Source of the DNA: Spongiactinospora gelatinilytica
GTDB lineage: Bacteria > Actinomycetota > Actinomycetes > Streptosporangiales > Streptosporangiaceae
Direction of reading: 5' to 3'
Assembly: GCF_003236385.1 (NCBI RefSeq)
Contig: NZ_POUA01000009.1
Location: forward strand, 1-51,330
DNA length: 51,330 nt
In this document: piece by piece, positions 1 through 51,330 of the stretch
Numbering within the stretch: position 1 is the first letter of the stretch
How the letters are laid out: the number at the start of each line of letters is the position of its first letter
Position numbers and translations under genes: made by a program
Notes under the pieces: generated by a model
Told to the model about the DNA's origin: nothing
What the model saw: the letters and a program-made list of their open reading frames with translations, nothing else
The model's database searches: none

Positions 1-147
1 CCCTTTGACCTTGAAGATGCGCGTGACAGCGGTAGGGTCCTCGGCATCGGCGCCCAAGCCGTAGACGGTTTCGGTCGGAAAGGCCACCAGGCCCCCGGCG
101 TGCAGCACACCGGCCGCCTTGTCGATGTCATTGGTCGTTGCCGTCAC
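1..147 (-). CDS. L-threonylcarbamoyladenylate synthase (TsaC/Sua5), 5' end only
   Basis: The reverse strand encodes the N-terminus of a Sua5/YciO/YrdC-family protein; the rest lies outside the window. The family makes threonylcarbamoyl-AMP from threonine, bicarbonate and ATP for tRNA t6A37 modification. The visible residues include the diagnostic 'LVAFPTETVYGLGADA' block followed by 'AVTRIFKVKG', as in the substrate-binding N-terminal region of the family. Two in-frame GTG starts exist (153 and 147). I chose 147 because GGGAGG then stands about 9 nt upstream, whereas at 153 it would be only 3 nt away. It is transcribed divergently from the STAS gene at 340, leaving about 190 bp of shared upstream sequence. 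Identification is firm; only the start is uncertain. Confidence 0.85.
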   Translation of the reverse strand, partial: MTATTNDIDKAAGVLHAGGLVAFPTETVYGLGADAEDPTAVTRIFKVKG

Positions 148-339
148 CCTCACAATCCTCCCACTGTCCCGCTCTCGGCTGTCCCATGACCGCCTGGCAC
201 ACTACGGCAAGCCCAGGGCAACGACCATCGCGATCGCCCCCGGCCGGCTGCTTCACGACCCAGGCCGGGATAATCTCGACACCGTAGGCCCTCCCGAGCC
301 GACCGGCGGACGGTCGGCGAATCGTAAAGGAGACCCAGC

Positions 340-696
340 GTGGATGCCGCACCCCGCATCGACGCATCCGGCCCGGTGACCCGCGGAGTGGATGCGCTGG
401 AGGTGAGCGCTTTGCCCTACCGCTGCGGGATACGCGCCCGCGGCGCGATCAGCGCGGCCACCCGGCACCGCTGGGAACAGGCCCTGGCCGCACTGGCCCG
501 CCGACATGCCGACGTGTCCTACCTGGAACTGTCGCAAGTGGCATTCGTGGACGTGGCCGGCGTCAGAGCGCTGGCACTGACCGCGATCAACCTGCCCGGC
601 CGGCTGCTCGTGGTCGAACATCCGCCGCCACAGGTGCCACGCGTACTGCAGATGTTCTGGCCCGGCCTGCACGAGATCGAGGTGGTCCCGCGATGA
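340..696 (+). CDS. STAS-domain protein (anti-sigma-factor-antagonist-like)
   Basis: 118 residues, a single STAS domain spanning about residues 20-115. STAS proteins of this size normally act as anti-sigma factor antagonists: they bind an RsbW/SpoIIAB-type kinase and are switched off when a conserved Ser/Thr is phosphorylated. The phospho-loop here reads 'VAFVDVAGVRAL'. The Asp and Gly are kept, but the usual Ser-Ser (as in D-S-S-G) is Val-Ala, so there is no residue to phosphorylate at the canonical position. The stop overlaps the start of the next gene by 4 nt (ATGA), so the two are translationally coupled and probably act together. I infer a constitutively binding partner or a structural STAS rather than a switchable antagonist. 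Confidence 0.8.
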   Translation: MDAAPRIDASGPVTRGVDALEVSALPYRCGIRARGAISAATRHRWEQALAALARRHADVSYLELSQVAFVDVAGVRALALTAINLPGRLLVVEHPPPQVPRVLQMFWPGLHEIEVVPR

Positions 697-1622
697 GCAC
701 CGTGGCCACCGGCGAGACCTTCGAGCACCCGGCGCTGTTCTACCGCACCGCGCAGGAGTACACCACCCAGACGGTGCGGTTCGTACGCGACGGCCTGGCC
801 GCCGGCGAGCCGGTGGCGGTGGCCGTCCCCGGACCCAACCTGGAACTGATCAAGGCCGGGCTCGACACCGACGCCGAGCGAGTCGTGTTCCTGGACATGA
901 CCGAGGCCGGCCGTAACCCGGGGCGGATCATCCCCCGGGTGCTGCGCGCGTTCGCCGACGCCCACCCGCACACGCGGGTACGGATCATCGGCGAGCCCAT
1001 CTGGCCGGGCCGCACCGCGGTGGAGTACCCGGCGTGCGCGCAGCACGAGGCACTGATCAACGCGGCCTTCGCGGGCCGCGCCGCGACGATCCTGTGCCCC
1101 TACGACCAGGCGGGCCTGGACCCCGAGGTGCTGGCCGATGCCCGGGCCACCCACCCCCTGCTGATCACCCAGGGACGCGCGCACCTCAGCGACGTCTATG
1201 ACTGGCAGGCGGTCCTGGCCCGCTACAACGAGCGCCTGCCGCCCGCGCCCGATGCCGCCACCTTCATCTTCGCCGCCGGGGAGCTTCCCGCGGCCCGCGC
1301 GTTCGCCGTCGAGCAGGCCCGGCGGCTGGGCCTGACCGGGGAGCGGCTGGGCGATGCCGAGCTCGCGGTGGCGGAACTGACGACCAACAGCGTCATCCAC
1401 GGCGGTGGACAAGGCGCGCTGGCCATCTGGGCGGAGGCGGGACAGATCGTGTGCGAGGTCCGCGACGCCGGGCGGCTGACCGATCCCCTGGCCGGCCGCC
1501 TGCCCGCCGACCCGCACCAGACCGACGGCCGAGGCCTGATGGCCGTCCACACCATGGCCGATCTGGTACGGGTGCACACCGCGGCGGACGGCACGGCCGT
1601 GCGCTTCTACCTCGACCTCTGA
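693..1622 (+). CDS. MEDS-domain sensor with anti-sigma-type histidine kinase ATPase
   Basis: 309 residues. Residues about 1-165 match the MEDS (DcmR-like) sensory domain: 'HPALFYRTAQEY', then 'GEPVAVAVPGPNLELIKAGL', then 'YPACAQHEALINAAFAG'. Residues about 190-305 form a HATPase_c domain of the RsbW/SpoIIAB type. The N box is in 'AELAVAELTTNSVIHGG', the D-x-G box in 'EVRDAGRL' and the G box in 'DGRGLMAVHTM'. No phospho-acceptor His region is present, as expected for Ser/Thr anti-sigma kinases. It overlaps the STAS gene by 4 nt. The family role is binding a sigma factor or a STAS antagonist under control of the sensory domain; the sigma partner is not visible here. Confidence 0.85.
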   Translation: MSTVATGETFEHPALFYRTAQEYTTQTVRFVRDGLAAGEPVAVAVPGPNLELIKAGLDTDAERVVFLDMTEAGRNPGRIIPRVLRAFADAHPHTRVRIIGEPIWPGRTAVEYPACAQHEALINAAFAGRAATILCPYDQAGLDPEVLADARATHPLLITQGRAHLSDVYDWQAVLARYNERLPPAPDAATFIFAAGELPAARAFAVEQARRLGLTGERLGDAELAVAELTTNSVIHGGGQGALAIWAEAGQIVCEVRDAGRLTDPLAGRLPADPHQTDGRGLMAVHTMADLVRVHTAADGTAVRFYLDL

Positions 1623-1661
1623 AAGGGTGTCCTCGGTCCTTGAACGGTGGTCGCCGCCGGC

Positions 1662-2376
1662 TCAGGCAGGGCGTGGGTGTGCCGCCTCGCGTTGGTAGCG
1701 GGCGATCCACCGCTCATTGAGCTCGTCGGCCTGGCACCGATGCCGCGCCACGACCGCCCGGCCGGTCGGCATTTCTATCTGCAGAAACGCCACGATGTCG
1801 CGGGTGACTCCCGCCATGTCGCCACAAAGTTCCTCATAGCGCACCACATACGGCTGCATGCCGGCCGAGGCGAACCACGCCTCCCACGCCGCGTTGTCCC
1901 GCTCGATCCACCACGTCGTCACGGCGTACGAACACCAACCGCGTCCTGCCGAACACCCTGGTCAGCAGTCGCGCATCGTCCTCGGCGAGCTCGGGATCGA
2001 ACTCGGGATACAGCGCCCTCAGCTCACCGAGCATCTGCCCAAGGCTCTCCCACATGAGCTTCGCCCCGAACACGCCATTCTCGCCACGGCCCTCGGCCAA
2101 CGCCGTACGTAAGAAGTCGGCGTAGGCCCAACTCCCGTCCGCGGCCCGCGGTATCCGCCACCGATCCGCCCACAGCGGCTCATCCGGCCGGCGGAAGTAC
2201 GCCTGCGGCCGACCGGCCACCCCCGTCGACTCCAGCAGCCCGAGCAGCAGTGAACTGCCCGTCCTCGGGGTGGCGCAGACGAAATACGAATCAACCCGCC
2301 CGGCAGCATCCCTCGACTCGGTCACCGCGCCACGGTACGGCCAGGAGGCGCGCTTCAGGCAAGCGGATTTCGACAC
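1662..2376 (-). pseudogene. Stf0-family sulfotransferase, internally deleted and frameshifted
   Basis: The 5' part (2376 down to about 1935) reads as the N-terminus of a Stf0 (trehalose 2-sulfotransferase-like) enzyme, with the PAPS-binding loop 'VCATPRTGSSLLLGLLES' and, further on, 'GVFGAKLMWESL' and 'RLVFVRRDD'. The C-terminal third, 'WWIERDNAAWEAWF' followed by 'VVRYEELCGD', is present but in another reading frame. Family members usually have some 35-40 residues between these two blocks; here they are joined directly near position 1930. This looks like an internal deletion plus frameshift, so a functional enzyme is unlikely. The N-terminal start is uncertain: ATG 2376 or GTG 2325. Confidence 0.75.
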
Positions 2377-2434
2377 GAACGCTCAGCGGCGGTATCCCCG
2401 TGTGCAAGTCCTGGGCGTGGAGTTGAGGTGCGGC

Positions 2435-2539
2435 TCAGCGCCGGGTGTGGGAGCCCGGCGGGCCGGGCCACAAGACGGCCATCGCCATGATGGCGGACAG
2501 CACCAGCAGCACGTCGAAGAGCCAATCCAGGAGGAACAC
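2435..2539 (-). CDS. 34-residue single-TM microprotein downstream of a Mn riboswitch candidate
   Basis: A short reading frame begins at GTG 2539 with AAGGGA about 8 nt upstream and encodes 34 residues. Residues about 4-24 form one hydrophobic helix ('WLFDVLLVLSAIMAMAVLW'), followed by a short Pro/Gly tail ending in His-Thr-Arg-Arg. I do not recognise a family; it does not match KdpF or MntS by eye. The support is positional: it is the first start codon after a yybP-ykoY-like RNA on the same strand, whose alternative helix would sequester exactly this ribosome-binding site. It could be a manganese-responsive membrane peptide, or the leftover start of a larger lost gene, since the neighbouring sulfotransferase is decayed. 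Confidence 0.4.
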   Translation of the reverse strand: MFLLDWLFDVLLVLSAIMAMAVLWPGPPGSHTRR

Positions 2540-2548
2540 CCGACCATC

Positions 2549-2697
2549 CCTTCGTCTCGTCAGGGCATGCGCCCACGTGGACGAAGGTCTTCCCGCACCC
2601 TCCCGTCGCGGCCGGGAGGGCCACCCCGCCGGGCCCGCCTCCGGTGCGGGCCGTGATGTCGATCAGGGTGTCGGGCGGCGGGTACTCCCCTCCGCTT
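2549..2697 (-). promoter_or_regulatory. yybP-ykoY (manganese) riboswitch candidate, minus strand
   Basis: The minus strand carries the conserved blocks of the yybP-ykoY Mn2+ riboswitch in order. A P1 strand CGGAGG runs into 'GGGGAGTACC' (2681-2690). An L3-like segment 'TGATCGACATCACGG' is followed by a GC-rich P4 arm, then 'GGGAAGACCTTCG', whose CCTTCG closes P1. The 3' P1 strand CCTTCGTC (2580-2587) can instead pair with GACGAAGG (2549-2556), which contains the ribosome-binding site of the 34-residue frame. This predicts translation ON when Mn2+ stabilises P1. The block order and the 'AAGACCTT' element match the structurally characterised Lactococcus aptamer; the switch itself is inferred. 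Confidence 0.65.
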
Positions 2698-2703
2698 TCT
2701 CCC

Positions 2704-2732
2704 ACTATCGCCCTGCGACATGCTCGGGTCAA
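2704..2732 (-). promoter_or_regulatory. Putative sigma-70-type promoter for the minus-strand riboswitch
   Basis: On the minus strand TTGACC (2727-2732) and GATAGT (2704-2709) are separated by exactly 17 nt. A transcript starting a few bases downstream would begin immediately before the P1 helix of the riboswitch candidate. The -10 matches 4 of 6 consensus bases. Confidence 0.5.
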
Positions 2733-2795
2733 TCACACCGCGTCGTTGCCAGGACGAGATGGAGCGATGCCTGGGATTGTTCTACCCTGGGCCTG

Positions 2796-2910
2796 GCGAG
2801 GGGAGTACTTCCCAAGCGCCGATCCGGTCAATACGGGCGTACCACGCGCCCCCGGACGGCCGCCCGGACCCCGGGTGAAGGAGACCTCGAACGACCGAGC
2901 GCGTTCGAGG
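2796..2910 (+). promoter_or_regulatory. yybP-ykoY (manganese) riboswitch candidate upstream of terC
   Basis: The leader of the TerC gene contains GCGAGGGGAGTAC (P1/L1, from 2796), 'CCGGTCAATACGGG' (L3-like), a GC-rich P4 arm, and 'GAAGGAGACCTCG' (to 2889), whose CCTCG closes P1 with CGAGG. These are the conserved blocks of the Mn2+ riboswitch, which is known to precede TerC/Alx-type genes. The 3' P1 strand CCTCGAAC (2885-2892) is complementary to GTTCGAGG (2903-2910), which overlaps the GAGGAGG ribosome-binding site of terC. Metal-stabilised P1 would therefore free the site and turn translation on. The aptamer call is strong; the switching mechanism is inferred from pairing. Confidence 0.8.
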
Positions 2911-2917
2911 AGGTTCC

Positions 2918-3964
2918 ATGTCCCCGGGGACGATTTCGGCTGCGTCCGGACAGGCCGGTATCGCGTCGATGGCGTTGTGGTCGATCACCGTGGCCGTCCT
3001 GATTCTGCTGCTGGCCATCGACATCGTGCTCACCCGGCGCCCGCACGAGGTGCACATGCGCGAGGCGGTGGGGTGGTCGGTGTTCTACCTGGCGCTGCCA
3101 GTCGCCTTCGGAGCCTACCTGTGGGGCGTCTTCGGCGGCACGACGGCGGCGGAGTTCTTCACCGGGTACGTGGTGGAGAAGTCGCTGTCGGTGGACAACC
3201 TGTTCGTGTTCATGCTGCTGCTGGCCGCCTTCGCGGTGCCGTCCGATCTGGTCCAGCGGGTGTTGTTGTACGGGATCGTCGGGGCGCTGGTGCTCCGGGT
3301 GGTCTTCATCGCGCTGGGGGCGGCCGCACTGCGGAGCGGGACATGGGCGTTCCTACTGTTCGGGGCGATCCTCATCGTGACCGCCGGCAAGGTCTGGGCC
3401 GAGGCGCGCAAAGGGGAGGGGCCCAAGGTCGACATCGACGCCATGCGCAGCGTCCGGCTGCTGCGCCGCTTCGTCCCGGTCACCGGCGACTACCGCGGCT
3501 TTCGGCTGGTGGTCAGGGAGCAGGGCCATCTGGCCATCACTCCGCTGGCTCTGGCCACGGTGGCGGTGTTCGCCACCGACATCGTCTTCGCCGTCGATTC
3601 GGTGCCGGCCGTGTACGGGGTGACGGAAGACCCCTTCCTCGTCTTCGTCACCAACGCCTTCGCGCTGCTGGGTCTTCGGGCGCTGTACTTCGTGCTCCAG
3701 GGCGCACTGATGCGGCTGCGGCATCTCAACCACGGGCTGGCGATCATCTTGGCGTTCATCGGGGTCAAGCTGGTCCTGCACTGGGCCCACGGCATCTGGG
3801 CCTGGGTGCCGGAGATCCCCACGGCGGCCTCGCTCGGTGTGATCGTCGCGGTTCTGCTCACCGTCACCCTCACCAGCCTCCGCGCCGGCCGGGCCGGCCG
3901 GGCTGACCGTCAGGCCGAACCATCCGCCGAGGAGGCCGGCAACAGGTCGGTGCCCGGCTCCTGA
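2918..3964 (+). CDS. TerC-family integral membrane protein (probable Mn2+ exporter)
   Basis: 348 residues, polytopic membrane protein of the TerC/Alx family. Typical segments are visible: 'LWSITVAVLILLLAIDIVL', 'FFTGYVVEKSLSVDNLFVF' (the acidic/Asn-rich signature), 'FATDIVFAVDSVPAVYGV' and 'VTNAFALLGLRALYFVL'. TerC proteins export manganese, in part to metalate secreted enzymes, and older work links them to tellurite resistance. The ATG at 2918 has GAGGAGG 4 nt upstream. The leader is a Mn riboswitch candidate, which supports a manganese role over tellurite. The C-terminus is a charged cytoplasmic tail with Arg/Gly repeats. A GC hairpin follows at 4022. Confidence 0.92.
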   Translation: MSPGTISAASGQAGIASMALWSITVAVLILLLAIDIVLTRRPHEVHMREAVGWSVFYLALPVAFGAYLWGVFGGTTAAEFFTGYVVEKSLSVDNLFVFMLLLAAFAVPSDLVQRVLLYGIVGALVLRVVFIALGAAALRSGTWAFLLFGAILIVTAGKVWAEARKGEGPKVDIDAMRSVRLLRRFVPVTGDYRGFRLVVREQGHLAITPLALATVAVFATDIVFAVDSVPAVYGVTEDPFLVFVTNAFALLGLRALYFVLQGALMRLRHLNHGLAIILAFIGVKLVLHWAHGIWAWVPEIPTAASLGVIVAVLLTVTLTSLRAGRAGRADRQAEPSAEEAGNRSVPGS

Positions 3965-4021
3965 GCCGTCCGGCCACGACGATGCCCCTGGCCAGCCGGC
4001 CACCGGTCGTTCGACGAGAAG

Positions 4022-4043
4022 CAGGCGCCGGGTGCGGCGCCTG
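4022..4043. terminator. GC hairpin between terC and the SulP gene
   Basis: CAGGCGCC and GGCGCCTG form a perfect 8-bp stem with a 6-nt loop, in the gap between two convergent genes. There is no T-run, as is common for actinomycete terminators, so it could serve either strand. Confidence 0.5.
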
Positions 4044-4147
4044 CCCCTCCCCCCCTCACCCGCGCACTCCCGCTCACCGGCGGGATACCAGCGGCCAAGG
4101 CCGAGAGGCTCAGCTCGGCGTGCCCGGCGACCTGGCCGGTGACGTGG

Positions 4148-6367
4148 TCAGCGGCGCTCTGGCTCGGAGGCGAGAGATGTGACCGTCGCCGGCGAATCGG
4201 GCGCCCCCGGGGGCGCCACCTCCACCCGTGCCGAGCCGATGTCGAAGTAGAGCCCCATCAGTTTCAGCGTGCCGGCCTGGACCTGCTCGTTGACCGCCGG
4301 GTACGTCCTCAGGTTCGCCAACTGCTGTTGGATGTTGAGCCGGCAGAGCCGGTCCAGCTTGGTGTCCGGGTCATCCCCGTCGGCGCCGCCCTCCAGCAGG
4401 GCCAGGCTGGAGTCGCCGTGCCGGAGCCAGCGGCCCAGGTGCCGCAGGTGGGCCGTGGTGGCGGGGCCGTCGAGCAGGGCCGCCATCGCGCCGCAGCCGG
4501 AGTGTCCGCAGACGGTGATGGTGTGCACGTTCAAGATGCCGGTGGCGAACTCGATGGCGGAGGCGATCGAGTCGTCGCACGGGTCGGAGTCGGCGCGCGG
4601 CACCAGGTTGCCGATGTTGCGGACGGTGAACAGGTCTCCCGGTCCGCTGGAGGTGATCAAATGGGGCACGATGCGGGAGTCGGCGCAGGTGATGAACAGG
4701 TGGGCGGGCTGCTGTCCGGCGGCCAGCTCGGTGAAGACGGGCCGTACCAGCGGCGCGGTACGGCGGTGGAACTCCTGCGTCCCCTGGGTGAGCCGGCACT
4801 CACTTTCGGTCATGGCCGGCTCGGCCCGGCGGCGGTGGGCCCAGGGCAGCCACCAGCGTCCGGCCGGCTTCGGCGGGCTTTTGGCAGGGGACATCCGCGC
4901 GCCGCCCGCCGCCATCGTGTACCACTGGTCGTGGACCTCGTCGATGGCGACCGTGCCGCCCAGGCGTTCGTGGTCCAGCCGCCAGGAGTGGACGGCCTCG
5001 AAGGCGGCGTTGTCCATGAAGTCGATGTTCAGGTCGAGGTCGACGGCGGTGCCGGTGGGGATCGCCCGCAGTTCCTGGGTCAGGTGCGGCACACCGAGAA
5101 AGGTGAGCGAGCCGGAGACGGTGACGTGCAGGCGCCCGTCCGGTTCCTCGCGCTTGTCGATGGTGACCCGCGTCAGCCGCCGCAGCGCCAGCAGCGCGGC
5201 CAGGGCGAGCCCGGCCAGGACTCCCTCGGCGAGGCCGATCACGATCACTCCTGTCATGGTGACCAGGTAGACCGGCACCTCGTTGTGACCGTGCACCTTC
5301 CTGGCATTGCCGAGGCTGATGGTCCTGATGCCGATGAAGACCAGCAGGGCGGCCAGCGCCTCGATCGGGATCAGCTTGATCGTCCCGCCCAGGCACAGCG
5401 CGAAGATCAGCACCCACACGCCGTGCAGGATGGCCGAGGAGCGGCTGCGGGCGCCGGCCCGGATGTTGGTGGTACTGCGGACGATCACTCCGGCCACCGG
5501 GAGCCCGCCCAGGGCGCCGCTGACCATGTTCGCCACACCCTGCCCGCACAGCTCACGGTCCAGGTCGGCGCGGCGGCCGTTGTGCATGCCGTCGGTGGCC
5601 GTGCAGCACAGCAGCGATTCGGCCCCGGCCAGCAGCGCGATCAGCAGCGCCGCCCCGGCGACATGGTGCCAGTCGCCCTGGGGCACCTGCGGCGGCGCCC
5701 AGGTGGCGATGGCCCCCGACAGGTCGATGCGGGTGACGTCCCAGTTCAGCAACCAGGCCGTGGTGGCGGCCACGGACAGCGCCGCCAGCGGCGCCGGGAC
5801 GGCGCTGATCCTTTTGGGCAGCCGCTCCCAGACCAGCAGTACCAAGACCGTGAGCACGCCCACCATGACCTTGTGGCCGTGCATGCCGATGATCTGGCCG
5901 GGCAACTGAATCAGGTTCGCCAGGGCCGAGTGCTGGGGACTGCCGCCGAGTACCACATGGAGCTGGGCGAGGGCGATGACGATGCCGACCCCGGCCAGCA
6001 TGCCGTGCGCGACCGCGGGTGAGACCGCCAGCGCGGCCCGCGCCGCCTTGAGCAGGCCGAGCAGCACCTGTATGGCGCCGGCCAGGATGGTGATCAGGCA
6101 GGTGGCCTGCCAGCCGTAGGTGTGCACCAGGCCGGCGATCACCACGGTCAGGCTGGCGGTCGGCCCGCTGACCTGGATCGGGGAACCGCCCAGCCGGCCC
6201 GCGACGATGCCGCCCGCGGCGGCGGCGATCAACCCGGCGGCGAGCGGCGCCCCGGCCGCCATGGCGATGCCCAGCGACAGGGGCACCGCGACCAGGAAGA
6301 CGACCAGCGACGCAGGCAGATCATACCTGAATGCACTCAACAGACTACCCTGTGTGACCATTTTCAT
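4148..6367 (-). CDS. SulP-family anion transporter fused to beta-carbonic anhydrase
   Basis: About 739 residues from ATG 6367 (AGGGTGG upstream), 782 if a far-upstream start is used. Residues about 10-400 are a SulP/SLC26 transporter with many membrane segments, including 'DLPASLVVFLVAVPLSLGIA' and 'NMVSGALGGLPVAGVIVRST'. A STAS-like domain follows, about 410-520. The C-terminal ~200 residues are a beta-class carbonic anhydrase with zinc ligands in 'ITCADSRIVP' and 'CGHSGCGAM'. The layout matches known actinobacterial SulP-CA fusions such as M. tuberculosis Rv3273. Coupling suggests bicarbonate transport with on-site CO2/HCO3- conversion at the membrane; the transported ion is inferred. Confidence 0.92.
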   Translation of the reverse strand: MKMVTQGSLLSAFRYDLPASLVVFLVAVPLSLGIAMAAGAPLAAGLIAAAAGGIVAGRLGGSPIQVSGPTASLTVVIAGLVHTYGWQATCLITILAGAIQVLLGLLKAARAALAVSPAVAHGMLAGVGIVIALAQLHVVLGGSPQHSALANLIQLPGQIIGMHGHKVMVGVLTVLVLLVWERLPKRISAVPAPLAALSVAATTAWLLNWDVTRIDLSGAIATWAPPQVPQGDWHHVAGAALLIALLAGAESLLCCTATDGMHNGRRADLDRELCGQGVANMVSGALGGLPVAGVIVRSTTNIRAGARSRSSAILHGVWVLIFALCLGGTIKLIPIEALAALLVFIGIRTISLGNARKVHGHNEVPVYLVTMTGVIVIGLAEGVLAGLALAALLALRRLTRVTIDKREEPDGRLHVTVSGSLTFLGVPHLTQELRAIPTGTAVDLDLNIDFMDNAAFEAVHSWRLDHERLGGTVAIDEVHDQWYTMAAGGARMSPAKSPPKPAGRWWLPWAHRRRAEPAMTESECRLTQGTQEFHRRTAPLVRPVFTELAAGQQPAHLFITCADSRIVPHLITSSGPGDLFTVRNIGNLVPRADSDPCDDSIASAIEFATGILNVHTITVCGHSGCGAMAALLDGPATTAHLRHLGRWLRHGDSSLALLEGGADGDDPDTKLDRLCRLNIQQQLANLRTYPAVNEQVQAGTLKLMGLYFDIGSARVEVAPPGAPDSPATVTSLASEPERR

Positions 6368-6849
6368 GGAGGCCACCCTAATGTCGCCGTACGCCTCCAA
6401 TCCCGGCATGGCATGTGCCGGACGCCCGGCCGCCATGCCTGCCTCCACCCGCCCTGCTCGGCGATCGAGCCGGGACACCGGCAGGCGCACCGGCATGACC
6501 GCGGAATTCCCCCGCGCGTACGCGTAGCGGTGTCACAAAAGCCACGAACCCCGGCCCTGCAGAAGGCCCCGACGTCGCGCCGGCGGGGGCGGAAGCGGTC
6601 GGGCACGTCGGCGTGACCCGTCATTTTTCGGCTCGCGCTGCCCCTGGTCGTCGCGTGCCGCGCAACACCGTCGTATGGTCGGCCGACGCCGCCGTCTTCA
6701 CGGCCGTCCGGTCGCGGTCGTGGCGCAGCCCGTGGTAGATCGCCCGGAGCGTCAGCAGGGGCGCTTCGGCAGGCCAGTGGCTTGGATGTGTCCACGGGGC
6801 AACGGTGACCAGGCTTCCTGCCGATCGCATGACGCGCTACCAATGACGT
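6368..6849. other. Intergenic stretch without a convincing gene
   Basis: This 480-bp stretch lies between the divergent SulP-CA and DUF1883 genes. A 69-codon minus-strand frame (6621-6830) is open, but I recognise no domain in it and see no good ribosome-binding site. I leave it uncalled; it could be the tail of a lost gene. No clear hairpin or operator was seen. Confidence 0.4.
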
Positions 6850-7158
6850 GTGGAGCATCTATACTGGGATCTCGGATCGTGCGCAGGCGGTGCCTCCTTC
6901 GAGGTGGAGCTGCGCGGCTCGGCCGCGCGAGTGTGCCTCATGGACGGCGACCACTACCAGGCGTACCTCGACGGTGACCAGTACCGGTATCACGGCGGCT
7001 TCTACGACGTCAGCCCCGTCGTCCTGGAGGTGCCCTACGACGACTACTGGTACCTCGTCGTCGACAGCAACGGCCGGCGGATCAAGGTCCAGGTCACTCA
7101 GGTCGTCGATCGAGTGAATCGTCCCGGGTCTCGCCATGACCAGTGTCCGGTGGCGTGA
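6850..7158 (+). CDS. DUF1883 domain protein
   Basis: 102 residues starting at GTG 6850. Residues 2-85 match DUF1883: 'HLYWDLGSCAGGASFEVEL', 'VCLMDGDHYQAYLDGD', and the C-terminal 'YDDYWYLVVDSNGRRIKVQV'. The family is small, soluble and mostly beta, sometimes fused to TIR or other domains; its biochemical role is unknown. No Shine-Dalgarno sequence is obvious, so a leaderless or weak start is possible. Its 3' end overlaps the convergent TPR-like gene by 65 bp, which is more than usual and may mean the real C-terminus of one of them is altered. Confidence 0.75.
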   Translation: MEHLYWDLGSCAGGASFEVELRGSAARVCLMDGDHYQAYLDGDQYRYHGGFYDVSPVVLEVPYDDYWYLVVDSNGRRIKVQVTQVVDRVNRPGSRHDQCPVA

Positions 7159-7828
7159 TCTGGGAGCGCGCCTCCGTGACCTGCCTCATGATGCGGTGCG
7201 CCCCGCAGGCTTCGGCGGTGGCGTACGCCTCCTCGGCCAGTGCCAGCGCGTCCTCACGCCGGCCTTGCGCAATGGCGATGTAGATCAGTCCGACCTGGTC
7301 TGCCGCGACACCGGCCAGTAGCCCGATCTCCCGGCGCAGTCGCGCTGCTTCCTCCAGACGCTCCCGGGCGGCATCCAACCGACCCGCGAAGTGGTCGGCG
7401 ATCCCCAGATGCCGAAGCGCCTCCGACTGGGTGTACCGGTCTCCCGCCGGCTTGGCCAGGTCGTATGACCGCTCCAGGAGAGGTAAGGCGCTATCAACAT
7501 CATTCCGTACGACCTGATGGAAACAGCCCAGCCAGAACACCGCCTCCGCTTCACCCGCCGAATCACCGAGCATCCGATACAACCGCGCCGCATGCTCGAA
7601 CAGCCCCAGCTCACGCGAATCCTCATGCCGATCCTCCAGAAACCACGCATGCAGGATCCGTCCACGAGCCAGCGCCAGATCGGCCTCGACCTTGTCCAAC
7701 GCCTGCTCGGCCTCTGTCAGCCCGCCGAGGTCGCCGGCGAAAACAGCGCGCTCATAGGACAACTTGGCCCGCTCGATACCGCTCTCCATGCCCATCCCGC
7801 TTCCCTGGTTCTCGTCCTCGGGGCTCAT
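7094..7828 (-). CDS. TPR-like repeat protein
   Basis: About 244 residues from ATG 7828, which has AAAGGG 5 nt upstream. It is almost all alpha-helical, with repeated helix pairs rich in Ala/Leu/Glu: 'GLFEHAARLYRMLGDSAGEA', 'ALPLLERSYDLAKPAGDRY', 'RLDAARERLEEAARLRREI', 'GRREDALALAEEAYATAEA'. These resemble tetratricopeptide repeats of the type found in signalling or regulatory scaffolds. No enzymatic motif is present. It is convergent with the DUF1883 gene. The function is unknown; a protein-interaction role is the family expectation. Confidence 0.75.
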   Translation of the reverse strand: MSPEDENQGSGMGMESGIERAKLSYERAVFAGDLGGLTEAEQALDKVEADLALARGRILHAWFLEDRHEDSRELGLFEHAARLYRMLGDSAGEAEAVFWLGCFHQVVRNDVDSALPLLERSYDLAKPAGDRYTQSEALRHLGIADHFAGRLDAARERLEEAARLRREIGLLAGVAADQVGLIYIAIAQGRREDALALAEEAYATAEACGAHRIMRQVTEARSQITPPDTGHGETRDDSLDRRPE

Positions 7829-7895
7829 CGATGCCCTTTGTACGGGTGTACGAGGTCGACGACACCGTATGCCACTTGCCTCATACTGACGACGC

Positions 7896-8183
7896 TCATC
7901 CATCGGCCTCGAAGATGAAATCGTGCAGGCCTTCGAGAACGTCGAGCGGACCCTCGCCACGGCCGGCGCCACATGGCGCGACGTCATCGCCGTGACCTCC
8001 TACCACGTCCCTGGCTCCGCCGACTTCATCGGCGAGGTCCACAACCGTGTCATGGCGGAGCAGTTCCGCAGGCGCATGGGCGACCGCGGAACCATCTGGA
8101 TCGAGATCGGTGTTCCCGCCCTTGGTGCCCCGAAGATGCGCGTCGAGATCCGCGTCACCGCCATCATCGGGCGCGACGACTGA
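7896..8183 (+). pseudogene. RidA/YjgF-family protein, N-terminally truncated
   Basis: The frame contains the second half of a RidA (enamine/imine deaminase) protein: 'VQAFENVERTLATAGATWRD', 'VIAVTSYHV', and the C-terminal 'PALGAPKMRVEIRVTAII', including the conserved Glu-Ile near the end. The usual first 40 or so residues are missing, and a TGA stop lies in frame at 7887, just before the homology begins. The frame could initiate at GTG 7923, giving an 86-residue protein, but that lacks half of the fold. I read it as a remnant left by a deletion between the TPR gene and this point. Confidence 0.65.
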
Positions 8184-8212
8184 CGCACGCACCGCCTGAG
8201 CGGCCGGCCCCG

Positions 8213-8758
8213 CTAAAGCCTCCGGTTGACATAGGCGATCCGCCAGCCGCTCCGCGTCACGGTAAGCCCGGTGATGGACAGCGGAGCCAGGTCGATGCGG
8301 GCGGTGCTGAGCGGGTCCGCCCCCAGGGCGTGGCCGAGCGCCGCCCTGATGGTGCCGGCGTCGCAGACGGCGACCTGTTCCGGCTCATCTCGTACCGAGT
8401 CGAGCCAGCCGGCCACCCGCGACGCGTGCGCGGCCAGGGACTCGCCGCCGTGCGGGGCGGCGGCGGGGTCGGTGAGCCAGCTCATCAGCGCCTGCGGCTC
8501 CTCCTGCGCGACCTGGTCATAGGCAAGGCCGCGCCATCGGCCGCAGTCGGCTTCCCGGAGGGCCGTCGCCCGGCGCGCGTGCAGTCCCATGGCACGGGCG
8601 GTCTGCCGGGCGGCCTTGCCGGGCGCCGCCCATACCAAAGAGGTCGTCGTAAAGCGCAGCGAGGCGGCCTTGGCCAGGCCGGCCGCGTCCGCGTCCTCAT
8701 CGCCGGGGAAGCGGGCCGCCCGCATCCCCGGCGTCGTGGCGTGCCGGACGAAGAGCAC
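8213..8758 (-). CDS. Histidine phosphatase family protein in the cbtAB operon
   Basis: About 181 residues from GTG 8758; the homology starts at 'VLFVRHATTPGM'. The N-terminal catalytic motif is R-H-A rather than the more common R-H-G, and the second half has 'HGGESLAAHASRVAGWLDS' and 'VAVCDAGTIRAALGHALG', where the family's second catalytic His would be expected. It begins 8 nt after the cbtA stop and reads as the third gene of a cobalamin-riboswitch operon. Family members near cobalt or B12 genes often act like alpha-ribazole phosphatase (CobC). That assignment is plausible here but not shown by sequence alone. Confidence 0.8.
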   Translation of the reverse strand: MLFVRHATTPGMRAARFPGDEDADAAGLAKAASLRFTTTSLVWAAPGKAARQTARAMGLHARRATALREADCGRWRGLAYDQVAQEEPQALMSWLTDPAAAPHGGESLAAHASRVAGWLDSVRDEPEQVAVCDAGTIRAALGHALGADPLSTARIDLAPLSITGLTVTRSGWRIAYVNRRL

Positions 8759-8766
8759 CCCAGGGT

Positions 8767-9564
8767 TCAGCTCGGTGCCGCGGCGGCCGGAGCGGGCGCG
8801 ATCGTACGCCTCGCCGCCCGGTCGCTCGCCCAGCCGAACAGCACGCCGAGCGCCGTCCAGAAGACGAGCTGGGTACCGATCGAGGCGAGCCGGAACTCCC
8901 ACAGCAGTGTGGCCGGGAAGCCCTCGGGCACCTCGTCGACCGTGGGCAGCAGCCACCATGCGGCCACCACCGGCACGAGGAACGCGACGACCGCCGCCAC
9001 CCGGCGAGCCCACGGATCCCCGGTGATCCTGCGGGCGGTGGCCACCGCGATCACGGTCGCCGCCAGGCCGACGAGGATCATCGCCACATAGAGCAGGGTG
9101 CGGCTGTTGATGGTCGCCGGATCACCCACGGCGGGGGGATTCGCGGGATATTTCACGAACGGCACGAGGATGATCGCGGCGAACGCCGTCCCGGCCATGA
9201 CAAGCGCGAGCCGTCCATCGGACGTCGGCCCGACCGGCCCGCCCCGACCGGCCCGCCCGACTCGTCCGACTCGTCCGCGAAGACCCGCGAACACCAGCGC
9301 GAAGATACCGCCCACGGCGAGTCCGTAGAGGCCGGTGGCCAGGAAGAGTCCGGCCTTCTGCGCGGGCCTGCCGACCACGGCCTCCTCGCTGTGGCCGTGT
9401 TCGGCCTCCTCGGCGTGCTCAGGAGCCGCGGCCTGCGCGGCGGCCTCCTCCAGGGCGATGGCGTCGTCCACCCGCGGTTCCCCGAAGGCGAAGGCGAAGC
9501 CGCCCGTGACAAGTCCGGCCAGCAGCCCCACGAGCAGGCCCCTGACCAGCAGGGTGCGTACCAC
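8767..9564 (-). CDS. cbtA: CbtA-family membrane protein (cobalt uptake)
   Basis: 265 residues with about six predicted membrane segments. The N-terminus 'LLVRGLLVGLLAGLVTGGFA' is a typical CbtA opening, and a His/Glu-rich stretch follows ('EHAEEAEHGHSEEA'), as expected for metal handling. CbtA proteins are predicted cobalt transporter subunits, named from their repeated association with B12 riboswitches. It lies 9 nt downstream of cbtB. The Arg/Gly-rich loop around residues 93-112 looks low-complexity. The substrate is assigned from family and riboswitch context. Confidence 0.9.
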   Translation of the reverse strand: MVRTLLVRGLLVGLLAGLVTGGFAFAFGEPRVDDAIALEEAAAQAAAPEHAEEAEHGHSEEAVVGRPAQKAGLFLATGLYGLAVGGIFALVFAGLRGRVGRVGRAGRGGPVGPTSDGRLALVMAGTAFAAIILVPFVKYPANPPAVGDPATINSRTLLYVAMILVGLAATVIAVATARRITGDPWARRVAAVVAFLVPVVAAWWLLPTVDEVPEGFPATLLWEFRLASIGTQLVFWTALGVLFGWASDRAARRTIAPAPAAAAPS

Positions 9565-9573
9565 ACTCGGCCC

Positions 9574-9762
9574 CTAGTGGCAGGGCACGCCGAGCAGGTG
9601 CCGCCCGTCGTGCATGAGTTCGTGCAAGAATGCGCCGGTCTGGGAGACCGCGCCGTTGTCCATCAGGACCAGGTACGCGACGAGCAGCAGCACGGGTACG
9701 GCCGCCAGCCAGGGGCGCAGCCGCGGAAAGGGGATGCTGGACGGGGTGGACAAGCCACTCAT
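9574..9762 (-). CDS. cbtB: CbtB-family small membrane protein (cobalt uptake)
   Basis: 62 residues from ATG 9762, with AGGAGG about 8 nt upstream. One membrane helix ('WLAAVPVLLLVAYLVLM') is followed by a His-rich tail, 'HELMHDGRHLLGVPCH', with four His and one Cys that fit the CbtB cobalt-binding C-terminus. It is the first gene after the cobalamin riboswitch and is followed by cbtA. Confidence 0.92.
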   Translation of the reverse strand: MSGLSTPSSIPFPRLRPWLAAVPVLLLVAYLVLMDNGAVSQTGAFLHELMHDGRHLLGVPCH

Positions 9763-9804
9763 ATAGAGCCTCCTCAGGGTCACGCGTCCCATCTCACGAG
9801 GTCA

Positions 9805-9905
9805 CGATCGTCAAGCGACCTGGCTCCCGGGATCTGCGTCCCGGATACAGTGGCGCGTCCGCACCGGCATCTCACCGGATTTCCCTTGAACAATCGTGAA
9901 GTCAA
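9805..9905 (-). promoter_or_regulatory. Cobalamin (B12) riboswitch
   Basis: On the minus strand, just upstream of cbtB, the conserved core is present in order: 'CAAGGGAAATCCGGTGAGA', then 'GCCGGTGCGG', 'CGCGCCACTGT', and the B12 box 'GAGCCAGGTCGC' near 9815-9826. These are the invariant elements of the AdoCbl aptamer. Adenosylcobalamin binding is expected to repress the cbtB-cbtA operon. The expression platform between the aptamer and the AGGAGG site is short, so translational control is more likely than termination. Confidence 0.9.
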
Positions 9906-9909
9906 GCGG

Positions 9910-9938
9910 AACGTATCCCGCCTCCCCGGTCGCGTCAA
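9910..9938 (-). promoter_or_regulatory. Promoter of the cbtB operon
   Basis: TTGACG (9933-9938) and TACGTT (9910-9915) lie on the minus strand with a 17-nt spacer, directly upstream of the B12 aptamer. A transcript starting about 7 nt downstream would begin just before the riboswitch. Confidence 0.65.
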
Positions 9939-10102
9939 CACGGATCAAGGAAGTACGGGCTGCTCGCTCTCGTGCATTGTCGCTATAACGCTCGGAGGGT
10001 AACGACGCGATCAGCGGATCCGTCGCCGATCGGGTCGCCGTTCTGGTCTGGGGCCAGACGGTCAGGAGTGAGGATCCCACCCACGGCTATCGTCGCGGCG
10101 GT

Positions 10103-10399
10103 GTGGTCATGGAGCTGCGCAAGGTCGCGACCACATGGAAGCTGGACCACGTCTGGCCACCGACTCCGCGGCCGGACTCGGCCGAGATGACCAGCGGGGA
10201 CTGGCCGTCCGGCAGAGCGGCGACCCTGCTGTCGGCCGCGTCGGGCGATGGTGCCCGCGCCATCGCGTTCGACGCCATCACACCCGCAGGCGCGTGGGTG
10301 TTCCGTCTCGGCGCGGACGAGACCGTGAGCAGGCTCGACATGGTCCCCGAGGGCAGGTCCTTCAAGGTCGAGAGCAGTTGGGAGCTTGGGGCGTCCTGA
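10103..10399 (+). CDS. Uncharacterised protein, possibly 5'-truncated
   Basis: 98 codons from GTG 10103 (an alternative ATG is at 10109). I recognise no domain. The frame is open back to a TAA at 9986, and the upstream 38 codons look protein-like ('VADRVAVLVWGQTV'), but they contain no good start codon. The gene may therefore have lost its 5' end where the cbtB promoter region now begins. No clear ribosome-binding site is visible. It ends 9 bp before the convergent lipoprotein gene. Function unknown. Confidence 0.5.
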   Translation: MVMELRKVATTWKLDHVWPPTPRPDSAEMTSGDWPSGRAATLLSAASGDGARAIAFDAITPAGAWVFRLGADETVSRLDMVPEGRSFKVESSWELGAS

Positions 10400-10408
10400 A
10401 CGGGAATG

Positions 10409-10975
10409 TTACGAGGTCAGCCAGGTGGTGAGGGCGATGGCCGCCTCGCGCAGGTCGTGGTCGCGGCGTTCTTCGCTCATCTGATCGACGGTCAGCCGGA
10501 ACTGCGGCGCGATGACCACGAACACCTGGTTGTACAGCGCCCGATCGCCGCCCCCGATCTCGGTGCCGCCGGCCTGTACTTCGACGCCGAGAGCGGCCAG
10601 TTCGGGAACCTCGACTTCGGGGAAGTCCTTGTACTTGGGGTGCGCTGACGGCAGGCCGATGGTCACGGCGGACGTCGGCACGTCCTTCCCCCACGAACAG
10701 GTCGCCCTGTCGGGGGCATCGTACCGCTTGTTGAACTTCTTGCCCTTGATCAGAACACCCATGGCCGAGACCAGCCGGGGATCGTCGCATTGCTCCGGCA
10801 GGGCGAAGGAACGTGTGGGGGTGGGCGATACGGTCGGCGCCTTCGACGCTGCCGACGTAGGGGAATTCGAGGGTGAGGCGGTCGTGGCGGGGGTACCGGC
10901 ACCGCACCCGGCGAGCAGGCTACCGAGGAGCATCGTGCCTGACGCGGCTAATACGGCTCTGACAGTCATGGACAT
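10409..10975 (-). CDS. DUF3558-like lipoprotein
   Basis: About 188 residues from ATG 10975 (GTG 10981 and ATG 10969 are alternatives). There is a short basic N-terminus, a hydrophobic stretch and a lipobox 'LLAGC', followed by a Ser/Thr/Pro linker of about 30 residues. The globular part has two spaced Cys ('PEQCDDPRLV', 'DRATCSWG') and resembles the DUF3558 family of actinomycete surface lipoproteins, with 'LYNQVFVVIAPQFRLTVD' near the end. It should be exported and anchored on the outer face of the membrane. Its role is not known. Confidence 0.8.
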   Translation of the reverse strand: MSMTVRAVLAASGTMLLGSLLAGCGAGTPATTASPSNSPTSAASKAPTVSPTPTRSFALPEQCDDPRLVSAMGVLIKGKKFNKRYDAPDRATCSWGKDVPTSAVTIGLPSAHPKYKDFPEVEVPELAALGVEVQAGGTEIGGGDRALYNQVFVVIAPQFRLTVDQMSEERRDHDLREAAIALTTWLTS

Positions 10976-11159
10976 CGCCACAGTGTCCAAGATCGCTGAT
11001 CGTCCCACCAGGAGGCCCGAGCGCCGCCTCGTTCTCGCCGGTGCAGGCGGCACGGTTGCAGGATTCTGCTACTGATCGACACCCATCTAATTTGACAGCC
11101 ATCTAACCAATAGCTCATGATGACTACTGATTCGACCATATTCTAAGCAGAAGAGGGGG

Positions 11160-11534
11160 GAAGCACTGCGTGCCTTCGCCGAACTCGCCCGGCCCCCGTT
11201 GATCGACCCCAACGCCCATTCCTGCGGCAGCGTGCCCGCCCACGGGGTGGACGAACTGTCCCATCCCGAGCCGGGCTACTACGCCGTCGGCGTCAAGTCC
11301 TACGGCCGCGCCCCGACGTTCCTCATGGCCACCGGATATGAGCAGGTCCGCTCGGTGGTCGCGGCACTCGCCGGGGACTGGCAGGCCGCCCGGCAGGTGC
11401 GGTTGGACCTGCCCGAGACCGGGGTGTGCTCCTCCTCGGCGGCCGAGGCCCAAGAGCAGCGGATCGGGCCGGCCACCCCGCTTCCGCTCGCCACCGTGAA
11501 TGCCACGAGGGCCGAGGGCGGCTGCTGCGGGTGA
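11160..11534 (+). pseudogene. FAD-dependent oxidoreductase of arsenic clusters, C-terminal fragment
   Basis: The frame from about 11160 gives 'EALRAFAELARPPLIDPN', 'HPEPGYYAVGVKSYGRAP' and 'FLMATGYEQVRSVVAAL', which match the last ~110 residues of flavoproteins that commonly sit beside arsR/arsC in actinomycetes. The FAD-binding Rossmann domain (about 300 residues) is missing. Upstream of 11160 the sequence is short, AT-richer and non-coding. The tail has a Cys-rich end ('GGCCG'). The start at TTG 11199 would not make a working enzyme, so I call it a remnant. Confidence 0.7.
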
Positions 11535-11553
11535 CCGTTCTCGACGGGAGAAA

Positions 11554-11745
11554 GATGATCAACATGCTCCTCGCATGGCGGTTCGGCGAGCCCTTGTGAG
11601 CACCGCCACTCCGGCCACCGGCTCGTCCGCCGCCCCCCGAGGCGCCGGCGGCGGACGCTCCCGGCCGCAGTCCCGGCACGGCCGGCGCATCGTCGCCGCG
11701 CCGGCCGTCGCCTGGGTGGCCCTGGTCGCCTACCACCGCGTATGA
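11554..11745 (+). pseudogene. Coupled short frames, probable remnant
   Basis: A 14-codon frame starts at ATG 11554 with GGGAG upstream. Its TGA overlaps a GTG (11596, GTGA) that opens a 49-codon frame ending at 11745, rich in Ala/Gly/Arg with a hydrophobic end ('IVAAPAVAWVALVAYHRV'). The tight coupling suggests these were once the ends of real genes, perhaps the start of a membrane transporter, but no family can be named. The second frame stops exactly where the arsR operator begins. Confidence 0.3.
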
Positions 11746-11764
11746 TTTCGACGAGCATCGAAAT
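11745..11764. promoter_or_regulatory. ArsR-type operator
   Basis: ATTTCGA, 6 nt, TCGAAAT: a perfect 7-bp inverted repeat 17 bp before the arsR start at 11782. A TCGA-N6-TCGA core recurs upstream of the second arsR at 13246-13259. Confidence 0.6.
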
Positions 11765-11781
11765 ACGAGGAGGTGGGGGCC

Positions 11782-12141
11782 GTGGGGGCTGCTGTGGCCG
11801 CCGTCACGATCGAGTGCTGCCCGCCGATCGCGCGCCAGCGGCTGAACGAGTCCGAGGCGGCTGAGCTGGCCGTCCTGCTGAAAGCGGTCGCCGATCCGGT
11901 CCGGCTGCGGCTGTTGTCGATGATCGGCTCCCACACCGGCGGCGAGATCTGCGTGTGCGACCTGACCGGCGCCTTCGACCTGACCGCCCCCACCATCAGC
12001 CATCACCTGAAGGTGCTGCGCACCGCCGGGCTGATCGACGGCGAACGCCGCGGCACCTGGGTGTACTACCGGATCATCCCGCAGCAGGTGGCCAGGCTCG
12101 GCGCGCTGTTCACCCCGCTCGCCGAGACCGCCTCCCCGTGA
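11782..12141 (+). CDS. ArsR-family repressor 1
   Basis: About 119 residues from GTG 11782, chosen over GTG 11773 because GAGGAGG lies about 8 nt before it. This is a winged-helix ArsR/SmtB regulator. The metal-box Cys pair appears in 'GGEICVCDLTGAF', with the recognition helix in 'LTAPTISHHLKVLRTAGLID' and the wing in 'RGTWVYYRI'. The CVCDL motif in helix alpha-3 is the arsenite/antimonite sensor of classical ArsR, and an extra Cys pair near the N-terminus ('IECCPP') may contribute. It probably represses itself and the neighbouring arsenic genes through the operator at 11745. Confidence 0.9.
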   Translation: MGAAVAAVTIECCPPIARQRLNESEAAELAVLLKAVADPVRLRLLSMIGSHTGGEICVCDLTGAFDLTAPTISHHLKVLRTAGLIDGERRGTWVYYRIIPQQVARLGALFTPLAETASP

Positions 12142-12159
12142 GCGGACGTCTGGGCTCGT

Positions 12160-12564
12160 CTACTGCGGCAGCAGTTCGCCGATCAGCTTCTCGATCCGCT
12201 CGCGGATCTCATCCCGGATCATCCGCACGGCCTCGATGTCCTGCCCGGCGGGATCCGCCAGAGCCCAGTCCTCATAGCGTTTGCCGGGGAAGATCGGGCA
12301 GGCGTCGCCGCAGCCCATGGTGATCACCACGTCCGAGCCCTCGACGGCGTCAACAGTGAGGATCTTGGGCTGGTGGCCGGTGATGTCGATGCCCACCTCG
12401 CGCATGGCGAACACCGCGACCGGGTTGATCTCCGCCGCGGGCCGCGATCCGGCCGAGCGGACCTCGATGCGATCACCGGCCAGATGCGACAGCCATCCGG
12501 CGGCCATCCGGGAGCGTCCGGCGTTGTGGACACAGACGAACAGCACGCTAGGCAGCAGGGGCAT
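12160..12564 (-). CDS. arsC: Arsenate reductase ArsC (low-MW phosphatase fold)
   Basis: 134 residues. The phosphatase-type P-loop 'VCVHNAGRSRMAAGWL' carries the catalytic Cys, and 'MGCGDACPIFPGKRYEDW' carries the downstream redox Cys pair typical of actinobacterial ArsC enzymes, probably recycled by mycothiol or thioredoxin. It reduces arsenate to arsenite. Its start overlaps the 3' end of the truncated acr3 by 17 bp, so it is the last gene of an arsR-acr3-arsC operon. Because the exporter is deleted, the arsenite it makes would need another exit route. Confidence 0.92.
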   Translation of the reverse strand: MPLLPSVLFVCVHNAGRSRMAAGWLSHLAGDRIEVRSAGSRPAAEINPVAVFAMREVGIDITGHQPKILTVDAVEGSDVVITMGCGDACPIFPGKRYEDWALADPAGQDIEAVRMIRDEIRERIEKLIGELLPQ

Positions 12565-12856
12565 GGGCGGGCTCCTTGCCGAACAGGCGCCGGCCGGCCA
12601 GGCCGACGTAGACCAGGGCGACCAGGACGGGCAGCACCGGGTACATCATCAGCAGCAGGCCGAGCGCGATGGGCAGCGAGATCTGGCCGATCTTCACCGT
12701 GTCCAGCGCGGTGTTCAGGCCGGGCAGCAGGCGGCCCAGCAGCAGCCCGGCGGCCATGGCCAGGCCGATCCACAGGGGCAGCAGCCGGTCCAGGGCCGAC
12801 AGGGCGCCGATCACTGCGGCCTGGCGTGCCGGGGCGTGCGCGGAGGTGGAGGTCAT
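12548..12856 (-). pseudogene. Acr3 arsenite exporter with in-frame internal deletion
   Basis: 102 residues remain of a family usually some 350 long. The first 65 or so residues are a good Acr3 N-terminus: 'LSALDRLLPLWIGLAMAAGL' and 'KIGQISLPIALGLLLMMYPV'. They are followed directly by the last membrane helix and tail ('VLVALVYVGLAGRRLFGKEP'). The junction keeps the reading frame. The conserved Cys of TM4, needed for transport, is among the lost residues. Translation is coupled to arsR2 (ATGA overlap) and to arsC. The product would have about three helices and is very unlikely to export arsenite. Confidence 0.8.
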
Positions 12857-13206
12857 GGGGTTCCTGTGGTGGTGGCGGGTAGGTTCAGCAGGCTCGACAG
12901 TTCGCCGAGGGTTTCGGGGACCAAGCGGTAGTACACCCACGAGGCCCGGCGTTCGCTGACCAGCAGGCCGACCTCCTTGAGCACCTTGAGGTGGTGGGAG
13001 ATGGTGGGCTGGGAGACCTCAAAGGCGCCGGTGATGTCGCACACGCAGACCTCGCCGCCCTCGCGACTGGCCACGATGGACAAGATGCGCAGCCGTACCG
13101 GGTCACCCAGCGCCTTGAACACGCGGGCGATCGCGGCGGCCTGGCCGGCGTTCAGCGGCTCGCGTGCCAGCGGGGGGCTGCACTCCAGGAGTTGCAGCAG
13201 GTCCAT
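12853..13206 (-). CDS. ArsR-family repressor 2
   Basis: 117 residues from ATG 13206 (GGAGG 5 nt upstream). Winged-helix ArsR with the arsenite sensor motif 'GGEVCVCDITGAF', the recognition helix 'VSQPTISHHLKVLKEVGLLV' and the wing 'RASWVYYRLV'. It heads the arsR-acr3-arsC operon, and its stop overlaps the acr3 ATG. A TCGA-N6-TCGA operator candidate stands about 40 bp upstream. It is clearly paralogous to ArsR 1. Confidence 0.92.
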   Translation of the reverse strand: MDLLQLLECSPPLAREPLNAGQAAAIARVFKALGDPVRLRILSIVASREGGEVCVCDITGAFEVSQPTISHHLKVLKEVGLLVSERRASWVYYRLVPETLGELSSLLNLPATTTGTP

Positions 13207-13245
13207 CGCATCCTCCAGCTCGGCTCGGATCGAACGCGACTGGCA

Positions 13246-13259
13246 TCGATCGGCGTCGA
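13246..13259. promoter_or_regulatory. ArsR-type operator upstream of arsR2
   Basis: TCGA (13246-13249), 6 nt, TCGA (13256-13259), with A/T flanks, the same core and spacing as at 11745-11764. It lies upstream of the arsR2-acr3-arsC operon. Confidence 0.45.
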
Positions 13260-13291
13260 ATCCACCATATGCCATATTGATACTCGCCTAT

Positions 13292-13939
13292 TCACGGCCG
13301 CGGCAAGGGTACCTCCAGCTCGGCCAGTAGCCCCCGGACCCGGCGCTCGATCTCATCGCGGATCGGCCGGACCTCATCGGTCGTGCGGCCATCGGGGTCG
13401 TCCAGCTCCCCGTCCAGGTAGCGCTTGCCGGGGTAGACGGGGCAGGCGTCGCCGCAGCCCATGGTGACCACCACGTCGGCGGCCTGGACGATCTCGGCGG
13501 TCCACGGCTTGGGGAACTCGCGAGAGATGTCGATGCCCCGCTCGGCCATCGAGGCCACGGCGGCCGGGTTGATCTCACCGGCGAACTCCGAACCGCCCGA
13601 CCGCGTGCTCACCGGCCAGGTGAGTGAAGAACCCCAGCGCCATCTGCGAGCGTCCGGCGTTGTGCACGCACAAGAACAGCACGATCGGCCGTCCGTCGCC
13701 CTTGCCCTCGACCCGGGCCAGGGCGTGCAACCGCTGGCGGGCGAACCGTTCGGCCGGCAGCGGCAGGAAGTTCGCCACCGCCGCCTTGGCGGCGAACTGC
13801 TCGTAGCTGCTGTGCAGAGGCGTTCGATCGTCTCGGTGCCGAACACACCGGTGAACGCCTCGCGCAGCCGCCGTGCCGCGGTGGTCAGGGCGAGCTGCTG
13901 GTCGATGGTCAGGTCCTCGCGCTTGTAGGTGCTGGTCAT
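13292..13939 (-). pseudogene. Second arsenate reductase (long ArsC form), twice frameshifted
   Basis: From ATG 13939 (GGGAG upstream) the protein begins 'MTSTYKREDLTIDQQLAL', a helical N-terminal extension seen in longer actinobacterial ArsC. After 'ERLCTAA' (near 13805) one base appears lost, and the frame moves to the P-loop segment 'VLFLCVHNAGRSQMALGFF'. Near 13600 it shifts back to 'SGGSEFAGEINPAAV' and 'MGCGDACPVYPGKRYLDG', running to the stop. All functional blocks are present, but two compensating frame changes break them. Either the gene has decayed recently or the assembly has two indels here. Confidence 0.75.
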
Positions 13940-14056
13940 GAGCACTCCCGCCACAGCATATCGATGTCCGACTATTTCGGCCCCTATCGATATCGACAGG
14001 TATCTATGGGAGGTGGGCGAACGCCAGGTGAACACTCGCACCTCCCCACGCACCGG

Positions 14057-14146
14057 CCTGCCGGCGTCGCCAAAGGCACGATCTACCTGCACTGGAAGAC
14101 CCACGACGAGCCGTTCGCCGCGCTGCCCGCGCCGCGAACGGGTCCA
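14057..14146 (+). pseudogene. TetR-family regulator, DNA-binding-domain fragment
   Basis: The segment encodes 'AGVAKGTIYLHWKTHDEPFA', the end of a TetR helix-turn-helix, followed after a one-base shift by 'RRERV'. Only about 30 residues of the ~200-residue protein remain. It runs directly into a fragment of an unrelated enzyme at about 14147. Confidence 0.65.
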
Positions 14147-14306
14147 TGTGATCTCTCCACGGGCCGCCGCCGTCGTGACCGGCCTTGGCGCGCCACTGTC
14201 ACACGCCTCGATCGTGGCCCGCGGACTGGGCATTCCGGCCGTGGCCGGCACCGGGTGGACGGCGACCGTCATGGAGGATCACGCGCCGGCTGTTCGCCGT
14301 CGCTAG
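14147..14306 (+). pseudogene. PEP-utilising enzyme mobile-domain fragment
   Basis: About 50 residues include 'GAPLSHASIVARGLGIPAVA', the swivelling phospho-His domain (catalytic His in L-S-H-A) of PEP synthase and rifampin phosphotransferase-type enzymes. The ATP-grasp and PEP-binding parts are absent. It is fused to a TetR remnant upstream and stops at 14306, overlapping the end of the monooxygenase gene. Confidence 0.65.
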
Positions 14307-15520
14307 GAGCGATCGTTCGTGGGACCGCCGTCCTGCCCGCGTGTCGAAGCGCTGGTCGCGGCCGGTACGCGCGAGCCGGGCAGTGCGCCGCGCAGCCGGG
14401 CGGCGGCGGAGACGGCCGGCCACACCCGGATGGCCAGGTTCCGCATGAGGATTCCGCGCCGGGTCGCGGGTACGAGGAGCCCCGCGGCCAGGCCGACGCC
14501 GCGCTGCCTGGAATCGGCCAGACGCCGATGCCGGCTCTCGTAGCGGCGGAACGCCGACGGCGGGTCGTCCGGGCCGGCGGCCAGTTCCCCGGCCAGCGTG
14601 TACGCCCCCGCCATGGCCAGGGTCGAGCCGTCACCGAACAGTGACGCGCAGGACGCCGCATCGCCGAGCAGCGCCACCCGGCCCTGCCACCAGCGGGGCA
14701 GGGCGACCCGGCTCACCGCGTCGAAGTACAGGTCGTCGGCGGCGCGGACCCGCTCCAGCAGCTCTGGAGCGCGCCAGGACACCCCGGCGAACGCGCGCGC
14801 CAGCATCCGCTTGTGCCGGCCGGTGTCGCGGGGGTCGAAGCCGGGTTCGGCCGGGGCGCGGTAGAGGAAGAACGCCCCCTCACCACCCGGGACGGGGCAG
14901 ACGGCGACGGCCTTGCCCGGCACGTTGTGCATGACGATGTCCCTGATGCCTTGGCCGGGACCGGGCTCGCCGCCGAGCGGCATGGTGGCGACGTACAGGC
15001 CCATGTGGTGCACGAGGCCGGTGCCGAACGTCAGCCGCCGGGTCACCGAGTGCAGCCCGTCGGCCCCGATCACCAGGTCGAAGCGGCGTGCCGTACCGCG
15101 CTCGAAGGTGACCTCGACCCCGTGCTCGTCCTGGGCGAGCGAGGCGATGGAGTCGTCGAAGACGTACTCGGCGTGCTCGCGGCCGGCCTGGAACAGGATG
15201 GCGGACAGGTCGGCGCGGGGCAGTTCGATCTCGCCCGGCCGCTGGACGGCGCGCATGTCCAGCCGGCCGGTCCGCCTGCCGTTCGCGTCGACGAAGGTGA
15301 GCCCGGCGTTGCCGGTGGCGGCCTGACGCAGCCGAGGCAGTATGCCCATCCGCTGGGCGATGCCGACGGCCGGCCCTTTGACGTCCACCGGGTTCCCGCT
15401 GGAGCGCGGCTCCCGGGCCCGTTCGACGACGGTGACCCGGAAGCCGTTCCTGGCCAGCCAGTACGCCAGCGTCGGGCCGCCGACGCCGGCTCCGGAGATC
15501 AGTACGGTCCGCTCGCTCAT
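14303..15520 (-). CDS. FAD-dependent monooxygenase (PheA/TetX-like, class A)
   Basis: About 405 residues. The N-terminal FAD-binding motif is 'TVLISGAGVGGPTLAYWLA' (GxGxxG), the middle D-G motif is 'LVIGADGLHSVTRRL', and the third FAD motif is 'GRVALLGDAASCASLFGDG'. This is the standard layout of NAD(P)H-dependent aromatic hydroxylases and antibiotic-modifying monooxygenases. It is divergent from a TetR regulator at 15611, with a palindromic site in the gap, so induction by its own substrate is likely. The start at 15520 is preceded by GGGGTG. The substrate is unknown. Confidence 0.9.
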   Translation of the reverse strand: MSERTVLISGAGVGGPTLAYWLARNGFRVTVVERAREPRSSGNPVDVKGPAVGIAQRMGILPRLRQAATGNAGLTFVDANGRRTGRLDMRAVQRPGEIELPRADLSAILFQAGREHAEYVFDDSIASLAQDEHGVEVTFERGTARRFDLVIGADGLHSVTRRLTFGTGLVHHMGLYVATMPLGGEPGPGQGIRDIVMHNVPGKAVAVCPVPGGEGAFFLYRAPAEPGFDPRDTGRHKRMLARAFAGVSWRAPELLERVRAADDLYFDAVSRVALPRWWQGRVALLGDAASCASLFGDGSTLAMAGAYTLAGELAAGPDDPPSAFRRYESRHRRLADSRQRGVGLAAGLLVPATRRGILMRNLAIRVWPAVSAAARLRGALPGSRVPAATSASTRGQDGGPTNDRS

Positions 15521-15547
15521 GACACACCCCATAACCGGATGAAATTA

Positions 15548-15578
15548 CTCCGCTTTGTTGACTGTAACCTAAGCGGAG
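15548..15578. promoter_or_regulatory. Palindromic operator between monooxygenase and TetR
   Basis: CTCCGCTT (15548-15555) and AAGCGGAG (15571-15578) form a perfect 8-bp inverted repeat with a 15-nt centre, midway in the 90-bp divergent gap. The size and location fit a TetR dimer site controlling both genes. TTGACT at 15558-15563 inside it could be a -35 for tetR. Confidence 0.6.
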
Positions 15579-15610
15579 AAGAATCGTCCAGTTCGAGAGG
15601 CGGCCGAGAC

Positions 15611-16252
15611 GTGGCAGGTACGACACCGCGGCTGCGCGCGGACGCCCGCCGTAACCGGGATCTGATCGTCACGGCCGCTCAGCGGCTGTTCCTGGAGCAG
15701 GGCATCGACGTTCCGCTGGATGAGGTGGCCCGCCAGGCGGGCGTGGGCATCGGCACGCTCTACCGCCGCTTCCCCGACCGCGACGCCCTGCTGCGCGCCG
15801 TGGCGGAGGACACCCTGCGACGCCTGGCCGACCTCGTCGAGGCCGCTCGCCGGGAGGAGCCCGACGCCTGGCACGCGCTGTGCCGCTTCCTGCGCTCCTG
15901 CGCGGAGCTACGGCTCGGCGAGCTGGCGGCCAGGCTCGATCCCCACCTGCACCGGCAGATGCGCACCGGTCAGGACCTGGACGAGATCCGGCAACGAGTG
16001 ATCGCCACGGTCCTGGAGCTGGCCGCGCGCGCCCAGGCGGACGGGGCGCTGCGCGCGGACGCCGGGCCCCTGGACATCGCCATGCTCATGACCCTGCACG
16101 TCTACGCTCCGGCCAACGTGTCCGGCGACCAGGCCATGCGCCGGATGGTGGACATCATGCTGGACGGCCTGCGCGCCGGCGGCGGAGCCGTCCTGCCCGG
16201 GGCCCCGTCCACCGACGTCGACCTGCGTCGCTACACGGCCGTGGAACCCTGA
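15611..16252 (+). CDS. TetR/AcrR-family regulator
   Basis: 213 residues from GTG 15611. The N-terminal TetR domain is complete: 'DARRNRDLIVTAAQRLFLEQ', then 'VARQAGVGIGTLYRRFPDRD'. The C-terminal ligand-binding half includes 'RLDPHLHRQMRTGQDLDEIR' and a hydrophobic core. It is transcribed away from the FAD monooxygenase and very probably represses it. The ligand is unknown. Confidence 0.92.
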   Translation: MAGTTPRLRADARRNRDLIVTAAQRLFLEQGIDVPLDEVARQAGVGIGTLYRRFPDRDALLRAVAEDTLRRLADLVEAARREEPDAWHALCRFLRSCAELRLGELAARLDPHLHRQMRTGQDLDEIRQRVIATVLELAARAQADGALRADAGPLDIAMLMTLHVYAPANVSGDQAMRRMVDIMLDGLRAGGGAVLPGAPSTDVDLRRYTAVEP

Positions 16253-16258
16253 CACGTG

Positions 16259-17326
16259 TCACAGGCCATAGGCGGTCAGGACGCCCCCGGCGTAGGCGGC
16301 GATCGGCGCCGCAACGTGTTCGGCGTCGCGGTGGACGCCGCGCAGGGTGTTGGAGGCGAAGGAACGCTGGAACTCCAGTCCGACGTAGCCGAGCCCGAGG
16401 TGAGTGGTGGACAGGCCGCCGGCGTGCAGGGGCAGCCCCGCCTCGTCGAGGGCGCCGAGCGGAGCCAGGTAGTCCAGGCGCGGCAGGTAGCCGGTCGCGT
16501 AGATCACCGTATCGACGCGCTCGCGTTCGCCGTCGGCCCAGATGAGCCGGTCGCCGTCGAAGGCGGTGAACATCGCACGGCGCCGCAGACGGCCGTCGCC
16601 CAGGGCGGCGGCGTAGTCGCCGGTGTCCATGACCAGCGTGCCGCTCGCGACGCGGGCCAGCCAGGCGGGCGGGAGCCGGTCGAAACCGGTGGTGGTGTGC
16701 CAGTGGTGCACGTCCTGGCCGCCGACGATCTGCGGCATGAGCTGCAGCGGCCGACGTGAGGCGATGGTGACGTCGGCCACCGCGGCCAGTTCGTAGGCGA
16801 CCTGGACGGCGGAGTTGCCGCCGCCGACCACCACGACGCGCCGCCCGGCGTAGTGCTTGGGGTTGCGGTAGCCGGCCACGTGCAGGGCTTGCCCGGGGTA
16901 GCCGTCCTGGCCGGGCAGGGCGGGGGTGTAGGGGTTGCCGAAGGAGCCGCTGGCCGCGATCACGCCCATGGCGTGAAGGGTCTCCCCGGCGGCGGTGTGG
17001 ACGAGGAAGCCGCCCGCGCCGTCGGCTTCCACCGCGGTGACACGGGTGCCGGTACGGATCTCGACGTCCAGGCCGTCGGCGTAGCGCCGCAGGTAGGCGA
17101 CGACCTCATCGCGGGTGGGGTAGCGGTCACCGTCGCCGGGGAAGTCCTGGCCGGGCATGGCGCTGTAGCGGGCGGGCGAGAACAGGGTGAGGCTGTCGTA
17201 GTAGCCGGCCCAGGAGCCGGTGGGCGTCGGGCCGGCCTCGACGATGACGGGGGTGCGCCCGGCGGCGCGCAGCGCGCGGGCGGTGGCGAGGCCGGACTGG
17301 CCGGCGCCGATGACGATGGTGTCCAT
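16259..17326 (-). CDS. ArsO-like flavin-containing monooxygenase
   Basis: 355 residues. An FAD motif lies at the N-terminus, 'TIVIGAGQSGLATARALRAA', and an NADPH-binding motif near residue 165, 'RRVVVVGGGNSAVQVAYELA'. The C-terminal 'VIYATGYLPRLDYL' is the usual ATG(Y/W) motif of this class. Related genes (arsO) occur in actinomycete arsenic clusters, and a Cys-rich ArsR regulator is divergent from it at 17380, which supports that link. The physiological reaction is not established; a non-arsenic substrate is possible. The 3' ends of this gene and tetR are only 6 bp apart. Confidence 0.88.
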   Translation of the reverse strand: MDTIVIGAGQSGLATARALRAAGRTPVIVEAGPTPTGSWAGYYDSLTLFSPARYSAMPGQDFPGDGDRYPTRDEVVAYLRRYADGLDVEIRTGTRVTAVEADGAGGFLVHTAAGETLHAMGVIAASGSFGNPYTPALPGQDGYPGQALHVAGYRNPKHYAGRRVVVVGGGNSAVQVAYELAAVADVTIASRRPLQLMPQIVGGQDVHHWHTTTGFDRLPPAWLARVASGTLVMDTGDYAAALGDGRLRRRAMFTAFDGDRLIWADGERERVDTVIYATGYLPRLDYLAPLGALDEAGLPLHAGGLSTTHLGLGYVGLEFQRSFASNTLRGVHRDAEHVAAPIAAYAGGVLTAYGL

Positions 17327-17379
17327 GCCGCAGAATCATATCTTCATATCCGGAAATGACAATACGATAGAATCGCGCC

Positions 17380-17721
17380 ATGCAGACGACAGGCGGCGGC
17401 ATCCAGCTCACCGACGCGGCGCGCGGCTTCCTCAAGGCCCTGGCCAGCGACACCCGCCAGCAGATCCTGTTCCTGTTCGAGGGCGGGGTGGAGCTGACCG
17501 TGAGCGAGGTGGCCGAGCGCTTGTCGCTGGCCCAGTCGGCCACCTCCACGCACCTGGCGACGCTGCGTGAGGGCGGGGTGCTCACCTCCCGGCGCGAGTG
17601 GAAGACCGTCTACTACCGCGCCGACCCCGACGGGGTGCGGCGGGCGCTGGCCGATCTGCAGGTGGCCTTGGCCGCGTGCTGCCCGCCGGGCGATGGCGCC
17701 TCTGTCGGTGGTTGCGGCTGA
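17380..17721 (+). CDS. ArsR-family regulator 3
   Basis: 113 residues. Winged-helix ArsR fold with the recognition helix in 'LSLAQSATSTHLATLREGGV' and the wing 'REWKTVYYRADPDG'. It lacks the CVCDL sensor of the other two; instead the C-terminus has Cys-Cys and a final Cys ('AACCPPGDGASVGGCG'). This suggests a different metal(loid) site, like C-terminal As(III) sensors. It is divergent from the ArsO-like gene with a 53-bp gap and probably controls it. Confidence 0.9.
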   Translation: MQTTGGGIQLTDAARGFLKALASDTRQQILFLFEGGVELTVSEVAERLSLAQSATSTHLATLREGGVLTSRREWKTVYYRADPDGVRRALADLQVALAACCPPGDGASVGGCG

Positions 17722-17722
17722 C

Positions 17723-17751
17723 CGGGCCGGAGACCGTCGCAGCCCGGCCCG
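17723..17751. terminator. GC hairpin after arsR3
   Basis: CGGGCCGG and CCGGCCCG form a perfect 8-bp stem with a 13-nt loop, starting 2 nt after the arsR3 stop. No T-run is present. Confidence 0.5.
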
Positions 17752-18025
17752 TACCGCGACCGGCACGCCCAGGCTCCTGACGGACATCGGCTCACGCGAG
17801 GTCAGCGAATGCGCGTTCCGGCTGCTGCGGTGGATCTCCGGCCGCCAGGAACATGGCCGCGTCTGGGATGTCACCGCCGGGTGGTTGCCTCGCTTCAGCC
17901 ACTGTGACCTGGGAAAACTCCCCTAAGCAGGAGGGCGGCCCTCACCCCCGGGGTCTTGGCGGCCGAAGGTACGACCCAAGCGGCCCGGGGGATGCGATGA
18001 AGCCAGGGACAGCGGGGACTTCCAG
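17752..18025. other. No gene recognised
   Basis: Several frames are open but none shows a domain. A plus-strand piece around 17780-17900 looks mildly protein-like ('LLTDIGSREVSECAFRLLRW') and could be another remnant. It lies between arsR3 and the broken ferritin-like gene. Confidence 0.35.
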
Positions 18026-18362
18026 ATGAAGACGATAAGAGAGTACGTGGACACGGCGATCCTCTCATCAGAGGATCTCAAGGGCGCGTTGCAACTGGCG
18101 ATGCGATTGGAGTTCGCCACGATCCCGCCGTACCTCTGCGCGGAATGATCGGTCAAGGACTTCTCCCACCATGCCAGGCGCGCCCTGCATCGGATCGTCG
18201 TCCAGGAGATGTACCACTTCGCGCTGGCCGGGAACCTGCTCACGGCGGTCGGCGGCACGCCGTCACTGGCCCACGCCGATTTCCTGCCCGTCTACCCGGC
18301 CGACGAACTGCCCGGCGGCATCCCGCCGGTCGGCATCAGGCCGCTGGTCAAGGACCAGCTCG
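18026..18362 (+). pseudogene. Ferritin-like (VioB/IPP-dimer-synthase-type) protein, nonsense and truncation
   Basis: The reading frame starts at ATG 18026 and gives 'LKGALQLAMRLEFATIPPYL', then a TGA at 18146-18148 where the family has Trp (E-W-S-V-K). It continues in frame with 'VVQEMYHFALAGNLLTAVGG' and 'PVYPADELPGGIPPVGIRPL'. The paired E-x-x-H type iron ligands (Glu in 'LEFATIPPY', 'QEMYH') mark it as a ferritin-like domain of the VioB type. At about 18362 the homology stops and an unrelated SDR sequence begins, so it has both a nonsense codon and a 3' truncation. Confidence 0.7.
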
Positions 18363-18762
18363 CGGTTGCGCGCAGGCCGTGGTGGAGGTGATGCGCTCGA
18401 CGGACGGCGGGTCGATCACCCACATCGCCTCCATCGAGGGAAGCCACCCCGCCCGGCAGCACGCGCACTACTGCTCGTCCAAGGCGGCCGTCATCATGCA
18501 CGCCCGTAGCGCGGCCATCGAGTACGCGCCGCTGGGCATCCGCGTCAACGTCGTCTCCCCGGGACTGATCGACAAGCCCGGCCTGGAGGAGGAGTGGCCC
18601 GACGGGGTCCGCCGCTGGGAGTCCGCCGCCCTGCTGCGGCAGAGGCCGGCCCCAGGACATCGGCGATGCCTGCGTCTTCCTCGCCTCGCCGATGGCCGAA
18701 TGGGTGACCGGTCACAACCTGGTGGTGGACGGCGGCGTTTCCTCCGCACCCGCCTGGTAGCC
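18363..18762 (+). pseudogene. SDR oxidoreductase, 3' fragment with frameshift
   Basis: The region encodes the C-terminal two-thirds of a short-chain dehydrogenase/reductase: 'GSITHIASIEGSHPARQHAH', the catalytic 'YCSSKAAV' (Tyr and Lys), and 'GIRVNVVSPGLIDKPGLEEE'. After about 18640 the frame shifts, and the next frame carries the usual ending, 'DIGDACVFLASPMAEWVTG' and 'NLVVDGG'. The NAD(P)-binding N-terminus is missing and is replaced by the ferritin-like remnant. Confidence 0.75.
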
Positions 18763-18869
18763 ACGAATCGCGTCGGCCCGGCCTTTCCCATCGCAGGCGG
18801 CATCACCGTGATGTGACCGCATCGGTCGAGAGACCAGAGGGACGGCACCGAGCCGCGCGGTCCCGGCCC

Positions 18870-19102
18870 GAGCTGTTCCACGTGAGCGTCATCCGCTTCA
18901 ACGAGGCGGCGGGCGCGCCACGTCGCTACCGGCCCCCTCATCCACCCGTGTGGACGAGTTCGTACGCGGGGTGACGCTACGCGGCGTCCACGCGACCAGG
19001 CGTCGGCAGACCGGGTCCGGCATCGATGCCGCCTGTGGTCAGCTCCACGCCAAGTACCTCGCCGGAGCCGAACCGATCCCTGTCGCGCCCCGGCGCGGCT
19101 GA
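18870..19102 (+). pseudogene. RlmN/Cfr-like radical SAM methyltransferase, C-terminal fragment
   Basis: Two frames joined by a one-base shift near 18935 give 'FHVSVIRFNEAAGAP' and then 'GVHATRRRQTGSGIDAACGQ'. The 'IDAACGQL' ending is diagnostic of the RlmN/Cfr family (the C-terminal catalytic Cys that forms the methyl-transfer thioether). The radical SAM core is missing. It could come from a housekeeping RlmN or a Cfr/Clb-type resistance paralogue; the neighbouring ABC-F remnant favours the second, by inference. Confidence 0.6.
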
Positions 19103-19122
19103 CAGAAGAAAAGAGATCACCC

Positions 19123-19218
19123 ATGTCCACGAAATCCGCCATCACGTTCCGCCATCTGACCTTCAAATGGCCGGACGGCACCGTCCTCGAACTCGGCGAG
19201 GCGCCCACCGGCAAGTAG
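19123..19218 (+). pseudogene. ABC-F-type ATPase, N-terminal remnant
   Basis: 31 codons start at ATG 19123 and stop at 19218. 'ITFRHLTFKWPDGTVLE' resembles the first strand region of ABC-F proteins (ribosome-protecting ATPases), ending before the Walker A motif. A strong terminator hairpin follows at once, so the deletion removed everything between the start and the terminator. Confidence 0.45.
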
Positions 19219-19223
19219 ACGGG

Positions 19224-19256
19224 TGCGGCCAGGTGAACTCACAGCACCTGGCCGCA
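19224..19256. terminator. Strong hairpin terminator
   Basis: TGCGGCCAGGTG (19224-19235) and CACCTGGCCGCA (19245-19256) form a perfect 12-bp stem with a 9-nt loop, 5 bp after the ABC-F remnant stop. Confidence 0.7.
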
Positions 19257-19683
19257 TCGTGCAGGGATTCACCTCAGAGGCTTGCGGCTTCGGTTCGCAG
19301 GGCCTCGGCGACCAGAAGCGTCCGCCCACCCCGCGTTTACGCGCATCCTCAATGGCCTGCCACTCTTCAGCCACAGGATCGGTCGACCTGTCGGAGAACT
19401 CTACACTGCACAATGTAATTCCTGCGGCAAGGATCACAGCGTCGGTCACAACGTTGTAGCCTTCTACCGTGGCCCTGTATTCGTCCTTGCGCAGCACCTT
19501 CCGCAGGCAGCTCGAAATAAGTAAGGGTATGCACGAAAAGGAGAGAGCCTTCGTTGTCACGCCGACAACGCGCTTCTTCGACCGGACGGGCGACATTGAT
19601 ATTCCCTATGGAAGTGGATGCGTCGAAATCAGAGTAAAAAGATATCCCGCCATCAATATCTCTCACATCGAGGGCACCGACGA
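19257..19683. other. AT-richer stretch with no confident gene
   Basis: From about 19380 to 19660 the base composition is visibly lower in GC than the surroundings. On the minus strand one frame reads 'GYNVVTDAVILAAGITLCSV' and 'EEWQAIEDARKRG', and on the plus strand another gives 'FFDRTGDIDIPYGSGCVEIR'; both look partly protein-like but neither has a recognised domain or a clean start. I infer a foreign or decayed fragment and cannot choose the strand. Confidence 0.35.
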
Positions 19684-20145
19684 CTATGCGGGATTGGCGG
19701 CCCTGCCTTCGGTGCTGATGAGGACGACGGTGGAATCCGGGCCGACGGGCAGGGCGTGCCGGTGTTCGGTCAGGGCCGCGCGGGCTCCGGCGAGGGCGGC
19801 GGCGCCGCATGGGCCGGAGGAGACGCCGAGGGCGGCCGGCTTTCCCGCCGCGGCGGCGGTGTCCGCGTCCGTCACGGTGATCGCGGCGTCGAGTCCGCCT
19901 CGCAGGTACGGCCAGGCCAGGGCGGAGGGAGTGCGCAGTTGAGTCCGGCCATGGAGGTCCGGCCCGTCACCAGGGTGATCTGCCGGCGCCGGGTGAGGCT
20001 CTCCAGCAGACAGGCCGCGGCGACGGGTTCCACCGAGAGCAGGGCCGGGGCGAGGCCGTCGGGGCGGCTGCGGTAGTGGGTGACCGCGGCCTGGGGGAGC
20101 GAGCCGACGCCGACGGGGATGGCCACCAGTGCGGGGCATGCGGCG
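19684..20145 (-). pseudogene. PLP enzyme (diaminopropionate ammonia-lyase-like), 3' fragment with frameshift
   Basis: The minus strand reads 'VAIPVGVGSLPQAAVTHYRS' and 'LLSVEPVAAACLLESL' up to 'MAGLNC'. After a one-base loss it continues in the next frame with 'TPSALAWPYLRGGLDAAITV' and 'GVSSGPCGAAALAG', ending with 'VVLISTEGRA'. This is the C-terminal part of a fold-type II PLP enzyme of the diaminopropionate ammonia-lyase type. The Lys-bearing N-terminal half is absent; the sequence breaks into a TetR remnant near 20140. Confidence 0.7.
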
Positions 20146-20233
20146 CGCCCTGCCGGACGCGGAGGCCGCGGAGATCGTCGACAACGGCGTCGAGATGTGG
20201 CTGCGCTGCTACCGCACCCGCTCGCCGGGATGA
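20138..20233 (+). pseudogene. TetR-family regulator, C-terminal fragment
   Basis: 31 codons give 'LPDAEAAEIVDNGVEMWLRC', the usual end of a class of actinomycete TetR regulators, then stop. No DNA-binding domain is present. It is back-to-back with the PLP-enzyme fragment and overlaps it slightly. Confidence 0.5.
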
Positions 20234-20444
20234 TCCGCCTCCATGTCAGGTGCCGCAGTAGTTCTCACTGGCGGGACGGCCTCGCCTGCCCGGGCCGGCG
20301 GCTTGGGCTGCTACGCAACCGAGGCATGCTGGAGAGCCACACCGCAGGCGGACCGATCCTGTTACCTTCTCCCGTTGGCATTCGTCATGGGTGCGACGAC
20401 CGAGAACGAGCGGTCATCGCACCGACGAGTGAATCGAGAACAGG

Positions 20445-20535
20445 ATGCTGACCAACGTCATGTACGTGACGATCTACGTCACCGACCAGGATCGCGCGCT
20501 GGATTTCTACACCGAGGGGCTCGGCCTGGACCGGA
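20445..20535 (+). pseudogene. VOC/glyoxalase-family protein, N-terminal fragment
   Basis: ATG 20445 starts 'MLTNVMYVTIYVTDQDRALD' then 'FYTEGLGLD', the first beta-alpha unit of a vicinal oxygen chelate protein. At about 20535 the homology ends and sigma-factor sequence begins in another frame. Confidence 0.65.
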
Positions 20536-21109
20536 TGAGCAGGTCGCGCTGGCCGATTCGGTGGGCTTCGCGCTGCTCGTCGTACTCGACTCGCTCACTC
20601 CGAGCGAGCGCCTGGCGTTCGTCCTGCACGACATCTTCGCGGTCCCGTTCCGCGACATCGGCAAGATCCTTGGCAAGTCCCCCGATGCCACCAAGATGAT
20701 CGCCAGCCGCGCCCGCCGCAAGGTCCAGGCCGTGGACCGGCCGGCGGGCTCCGGCCGCGAGCGCCAAGAGGTCGTCCGGGCATTCCGCACGGCGGCCCTC
20801 AGCGGCGACTTCGAAGCGCTCCTGCGTGTCCTCGACCCGAACGTGAAGCTCACCGTCGACACCCCCGCCGGCATGGTCGTCACCATCGGCGCCACCGAGG
20901 TCGCCACCGGTGCCCGCATGTTCTCCGGCGAGGTCGCCCGCCAGCGACCCGTGCTGGTCAACGGCATCCCGGGTCACATGTCGTGGCGTCCCGACGGAAC
21001 CCCTCTGTCCGTCATCGCTTTCACCGTCACCGAAGGCCGGATCACCGGCATCCATGTCCTTGTCGACCCGGCCAGACTCGCCGCGATCGGTATGGCCGCT
21101 CCGGCCTGA
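20536..21109 (+). pseudogene. ECF sigma factor (SigJ/ECF41-like), N-terminally truncated
   Basis: The frame gives sigma region 4, 'VLDSLTPSERLAFVLHDIFA' and 'IGKILGKSPDATKMIASRAR', followed by a SnoaL/NTF2-like C-terminal domain ('VVRAFRTAALSGDFEALLRV', 'GRITGIHVLVDPARL'). This is the SigJ/ECF41 architecture. Sigma region 2 and the linker are missing, replaced by the VOC fragment, so the product could not bind core polymerase normally. An open frame from 20243 covers it, but its first 90 codons are not sigma-like. Confidence 0.7.
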
Positions 21110-21425
21110 GCCGGTGTGTCAGGGGCGTGTCCGCCGCGCGCTCCCCGGTGCTCGCTTCGGCGCCCGGCCGGTGGAGGGACAGAGGGGCTTCCATGGCATG
21201 GCGTTGATGGCCTGGAGTTCCTTGCCGGTGGTCGTCGGGCGCAGGTGGATGGGGCGGACCGAACAGCCGGTCACCGGCGCCTGAAGACGCGGTCGACGTC
21301 GGCGTCGGTGGAGATCAGGTTTCCTCGGGTGGAAGGGCACTCCTGACCTTGGGCGGCGACAGGCGGCGATGGCCGGCGGGCAAGCCCGCCTCGGGGACCA
21401 AGCGGGGCATCTCTCTCGAACACGA
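21110..21425. other. No gene recognised
   Basis: A minus-strand piece around 21271-21330 ends in a protein-like tail ('NLISTDADVDRVFRRR'), and another lies near 21190-21290, but neither has a recognisable domain or a start. Probably further remnants between the sigma fragment and the AraC gene. Confidence 0.35.
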
Positions 21426-22397
21426 TCAGATGCTTCGGGCACGGGCGGCGGCGCGGTACTCGCTGGGTGACAGACCTGTCTCGCGGCGGAACACACGGCT
21501 GAAATCCGCGGGTTGGGCGAAGCCCCAGCGCGCGGGGATGGCGGCGATGGGCACATGCCCCAGGGCGGGATCGGCCAGGTCGCGCTTGCAGTGGTCCAGG
21601 CGCCGGGTGCGGAGGTGGGCGCCGACGGACGTGTCGTGGTGCTGCTGGAAGATCCGGTGCAGGTAGCGCACGGAGATGTGGTGGGCGGCGGCGATGGCCG
21701 CGGGGTCCAGGTCCGGGCGGTGCAGGTTCTCCTCGATGAACGACAAGATGCGCAACACCAGCAGATCGGCCCGGGATGCCGGCGATGGGTCGTCGTCGTC
21801 GAGGTGGTGGGCCAGCACCGCGACGGTGAGGTCGACCGCGGTGCGCCCGAGGCGCGGCATGTCGAACGGCGTGTAGTCGATCCGGTCCTCGGTCAGCGTG
21901 GTCATGAACTGGGCGAGCAGCCGGCCGATACCGCCGGTGGCGGGGAGCGGGACCGCGAGCAGCCGGGCCACGTGAGCTGCGGGTAACGGTAACAGGCGCT
22001 TGGGGAATTGCAGGACGATCGTCGACGCCTTCGCGGGGCCACTGCACGACGCCTCGAACGGCTGTGAGCTGTCATAGAGCACCAGCTCACCTGGGTGTAC
22101 CAGGGCATGCGTACGGTTCTGCTCGATCCCCTGCCGCCCGGCGCGGATGAAGGCCATCTGGTAGTGCTCCGGGTCTGATCGCCGGATCAATCGAGGCGTC
22201 CGAATGGAGGAGAGATTAGTATAGGACATTGCCGTGATATGGGCTGCCCCTAAAGGCATCACGTCGAGTCGTGCGGCGAATGCGGAGGGGTTATCGATGT
22301 GGAACCTCGTGGCCACCAATGCGGACGAGGTGACGTGCCGCCATCCCTCTACGCGCTCGCTGACAGGCATAACCGAAGTATCGAAGACCGCTTGCAT
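21426..22397 (-). CDS. AraC-family regulator (AraC-binding-like N-domain)
   Basis: 323 residues from ATG 22397, with GGAGG 5 nt before it. The N-terminal half is an AraC-binding-like (FeaR-type) cupin: 'VERVEGWRHVTSS'-like opening, then 'VHPGELVLYDSSQPFEASCS'. The C-terminal ~100 residues contain two HTH units, with 'IAAAHHISVRYLHRIFQQ' and 'PARWGFAQPADFSRVFRRET' followed by 'GLSPSEYR'. It resembles the AraC regulator at 36700 in layout. No catabolic operon is adjacent, so its targets may have been lost. Confidence 0.9.
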   Translation of the reverse strand: MQAVFDTSVMPVSERVEGWRHVTSSALVATRFHIDNPSAFAARLDVMPLGAAHITAMSYTNLSSIRTPRLIRRSDPEHYQMAFIRAGRQGIEQNRTHALVHPGELVLYDSSQPFEASCSGPAKASTIVLQFPKRLLPLPAAHVARLLAVPLPATGGIGRLLAQFMTTLTEDRIDYTPFDMPRLGRTAVDLTVAVLAHHLDDDDPSPASRADLLVLRILSFIEENLHRPDLDPAAIAAAHHISVRYLHRIFQQHHDTSVGAHLRTRRLDHCKRDLADPALGHVPIAAIPARWGFAQPADFSRVFRRETGLSPSEYRAAARARSI

Positions 22398-23398
22398 GAG
22401 ACCTCCAGGCCGCGCATTTCCTTCGGGAGAAGCGTGCCACCGCCGGACAGGCGGCGCTAGTGCACTCAATGCGCGGAGCACTGCGCTTACTGCTGATGAC
22501 ATGGGTGCCGTTGCCGCAGAAAATTTACTACAGAAAGTAGCCGATCAAGTGAGATCGGACTATTGAGCTGATCGCCTGGTGCGGCCGTTCGCCAAAACTG
22601 GGTGCGTCCAGGGAAAGTGCTGCAGGTCAGGCATCCGGGGAAGCGAAGAGCACTTAACGGCTCACAAATGCAGGGGGAGATCATTCGGCATGCGGCCAGC
22701 GTAACAAGGAAACCCTTCCGGCGAGGTCAGCCGCCGAAGGATGGACATCATCCGCAAAGCCACGGCGCTGATGATCACACCATCGGCCTCAGTCGCGACA
22801 GCAAGAACCGAAAGGCAGGTGTCCCGCCGTCACATCCGATCAAAGGAAAAAGCTCACATGTCCATCGCTGGGGCGAAAGACGGCCTTCAAGGCCGCCCCG
22901 GCGGCGACCTCCGGCCCCGCCACTGTCACGGAGCGCGACACCTGGCGTCCCTATGGCAACACGACTTCGATCACCTCCAGGTCCAGCATGTGGCGGCGCG
23001 CCGGCACCCGGGCCATCGTCACCAGCGTGTTGGCGCAGGTCTGCGCGATCAGATCGCCGGGCGGGGCCGGACGCGCCCTCACGCAGGGGCCAAGGTGAAT
23101 TCGGTGGGAGTTCTCAACGGCACACTCCTCAGTAGATCTTCGAGCGTCTGAACCCCAGCTCATCGAGACGAAGCGAATCCTGCGGTCGCACCCACGATGT
23201 TCCAGAAAGCCCGCCGACGGTCGGCGCACCGGCTCACGCGGTTCCTGGGCCGCCACCGATTCCTCACCGAGTGGCGACACCTGGCCGACCCAGCGCTCAC
23301 GGGAACCTCCCTGGAGTCGTCGACGGCAAGCCATTGACGCCCTCAATCAGATAGTGGACGACACGCCGATCATACGGAAACCGAAACAGGAGGAAGCG
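22398..23398. other. 1-kb region without a confident gene
   Basis: It contains a small hairpin CCGATC-aagtga-GATCGG at 22541-22558 and an AT-richer segment around 22480-22860. A minus-strand stretch near 22951-23100 has strong G/C at third positions and reads 'NTLVTMARVPARRHMLDLEV', ending at 22951; it may be the C-terminus of a lost gene. A plus-strand frame with an AAGGAAAAAG-like site before ATG 22859 is also open but unrecognised. Confidence 0.35.
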
Positions 23399-23880
23399 TT
23401 GAAACGAATAACGGCCGGCATCGGCTCATCGGCCTGATCATGTTCACCGCGCTACCCGCCGCCGCAAACGTTCCTGCCAACCGGATCATCGAAACCGGGC
23501 AGTACAGCGTCACGTCGGAGGCACGCTACTACAGTGCGGGCGAGCTCATCGCGCTGACGCTGGTTCCTTATGGCGACAGCAGAAATGCCATCAACGGCGA
23601 CCTGGTGTTCTGCAAAACGAGCAGCGGCTGCAAGGATGCCATCTGGACGGATGTCGTCAAAGCGAACCACGACTATGCGCAGGAACGCTACAACGTTGGT
23701 CAGACGGGCTACTACTGGTTCCGGCTGAGGTGCACGGGCGGCGGAGAGCGACCACCACCTGCCACGGACGCGGCACCATGGACGACGTCGGATAACGAAA
23801 TCGGTGGCCTGGCTCGCAGGCACGTCACTTCGGCATCGCAGCGTCCGAGACCAGCGATGGCAGCGGTGGTACCCAACTGA
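23399..23880 (+). CDS. Small secreted protein, possible frameshift in the signal peptide
   Basis: AGGAGG stands 5 nt before TTG 23399, which opens 'KRITAGIGSSA' and then hits a stop. One base over, the frame continues as a hydrophobic 'LIGLIMFTALPAAANVPANR', followed by a compact domain with two Cys ('LVFCKTSSGCKDAIWTDVVK'), 'GQTGYYWFRLRCTGGG' and a low-complexity tail. The likely original product is an exported protein of about 150 residues with a cleavable signal. As written, only ATG 23440 starts the main frame, giving a truncated signal. No family recognised. Confidence 0.5.
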
Positions 23881-23882
23881 TC

Positions 23883-23917
23883 GACCCCGGCGGCGGCTTC
23901 CATCAGCCGCCGGGGTC
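23883..23917. terminator. Strong hairpin terminator
   Basis: GACCCCGGCGGC (23883-23894) and GCCGCCGGGGTC (23906-23917) form a perfect 12-bp stem with an 11-nt loop, 2 bp after the secreted-protein stop. This indicates that the upstream gene was, at least originally, a transcribed unit. Confidence 0.75.
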
Positions 23918-24132
23918 TCAACGGATGCCACCGCCGCACCGGTGCTGCGCGACGAGCCGGTCTCCGGTACGTGCCGTATACGCCGTCGTCGTGTCCCATG
24001 TCCCGCGACCGCGGTCACTCGACTACCGCCGCAGCCGCTGGCCTGGCACCACCAACCCTCATCTGCCGATCGACCAGATGAGCGCGCACGGCATCCACTG
24101 GTTCCGTTGACGACTGAGGGCGAAACGGCTTG

Positions 24133-24790
24133 TCACAGCCGTCGGGTGCGCAGTACGCCGGTCAGCATCGGGAGGGTGAAGTCGCCGTGGGCGGTCTCCG
24201 GTCTGGTCGCGAGGAAAGCGTGGATCCGGCCAAGGGCGGCCACTTGCGCCTGATTTGGGCAAATGCATGCCGGTTGTCGCGGCGCGCCAGCTCGTGGGCG
24301 TGTCGCGTGGGCCGATGGCCGCGCTTCCACTGATCCGTGCGAGTTCGGCAACCCAGTGGACGCGGTCGTCGAGGAGGTTCCACAGGCCGGCCAGGATGCC
24401 GCCGGGGGCGAGGACCCTGGCCATTTCGGGGCCTGCGACGGCCATGTCGAACCAGTGCATGGCGTTGCCGGCCAGTACGGCATCGACGGAACCGTCCGGC
24501 AGCGGGATCGACTCGGCGCTACCGGGCAGGGCGCGGACCGCCGACAGGGTACGGCGCAGTTCGGTCAGCATCGCCGGGTCGGGCTCGACCGCGATGACCT
24601 CGGCGCCCGGCGTGAGCAGGGTGGCGGTGAGCTTGCCGGTTCCGGCGCCGAGGTCGAGCACTCGCGGGCCGGGCGCGGGTTCGAGCGCCCAGTGGATTGC
24701 GGCGGACGCGTAGTCCGGGCGGTGCTCGGCGTACGCGGCCGCCGCAGCGCCGAATGACGAGGCATGAAGTAGCCGTTCATCCTCTTCCAT
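24133..24790 (-). pseudogene. Class I SAM methyltransferase, internally deleted
   Basis: From ATG 24790 the frame has a full SAM-binding core: 'RVLDLGAGTGKLTATLL', 'VIAVEPDPAMLTELRR' and 'AMHWFDMAVAGPEMARVLAP'. After 'RDTPTSWRAATT' the usual ~60-residue stretch is missing. The family ending appears in another frame ('RIHAFLATRPETAHGDF', 'LPMLTGVLRTRRL', stop at 24133). I read this as an internal deletion with frameshift. The unshifted frame continues to 24059 with low-complexity sequence. Confidence 0.7.
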
Positions 24791-24965
24791 GCGATCACCC
24801 ATGTCCCCAGTACGCTCGTCGGCCGAGCATCCGACAAAGCACTACCAGACGCTGAAGCCGGGAAGTGCTAGGGGAGAACACCGGCACGCGATCAGCAGGG
24901 TGTCCCGCACGGGCCGCCGCGAGGACCGAGTGTTCGCTCGACCACCTGACGAAGGGATGGGCAGG

Positions 24966-25619
24966 ATGCGGGCCTGGCTCATTCGGCATGCGGAGAGCGT
25001 GGCCAATGTCGGCGAGGCGACGGAGGACCCGGCGGCGATCTCGCTCACCGACCGGGGCAGAGCCCAGGCCGTACACCTCGCAGCGTCGATCTCCGCACCA
25101 CCCGCGCTGATCGTGACCTCGGCCTACGCCCGTACCAAGCAGACCGCGCAACCCACCCTCGAACGCTTCCCCGGCACCCCGCACGAGGAGTGGCCGGTCC
25201 ACGAGTTCACCTATCTGCCCACCCTGCACGGCCGGTTGAGCACCGTCGCGGAGCGTCGCCCCATGGTGGAGGAGTACTGGCGACGGGCCGATCCTCGCCA
25301 TACCGATGGTGCCGGCGCCGAATCGTTCGCCGGCCTGCTCGCCAGAGCCCACGGCGTTCTCGAACGGATACAGCGATGCGCGGACGAGCCCATCGCGGTG
25401 TTCACGCACGGCATTTTCATCCAGGCGGTGCTGTGGGCGCTCATGACCGAACCCGTCCCGCCGACCGGCCCGGAGATGAGGCTGTTCCGGGCGTTCACCC
25501 AGGCGTTCAGGCTGCCCAACACGGCCGTGGTCGATTTACGGCTGGACGGCAACGGCAGAGGTTCGATACAGGGTGGCCGGATCGCGCATCTCCCGAGTGG
25601 CCTGGTCACCGGCGATTAG
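24966..25619 (+). CDS. Histidine phosphatase family protein
   Basis: 217 residues from ATG 24966 (GAAGGG 9 nt upstream; ATG 24957 is an alternative). N-terminal catalytic 'AWLIRHAESVANVGEA', phosphate-pocket 'VTSAYARTKQTAQPTLERF' and the second His in 'PIAVFTHGIFIQAVLWAL' are all present, so the phosphatase site is complete. Substrate specificity in this branch cannot be told from sequence. It converges on an MFS remnant, with which its stop codon overlaps. Confidence 0.88.
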   Translation: MRAWLIRHAESVANVGEATEDPAAISLTDRGRAQAVHLAASISAPPALIVTSAYARTKQTAQPTLERFPGTPHEEWPVHEFTYLPTLHGRLSTVAERRPMVEEYWRRADPRHTDGAGAESFAGLLARAHGVLERIQRCADEPIAVFTHGIFIQAVLWALMTEPVPPTGPEMRLFRAFTQAFRLPNTAVVDLRLDGNGRGSIQGGRIAHLPSGLVTGD

Positions 25620-26050
25620 CGCGCAGCGGAAGTACTCCCTGCCGGCCTGCGCCTTTTGCCGAGGGCGGCGACGAGCGCCTCTGCCCGGTGCCGCACTGCT
25701 GTGCTCGGTCGCGTTCCCGATGCCGCCCGGGTGGAGCGGGCCGCTCGCCGGGTCGCCCAGGTCATTTCGGCGAGGACGAGCAGCCCGGCGATCAGGACGA
25801 TAGCCGCGGCGATCTTCAGGGTCGCCGCCGCGCTGGAGGTGTAGGCGCTCACGATGGCGTCGTACCGGGACGGGGGTGCGGTGGCGAGGGCCTCGCCGAC
25901 GGTGTACGGAACACGCCCGCCGACATCGGCCGAGACGGACCGGTGGTGAACGAAGCGGGACGTGAGCAGGGTGCCGATGACGGCCACCCCGATGGCGCTG
26001 CCCAGTTCGCGGGTCGTCGCCTGCATGCCGCCGTTGACCCCTGCCTGCTC
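25616..26050 (-). pseudogene. MFS (DHA2/EmrB-like) efflux transporter, C-terminal fragment
   Basis: The frame carries the family's C-terminal signature 'TTRELGSAIGVAVIGTLLTS', a loop 'VGEALATAPPSRYDAIVSAY' and the last membrane helix 'LKIAAAIVLIAGLLVLAEM', then a basic tail. Some 400 residues (TM1-12) upstream are missing, and the break is near 26050. Confidence 0.7.
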
Positions 26051-26179
26051 GCATCAACGAATGTGCTGGGAGCGAGCGCCGCCGCCGTCCTGGACGCGGT
26101 CCTGTCCGCCGAGAACGCCGCGATCTCCCCCGATCAGGCGGTGGCCCTCCTGATCGGACCGATCTCTTCTCGATCTTGA
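26051..26179 (+). pseudogene. Probable TetR C-terminal fragment
   Basis: About 40 residues, 'AAVLDAVLSAENAAISPDQA' and 'VALLIGPI', resemble the end of TetR/AcrR C-terminal domains. An MFS exporter and a TetR repressor are a common divergent pair; here both appear only as ends that meet at the same deletion point, which supports the reading. The following 150 bp up to the permease gene hold only unassigned open sequence. Confidence 0.4.
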
Positions 26180-26330
26180 GCGGCCAGGACCCGGCCACGA
26201 TCAACGCGGGTGACCTGGCCGGGACGGTCCTCCTCGCGCTGCGCGAGGGGGCGCGCACCCGCTGGATCGGGCCGACGCGTACCGCGCGCGGGGCCACCAC
26301 TCGGCGACGGCGCCGGAGGTGAACAGCACA

Positions 26331-27104
26331 ATGCCTGTTGTGGGCTCATCATCGCTGATCACCGTCACCGCGCTGCTGCCGGCGGTGCTGCTGCTGCTCA
26401 TCACGCTGGGCGTCGCCGTGGCCTGGCTGGGCAGGCTCGGCCACGCCAAGGCCGTCCTCACCGCCTGCCTGCGCGCGGCCCTCCAGCTCGGCGCGGTCTC
26501 CGCGCTGATCACCTGGGCGGTGAACCACGCGGGCGCGGTGGCGGGGTTCATCCTGCTCATGTACGCGGTGGCCGCCTTCACCGCCGGCCGGCGCATCACC
26601 CGGGGGCCGCGCGCGTGGTGGGCGGCCGTGCCGGTCGCGGCGGGCCTGCTGCCGGTACTGATCATCCTCGTGGCCGGCGGGGTGGTCGCCGTCAACGGGA
26701 TCGTGCTGATCCCCGTCACCGGGATCGTGCTGGGCGGCTGCATGACCGCCACCGCCCTGGCCGGGCGCCGCGCGCTGGACGAACTCCGCGTGCGCCGCGG
26801 CGAGGTGGAGGCGGCGCTGGCGCTGGGTCTTCTCCCCCGCGAAGCCGCGCTGGAGATCTGCCGGCCCGCGGCGAGCCAGGCCCTGCTGCCCGCGCTGGAC
26901 CAGACCAGAACGGTCGGGCTGGTCACCCTTCCCGGCGCCTTCGTGGGGATGCTGCTCGGCGGGGCCGGGCCGATCGAGGCGGGCGTGGTACAACTCGTGG
27001 TGCTGGTGTCCTTGCTGGCCGCCGAGGTGGTGGCCACGCTGGTGACCACCGAGCTGGTCGCCCGCGGCGTGTTCACCGACGCGGGCGGTCAGATCGAAGG
27101 GTGA
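26331..27104 (+). CDS. FetB/UPF0014-family ABC permease without its ATPase
   Basis: About 257 residues from ATG 26331 (GGAGG 11 nt before; GTG 26319 is an alternative). Seven or so hydrophobic helices and the UPF0014 signatures 'LRAALQLGAVSALITWAV', 'IPVTGIVLGGCMTATAL' and 'DQTRTVGLVTLPGAFVGMLL'. In E. coli FetAB, FetB is the permease of an iron exporter that protects against oxidative stress. No FetA-type ATPase gene is adjacent; the sequence before it is a patch of remnants, so the partner may have been deleted or may be encoded elsewhere. Confidence 0.85.
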   Translation: MPVVGSSSLITVTALLPAVLLLLITLGVAVAWLGRLGHAKAVLTACLRAALQLGAVSALITWAVNHAGAVAGFILLMYAVAAFTAGRRITRGPRAWWAAVPVAAGLLPVLIILVAGGVVAVNGIVLIPVTGIVLGGCMTATALAGRRALDELRVRRGEVEAALALGLLPREAALEICRPAASQALLPALDQTRTVGLVTLPGAFVGMLLGGAGPIEAGVVQLVVLVSLLAAEVVATLVTTELVARGVFTDAGGQIEG

Positions 27105-27130
27105 GCGCGACGGCGTGGCTCCCCGGCATG

Positions 27131-27580
27131 TCAGGGCATGTAGCGCCCGGTGCCGCTGAGCGCGACCGCGAAGAACCGGAACGGGCGCTCGACCTTGTAG
27201 AACCCGAGCGGGCAGTGCTTGGTGCCGGCGGGGATGAAGACCGAACTGGTCGTGGTGAGCACGTGCCTTTCTCCCTCGATCGTCATGTACACCTCGCCGC
27301 CGAGGTCATCCGGGTTGTTCGGGTCGTTTCCCACGAACATCAGGATTTCGTCGTAGACGTGCTCGTGCTCGCGCACCCACTCGACCTCGTGGTCGATCTC
27401 CTTCACCCAGCTGGTCGTGATGTAGGTGGTCGCCTGGGCCACGTCGGCCGAGCGCATGGCGGCCAGCGGCTCGTCCAGGTTCGGCGGCAGCCTCTGCCCG
27501 GCGGGCTCGCCTTCGTAGACCATGTCGTCGCCGCACTCCTGGAAGTGGGTGACGAACAGGTTGCCGTACTTACCGCTCAT
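27131..27580 (-). CDS. Metal-binding cupin protein 1 of the ABC/ALDH cluster
   Basis: 149 residues. Cupin motif 1 is 'REHEHVYDEILMFVG' (H-x-H-x3-E) and motif 2 is 'VFIPAGTKHCPLGF' (P-x-G-x2-H), so all usual metal ligands are present. It is paralogous to the protein at 34255: both share T-W/S-W-V/I-K-E, G-N-D-P-x-N-P, and the closing 'KHCPLGF..V.RPFRF' pattern. The pair flanks an importer operon, which suggests enzymes or sensors acting on the imported compound. No specific reaction can be assigned. The stop of fetB lies 26 bp away on the other strand. Confidence 0.8.
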   Translation of the reverse strand: MSGKYGNLFVTHFQECGDDMVYEGEPAGQRLPPNLDEPLAAMRSADVAQATTYITTSWVKEIDHEVEWVREHEHVYDEILMFVGNDPNNPDDLGGEVYMTIEGERHVLTTTSSVFIPAGTKHCPLGFYKVERPFRFFAVALSGTGRYMP

Positions 27581-27657
27581 TTTCTGACCCTTTCTGAAAC
27601 AGCCGCCCCCTTAACGGGACAGGCCAATCGTATGAATGGCCGTATCGCCGATCCCAT

Positions 27658-28545
27658 TCATGCGCCGAGGCAAGCCTGGTACTTTTCACGGGCCTGTCTG
27701 CGGTACGCCGACGGCGGCGCCCCGGCCTCGCGCCGGAAGAAGCGGGAGAAGTACGAGGCGTCTTCGAAGCCGAGCCGGTCCGCCACCTGTGCGCAGGTCA
27801 TGCCCGTGTTCGCGAGGAGTCGCTGCGCCTCGGTCAGCACCGCCGAGCGGATGATCTGTCCAGGAGTCCGCCCGGTCTGCGTGACGACCACCTCACGCAG
27901 ATATCCCGACGTGACCCCGAGGCGCACGGCGGCCGACCGCACCGTGAGGGTGGCGGACGCCTTTTCCGCGACGAGTTTGCTGAATTCCACGCTCAGTTCC
28001 GCCGAAAGCCCGGTGCGCGGCCCTTCGGGTGCGTTGAAACCGTCGAACCGGCGGCACAGCAAAAGCAGCGCGGAAAGCAGGTGCCGCACGATGGGGTCCG
28101 CCTGGTCATCGCCTTCGGCGTACTCGGCGGCCATGGCCGCGAGCAGCCCTTCGACCCTTGGGAGCCGGCCCGCGTCGGGGCAGAGCATGTTCGGGTAATG
28201 GCCGAGGTTCACCGGATCGGGCGCTCCCGGCCCCGCGAGGAAGGGCTCGTCGAAGAGCACCACGATCCCGTCCAGGGGTTCGGGGGTCACCCAGGCGTGT
28301 ACCTGCCCCCGGCGGACCAGGTACAGCCGGCCCGCCTCGATCGGGTACGCCGTGCCGTCGATGATGTGCGTTCCGCGTCCTTCGCGGACGTAAAGGATCT
28401 CCAGGAACTCGTGCCGGTGCGGGATCGCCGCGGCCTCCCGGGGTCCATGGCTGAGCACCGGCCCGATCTCGAACTGCGGCGCGTCCCGGCCCCGTCCTCC
28501 CTCGATCACATGGACGGGAAACGTTGAGCGCGAGGCTTTTGTCAT
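27658..28545 (-). CDS. AraC-family regulator with cupin sensor domain
   Basis: About 295 residues from ATG 28545. The N-terminal cupin 'AIPHRHEFLEILYVREGRGT' with 'DGTAYPIEAGRLYLVRRGQ' is a typical sugar/small-molecule sensing AraC N-domain. The C-terminal double HTH has 'SAAVRLGVTSGYLREVVV' and 'VADRLGFEDASYFSRFFRRE'. It sits between cupin 1 and the importer ATPase gene, all on one strand, and probably controls this module. Confidence 0.9.
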   Translation of the reverse strand: MTKASRSTFPVHVIEGGRGRDAPQFEIGPVLSHGPREAAAIPHRHEFLEILYVREGRGTHIIDGTAYPIEAGRLYLVRRGQVHAWVTPEPLDGIVVLFDEPFLAGPGAPDPVNLGHYPNMLCPDAGRLPRVEGLLAAMAAEYAEGDDQADPIVRHLLSALLLLCRRFDGFNAPEGPRTGLSAELSVEFSKLVAEKASATLTVRSAAVRLGVTSGYLREVVVTQTGRTPGQIIRSAVLTEAQRLLANTGMTCAQVADRLGFEDASYFSRFFRREAGAPPSAYRRQAREKYQACLGA

Positions 28546-28610
28546 GGTCCTCGTTCCTTCGTCCGGGCGTGGGAGACGCACGGCCGGGGGCCGCGGTCTC
28601 CCACGCGTCG

Positions 28611-30374
28611 TCAACCGGCGGCGGACACCTCCAAGGTGTCGGCGAGCAGGGCCTTGGTGTAGGCGTGCCGTGGTTCGGTGAGCACCGTGTCGGTGCCGCC
28701 GTGCTCCACGACGTGCCCCTCGCTCAGTACGATCACGCTGTCGGCCAGGCTGCGGACCACGGCGAGGTTGTGGGTGACGAACACCATGCCGAGCCCGTCG
28801 TTGAGCAGGCCGCGCAGCAGTTCGACGATGGCCGCCTGGACCGACACGTCCAGCGCCGAGGTGACCTCGTCGCAGATCAGCACGGTCGGCGCGCAGCCGA
28901 GCGCCCGGGCGATGGCGACCCGCTGGCGTTGCCCGCCGGACAGCTCCGCGGGGTAGCGGGAGGCCAGGTGGCCGGGAAGCTCGACCCGTTCCAGCAGTTC
29001 CGCGACCCGCGCCCGGGCCGCCTTGGCGCCCAGCGCGAAGAAGTGCCGTAGCGGCTCGGCCACGCAGTCACCGACCGTGGCCCGCGGATTGAGCGAGCCG
29101 TAGGGGTTTTGGAAGATGTACTGCATGGACCGGCGCTGGTCCGGGTCCCGCCTGGCGGCGGCCGGGGCGAGGGGCGTTCCGCCCAGTTCGACGGTGCCGC
29201 CCCAGCGCTCCTGCAACCCGATCAGGCTGCGCGACATGGTCGTCTTGCCGCTGCCGGACTCGCCGACGACCGCCAGGCACTCCCCTTCGACCACGTCGAA
29301 GGAGACGTCGAAGAGGACCTGGCGGTCGCGGTAGCCGGCGGCCAGGTCGCGAACGCGCAGCAGCGGGGTGTCGCCCGGCGCGGCCTCCTGCACGGCGGAG
29401 GCGGGGGCGGTCGCGCTCTGGCGCGGCCGCTCGGGCAGTTCCTCGGCTCGGAGGCAGCGCGCCGAGTGGCCCGGCACCAGCTCGATCAATGACGGCGCAC
29501 CGGTGGTGCATTCGTCGGTCGCGAAGGCGCAGCGCGGGGCGAAGACGCAGCCGGGGTGGGTGTCCTGCACGCCCGGGGCGCGGCCGGGGATCGACGTGAG
29601 CCGCATCCGCTCCCGGGCCGAGGGCACGGCGGCGAGCAGCGCACGGGTGTACGGGTGCGCCGGCCGGGCCACGACCTGCTTGGTGGGGCCCGCTTCCACG
29701 ATCATGCCGCCGTACATCACGGCGACCCGGTCGGCGACCTCGCCGATCACGGCGAGGTCGTGTGAGACGTAGATGGCCGCCATCTGGTTGTCCGCACAGA
29801 GCCGGGCCACCAGGGCGAGCACCCGCGCCTGAGTGGTGACGTCCAGGCCGGTCGTCGGCTCGTCCAGCACGGTCAGCCGTGGCCTCGGCGCGACGGCCAT
29901 GGCCAGGGCCACCCGCTGCTGCTGGCCCCCGGACAGCTCGCGCGGACGGCGGTGCAGGAAGGCGTCGTCGGACGGCAGCCCGACCGCGCCGAGCACCTCG
30001 CGGATGCGCGCGTCGACCTCCTTGGCGTCCCCTTCCAGGACCTCCGCCAACTGGACGCCGATCCGCAGTGCCGGGTTCAGCGCCGTCGCCGGGTCCTGCG
30101 GTACGTAGGCCACCACGTTGCCGCGGTGCCGGCGCAACGCGCGCGGCCCGAGCGCGAGCACGTCGGTGCCGTCGATCAGCACCTGACCGGCGGTGATCCG
30201 CGCCCCGTGCCGGGCGTAGCCCAGCATGGCCAGTGACATGGTGCTCTTGCCCGAGCCCGACTCCCCGACGACGCCGAGGACCTGACCCGGTTCCAGGTCG
30301 AACGTGGCGTCCTTGACGATGGGGCTTCCGTCGCGCAGTGCGATGGTCAGGCCGCGGACCTCGATCGCGCTCAT
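28611..30374 (-). CDS. Double ATPase of a peptide/nickel-class ABC importer (DppD-DppF fusion)
   Basis: 587 residues comprising two ABC ATPase domains in one chain. The first has Walker A 'GVVGESGSGKST' near residues 35-45 and signature 'ELSGGQQQRVALAMAVAPR'. The second has 'AVVGESGSGKTTMSRSL' and 'ELSGGQRQRVAIARALGCAP'. Between them lies the oligo_HPY region with Cys ('GCVFAPRCAFATDEC'), typical of this transporter class. Its ATG directly follows the stop of the permease gene (TGA-ATG), so permeases and ATPase are translated together. It powers the importer whose binding protein is at 32584. Confidence 0.93.
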   Translation of the reverse strand: MSAIEVRGLTIALRDGSPIVKDATFDLEPGQVLGVVGESGSGKSTMSLAMLGYARHGARITAGQVLIDGTDVLALGPRALRRHRGNVVAYVPQDPATALNPALRIGVQLAEVLEGDAKEVDARIREVLGAVGLPSDDAFLHRRPRELSGGQQQRVALAMAVAPRPRLTVLDEPTTGLDVTTQARVLALVARLCADNQMAAIYVSHDLAVIGEVADRVAVMYGGMIVEAGPTKQVVARPAHPYTRALLAAVPSARERMRLTSIPGRAPGVQDTHPGCVFAPRCAFATDECTTGAPSLIELVPGHSARCLRAEELPERPRQSATAPASAVQEAAPGDTPLLRVRDLAAGYRDRQVLFDVSFDVVEGECLAVVGESGSGKTTMSRSLIGLQERWGGTVELGGTPLAPAAARRDPDQRRSMQYIFQNPYGSLNPRATVGDCVAEPLRHFFALGAKAARARVAELLERVELPGHLASRYPAELSGGQRQRVAIARALGCAPTVLICDEVTSALDVSVQAAIVELLRGLLNDGLGMVFVTHNLAVVRSLADSVIVLSEGHVVEHGGTDTVLTEPRHAYTKALLADTLEVSAAG

Positions 30375-31274
30375 TCAGCCACGCCCCTCGGTACGGGCGA
30401 TCACTCGGGCGGAGCCCTCGGCGATCAGGTTGCCGCCGATGGTGAACAGCACGATGCAGGCGACCGGGGCCAGTACGGCCCATGGCATGTTCTGCAGCCC
30501 GGTGCGGTTCTCGCTGATCATCAGGCCCCAGTCCGCGGCCGGCGGCTGGATGCCGTACCCGAGGAAGCTGATCGCGGCGAGGATGCCGATCGACCACATC
30601 AGCCGCATCCCCAGCTCGACCAGCAGGGGCGAGGACACATTGGGCAGGAAGCAGCGCGCCAGGATGGTGCGGGCGGGAATCCCGACCGTGCGAGACCACA
30701 TGACGTACTCCCGATCGTTGAGCGGTCGCGCCGCGCCGCGGATGACCCGCGCGACGCCGGGTGTCATGCCGATCGCGGTCAGCACCACCAGCAGCCACGG
30801 CTTGGGGCCGATCACGGACACGAACAGCAGCGTGAACAGCAGGGCCGGGAAGGCGAGCAGCACGTCCATGACCCGCATCAGGACGGTGTCGGTGATGCCG
30901 CCGTAGAAGGCGGCCGCGATGCCCACCAGCGCGCCCAGCGCGACCGCCGCGATGGCCGCCACCGGAGCCATCCACGCCAGGTGGAAGCCACCGGCCAGCA
31001 CGCGGGACAGCACGTCGCGGCCCAGTTGGTCCGCTCCAAGGGGCAGCCCGTCGCCCGGCGTCGCGTAGGGCAGCGCGATGCTCTTGGCCGGGTCGTGCGG
31101 CGCCAGCAGCGGCCCGGCCAGGGCGAAGGCCATGGTCAGCAGGACCAGCGCGCAGCCCAGCCGCACCTGTCCGGAGCGCAGGAGCCGCAGCGCGCCGGGC
31201 CGGTTCCGCTGTGGCGCGGCGGGGCCATCCGGGCCGCTCGCACTCAGGTCGACCGCATCGACGACCTTCGACAC
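30375..31274 (-). CDS. ABC permease, DppC type
   Basis: About 299 residues. GTG 31274 has GGAGG 8 nt upstream; GTG 31283 would overlap the dppB stop (GTGA) and is the alternative. A membrane permease of the DppC class: 'APHDPAKSIALPYATPGDGL' precedes 'PLGADQLGRDVLSRVLAG', the typical N-terminal loop, and the EAA-like coupling segment is 'GVARVIRGAARPLNDREYV'. It forms the heterodimeric channel with the DppB-type partner. Confidence 0.92.
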   Translation of the reverse strand: MSKVVDAVDLSASGPDGPAAPQRNRPGALRLLRSGQVRLGCALVLLTMAFALAGPLLAPHDPAKSIALPYATPGDGLPLGADQLGRDVLSRVLAGGFHLAWMAPVAAIAAVALGALVGIAAAFYGGITDTVLMRVMDVLLAFPALLFTLLFVSVIGPKPWLLVVLTAIGMTPGVARVIRGAARPLNDREYVMWSRTVGIPARTILARCFLPNVSSPLLVELGMRLMWSIGILAAISFLGYGIQPPAADWGLMISENRTGLQNMPWAVLAPVACIVLFTIGGNLIAEGSARVIARTEGRG

Positions 31275-31279
31275 GGTAC

Positions 31280-32296
31280 TCACCTCCGCTCTCCGCTCTT
31301 GCCGGTGTGCAGCAGGTCGGCCAGTAGGTTGAAGAAGTAGTACACGGCGGCGATCACCAGCACGACGGCCTGGATGACCGGGAGGTCCCGGTTGCTGATC
31401 GAGTCGATCAGCAACCCCCCGATCCCCGGATAGCCGAACAGGTACTCGACCACCACCACGCCGCCGACGGTGAAGGCCGCCACGAGGCTCGCCGCGGGCA
31501 CGGCCGGGGCCAGCGCGTTCGGCAACGCGTGGGTGAGCAGGATGCGGGCCGAGCCGAGTCCCTTGAGCCGGGCCATCTCCACGTACTCGCTGTTGAGCAC
31601 GTCGATGAAGGAGACGCGGATCAGCCTGGACAGGTACATCACCCCGCCGATCACCAAGGTGGCGACCGGCAGTACCAGAGCCTGCGGGTGCCACCAGGGC
31701 ATGTGCTCCGCCGGGATCAGCGACACCGGCGGGAACCAGTGGAACACGGTGGTGCCGAACAGCGCGACCAGCAGGGTCCCGACGACGAAGTCGGCCAGGG
31801 CGTTGGCCACCATCGACGACCACAGGAACGTGCGGTCGAAGAGGCTGTCCTTGAACTGCGCGGCGAGGATGCCGATCAGCAGTGACAGGGGCAGGATCAG
31901 CACGACCGCGAACAGGCTCAGCGTGGCGGAGTTCACCAGCCGCTCACCGAGCAACTGGGACACCGGCCGGCCGCTGGCCAGCGAGGTGCCGAGGTCTCCG
32001 CTGAGCACGCCGCTCAGCCAGTGCCAGTACTGGCTGAGAAGCGAACGGTCCAAACCGAGCTGGTGCCGGAGGGCCTCCACCCGCTCCGGCGTCGCGGACA
32101 TGCCGAGCATGACCTTGGCGACATCGCCCGGCATGGCCTGGGTGGCGAAGAAGACCAGGGTCGTCACCACGAAGAGCATCGCGATGGCCTGGGCGACGAT
32201 CCACCCGATCCGGCCGGGCACGGTCGCAGACCGGCGTCGGGTGAGACTGCGGCGGGGGCCCGCCGACCGGGTTGCACCGGTTAGTTCCGCGACCAT
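31280..32296 (-). CDS. ABC permease, DppB type
   Basis: About 338 residues from ATG 32296. The opening helix 'IVAQAIAMLFVVTTLVFFAT' is followed by 'MPGDVAKVMLGMSATPERVE', typical for DppB/OppB. The coupling loop is 'EYVEMARLKGLGSARILL' with 'HALPNALAP'. First gene of the leftward importer operon, divergent from the binding-protein gene with a 287-bp regulatory gap. Confidence 0.92.
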   Translation of the reverse strand: MVAELTGATRSAGPRRSLTRRRSATVPGRIGWIVAQAIAMLFVVTTLVFFATQAMPGDVAKVMLGMSATPERVEALRHQLGLDRSLLSQYWHWLSGVLSGDLGTSLASGRPVSQLLGERLVNSATLSLFAVVLILPLSLLIGILAAQFKDSLFDRTFLWSSMVANALADFVVGTLLVALFGTTVFHWFPPVSLIPAEHMPWWHPQALVLPVATLVIGGVMYLSRLIRVSFIDVLNSEYVEMARLKGLGSARILLTHALPNALAPAVPAASLVAAFTVGGVVVVEYLFGYPGIGGLLIDSISNRDLPVIQAVVLVIAAVYYFFNLLADLLHTGKSGERR

Positions 32297-32507
32297 TCCC
32301 GTTCCTTCGCGTCGTTCTCGCCTGTGCCCGAAGGCGATGTCGATCCCAGCAGATCGGCGAGACGGCGTCTTGCACCTGCGTGCAGTGCGGTTGTTGCCCA
32401 ACGCACGCTCGCTGGCGCCTTGTGGCCGTCCGGCCTGTCCGGGGCGCAGAGTGCTCCCGACGACAAGGTTTCGTGCGCTGGCACGCAAGACGGCCTCCTG
32501 TGTCTAG

Positions 32508-32527
32508 CGGTTGACTCCGTGCAACCG
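32508..32527. promoter_or_regulatory. Inverted repeat in the divergent importer promoter region
   Basis: CGGTTG (32508-32513), 8 nt, CAACCG (32522-32527), in the 287-bp gap between dppB and the binding-protein gene; TTGACT (32511-32516) overlaps it and could be a -35. It is a candidate site for one of the two AraC regulators. Nothing else is seen in the gap except the GGAGGGA ribosome-binding site at about 32570. Confidence 0.35.
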
Positions 32528-32583
32528 GAAACCGACGTCGTGGCGATTCGGCCAGACACCAACCCTCCGGAGGGAAGACCTAC

Positions 32584-34128
32584 ATGCGCTTGTCAATGTG
32601 GCAACGTCGAAGCCGGCGGTGGAAGGTGGGTGTGCCAGGTCTTGCCCTGATGCTCGTCACAGCCGCAACGGTCTCCTGCTCGCCGCCGGCCGAGCCCACG
32701 GCGAGTACGCCCGGCGGTGGCTCCGGCACCCTCACCCTCGGGGTGGTCGGCAGCACGAAGGACATGCTCTACCCCTACGCGCCGCAGCAGACGATCTCCG
32801 AGGACGCGCTCTGGCAGAACACCCTGGACCAGTTGACCGCGTACGCCCCGGACGGCTCGATCACGTACGCCCTGGCCGAGTCGATGACGCCGAACAAGTC
32901 GCTTGATGTGTGGACCGTCAAGCTGCGGCCCGGAGTGAAGCTGCACAGCGGTAAGACCTTCGGCGCCGACGACGTCATCTTCAGCGTCAAGTCGCTGCTG
33001 ACGGAGGAGGGCTACCCCTTCGCCTCGAACCTCGACTTCGTCAAGCCGGACGGGCAGAAGAAGATCGACGACCTGACCGTCGAGTTCCATCTGAAGCGCC
33101 CGTTCGGCCCGTTCGCCGCGGCGTGGGCCTACAGCGCCTTCAAGATGATCGGCGCGGGTTCCACCAAGGACAAGGTGGACGGCACCGGGCCGTTCACCGT
33201 GAAGAGCTTCTCGCCGGGGGCCCAGGCCGTGTTGGAACGGTTCGACGCCTACTGGGGTACCAAGCCCGGCTTCAGCACGCTCAACGTGCACTTCTTCCAG
33301 GACCAGACGGCGATCACCAACGCGCTGCGCGGCGGGCAGATCAACGTCGCGCCGTCCGTCCCCTTCTCCGACGCCAAGGCCCTGGAGTCCGCCGGGGTCA
33401 AGGTGCTGAAGAGCGACAGCATGAACGTGCTGTCGCTGGACATGCGCACCGACATTCCGCCGTTCAACGACAACCGGGTCCGCGAGGCGATGAAGCTGAT
33501 CGCCGACCGGGAGCAGATCGCCAGCAACGCGTTCGGCGGTTTCGCCAAGCCGGCCAACGACTACAACGGCGCGAGCGCCTCCTGTCCCGCTCCGGATGTG
33601 CCCCAGCGCGCCCAGGACCTCGCCCGGGCCAAGGCGCTGCTGGCCGAGGCGGGGAAGAGCGACCTGAAGGTCGAGCTGGTGACCGACGGGGCGTTCCCGG
33701 GGATGATGGAGCTGGCCCAGTTGTTCGCGCAGCAGGCCGGCGAGGCCGGGGTCACCGTCACGGTACGCAAGATGGACGTCGCGACGCTGCTGAACAAGTG
33801 GCTGGAGTGGCCGTTCATCATCAACATCACCAGTTCGCCGATGATCAACGCGATCACCGACCACCTGCTGCCCAACGGCGGGAACAACGCGGCGCACTTC
33901 GACGACCCGGAGTTCAAGAAGATCGCCGGCGACCTGTTCGCGAGCGGTGACGTGGGCCGGCAGTGCGGCGACATCCAGAAGTTGCAGAAGATCCAGTGGG
34001 AGCGCGGCGGCAACCTCATCGCGGTCACCTCGCAAGATCTGACCATTCACACCGCCAACGTGCGCGGTCTGCAGCCCGACCTGTTCGGCCGTTCGGCCTT
34101 CCGCTACGGCGGCGTCTCGGTCGGGTGA
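32584..34128 (+). CDS. Extracellular solute-binding lipoprotein (SBP_bac_5 family)
   Basis: 514 residues from ATG 32584 (GGAGGGA upstream). The basic N-terminus, hydrophobic stretch and lipobox-like 'AATVSCSPP' indicate a membrane-anchored lipoprotein. The body is a family 5 binding protein: 'WTVKLRPGVKLHSGKTFGAD' plus 'DDVIFSVKSLL', 'GTGPFTVKSFSPG' and 'FNDNRVREAMKLIADREQIA'. Such proteins bind peptides, nickel chelates, glycosides or opines. The linked dehydrogenase and cupins suggest a catabolisable small molecule. Strong terminators follow. Confidence 0.93.
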   Translation: MRLSMWQRRSRRWKVGVPGLALMLVTAATVSCSPPAEPTASTPGGGSGTLTLGVVGSTKDMLYPYAPQQTISEDALWQNTLDQLTAYAPDGSITYALAESMTPNKSLDVWTVKLRPGVKLHSGKTFGADDVIFSVKSLLTEEGYPFASNLDFVKPDGQKKIDDLTVEFHLKRPFGPFAAAWAYSAFKMIGAGSTKDKVDGTGPFTVKSFSPGAQAVLERFDAYWGTKPGFSTLNVHFFQDQTAITNALRGGQINVAPSVPFSDAKALESAGVKVLKSDSMNVLSLDMRTDIPPFNDNRVREAMKLIADREQIASNAFGGFAKPANDYNGASASCPAPDVPQRAQDLARAKALLAEAGKSDLKVELVTDGAFPGMMELAQLFAQQAGEAGVTVTVRKMDVATLLNKWLEWPFIINITSSPMINAITDHLLPNGGNNAAHFDDPEFKKIAGDLFASGDVGRQCGDIQKLQKIQWERGGNLIAVTSQDLTIHTANVRGLQPDLFGRSAFRYGGVSVG

Positions 34129-34149
34129 CCGGACCCGCCGTTGACGATC

Positions 34150-34185
34150 GGCCCTGCCCCCGGCCACCCGGCCGGGGGCAGGGCC
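34150..34185. terminator. Very strong hairpin terminator after the binding-protein gene
   Basis: GGCCCTGCCCCCGGCC (34150-34165) and GGCCGGGGGCAGGGCC (34170-34185) form a perfect 16-bp stem with a 4-nt loop, followed by ATTTC. Confidence 0.85.
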
Positions 34186-34201
34186 ATTTCGGGTGACGCG
34201 A

Positions 34202-34238
34202 ACGGCGGGCGGGCGCGTCGCCCGCGCCCGCCCGCCGT
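34202..34238. terminator. Second bidirectional hairpin
   Basis: ACGGCGGGCGGGCGCG and CGCGCCCGCCCGCCGT form a perfect 16-bp stem, placed just after the stop of the convergent cupin 2 gene. It probably terminates that gene and backs up the previous one. Confidence 0.8.
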
Positions 34239-34254
34239 GATGGGTGCGGGTTAC

Positions 34255-34725
34255 CTATTCGGCCTTGTAGGGGACGTAGTCACGGTTGGCGTAGCTGGGG
34301 GCCAGAGACAGGGCGCTGAAGCGGAAGGGCCGGTCCACCCGGTTGAACCCCAGCGGGCAGTGGCGGGTGCCGGCCGGAAGGTAGACCGAACCGCTCTGCG
34401 TGACGATGTGGCGCACGCCCTCGATGTCGAAGTAGATCTCGGCGCCCAGGTCGTGCGGGTTCTCCGGGTCGTTGCCCGTCCAGACCAGCAGTTCGTCGTA
34501 GTCGTGCACGTGCTCGTTCACCCAGCGGACGGGCTCGCTGCACTCCTTGATCCACGTGTAGGTCATGTGGATCTTGCTCTCCGGCACGTCCTGGGAGCGG
34601 ATCAAGGCGAGCGCTTCGCCCACGTTGTCCGGTTCGGGGGTGCCCGAGCCCGCGCCCTCGTTCACGAGGTCGTCGGCGCAGTTGGGCATCTTGCGGACGA
34701 AGAACCGCTCATAGGGACTTGACAT
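34255..34725 (-). CDS. Metal-binding cupin protein 2 of the ABC/ALDH cluster
   Basis: 156 residues from ATG 34725 (AAGGAG 6 nt upstream). Cupin motif 1 'NEHVHDYDELLVWTG' (H-x-H-x3-E) and motif 2 'VYLPAGTRHCPLGF' (P-x-G-x2-H) are complete. It is the paralogue of the 27131 protein, with the same G-N-D-P and R-P-F-R-F patterns, and lies just downstream of the aldehyde dehydrogenase gene on the same strand. A role in converting or isomerising the same substrate before or after oxidation is a reasonable guess, not proven. Confidence 0.8.
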   Translation of the reverse strand: MSSPYERFFVRKMPNCADDLVNEGAGSGTPEPDNVGEALALIRSQDVPESKIHMTYTWIKECSEPVRWVNEHVHDYDELLVWTGNDPENPHDLGAEIYFDIEGVRHIVTQSGSVYLPAGTRHCPLGFNRVDRPFRFSALSLAPSYANRDYVPYKAE

Positions 34726-34822
34726 GTCGATCTCCTTCGATCAGGTGGCCTAGGAAAACGCTAGGAAACGAACTGTTCACATTCGATGGACTCATTGCGC
34801 CAGAAGTGGGGCTTTTCGCGGC

Positions 34823-36265
34823 TCAGCGTCCGTAGTGGCACCAGACGCCCTTGACCTCGGTGTAGGCGTCGATCGCGTACGGCCCCATCTCCCGGCCCCA
34901 GCCGCTGGCCTTGAACCCTCCCCAGGGGGCGGCCATGTCCGGGATCGACGGCATGTTGATGAAGATCGCGCCCGCGCGGATGCCCTCGGCCACCCGGTGG
35001 GCCACTGTGAGGTCCCTGGTCCAGACCGTCGCGGCGAGGCCGTACTCGGTCTGGTTGGCCCGGGCGATCACCGCGGCCAGTTCGTCCTCGTCGTCGTACG
35101 AAAGGATCGAAAGCACCGGGCCGAAGATCTCCTTGGTGGCGATCGTCATGCCGTCCTGCACGCCGGTGAAGACCGTCGGCTGGAAGTACCATCCCCGGTC
35201 GGCCGCGCGCTGCCCGCCGGTGACGAGTTCGGCGCCCTCGGCCGGCCCGGTGGCCACCAGCCGCTCCACCGAGCGCAGGTGCTCGGCGGAGACCAGCGGG
35301 CCGAGCTGGGTGGACTCGTCCAGGCCGGGGCCGATGCGCATCCCGCTCACCCCGTCGGCGAGCTTGCCGACGAACTCGTCGGTACGTTTGCGATCGACGT
35401 AGAAACGGGTGTACGCGGCGCAGACCTGGCCGCTGTTGAGGATGCTGCCGGCGATGTTCCCGGCGACCGCGGCGTCGATGTCGGCGTCGGCGGCGATGAT
35501 CGAGGGGGCCTTGCCACCGAGTTCGAGGGTGACCCGCTTGAGGTTGCCGGCGCTGGCTCGCACGATCGAGCGGCCGGTCTCGGTGGAGCCGGTGAACGAC
35601 ACCTTGTCCACCCCCGGGTGCTCGGCGAGCGCCGCCCCGGTGGAGCCGTCGCCGGTGACCAGGTTGATCACCCCGGGCGGGAATCCGGCCCGTTCGGTGA
35701 GCTCGACCAGCCGGATCGTGGTGAGCGGGGTCTGCTCGGCCGGCTTGATGACCACGGTGTTGCCCGTGGCGAGCGCGGGGGCGAGCTTCCAGGCAAGGAT
35801 CATGAGCGGGAAGTTCCATGGCGTGATCAGCGCGCAGACTCCGACCGGCTCGCGGCGGGTGTAGTGCAGCGTGTCCGGATAGGAGACCGGCGCGGTGGCG
35901 CCCTCGATCTTGGTTACCCAGCCGGCGTAGTACCGGAAGTGCTCGGCGGCGCCGGCCACGCTCACGGCGCGGGAGACGCCGACCGGCTGGCCCTGGTCCC
36001 GGGTCTCCAGGACGGCCAGTTCCTCGGCGTGCGCCTCGATGAGGCCGGCGAGGTCGAACAGCAGGCGGGCGCGCCCGGCCGGGGGCATCGACCGCCACTG
36101 CCGATCCTCGAAGGCCCGCCGCGCGGCGGCGACGGCGGCATCGACATCGGAAGCGTCGGCGAACCCGACCTCCTCCAGCAATTCCTCTGTCGCGGGGTCA
36201 TAGGTCGGGATGACGCCGCCCGATGCCGGCACCCATGTCCCGTCGATGTAGACGTTGGTCGCCAC
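34823..36265 (-). CDS. NAD(P)+-dependent aldehyde dehydrogenase
   Basis: 480 residues, the normal ALDH length. The catalytic Cys is in 'NSGQVCAAYTRFYV', the general-base Glu in 'VTLELGGKAPSII' and the NAD-binding Asn in 'LITPWNFPLMILAWKLAPAL'. A glycine motif 'VSFTGSTETGRSIV' is also present. It starts at GTG 36265, is divergent from an AraC gene, and is followed by cupin 2. Substrates of this broad family cannot be read from sequence; the cluster suggests an aldehyde derived from the imported compound. Confidence 0.93.
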   Translation of the reverse strand: MATNVYIDGTWVPASGGVIPTYDPATEELLEEVGFADASDVDAAVAAARRAFEDRQWRSMPPAGRARLLFDLAGLIEAHAEELAVLETRDQGQPVGVSRAVSVAGAAEHFRYYAGWVTKIEGATAPVSYPDTLHYTRREPVGVCALITPWNFPLMILAWKLAPALATGNTVVIKPAEQTPLTTIRLVELTERAGFPPGVINLVTGDGSTGAALAEHPGVDKVSFTGSTETGRSIVRASAGNLKRVTLELGGKAPSIIAADADIDAAVAGNIAGSILNSGQVCAAYTRFYVDRKRTDEFVGKLADGVSGMRIGPGLDESTQLGPLVSAEHLRSVERLVATGPAEGAELVTGGQRAADRGWYFQPTVFTGVQDGMTIATKEIFGPVLSILSYDDEDELAAVIARANQTEYGLAATVWTRDLTVAHRVAEGIRAGAIFINMPSIPDMAAPWGGFKASGWGREMGPYAIDAYTEVKGVWCHYGR

Positions 36266-36363
36266 TGCCGCCTCTTCCTACTTGAGTGCGCTCTCTCGGC
36301 CCTCCCGCGTCGGCGGGAGCTTCCGCCAGCATGAGGGCTGGCGACCGTGGTCACCTTGACTAT

Positions 36364-36388
36364 GCGCGTAAGGTGGTTGACCACGCGC
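36364..36388. promoter_or_regulatory. Nested palindrome in the ALDH/AraC promoter region
   Basis: GCGCGT (36364-36369) and ACGCGC (36383-36388) enclose a second palindrome GTGGT-TG-ACCAC. It lies in the 434-bp gap (36266-36699) between the divergent ALDH and AraC genes, in a locally AT-richer patch. A regulator site is plausible; nothing else was recognised in the gap. Confidence 0.35.
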
Positions 36389-36699
36389 GAAAAGCTGCCG
36401 CGCCGCCGCGAGCGAGGATGCGGCGACCGGCGGGAACTCCCCGCGGGGACGGCGTTCAGCGCATCCGCGCTCCCCGCCGCCGTCGATCGTCCCGGCATCA
36501 ACACCCGGGGCCGGGATACGGTCCGGCGTTCCGCCGCAGGCGGGCCGACCGATTCCACGGCAGGTGACCGGCCATACCTCGCCGTTCTCGGACGCCGCCG
36601 ATGGGTCCCTTTTTCGGACGCGATCGTATATGGTGACACGACCTGGCTTCGTGGCCTGCCCTTACAGCGCTGTGGAACCTTCTGGCAAGGAGGAGCAGG

Positions 36700-37638
36700 G
36701 TGACCTCAACCGCCGACGACCTCGCTGTCTCCGTCGCGTCGTCCTTCGAGGAGTGGCAGGACCTCGTCTCCCGATCGTTCGTCTCCCTCGGGGTGACCAG
36801 AGACGGTTCGCGGCGATTCCGTGGCGGCATGCGCCGCCGGGTGCTCACCGACGTGTCCCTGTGCGAGATCGCCGCGTCGAGCCACACCGTCCGGCGTACC
36901 TCGACCATGATCGGCCGGGACACCGCCGCGTTCTTCAAGCTGAGCCTGCAACTGTCCGGCACGGGACTGCTGATCCAGGACGGCCGGGAGGCGGTGCTCT
37001 CCCCCGGTGACTTCGCGATCTACGACACGAGCCGGCCGTACACCCTCACCCACGACGACGACTTCCGCTCGCTCATCGTGATGTTCCCGCGCACGCTGGT
37101 CGATCTGCCGGTCGATGCCGTGGGGCGGCTGACCGCCGTCCGGATGCCGGGCGACACCGGCCTCGGCCGGGTGATCAGCCCGTTCCTGGTCCACCTGGCC
37201 CAGAACCTCGACCAGCTCTCCGGCGCGAGCGGGCTGCGCCTGGCGCACAACGCGCTGGACCTGGTGACGACGATGTTCGCCGACGAACTCGGCACCACCA
37301 ACCCGAACCACACGCTCGTCGACCGGATCCGCGACTACATCGACGCCAACCTCGGCGACCCGGACCTCTGCCCGGCCAAGGTGGCGGCGGCCCACTTCAT
37401 CTCGACCCGGCACCTGCACAACCTGTTCCGGGCCGAAAGGACGACGGTCGCCACCTGGATCCGGTCGCGGCGGCTGGAACGCTGCCGCCGCGACCTTCTC
37501 GATCCGCTGCACGGTCACCAGTCGGTCGCGGCGCTGGCGGCCCGCTGGGGTTTCCTGGACGCGGCGCACTTCAGCCGCATCTTCAAGGCGGCCTTCGGCT
37601 TCTCGCCGAGCGCCTACCGGCAGCGCCGCGCAGCCTGA
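36700..37638 (+). CDS. AraC-family regulator (FeaR-like N-domain)
   Basis: 312 residues from GTG 36700 with AAGGAGG 6 nt upstream. The N-terminus 'SSFEEWQDLVSRSFVSL' and 'LSPGDFAIYDTSRPYTLTHD' form an AraC-binding-like domain. The C-terminal HTH pair has 'AAHFISTRHLHNLFRAER' and 'ALAARWGFLDAAHFSRIFKA' with 'GFSPSAYR'. FeaR-type regulators often control aromatic-amine or aldehyde oxidation, which fits its divergent ALDH neighbour. Its layout is like that of the AraC at 21426. Confidence 0.92.
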   Translation: MTSTADDLAVSVASSFEEWQDLVSRSFVSLGVTRDGSRRFRGGMRRRVLTDVSLCEIAASSHTVRRTSTMIGRDTAAFFKLSLQLSGTGLLIQDGREAVLSPGDFAIYDTSRPYTLTHDDDFRSLIVMFPRTLVDLPVDAVGRLTAVRMPGDTGLGRVISPFLVHLAQNLDQLSGASGLRLAHNALDLVTTMFADELGTTNPNHTLVDRIRDYIDANLGDPDLCPAKVAAAHFISTRHLHNLFRAERTTVATWIRSRRLERCRRDLLDPLHGHQSVAALAARWGFLDAAHFSRIFKAAFGFSPSAYRQRRAA

Positions 37639-37652
37639 AGCGCCGGTGGCGG

Positions 37653-38042
37653 TCAGTCCGCCACGGCGGCGTTGAACGGCGCGTTGTCCACGACCTGCTC
37701 GAACCGCACCACCTTGCCGTCCTCCAGCCACCAGAGATGCACCATCCGGGTCCGGAAGGCACGGCCGGTGCCACGGTGTCTTCCCGAGTAGTGGCCCAGC
37801 GCGATCACCTGGCCCCCTGCGTCGAACAGGCTCTCGATCTCCACGGTGAAACCGTCGAACTGCGCACCGATCGGCGCGAAGACGCCGGCCACGATCGCAT
37901 CAGGTCCAACATAGGTGCCCGCGTAGAGCGAACCCTCCGCTTCGGTCCAGCGGATGTCGCTCGCGAACGGGGCGAGCATGCCGTCGAGATCGCCTCGCGC
38001 GGAGGCGGCGTAGTGGCCGGCGACGATATCGGTGTTCTTCAC
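37653..38042 (-). CDS. NTF2-like/SnoaL-like protein
   Basis: 129 residues from GTG 38042 (GGAG 7 nt upstream). The NTF2-like fold is clear: an N-terminal helix 'IVAGHYAASARGDLDGMLAP', 'IRWTEAEGSLYAGTYVG', and the ending 'HLWWLEDGKVVRFEQVVDN'. Such proteins are small binding proteins or enzymes (hydrolases, cyclases), and no active site can be assigned here. It converges on the AraC gene, 14 bp away. Confidence 0.85.
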   Translation of the reverse strand: MKNTDIVAGHYAASARGDLDGMLAPFASDIRWTEAEGSLYAGTYVGPDAIVAGVFAPIGAQFDGFTVEIESLFDAGGQVIALGHYSGRHRGTGRAFRTRMVHLWWLEDGKVVRFEQVVDNAPFNAAVAD

Positions 38043-38177
38043 GGTGTCACTCCGATCAGGCTGGCTGGACGCCGCCCGGCATGACCACCGGCGCGGCGGC
38101 CCCAACGTACCGGCCCGCCCCGCCGTCCTCCATGTCTGTCTCTGCACGTCTGTTGACGTTCCGCGAAGCGGGGACTC

Positions 38178-39419
38178 TCAGTGCGAAGCCCGTGGCACCA
38201 ACTGGCCGTGCCGCTCGGTGCGCCACTCGACCAGCAGCACGGTGGCGTCGTCCTGGAGGTGCCCCTCCTGGTAGTTCAGGATGGTCTGGATCAGGCGGCG
38301 CAGGGTCTCCGGCGCCGACAGCCCCGCGGCCTCGTGCCGGATGATGTAGTCCATGAACCGGTCGATGCCGAACTGCTCCCCCGCCGGGCTCTGTGCCTCG
38401 ATCACGCCGTCGGTGTAAAGCAGCAGCCGGTCGCCGGGCTGGAGCTGGTAGCCGTTCACCCCGCCGGCCATGCCCAGCCGCAGGCCCATCGGCGGCTCGG
38501 CCGGCATGACCTCCAAGGTGGCCACGTGCCGTCCGTCACGCAGCACCAGCGGCGGGGGATGACCGCGGTTCACCCAGGTCAGGGCGCCGGTACGGGTGTC
38601 CAGGTCGGCCAGCAGCCCGGTGGCGAACCGGACGTCGGAGAAGTGATAGTTGATCGCCTCATCGATCGTCTCGCTGATGGCGGGCAGGGCCGCCCCCTGC
38701 CGGCGCGCGTTGCGGCACGCGCCCATCGCGATGGTCGCGGTCAGCCCGGCGGAGATGTCGTGCCCCATCGAGTCGAAGATCGACAGATGCAGCCGGTCGC
38801 CGGATATCCCGTAGTCGTAAACGTCGCCGCCCACCTCGTACGCCGGCTCCAGGGCGGCGGCCACGACCACCTGCTCGTTGGCGAACGTGCCAGCGGGCAG
38901 CAGGTTCCACAGCACCTCGGCCGACAGGCCCATCGGCCGCATCCGCACCAGCTCGGCGTAGGTGTCGCTGGTGTCCCGCTTGCTCACGACCAGGATGGCG
39001 ACCAGCGAGGCGACCCAGAAGGCCCGCCGCAGGTTGGCCTCGTCGGCGACGGGCACGGTGAGGCCGACCACGCCGACGCGCTCGGTGCCGTTGAGCATGG
39101 GCACCCACAGCCGCCGCCCGCCCGCCATGCCTTCGGGCAGCCCGCGCGACGGGTCCACCTCGACGATGTCCGCGTCCCGGAAGGCGCGCCCCGGCGGGGT
39201 GATGTCGATGCGGATCGGCACCAGGTCCATGTCCCGTGAGTCGACCTGCCCGGGGATCGGCACGAGGTACTGCTGCTGGAGGTCGGCGACGTAGATCACC
39301 GGATCGAACAGCGCCGCGGTCGCGCCGTACACGGCGAGGAGCCGCGGCAGGTCCTCCAGCGTCGCCAGATGGCTCGCGGTGAGCAGGTCGCCCATCGCGG
39401 GCCCGGCACGTTCCGGCAT
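38178..39419 (-). CDS. GAF-domain PP2C (SpoIIE-type) serine phosphatase
   Basis: 413 residues from ATG 39419 (GGGGGA upstream; ATG 39458 is an alternative). Residues about 30-170 resemble a GAF-type sensory domain. The C-terminal ~220 residues are SpoIIE-like: 'AYEVGGDVYDYGI' and 'FDSMGHDISAGLTAT' hold the metal Asp residues, with 'LLLYTDGVIEAQSPAGEQFG' and 'GHLQDDATVLLVEW'. These enzymes dephosphorylate STAS anti-anti-sigma factors. The nearby STAS protein at 340 lacks the phosphorylatable residue, so the target is probably elsewhere. Confidence 0.92.
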   Translation of the reverse strand: MPERAGPAMGDLLTASHLATLEDLPRLLAVYGATAALFDPVIYVADLQQQYLVPIPGQVDSRDMDLVPIRIDITPPGRAFRDADIVEVDPSRGLPEGMAGGRRLWVPMLNGTERVGVVGLTVPVADEANLRRAFWVASLVAILVVSKRDTSDTYAELVRMRPMGLSAEVLWNLLPAGTFANEQVVVAAALEPAYEVGGDVYDYGISGDRLHLSIFDSMGHDISAGLTATIAMGACRNARRQGAALPAISETIDEAINYHFSDVRFATGLLADLDTRTGALTWVNRGHPPPLVLRDGRHVATLEVMPAEPPMGLRLGMAGGVNGYQLQPGDRLLLYTDGVIEAQSPAGEQFGIDRFMDYIIRHEAAGLSAPETLRRLIQTILNYQEGHLQDDATVLLVEWRTERHGQLVPRASH

Positions 39420-39539
39420 CACATCCCCCGAAGGTCGCTCACACTGAACCGTGGCCATGGTCGGTCTTCGTTATGCCCCCACATGGACCACGAAAGCGCG
39501 CCTTTTACCCCCGCTGGACCAGGGCCGCGGCGAGGGGCG

Positions 39540-40241
39540 TCAGGAAAGGCGGTCGCTGAACAAGTAGTTGCGCCTGTGTCCGGTGACCTCGTTCGTCTTC
39601 TGCCAGCGCCCGCGCCACCGGATGTACATCCGGTAGCCCATCCCCAGGAGCGGCTCGGCCACATCGGCCGCGGTCATCCCGTACTTGGCCAGATGACGCT
39701 CTTCGATCTCCAGCAGGAGGCCGGGCCGATGGCGCTCGATCGTGCGAATCCCGCCCGTCAGAACGGCGGACTCGAACCCTTCCACATCCACCTTCATGAA
39801 AGTCACGAATGGCAGCCTGCGGGTCTCGCAGATGTGATCGATGCTGTAAACGGGAACTTCCAGGATTTTGCCATCGCCGGGATTCTTCAGTCCCGTTTCC
39901 AGGTGGGCCCAGCCATGGTTGGGCAGCCCGAACCGGTACGGCAGGCAGAGCCGCTGCCGCCCGTTGGAAGGGCCGAGGGCGGCATTGGTGGTGATCACAT
40001 GACCGGCCGCGGCGACCCGCCGCGCGGATTCAAGAATCTGGTACGGGAAACGCAGCGGCTCGAAGCTGTGCACCTGACCAGTGGGCCCCACGAGACGGGC
40101 CAGCGAAAAGGTGTACATACCGTAGGCGGCGCCGATGTCCAGGCATATGTCACCGGGCCTCACCAACTGCGCCAGCCCGCGTAATTCCGATTCCCGGGAA
40201 AGGGTGTGGGCGACCATTGCCGCCATCGACAATCTGAGCAT
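39540..40241 (-). CDS. FkbM-family methyltransferase
   Basis: 233 residues. SAM-binding motif 'ICLDIGAAYGMYTFSLARLV', then 'SFEPLRFPYQIL' and the FkbM signature 'FMKVDVEGFESAVLTGG' followed by 'LLLEIEERHL'. Members O-methylate sugars or natural-product hydroxyls. No biosynthetic genes adjoin it. The start at ATG 40241 is the first in frame; the ribosome-binding site is weak. Confidence 0.9.
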   Translation of the reverse strand: MLRLSMAAMVAHTLSRESELRGLAQLVRPGDICLDIGAAYGMYTFSLARLVGPTGQVHSFEPLRFPYQILESARRVAAAGHVITTNAALGPSNGRQRLCLPYRFGLPNHGWAHLETGLKNPGDGKILEVPVYSIDHICETRRLPFVTFMKVDVEGFESAVLTGGIRTIERHRPGLLLEIEERHLAKYGMTAADVAEPLLGMGYRMYIRWRGRWQKTNEVTGHRRNYLFSDRLS

Positions 40242-40283
40242 GCCGAGGACGATAGGAACGGGATGGGTGCTCGCGAATCCCGC

Positions 40284-40979
40284 TCAGGAGCGTGATCGCC
40301 TGCCTCGCCGTGCCTCCGTGGAGCGATGTCCGGCCACCACCAGGCCGCTCTCGTAGGCCAGTACCACCGCCTGGGCACGGTCGCGCAGGTGCAGTTTGCC
40401 GAAGATCCGGCCCACGTGGGACTTGACGGTCTCCTCGGCGATCGTCAGGTCGCGCGCGATGTCGGCGTTGGAGCGGCCACCGGCGATCAGCCGGAGTACG
40501 TCGAGTTCGCGTGGGGTGAGCGCGTTCAGCCGCAGCGCCTCGCGTTCGTCGATCGGCTGCCTGCTCGCGAACGTCTCGATCAGCCGCCGGGTCACGGAGG
40601 GGGCGAGCAGTGCCTCGCCCGCGGCCACGACACGCACCGCGTTGATCAGGTCGGCCGGTGGTGAGTCCTTCAGCAGGAAGCCGCTGGCCCCGGCGCGCAG
40701 GGCCGTGTACACGTAGTCGTCGATGTCGAACGTCGTCAAGATCACCACGCTGGTGTCCGGGGCGCCGGCCAGCACCCGGCGGGTGGCCTCAAGCCCGTCG
40801 AGGTACGGCATGCGGACGTCCATGAGGACCACGTCGGGCCGCGTCCGTTCGGCGATGGTCACGGCCTCGATGCCGTTGGCGGCCTCCCCCACGACCACGA
40901 GATCGGGCTGCGCCGACAGCAGGGCCGCGAATCCGGCCCGGACCATCGCCTGATCGTCGGCGACCAGCACGGTGGTCAT
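40284..40979 (-). CDS. NarL/FixJ-family response regulator
   Basis: 231 residues. Receiver domain with phospho-acceptor Asp in 'RPDVVLMDVRMPYLDGLEAT', conserved Thr in 'VVILTTFDIDDYVY' and Lys in 'GFLLKDSPP'. The C-terminal LuxR-type HTH is 'LTPRELDVLRLIAGGRSNAD' with 'TVKSHVGRIFGKLHL'. It overlaps the kinase gene by 4 nt (ATGA) and is its obvious partner. Confidence 0.95.
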   Translation of the reverse strand: MTTVLVADDQAMVRAGFAALLSAQPDLVVVGEAANGIEAVTIAERTRPDVVLMDVRMPYLDGLEATRRVLAGAPDTSVVILTTFDIDDYVYTALRAGASGFLLKDSPPADLINAVRVVAAGEALLAPSVTRRLIETFASRQPIDEREALRLNALTPRELDVLRLIAGGRSNADIARDLTIAEETVKSHVGRIFGKLHLRDRAQAVVLAYESGLVVAGHRSTEARRGRRSRS

Positions 40980-42154
40980 CTCTCCCCCTGGGGTAGTACC
41001 GCACGCACCGCGTAGCGCCCGTCGGACAGCTCTCCGGCGAACAGTTCGCCGGAGAGCGTGGCCACCCGCTCGCGCATGCCCACCAGCCCGTACCCGGGTT
41101 CGGCCCCGGACGCCGGGGCTGGGGCCGGCTCGTTGACCACTTCGAGCACGAGGTCGCCTCCGTCCAGTCTGGCCGTGACCACTGTCGGCGCTCCGCCGGC
41201 GTGCTTGACCACATTGCTGAGGGCCTCCTGAACGATCCGGTAGGCCGTGTGCGACAGGGCGGCGCCCAGCTCCGCCGATCGCTCCGGCAGCTCCAGCCGG
41301 ACGGGTGTACCGGCCCGGCGTGCGGACTCCACCAGCTCCTCCAGCGCGCCCAGCCCCGCTCGCGGCGAGGCCGCGGGGTCGTCCCGGTCACCCCTCAGGA
41401 CGCCGAGGAGTTGCCGCAGCTCGGCCAGCGAAGCGCTCGCGGCCGCGTTGATCTCGCGAAACTCCCGTAGCACCTCCGCCGGGGCCGCCTCCTTGACCCG
41501 GTTGGGAAACGTGGCCGCCTGCACCGCGATGATGGACATGTGGTGGGCCACCACATCGTGCAGCTCGCGGGCGATTCGCGCGCGCTCCTCCAGAATTCGC
41601 CGCTTACCGTGCTCTTCGGCGATGCGCAGGGTGCTCAGTCGCCGCGTCCGGAACCCGTACCCGATCAACGTCGCCGCCAGCAGGGACAGCGCCCAGTTCG
41701 CCATCCCCTGCGCGGCGTACGGCTGCTCGGCCCCCGTCCAGAGTGCGGACAGCAGCCCCGCCCCCAGCGTGATCAGGAACGCCGCCGCCGTGACCCGGCG
41801 CGCGGTTGTCACCGCCACGGTGAAGAGCACCAGCGACTGCACCACCAGTTCCGGCAAAAACCAGGGCCGCCAGTAATCGATGCCGAATATCGTCATCAAG
41901 ACGAGCAGCGCCAGTGTAATCCACCATGCGGTCATCGGCCGGTACCAGCTCACCGCGACCGGCACCGCGTACAACGCGCCGATCCACCATCCGGGAACGC
42001 CCACCTCGGTTACGTAGGCGAACATCCATCCGAAGAACAGGCCGGCCGCGCCCGCGGCGATGAAGTACATACGTCGCGGCAGCAGCGGCTTTCCCGGGTC
42101 GGCCGGGGAGGCGGGCATCCGAGCGTGATGAGCACTGCGAATGACACTCAGCAT
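40976..42154 (-). CDS. DesK-type (HisKA_3) membrane sensor histidine kinase
   Basis: 392 residues. The N-terminal ~180 residues form four to six membrane helices, with no large extracellular domain. The phospho-His lies in 'RIARELHDVVAHHMSIIAVQ'. The ATPase domain has 'QEALSNVVKHAGGAPTVV' and 'GYGLVGMRERVATL'. It starts at ATG 42154 (a shorter start is at 42118) and probably senses membrane state or a hydrophobic signal, like other DesK-type kinases. It pairs with the regulator at 40284. Confidence 0.95.
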   Translation of the reverse strand: MLSVIRSAHHARMPASPADPGKPLLPRRMYFIAAGAAGLFFGWMFAYVTEVGVPGWWIGALYAVPVAVSWYRPMTAWWITLALLVLMTIFGIDYWRPWFLPELVVQSLVLFTVAVTTARRVTAAAFLITLGAGLLSALWTGAEQPYAAQGMANWALSLLAATLIGYGFRTRRLSTLRIAEEHGKRRILEERARIARELHDVVAHHMSIIAVQAATFPNRVKEAAPAEVLREFREINAAASASLAELRQLLGVLRGDRDDPAASPRAGLGALEELVESARRAGTPVRLELPERSAELGAALSHTAYRIVQEALSNVVKHAGGAPTVVTARLDGGDLVLEVVNEPAPAPASGAEPGYGLVGMRERVATLSGELFAGELSDGRYAVRAVLPQGER

Positions 42155-42238
42155 TTCTGCAACTCTAGCCCGGCCGGGCGATTCATGGCCGCTGCGGCCG
42201 GTGAACCGCCGGCCGCCACCTGCCGCGGTGCGCCGGCC

Positions 42239-42871
42239 TTACTTGGCCGCGTACTTGCGGGCGTCGCCGAGCAGGCCGTTCTGGTGGCTCCACGGGCCGA
42301 GATGCTCGTAGATCATTTTGTCGAAGCCCGGCGCGGTCGCCTCCTCGGTCCAGGAACGCTGCAGCTCCGCCCCGATGGCCAGCCACCCGACCGGGATCAC
42401 CCCGGCCTGGACCAGCCGCAGCACGGCGGTGTCGTGACTTTCCCTGCTGGTGGCGGCCGAGGCGTCCACCACCAGGTACACCTCGTGACCGCGGTCGAGG
42501 GCGGTCAGGGCGGTCTGTGCCACGCAGACGTCGGTCTGCAGGCCCGCCATGATCAGCCGCCGGCGTCCGGTGGCCTCGATCGCCGCGCTGAAGTGGTCGT
42601 CGTAGAACGCGTCGTACCCCTCGGAACGGGAGATGACGGGGTGGTCGCCCAGGATCACGGCGAGCTCCGGATACAAGGGGCCGGACGGCGCGCCGTAGTA
42701 CCCGTTCGTGACGACCAGCGGCATCTCGAAGATCTTCGCGATCTTCGCTAAGGCGACCGTGCCGTTGATGTGCTCTTCGGGAGTGTGCGACCGGATCAGG
42801 TTGGAGAAGCCGATCGCGTGGTCGATCAGGACGATCGCGCTGTTGTCCCGAGACAGCGGTTTGCGTGCCAT
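42239..42871 (-). CDS. YcaC-like isochorismatase-family hydrolase
   Basis: 210 residues from ATG 42871 (GAGGAAGATA upstream). The catalytic Asp lies in 'AIVLIDHAIGFSNLIRS' and the nucleophile Cys in 'IMAGLQTDVCVAQTALTALD'. The middle segment 'VISRSEGYDAFYDDHF' and the C-terminal 'GVIPVGWLAIGAELQRSW' are close to YcaC. YcaC-like hydrolases lack a confirmed substrate. The gene stands alone between the kinase and sigma-factor genes. Confidence 0.9.
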   Translation of the reverse strand: MARKPLSRDNSAIVLIDHAIGFSNLIRSHTPEEHINGTVALAKIAKIFEMPLVVTNGYYGAPSGPLYPELAVILGDHPVISRSEGYDAFYDDHFSAAIEATGRRRLIMAGLQTDVCVAQTALTALDRGHEVYLVVDASAATSRESHDTAVLRLVQAGVIPVGWLAIGAELQRSWTEEATAPGFDKMIYEHLGPWSHQNGLLGDARKYAAK

Positions 42872-43067
42872 TATCTTCCTCTTCCATTCCGGAACCGCAC
42901 ATGCGGGCGTTCTCACCGCCCGGCCGATCGATGAGACCCTTACACAGGCTCGTCCACGCAGGCGGGTATTTGACCAGTGTGATGGAGATCGGGAGTGCTT
43001 CCGCCGACCATGCCGGACCCCCGCCGGTCGGCGGGCGGCCGTCCGGGCTGAACGCCGGCGATCCTCT

Positions 43068-44222
43068 CTAGCCGCGCGTTCGCGCGTTGAGCCGTGCGGC
43101 CTGACGGGTGAGGTGGTCGCGCTCGGGGAGACTGGACGCCGAGCGGGCGGCTTCGGCGTAGAGCCGTGCCGCGGTCGCCAGGTCACCATCGCGCTCGTGG
43201 AGGTAGGCCGCGACGGCGGTGTGACGGGGCAGGGCGGGGTCGAGTCCGGCCAGGGCGGCGAGGCCGGCCCGGGGGCCGTCGGCCTCGCCGACCGCGACGG
43301 CCCGGTTGAGGCGGGCCACCGGGCTGCCGGTGAGGCGTACCAGTTCGTCGTACCACTCGACGATCTGCACCCAGTCGGTCTCCTCGGCGGTCCGGGCGTC
43401 GGCGTGCAGCGCGGCGATGGCGGCCTGGGCCTGGTACTCGCCCAGGCGGTCCCGGGACAGGGCGGCCTGGAGTATCTCGACGCCCTCGGCGATCAGGCGG
43501 GTGTCCCACAGGCCGCGGTCCTGCTCGGCGAGCGGCACGAGCCGGCCGCCCGGACCGGTCCGCGCCGGGCGTCGTGCGTGGTGCAGCAGCATGAGCGCGA
43601 GCAGGCCCGCGACCTCCTCGTGATCGATCTCGGCCGCGAGCCGGCGGGTGAGCCGGATCGCCTCGCCGGCGAGGTCGACATCGCCGGAGTAGCCCTCGTT
43701 GAAGACCAGGTAGAGCACGCGCAACACCGTGGCGACGTCACCGGGCCGGTCGAACCGGACGCCCTCGACGGTCCGCTTGGCCCGGCTGATCCGCTGGGCC
43801 ATGGTCGCCTCGGGCACGAGGTAGGCCCGCGCGATCTGGCGGGTGGTCAGGCCGCCGACCGCCCGCAGCGTGAGCGCCACGGCCGACGCCGGGGTCAGGG
43901 ACGGGTGCGCGCACAGGAAGTACATCTGGAGCGTGTCGTCCGACGCCTCGCCCGGGCCGGGCGCGGGCTCGGCCCGGGCGAGCACCTCGCGCCGCCGCCG
44001 GGAGACCTCGCCGCGGGTGGCGTCGAGGAACTTACGCCAGGCGACGGTGACCAGCCAGCCCTTGGGGTCGCGCGGCGGGTCGCCCGGCCAGACGCGCAGC
44101 GCCTCGACCAGGGCGTCCTGGACGGCGTCCTCGGCCGCCGCGAAGTCTGCTCCGCGGCGGACGAGGATCCCGATCACCGTGGGGGTAAGGCTCCTCAGCA
44201 GGGCCTCGTCCACGTGCGTCAC
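43068..44222 (-). CDS. ECF sigma factor with C-terminal helical extension (ECF42-like)
   Basis: 384 residues from GTG 44222, overlapping the YCII gene stop (GTGA). Region 2 'AAAEDAVQDALVEALRVWPG' and region 4 'LTLRAVGGLTTRQIARAYLV' are followed by a ~200-residue TPR-like helical extension ('LPRHTAVAAYLHERDGDLAT'). This architecture and the coupled DGPF-domain gene define the ECF42 group, in which the extension is needed for activity and no classical anti-sigma factor is present. Targets usually include the DGPF gene itself. Confidence 0.92.
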   Translation of the reverse strand: MTHVDEALLRSLTPTVIGILVRRGADFAAAEDAVQDALVEALRVWPGDPPRDPKGWLVTVAWRKFLDATRGEVSRRRREVLARAEPAPGPGEASDDTLQMYFLCAHPSLTPASAVALTLRAVGGLTTRQIARAYLVPEATMAQRISRAKRTVEGVRFDRPGDVATVLRVLYLVFNEGYSGDVDLAGEAIRLTRRLAAEIDHEEVAGLLALMLLHHARRPARTGPGGRLVPLAEQDRGLWDTRLIAEGVEILQAALSRDRLGEYQAQAAIAALHADARTAEETDWVQIVEWYDELVRLTGSPVARLNRAVAVGEADGPRAGLAALAGLDPALPRHTAVAAYLHERDGDLATAARLYAEAARSASSLPERDHLTRQAARLNARTRG

Positions 44223-44629
44223 TCCGTGATGGTCGGGGGCTCGGTCAGGAACGGGCGCAGCTCCAGCCACTCGTGGATCGGCTTCCCGCCCGCTCCCGGG
44301 GCCGCGGACAACTCGCCGGCCAGTTCCAGCGCCCGCTCGTAGCCATCGACGTCGATCACCATCCAGCCGGCGATCAGGTCCTTGGTCTCGGCGAACGGGC
44401 CGTCGGTGACCGGCGGCCGGCCTTCGCCGTCGTAGCGGACGAACGTGCCCTCCGGGGAGAGCGCCTGACCGTCGACGAACTCGCCGCTGCGCTCCAGCCG
44501 GTCGGCGAAGTCCCGCATGAACTGGATGTGGGCGGCGACCTCCTCCGGCGTCCACTGCTCCATGGGGACGTCGTTGACCGCCGCGGGTGCGCCCCGGTAG
44601 TGCTTGAGCAGCAGGTACTTGGCCATCAT
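44219..44629 (-). CDS. YCII/DGPF-domain protein partnered with the ECF sigma factor
   Basis: 136 residues from ATG 44629 (GAGG 6 nt upstream; ATG 44626 also possible). The motif 'PPVTDGPFAETKDLIAGWMV' is the diagnostic DGPF segment of the YCII family (ferredoxin-like fold). It is translationally coupled to the sigma factor gene. Its biochemical role is unknown. Confidence 0.92.
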   Translation of the reverse strand: MMAKYLLLKHYRGAPAAVNDVPMEQWTPEEVAAHIQFMRDFADRLERSGEFVDGQALSPEGTFVRYDGEGRPPVTDGPFAETKDLIAGWMVIDVDGYERALELAGELSAAPGAGGKPIHEWLELRPFLTEPPTITE

Positions 44630-44744
44630 GTACTCCTCAGTGCGTTACGGCCCATTGTGGCCGTGTTCGCTGCTGGGACGTAGCAGGCCCCGGGTTCTCG
44701 ACATCGACCCGGGAGATTTTTCAGCTGATTTTTCCGACGCGTGA

Positions 44745-45128
44745 TCAGGGCGTCCCGGCCTGGATGATCGGCGACCGATGATGCCGTGGTGAGACAGGGC
44801 ATTCCCAGACCGCCACCCCGTCGGCCACTCCTGTGGAGAGCGGATGGGTGTGCCCGGGGCATGGGGGGAACGGCCGTCCCCAATGGACCTCGCAGGCGTG
44901 GTCTTGCAGGTCCGAGGCGAGCCGGGCCACCGTCTCAGGCCAGGGCCGGTCAGGATCGCAGTAGGCGCTGACCACTTCGCGGGGGTACGGACCCGCCGTC
45001 ACCTTCACGGGTGTGGGCGATCCCGGTGTCCAGTCGATATCCAAGATCTTCCACGGCGCCGGAAGGCACAGGCCGTCCAGAATGGCCTCGGCCGCCAGGC
45101 GCACGGACTCGGGAGATGCGGTCGTCAT
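44745..45128 (-). CDS. Uncharacterised actinomycete protein
   Basis: 127 residues from ATG 45128 (AGGAG 5 nt upstream). It contains 'ESVRLAAEAILDGLCLPAPW', a Pro-rich beta-like centre and 'ASDLQDHACEVHWGRPFPPC', with 'HTHPL' and an ending rich in Cys/His. I do not recognise a domain. The ATG overlaps the stop of a 39-codon frame by 4 nt, so the two form an operon. It could bind metal through its Cys/His residues, which is only a guess. Confidence 0.7.
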   Translation of the reverse strand: MTTASPESVRLAAEAILDGLCLPAPWKILDIDWTPGSPTPVKVTAGPYPREVVSAYCDPDRPWPETVARLASDLQDHACEVHWGRPFPPCPGHTHPLSTGVADGVAVWECPVSPRHHRSPIIQAGTP

Positions 45129-45244
45129 ACGGTCTCCTGCTCCTCGGAGGGGCGGGTCATGTCCTGGATCGCATCCTGCCGCACCTGGGCGATCACGACA
45201 CCACCAGGAGTGATGCGCGGCGCCACCGGGGACACATGGAGCAC
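45125..45244 (-). CDS. 39-residue small protein, first gene of a two-gene operon
   Basis: From GTG 45244 the frame reads 'VLHVSPVAPRITPGGVVIAQ' then 'VRQDAIQDMTRPSEEQETV'. Its stop overlaps the start of the 127-residue gene (ATGA). It has no hydrophobic segment; I do not recognise it. The coupling argues that it is translated. The ribosome-binding site is weak (GGGGGTAACC). Confidence 0.45.
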   Translation of the reverse strand: MLHVSPVAPRITPGGVVIAQVRQDAIQDMTRPSEEQETV

Positions 45245-45280
45245 GGTTACCCCCGGGGCACCACCGTGTGGTTAACTCAA

Positions 45281-45436
45281 GAAGGCCGATGTGGTCTGTG
45301 TCCCCCGGGCCGCAAATTACCGCCTTCACGGAATACCGTTCGGCTGGAACCGTGTTGTGCCTCTCGCCGAGGAGGCGACCGCCACATCGGCCTTCTAGGC
45401 GGAAAGGGCCCCGCGAGCACCGCTCGCGGGGCCCTT
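45281..45436 (+). ncRNA. Candidate structured RNA with long closing stem and terminator
   Basis: GAAGGCCGATGTGG (45281-45294) pairs perfectly with CCACATCGGCCTTC (45382-45395), extendable to about 16 bp. Inside are two smaller hairpins: CACGG with CCGTG (about 45333-45360) and GCCTC with GAGGC, so a three-way junction can form. A 15-bp terminator stem follows, AAGGGCCCCGCGAGC (45404-45418) with GCTCGCGGGGCCCTT (45422-45436). TTAACT at 45272 fits a -10 for a start near 45282. It could be a free sRNA or a leader that controls the acyltransferase at 45548. I could not match it to a known class; the strand is inferred. Confidence 0.5.
45404..45436. terminator. Hairpin terminator of the structured RNA
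   Basis: Perfect 15-bp stem with a 3-nt loop, directly after the closing stem of the candidate RNA and about 110 bp before the acyltransferase start. A plain terminator here would stop transcripts coming from the structured RNA. Confidence 0.7.
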
Positions 45437-45547
45437 CGCCTGTCCAGGGACGGGTCTGTGGTGGCGGACATGAGCCGCCTGCCGGGCGGCGTGGTCCGCC
45501 GTCCGCGTAGGGTTGACGGCGTCCGCCGCGCCGCACGAGGAGAATAC

Positions 45548-46210
45548 GTGCTCTACCAGGTGACCAAGATCGTTAGCGCTCCCTTCCTGCATCTGCTCTG
45601 GCGCCCCGAGGTCAGCGGGGCGGCGCACGTCCCCCTTCGAGGGCCGGCGATCCTGGCCTCCAACCACCTGTCCGTGCTCGACTCCACGTTCCTGCCGCTG
45701 ATGCTGCCGCGGAAGGTCACCTTCCTCGCCAAGTCCGAGTACTTCACCGGCAACCCGATCACCGCCGCCTATATGCGGGCCACCGGGCAGATCAGCGTGG
45801 ACCGGGAGAGCGCGGCCGACGCCCAGGGCGTCCTGGAGGCGGCCGTGCGGGTGCTGGAGGCGGGCGACCTGTTCGGCATCTACCCCGAGGGCACCCGCTC
45901 CCCCGACGGCCGGCTGTACCGCGGGAAGATCGGCGTGGCCTGGCTCGCCCTCAAGACCGGCATCCCGGTCATTCCGGTGGCGATGACGGGCACCGAGAAG
46001 GTGCTGCCGCCCGGCACGACGGTGCCCAAGCTCAGCAAGATCGGTATCAGCCTCGGCCCGCCGATGTCGTTCACCGGCGACCACCGGCACGCCCGCACCC
46101 GGCGCGAGGTGACCGACGAGGTGATGGCCGCCATCCAGAAGCTGTCCGGACAGGAGTACGTGCCGTCCTACGCCACCAGCCACAAGACCCGGCTGTCGGA
46201 CGTGTCCTGA
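45548..46210 (+). CDS. 1-acyl-sn-glycerol-3-phosphate acyltransferase (PlsC-like)
   Basis: 220 residues from GTG 45548 (GAGGAG 5 nt upstream). Acyltransferase motif I 'ILASNHLSVLDSTFLP' (N-H-x4-D), motif III 'GIYPEGTRSPDGRLYRGKIG' and motif IV 'IPVIPVAMTGTEKVLPPG' are complete. It transfers an acyl chain to lysophosphatidic acid in membrane lipid synthesis. The structured RNA and terminator upstream could regulate it. Confidence 0.93.
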   Translation: MLYQVTKIVSAPFLHLLWRPEVSGAAHVPLRGPAILASNHLSVLDSTFLPLMLPRKVTFLAKSEYFTGNPITAAYMRATGQISVDRESAADAQGVLEAAVRVLEAGDLFGIYPEGTRSPDGRLYRGKIGVAWLALKTGIPVIPVAMTGTEKVLPPGTTVPKLSKIGISLGPPMSFTGDHRHARTRREVTDEVMAAIQKLSGQEYVPSYATSHKTRLSDVS

Positions 46211-46234
46211 GCGGCCGGGCGCGCCGGCCTCGGC

Positions 46235-46265
46235 TTGACCTTGACGCGACGTCAACGTCTTAACT
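46235..46265 (+). promoter_or_regulatory. MerR-type promoter with operator in a 19-bp spacer
   Basis: TTGACC (46235-46240) and TTAACT (46260-46265) are separated by 19 nt, the unusually long spacer that MerR-family activators act on by DNA twisting. Inside it lies the palindrome TTGACG-cga-CGTCAA (46241-46255). Transcription starting about 7 nt after the -10 would begin at or next to ATG 46272, so the mRNA may be leaderless; no Shine-Dalgarno sequence is seen. Confidence 0.75.
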
Positions 46266-46271
46266 GACAGC

Positions 46272-48350
46272 ATGCGGATCGGAGAACTCGCCGCACTGCT
46301 CGGGGTGTCCACCCGGACGGTGCGCCATTACCACCATCAGGGCGTCCTGCCAGAACCACCCCGCCGGGCCAACGGCTACCGGGAGTACGGCCTGCGCGAC
46401 GCGGTCGCGCTGGCCCGCGTCCGCCGCCTCGTGGAGCTGGGCCTGAGCCTGCCCGAGGCGCGTGACGTCATCGCCGACGACCAGGCCAGGGACCTGCCGG
46501 AGATCCTGCGGGAGATCGACGCCGACCTGGCCGGGCAGGAGCGCGACATCAGGGAGCGCCGCGCCCGGCTGGCCGTACTGCTGCGGCAGGCGGAGGAGGG
46601 GCTGGCGCCGGACGGCACCACCTCCCCCGAACTGCTCGCGCTGCTGCACGAGATCAAGGCCCCGGCGTCGAAGTCGGCGGACTGGGACCGCGACCTGCTG
46701 GTACTGGTGGACGCCATGGCCAAGCCGGGCGACCAGGAGGGCGTCGGCGCGATGTTCACCGCCCTGGCCGCCGACCCGCGGCTGGGGGCGCACGGTCATG
46801 AGTTCTACCGGCGCCTGGACGAGCTGGCCGAGGCCGGGCCGGACGACCCCAGGGTCGCCCCGCTGGCGGGTGCGCTGGCACGGTACATCGGCGAGCACAT
46901 GCCGCTGGAGGACGCGCGGGCGACCGGCGAGTGGGACACGGGTGCGGTCGAGCCGTTTCTCGACGACCTCTCCCCCGCGCAGGCGGAGGTCGTGCGCCGC
47001 ACCGTCGCGCTGCTCGCCACCGGACCGGCCGGTGACACCGAACGACCCGACCCAGGGACCAACACCGGACGACCCGGGCACGCGCACGAGGCCGGGCAAC
47101 CCGGGCGGACCGATGACACCGAACGGCCCGGTTCGGCGGGCGACGCCGGGCGGTCCGGGGCGGCGGGCTGCCCGGTGCTGCCGTTCGGGCGGCCGGACCC
47201 GCTGCTGCCGCCGCCGGACTACGCGCGGCTGCGCGCGGACGCCTCGGTGACCCGTGTGCTCGCCCCGGACGGCCGCCCGGCCTGGCTGGTCACCTCCTAC
47301 GACGCCGTGGGGACGGTCCTGGCCGATGACCGTTTCGGGCTCGCGCCGCCCGGCGTGCCCGATACCGGCGGCGACACGCTCTTCCAGGACGGCCCGGCGC
47401 ACCTGCGGCTGCGCCGCCTGGTGTCCAAGGCGTTCAGCCCGCGCGCGCTGGCCGGGCTGCGGCCCCGGGCCGAGGAGGTGGCCGCCGAGCGGGTCGCGGC
47501 GCTGGCCGCGGCCGGGCCGCCCGCCGACCTGGCCGCGGACCTGGCCGCCCCACTGTCCATCACCATGATCGGCGAGGTGCTGGGGATCGCGATCGGCGAG
47601 CGTGACCGCTTCCAAAGGCTGGCCGACGCCGCCGCCTCGGTGGACTTCCTGTTCGCCGGCGAGGACGACGACGCGCAGCAGGCGATGGCCGCCGCGGCCC
47701 GCGCCTGGGGGGCGCTCGGCGGGTACGCCGCCGAGCTGATCGCCGCCAAGCGCGAACGGCCGGGCGATGACCTGCTCAGCTCCTTGATCGTGGTACGCGA
47801 CGGCGATGACGGGCGCCTGTCCGACAGCGAGCTCATCGCCATGGTCACCACTCTCGTCGGGGCCGGGTACATGTCGGCGCGCAACGCCATAACCACGGGC
47901 GTCCTGCGGCTGCTGTGCGACGGGGATCGGCCGCTCACCGCCGTGGCCGCCGCCGGGCGGGTGGACGACACGGTCGAAGAACTGCTGCGCCTGCAGTCCG
48001 GGCGGACCGGCGAGCCCTTCCCCCGGTACGCCCACGCCGACGTGGACCTGGCCGGTGTCACGATCGGCGCGGGCGATCTCGTCCTGATACGGCTGGAGGC
48101 GGCCAACCGCGACCCGGCGCGCTTTGCCGCACCCGACCGCTTCGAGCCCGGCCGCAGGTCGTCGCTGGCGTTCGGGCACGGCCCGCACTACTGCCTGGGC
48201 GCGCCGCTGGCCCGCGTGGAGATCGCCGCCGCCCTGACCGCGCTGGCCGAGGGCCTGCCGGGACTGCGGCTCGCCGTACCGCCGGAGCGGATCGAGTGGG
48301 CCGGCAACGCCACCGACGCCGGCCCCGCGCGACTGCCCGTCATCTGGTGA
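46272..48350 (+). CDS. MerR-family regulator fused to cytochrome P450
   Basis: 692 residues in one uninterrupted frame. Residues 1-70 are a MerR winged helix ('MRIGELAALLGVSTRTVRHY'), and 70-250 are a helical region as in full-length actinomycete MerR proteins. Residues about 253-298 are a Pro/Gly linker of roughly five 9-residue repeats. Residues about 300-692 are a complete P450: the E570-L-L-R573 helix K motif, 'PDRFEPGR', and the heme loop 'FGHGPHYCLGAP' with Cys641. The I-helix reads A531-G-Y-M534-S535; the usual acidic residue and Thr are Met and Ser, which suggests weak or absent monooxygenase activity. I infer a heme-based or ligand-binding sensor controlling its own promoter. A simple two-gene fusion with retained catalysis is the alternative. 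Confidence 0.9.
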   Translation: MRIGELAALLGVSTRTVRHYHHQGVLPEPPRRANGYREYGLRDAVALARVRRLVELGLSLPEARDVIADDQARDLPEILREIDADLAGQERDIRERRARLAVLLRQAEEGLAPDGTTSPELLALLHEIKAPASKSADWDRDLLVLVDAMAKPGDQEGVGAMFTALAADPRLGAHGHEFYRRLDELAEAGPDDPRVAPLAGALARYIGEHMPLEDARATGEWDTGAVEPFLDDLSPAQAEVVRRTVALLATGPAGDTERPDPGTNTGRPGHAHEAGQPGRTDDTERPGSAGDAGRSGAAGCPVLPFGRPDPLLPPPDYARLRADASVTRVLAPDGRPAWLVTSYDAVGTVLADDRFGLAPPGVPDTGGDTLFQDGPAHLRLRRLVSKAFSPRALAGLRPRAEEVAAERVAALAAAGPPADLAADLAAPLSITMIGEVLGIAIGERDRFQRLADAAASVDFLFAGEDDDAQQAMAAAARAWGALGGYAAELIAAKRERPGDDLLSSLIVVRDGDDGRLSDSELIAMVTTLVGAGYMSARNAITTGVLRLLCDGDRPLTAVAAAGRVDDTVEELLRLQSGRTGEPFPRYAHADVDLAGVTIGAGDLVLIRLEAANRDPARFAAPDRFEPGRRSSLAFGHGPHYCLGAPLARVEIAAALTALAEGLPGLRLAVPPERIEWAGNATDAGPARLPVIW
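47028..47165 (+). repeat. 27-bp degenerate repeats encoding the MerR-P450 linker
   Basis: About five imperfect 27-bp units encode nonapeptides ending in variants of T-E-R-P-G, T-G-R-P-G, A-G-Q-P-G and A-G-R-S-G. The repeats maintain frame and look like slippage-expanded interdomain linker sequence. Confidence 0.6.
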
Positions 48351-48377
48351 ATGGCCCGCTCTGTTCGCGAGGAGACC

Positions 48378-48397
48378 AGTTAGTACGCCTGCTAACT
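48378..48397. promoter_or_regulatory. MarR operator
   Basis: AGTTAG (48378-48383), 8 nt, CTAACT (48392-48397): a perfect inverted repeat. Flanking GAGGAG and CTCCTC extend the dyad imperfectly. It lies 28 bp before the marR start, where it could block the -10 TAGAAT (48412-48417). Confidence 0.65.
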
Positions 48398-48411
48398 ATC
48401 TCCTCACGAAC

Positions 48412-48417
48412 TAGAAT
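48412..48417 (+). promoter_or_regulatory. -10 element of the marR promoter
   Basis: TAGAAT (5 of 6 consensus bases) ends 7 nt before ATG 48425, so transcription would start at the start codon. No ribosome-binding site is present, which fits a leaderless mRNA. Confidence 0.5.
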
Positions 48418-48424
48418 TGGCGTC

Positions 48425-48934
48425 ATGAGCGAACAGGCGGCCGACGGGCCTACGGACGCGATCGACCTGATTCTCCACCAATGGGCGCGGGAGCGCCCGG
48501 ACCTGGACCTTTCGCCCATGGCACTGCTCGGCCGCCTGCGGATACTCACCAGGGCGATGGAACGCGAGCTGGACGAGGTCTTCGACCGGCACGGTCTCGG
48601 GCAGGCCGACTTCGACGTGCTCGCCACGCTGCGGCGGAGCGGCCCGCCGTACGCGCTGATCCCCTCGGAGCTGTCGGCGGCGCTGATGATGTCACGGGCG
48701 GGCATGACCGGCCGGCTGGACCGCCTGGAGCGCGCCGGACTGGTCGAACGCAGCCTCGACCCGGGCGACCGGCGCAGCTTTCGCGTGACGCCGACCCCGA
48801 CAGGCCTCGGCCGCATCGACACCGTGCTCACCGAGCACGCCGCCGCGCTGCGGCGCCTGGTCAGCGGCCTTTCCCCGGAGGACTTCGCCACCCTGACCCG
48901 GATCCTGCGGACCATGCTGGCGGCCATCACCTGA
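48425..48934 (+). CDS. MarR-family regulator
   Basis: 169 residues. Winged helix with 'GLGQADFDVLATLRRSGPPY', recognition helix 'LSAALMMSRAGMTGRLDRLE' and wing 'LVERSLDPGDRRSFRVTPTP'. It starts at ATG 48425 and its own promoter holds a clear MarR operator, so it is autoregulated. Its target may include the upstream MerR-P450 gene, 74 bp away, or the downstream penicillin-binding protein, 217 bp away, by proximity only. Confidence 0.93.
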   Translation: MSEQAADGPTDAIDLILHQWARERPDLDLSPMALLGRLRILTRAMERELDEVFDRHGLGQADFDVLATLRRSGPPYALIPSELSAALMMSRAGMTGRLDRLERAGLVERSLDPGDRRSFRVTPTPTGLGRIDTVLTEHAAALRRLVSGLSPEDFATLTRILRTMLAAIT

Positions 48935-49151
48935 CGAGCCGCGAGCGGATGCGGCAGTTTTCTAACACCTTCAGCGGCGGAATCGGCGGGCCACGCGGGG
49001 CGCCGGAGTTTACACTTTGATCATCCGCGCCAGGGGCCGGCTCGGGTCGTCCGCCTGGCCTCTGGTCACGATCAACGCGTTCAGGTCGTCCGGGCCTTCT
49101 CGACATCGCGTCCCGGATCGCCGGGATCGCCGATCTCCTGGGGAGTGCGCC

Positions 49152-50771
49152 GTGCCGCGTCGCCGTACGATCGTGATCGTCTCCGCTACCGCCGTGCTGC
49201 TCGCGGGCGCCGTCGCCGGTGGCGGCTACTACCTGCTGCGTACGCAGGGCACACCGGCCGAGACCGCGCAGCGGTTCGCCCAGGCGTGGCAGCGCGGCGA
49301 CCTGACCGCGATGCGCGCCGAACTCGCCACGCCGGTGCCGGGGTTCAGCCTGGCCTATGACCACCTGGAGAGGTCGCTGGGCGTCCGGTCCACCGCGGTC
49401 CGGGTGACCGGGGTGAGCGAGGGCGAGGACGCGGCCACGGCCAGGTACTCCGCCGCGCACACCCTCCAGGCGGGCGGGCGGTGGGCCTACGACGGATCAC
49501 TGCGGCTGGTGGTCAAGGACCGCCGCTGGAAGGTCCAGTGGACGCACGCGGCCGTGCATCCCGACCTCACGCCCACCACGCGGCCGGCGCTGCGCGCACG
49601 CTGGCCGACCCGGGGCGCGCTGACCGCCGCCGACGGCGAGCGCATCGACGACGGCGACGACGGCGGGTCCATCCGGCAGCTCACCGGCGAACTGGCTCCG
49701 GCGGGCGCCAAGGATCTGGCCGGGCTCGGCGAGAGCTACAAGGTCGGTGACCCGATCGGCAGGGGCGGCCTTCAGGCCACGTTCCAGCGGCGGCTGGCCG
49801 GGGTACCGGCCACCGAGATCGCGCTGGTGGACGCCGGAGGCCAGGCGGTCAAGACGCTCGGCGTCCTCCCCGGTAAGGACGGCGAGTCGGTGCGCACCAC
49901 ACTGGACCTGAAGGTGCAGCGGGCGGCCGTCACCGCAATCCGGGAGGTGGAAAAGCCCGCCGCGATCGTGGCCGTGCGCACGACGACCGGCGAGATCCTC
50001 GCGGTGGTCAACAACGGCTCGTTCAACCGCGCGCTGGACGGTGCCTACGCGCCCGGTTCCACCTTCAAGGTGGTCACCGCGATCGGCCTGCTCGCGGCCG
50101 GGATCACCCCGGCCGAACAGGTGACCTGCCCCAAGAACGTGACGATCGGGGGCCGGGAGTGGCGTAACTCCGAGCACGCCGACTTCGGCGCGCTGTCCTT
50201 CTCAGACGCCTTCGCCTACTCCTGCAACACGACGTTCGCGCCGCTCGCGGTCGAGCGGCTGGGGGCGAGCAAGCTGCTGGAGGTGGCCGCGTCGGTGGGG
50301 TTCAACCAGCCGCTGGACATCGGGGTCCCAGCATCGCGGGCGAACATCCCGCAGCCGGGCGACCAGGCCGAACTGGCCGCGGAGTCGTTCGGCCAAGGCA
50401 AGATCATCGCCAGCCCGCTGGTGATGGCCTCGGTGGCCGCGGCCGTGGCCGACGGCACCTGGCGCCCACCCACCCTGGTCGCCGACATGGAGCGCGAAAC
50501 CGCCCCGAGACCACTGCCCCAGGGGGTCGCCGGGCCGCTGCGGCAGATGATGCGCGCGGTGGTCACCAAGGGCACGGCCAAGGACGCGGGCCTGCCTGAG
50601 GGGACGTACGGCAAGACCGGCACCGCCGAGGTCGGCAACGCACCGGACACGAACGCGTGGTTCATCGGCTTCCGCGGCGATGTGGCCGTGGCGGTGGTCG
50701 TCGAGGGCGGCGGCGGAGGCGGCAAGGCCGCCGCCCCGGTCGCCGCCCGCTTCCTCCGCGCCCTCCCCTGA
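49152..50771 (+). CDS. Penicillin-binding transpeptidase (class B-like, MecA_N domain)
   Basis: 539 residues from GTG 49152 (GGGGAG 7 nt upstream). An N-terminal membrane anchor ('IVIVSATAVLLAGAVAGGG') is followed by an NTF2-like MecA_N domain (about 40-140) and a short linker. The transpeptidase domain contains the active-site S-x-x-K in 'YAPGSTFKVVTAI', S-x-N in 'FAYSCNTTFAPL' and K-T-G in 'YGKTGTAEVG'. It should be anchored outside the cell and cross-link peptidoglycan. Such MecA_N proteins are common in actinomycetes and not necessarily resistance determinants. Confidence 0.94.
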   Translation: MPRRRTIVIVSATAVLLAGAVAGGGYYLLRTQGTPAETAQRFAQAWQRGDLTAMRAELATPVPGFSLAYDHLERSLGVRSTAVRVTGVSEGEDAATARYSAAHTLQAGGRWAYDGSLRLVVKDRRWKVQWTHAAVHPDLTPTTRPALRARWPTRGALTAADGERIDDGDDGGSIRQLTGELAPAGAKDLAGLGESYKVGDPIGRGGLQATFQRRLAGVPATEIALVDAGGQAVKTLGVLPGKDGESVRTTLDLKVQRAAVTAIREVEKPAAIVAVRTTTGEILAVVNNGSFNRALDGAYAPGSTFKVVTAIGLLAAGITPAEQVTCPKNVTIGGREWRNSEHADFGALSFSDAFAYSCNTTFAPLAVERLGASKLLEVAASVGFNQPLDIGVPASRANIPQPGDQAELAAESFGQGKIIASPLVMASVAAAVADGTWRPPTLVADMERETAPRPLPQGVAGPLRQMMRAVVTKGTAKDAGLPEGTYGKTGTAEVGNAPDTNAWFIGFRGDVAVAVVVEGGGGGGKAAAPVAARFLRALP

Positions 50772-50854
50772 CACCGGCCCGCAGAGCGAGCAGGCTCCTT
50801 TCCCGGCAGCGCGATGCGGCCTTGGCGGCGCATGCGTCAGCTCGCCGGCCGTTG

Positions 50855-51230
50855 CCGACGGGCCACCCGCATTGCGAGGCGCCTGCCCCGAGCGTGCAGC
50901 CGATAGCAGTGCCGCTCGGCGGCCAGGCGGGCGCACATCTCCGCGATGCCCTAGAAGCAAGTCGTCAGTACTCCGTTATGGCACCTGTCCCGAGTGCGCA
51001 GCCGAGAGAGGACCGCTCGGCGACCTGTCCCCTGATGCCCTTGGCAGCAGCAGGCCGTCAGTGCCCATTTGAGGGGCCTGCCCCGATCGCGGCGTCGCTC
51101 GGCGTCATGTTAGGCACATCTCCCCGTGATGCCCTTGATCGTGACCGTCAGTACCCCTTTGAGGGGCCTGTCCCAGTGCGCGGCCGATCGCAGGGCGCCA
51201 AGCGGCCTTTGCGGCGCACAACTCAGCGTC
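50855..51230. repeat. Degenerate ~90-bp tandem repeats
   Basis: At least three units follow the PBP gene. The anchor CGTCAGT recurs at 50963, 51056 and 51146 (periods 93 and 90), and an earlier, more diverged unit begins near 50855. Within units, a C-rich strand and G-rich strand can pair around TTTGA (CCCCTTTGAGGGG near 51152), and GCCTGTCCC/GCCTGCCCC recurs. The periods are multiples of three, and one plus-strand frame repeats R-Q-(Y/C)-P-F-E-G-P, but no start or ribosome-binding site supports a gene. No gene is called in 50772-51330. Confidence 0.65.
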
Positions 51231-51254
51231 GCACCCTTTAGGGCGTGCGTCCCG

Positions 51255-51330
51255 GTATGGGGACCACCGCGCTCTGTGGGAGTTCAGCGGGCGGAGAGGG
51301 ACTTCTTCGGTAGCGCGGTGGTCCCCATAC
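51255..51330. repeat. 19-bp perfect inverted repeat at the window end
   Basis: GTATGGGGACCACCGCGCT (51255-51273) and AGCGCGGTGGTCCCCATAC (51312-51330) are exact reverse complements, separated by 38 bp. The right arm ends on the last base of the window. It could be a long hairpin (terminator or RNA), the end of a repeated element, or a contig-end artefact. Confidence 0.7.

Follow-up and report, generated by a model that had tools for sequence, protein, structure and literature searches.

Self-sufficient P450s (CYP102, CYP116B) are naturally fused to reductases, and trigger enzymes such as PutA carry an enzyme and a DNA-binding regulator in one protein. We analysed a stretch of 51,330 nucleotides from Spongiactinospora gelatinilytica (hereafter the window), in which a MerR regulator is fused to a cytochrome P450. 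Unlike in CYP102 and CYP116B, the partner of this P450 is a transcription factor; its domains are unrelated to those of PutA, and a coupling of catalysis to regulation in the window protein is hypothetical. The nearest one-gene parallel is TipA, a MerR-type regulator (TipAL/TipAS). PMC7762955 describes a MerR head and a C-terminal effector in one autoregulated gene, as in the window, and a C-terminal drug-binding part that can be made alone from the regulator gene. The window protein differs from TipA in having a full P450 after the effector region, and the TipAS effector domain is absent from its Pfam matches. With the activators CueR, CadR, BmrR and EcmrR it has in common the winged helix, the dimer helix and a dyad in a 19-bp spacer; unlike them, it has a P450 tail, and its effector region is without an assigned fold. 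On the P450 side, the nearest solved relatives are MycG, PikC, LnmA and pentalenolactone synthase, with 33-41% identity among the 50 Foldseek rows listed. In contrast to these biosynthetic P450s, the window P450 is without the I-helix acid, is fused to a regulator and falls below the curated NCBIfam cut-offs. A search of the open-licence literature (titles and abstract openings among the matches listed) did not find the MerR-P450 architecture described, and to that extent the earlier statement, in a preliminary description of this DNA, that no characterised regulator has this layout was upheld.

The open reading frame at 46272-48350 (+) encodes 692 aa from an ATG start and is free of internal stops. 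The MerR-P450 fusion frame is real. Residues 1-68 match Pfam MerR_1 (E 1.6e-16), with Pfam MerR also above its cut-off, and the Pfam p450 match (E 7.9e-20) is split over two stretches, the best of which covers residues 565-658. The MerR half aligns over residues 1-251 with stand-alone orthologs. The P450 half aligns over residues 303-692 with MycG (2y46), its best solved relative by phmmer (E 1.1e-68). These alignments, along with the Pfam matches, bear out the preliminary description of one 692-residue frame holding a full MerR and a full P450. In structure searches, the closest folds to the MerR part were CueR and other MerR proteins, and the best Foldseek match of the P450 half was LnmA (4z5p, E 4.6e-26, TM-score 0.89 by target length). 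The AlphaFold model of the fusion (mean pLDDT 74.8) places the domains in the order MerR head, long helix (75-108), helices to ~250, low-confidence linker (253-297) and P450; the long dimerisation helix after the head spans 75-108 or 75-109 in the two predicted models. The features of the locus are as follows:

46235..46265, + strand: MerR-type promoter/operator (from the sequence)
46272..46595, + strand: MerR winged-helix head and long dimerisation helix, residues 1-108 (Pfam MerR_1/MerR; AlphaFold helix)
46596..47030, + strand: MerR helical effector region, about residues 109-253 (stand-alone orthologs; models)
47031..47171, + strand: linker of low pLDDT, about residues 254-300 (AlphaFold, comparison of fusions)
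47172..48347, + strand: cytochrome P450, residues about 301-692 (Pfam p450, phmmer, Foldseek)
47871..47876, + strand: Met534-Ser535, the I-helix acid and alcohol positions, in AGYMSARN (alignment)
48192..48194, + strand: heme-ligand Cys641, in FGHGPHYCLGAPLAR (alignment)
48425..48934, + strand: MarR-family gene, the downstream neighbour (Pfam MarR_2, 3.3e-14)

The MerR effector region (~109-253) was without a Pfam match. Its helices lie at 119-250 in the models, with pLDDT <50 at about 125-160, and it is present at full length in the stand-alone MerR orthologs. When MerR residues 1-253 were searched against 150 family genomes, 3 of the 54 matches listed (E <= 3.8e-45) were fused to a P450, namely those of the window genome, Spongiactinospora rosea (G001) and Planotetraspora thailandica (G078); fusion status was judged at 30 loci by a search for the P450 and at 24 by open-frame length, the longest frame listed for these 24 being 401 aa. 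The orthologous MerRs appear to be mostly stand-alone.

Upstream of the fusion we observed a -35 box TTGACC (46235-46240), a 15-bp dyad TTGACGCGACGTCAA (46241-46255) and a -10 box TTAACT (46260-46265), with a spacer of 19 nt. The self-operator of the MerR can be written as TTGACC-TTGACGnnnCGTCAACG, the dyad lying within the 19-nt spacer, its centre 8 bp beyond the -35 box. PMC5045206 gives 7-8 bp for this distance in the MerR subfamilies it treats, and PMC8113463 describes how MerR proteins activate promoters whose spacers are 19-20 bp long, by bending and under-twisting them. The geometry of the window promoter fits this spacer mechanism, and with its dyad in a 19-20 bp spacer the segment at 46235-46265 can be classed as a putative MerR-family operator. 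Nowhere else in the window is the 23-base element matched with <=3 mismatches (mean expectation 0.01). Of the 33 upstream regions of MerR orthologs, 30 contain it (<=3 mismatches), placed 36-38 nt ahead of the ATG. A leaderless transcript would be expected, since the -10 box ends six bases before the ATG at 46272. Three of the 33 regions (L019, L021 and L022) are without the self-operator; their genomes (G140, G005 and G121) still have the operator at the membrane-protein gene described below.

The P450 half was used to scan genome contigs, which gave 46 loci, of which 34 (L054-L085, L097, L098) showed an identity of ~50% or higher. We observed that the operator (0-2 mismatches) precedes stand-alone P450 genes in 12 of these 34 family loci, where it sits 37-79 nt before the equivalent of residue 296. 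In a shuffle control of the P450 upstream regions, the best of 200 shuffles had 5-6 mismatches. Where the P450 is fused to or adjoins merR, no second operator was found just before the P450 (best 8-9 mismatches, coding strand). The unfused P450 is a predicted target of this MerR or its close relatives. Since the self-operator of the MerR also precedes stand-alone P450s of the family, the fusion would join a regulator to its own predicted target. MerRs that are ~50% identical have the same operator before their own genes (L158, L163, L171, L175). In four genomes with operator-bearing P450s (G319, G295, G323 and G322) only MerRs of 47-59% identity were found at E <= 1e-55, and the MerR that acts there may be such a relative.

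Across the 51 operator loci classified, the next gene was the membrane protein in 17, merR in 14, P450 in 12, DUF2268 in 2 and another gene in 6; this tally is biased to the best-matching sites, includes 19 genomes that were chosen for having a P450, and leaves out 29 of the 59 sites of the 19-genome scan. Three loci were dropped from it: L104 (the same palindrome reread), L105 (no true site) and L115 (a wrong-strand reading of a merR site). A reversed-pattern control gave 0 sites in 1, 9 and 19 genomes. In the window genome, the pattern (<=2 mismatches) was found at merR, at G000:C577:24340 (L101, 1 mismatch), which precedes an unclassified membrane-protein gene, and at two 2-mismatch sites without these genes. 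The membrane-protein gene also lies behind the operator in 8 of the 9 relatives searched, the exception being G078. These occurrences of the MerR self-operator before stand-alone P450s and the membrane-protein gene appear to be new, and the papers listed for the operator string in the open-licence literature were unrelated. They predict a small MerR regulon in this family, comprising merR, p450 and the membrane protein.

The membrane protein (~200-300 aa) was the commonest product encoded behind the operator among the classified loci, and a Pfam scan of it gave no match. Two of the six loci with other genes (L154 and L161) resemble the membrane-protein gene by eye. At L122 and L123 a gene for DUF2268 (a predicted Zn-protease) has a close operator variant, CTGCGTCAACT, which recurs at unclassified sites in further genomes of the 19-genome scan.

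We consider it rather probable that the window protein is an autoregulated, ligand-responsive MerR fused to a tethered P450 oxygenase of its own predicted regulon. A MerR dimer would bind its own promoter at the dyad within the 19-bp spacer, and a small molecule bound in the helical effector region would lead to activation of its own gene. In relatives without the fusion, one type of operator stands before merR, a separate p450 and the unclassified membrane-protein gene. The merR and p450 genes would have become neighbours, with ATGA or GTGA overlaps, and a frame change or stop loss would then have given one polypeptide. The fused P450 would most likely still be an oxygenase acting on the inducer or a related compound, and the fusion protein would still switch the membrane-protein gene in trans. 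One autoregulated gene could then combine sensing, induction and chemical removal, because the fused P450 would still oxidise the inducer or a relative of it. The sequences themselves show that four species have the fusion, that the operator is shared, that the two genes can overlap at the junction and that both halves are under purifying selection; from these we infer the binding of the MerR to the operator, the ligand, the catalysis and the gain from tethering. The locus would offer a ready system for asking whether induction changes when an enzyme is tethered to its regulator.

The preliminary description had proposed a search for other MerR-P450 architectures, and in-frame fusions were indeed found in S. 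rosea (L044/L054), P. thailandica (L045/L056) and Nonomuraea jiangxiensis (L066), the last by the contig scan with the P450 half. Among the 34 P450-family loci, 3 were fused, and in 2 (L055 and L061) an unfused orthologous merR lay immediately upstream; the other 29 had neither arrangement. Besides the 12 operator-bearing loci, another 12 had a divergent ~200-aa ORF belonging to one cluster (TetR by Pfam for L064, the others by clustering), and 5 (L074, L078, L079, L097, L098) had none of these contexts. In the genus of G140 (54 genomes, E <= 1e-85) the fusion was present in one genome (G307) and adjacent genes in two (G290 and G312). The fusion is rare there, and therefore would be dispensable for the circuit.

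The junctions suggest how the two genes were joined. The merR stop overlaps the p450 start as ATGA in N. aridisoli (L055), and the p450 start of this species, ATG ACG ACC ACG, stays in frame inside the fusion of P. thailandica; the two species are sisters in the MerR tree (99/95) and in the P450 tree (100/99). In G312 the overlap is GTGA. The P450 beside merR in G312 (L137, near 2470 of the locus) has ~57 residues gone in frame, the heme Cys included; either the operon has retained a P450-like protein without heme, or the gene is broken. The two trees conflict over G312, whose P450 joins N. jiangxiensis (96/86) and whose MerR joins the stand-alone L022 (100/99).

Groups were defined by architecture, and their monophyly was examined by AU tests carried out once the trees were known. 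It was rejected for the fused MerRs (four sequences, p 1.4e-5), for the fused P450s (four sequences, p 0.003) and for the six linked MerRs (the four fused, L055 and L137; p 2.8e-6). The MerR tree was made from a chosen set of 37 rows, and 15 of the 57 rows were dropped for the P450 tree (duplicates, one contig-cut row and five distant own paralogs). These tests rejected a single origin for the fused forms. As the fused forms are not one clade, a repeated origin of the fusion is suggested, and the simplest reading would be three or more fusion events; fewer fusions plus later splits could also yield the non-monophyly. A regulator was probably joined to one of its own predicted targets more than once. 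Living relatives still display the steps, from separate genes sharing an operator to a four-base overlap and then to fusion.

The same junctions also bear on a neutral read-through, in which a stop was lost in a merR-p450 operon and the halves stayed independent, perhaps in part made as two polypeptides via an internal start or cleavage. It would account for the old P450 ATG retained in frame in P. thailandica, with a purine-rich stretch before it, and for the unfused overlaps of N. aridisoli and G312. An in-frame GTG (Val302) at the start of the window P450 part is consistent with it as well, as is the example of TipA, for which PMC7762955 describes alternative starts that give two products from a single gene. 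However, the junctions of the window and N. jiangxiensis are without an in-frame ATG. Moreover, the fused state has been kept in the window species and S. rosea, between which the MerR part has a dN/dS of 0.26, the P450 part one of 0.30 and the MarR neighbour one of 0.33, indicating purifying selection on both halves. The evidence for repeated origin argues against a neutral event too, and we regard this explanation as unlikely, though deserving of attention.

The proposal of a tethered oxygenase requires a closer look at the P450 half. Its heme Cys641, the E570/R573 pair of the ExxR motif and the C-helix residues H377/R381 are all present, and the I-helix reads AGYMSARN, with Met at the acid position and Ser at the alcohol position; the usual acid-alcohol pair is absent. 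The intact heme Cys and ExxR, and the Met534/Ser535 pair, had been correctly located before. The acid-alcohol pair is usual in P450s but not universal; P450s can work with other residues there, as CYP51 does with His. We aligned 50 P450-family rows (40 distinct by the last 250 residues), leaving out L098 and the distant loci L086-L096 and L099. The acid position was Leu in 38, Gln in 5, Met in 2, Val in 2, Ile in 2 and Ser in 1, with Asp or Glu in 0 of the 50, which defines a P450 group without this acid; the alcohol position was Ser in 31 and Thr in 19. E570, H377 and R381 were kept in 50/50 rows, R573 in 49/50 (L081 has Asp) and the heme Cys in 48/50, one of the two rows without it (L085) being cut by a contig end. 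Seven P450 paralogs from the genome of the window species were also compared; Asp/Glu-Thr occurs in five of them and His in two. The alignment indicates that the acid-less I-helix is a trait of this P450 family, independent of the fusion. No NCBIfam model matched the P450 half at its curated cut-off; for the P450-derived glycosyltransferase activators (TIGR04515) it scored 123 bits, below the cut-off of 343.

The preliminary description had taken the altered I-helix to fit a P450 turned into a sensor, and had asked whether Met/Ser is conserved in the fusions. Its true MerR-P450 fusion stood, and the I-helix as the mark of a sensor was not supported: the acid is lost in fused and unfused members alike, and the rows are mostly stand-alone P450s. 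Since the change is common to both, it is uninformative alone on a sensor role; as the sign of a fusion-specific sensor, Met/Ser was ruled out. None of the four fusions has the canonical acid/Thr pair, so that the sensor idea is only weakened by these observations.

A sensor of this kind, no longer an oxygenase, would pass a signal from the heme and a ligand or gas to the MerR head. Many MerR proteins have C-terminal sensor domains, the acid at position 534 is lost, and the P450 of G312 is an operon partner even without the heme-Cys stretch. Against this, the acid-less motif is common to stand-alone relatives, Ser or Thr is retained in 50/50 rows, and P450 genes elsewhere bear the MerR operator. 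The fusions retain the entire MerR effector region, and because it was kept whole, the P450 is no replacement for a sensor and is less likely to act as one. The linker varies from ~47 aa in the window and ~190 in S. rosea to ~8 in P. thailandica and almost none in N. jiangxiensis, which makes allosteric coupling awkward. We find the sensor doubtful for these reasons. We hold in similarly low regard a mixed form, in which the heme state, substrate or product of the P450 would alter DNA binding by the MerR head, so that the P450 both reports on and removes the inducer. The ~190-aa linker of S. rosea (L044 8442-9020) contains imperfect 54/108-bp repeats.

We consider it very improbable that the P450 half is dead and decaying. 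The acid position is altered and the heme region is lost in one relative, but the other hallmarks tested are retained and the dN/dS of this half is similar to that of the MarR neighbour. That two genes were joined through an error of assembly or sequencing, for which one could point to a draft genome of 957 contigs, is scarcely credible, and a frameshift artefact or a stop between the halves, raised earlier as a concern, was ruled out because the records of S. rosea, P. thailandica and N. jiangxiensis also have in-frame fusions; the dN/dS of both halves agrees with this.

The neighbouring genes examined give no clue to the P450 substrate. The order plsC, merR-p450, marR and, further down, PBP is common to the window and S. 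rosea. In G002, of the same genus, the order is plsC-merR-PBP, with no P450 or marR match between, and marR may have been gained or lost together with the P450 half.

Around the unfused P450s, other regulators were seen. In Thermoactinospora rubra (L057) a different MerR-family gene (4441-4824, 127 aa) lies just upstream of an operator-bearing P450. The loci with the divergent ~200-aa ORF (L064, L069, L071, L073, L075-L077 and L081-L085) are without the MerR operator. There appears to have been a regulator swap around one P450 enzyme. L064, L069 and L074 have a common upstream near-palindrome, ATTGCA..GCATT.
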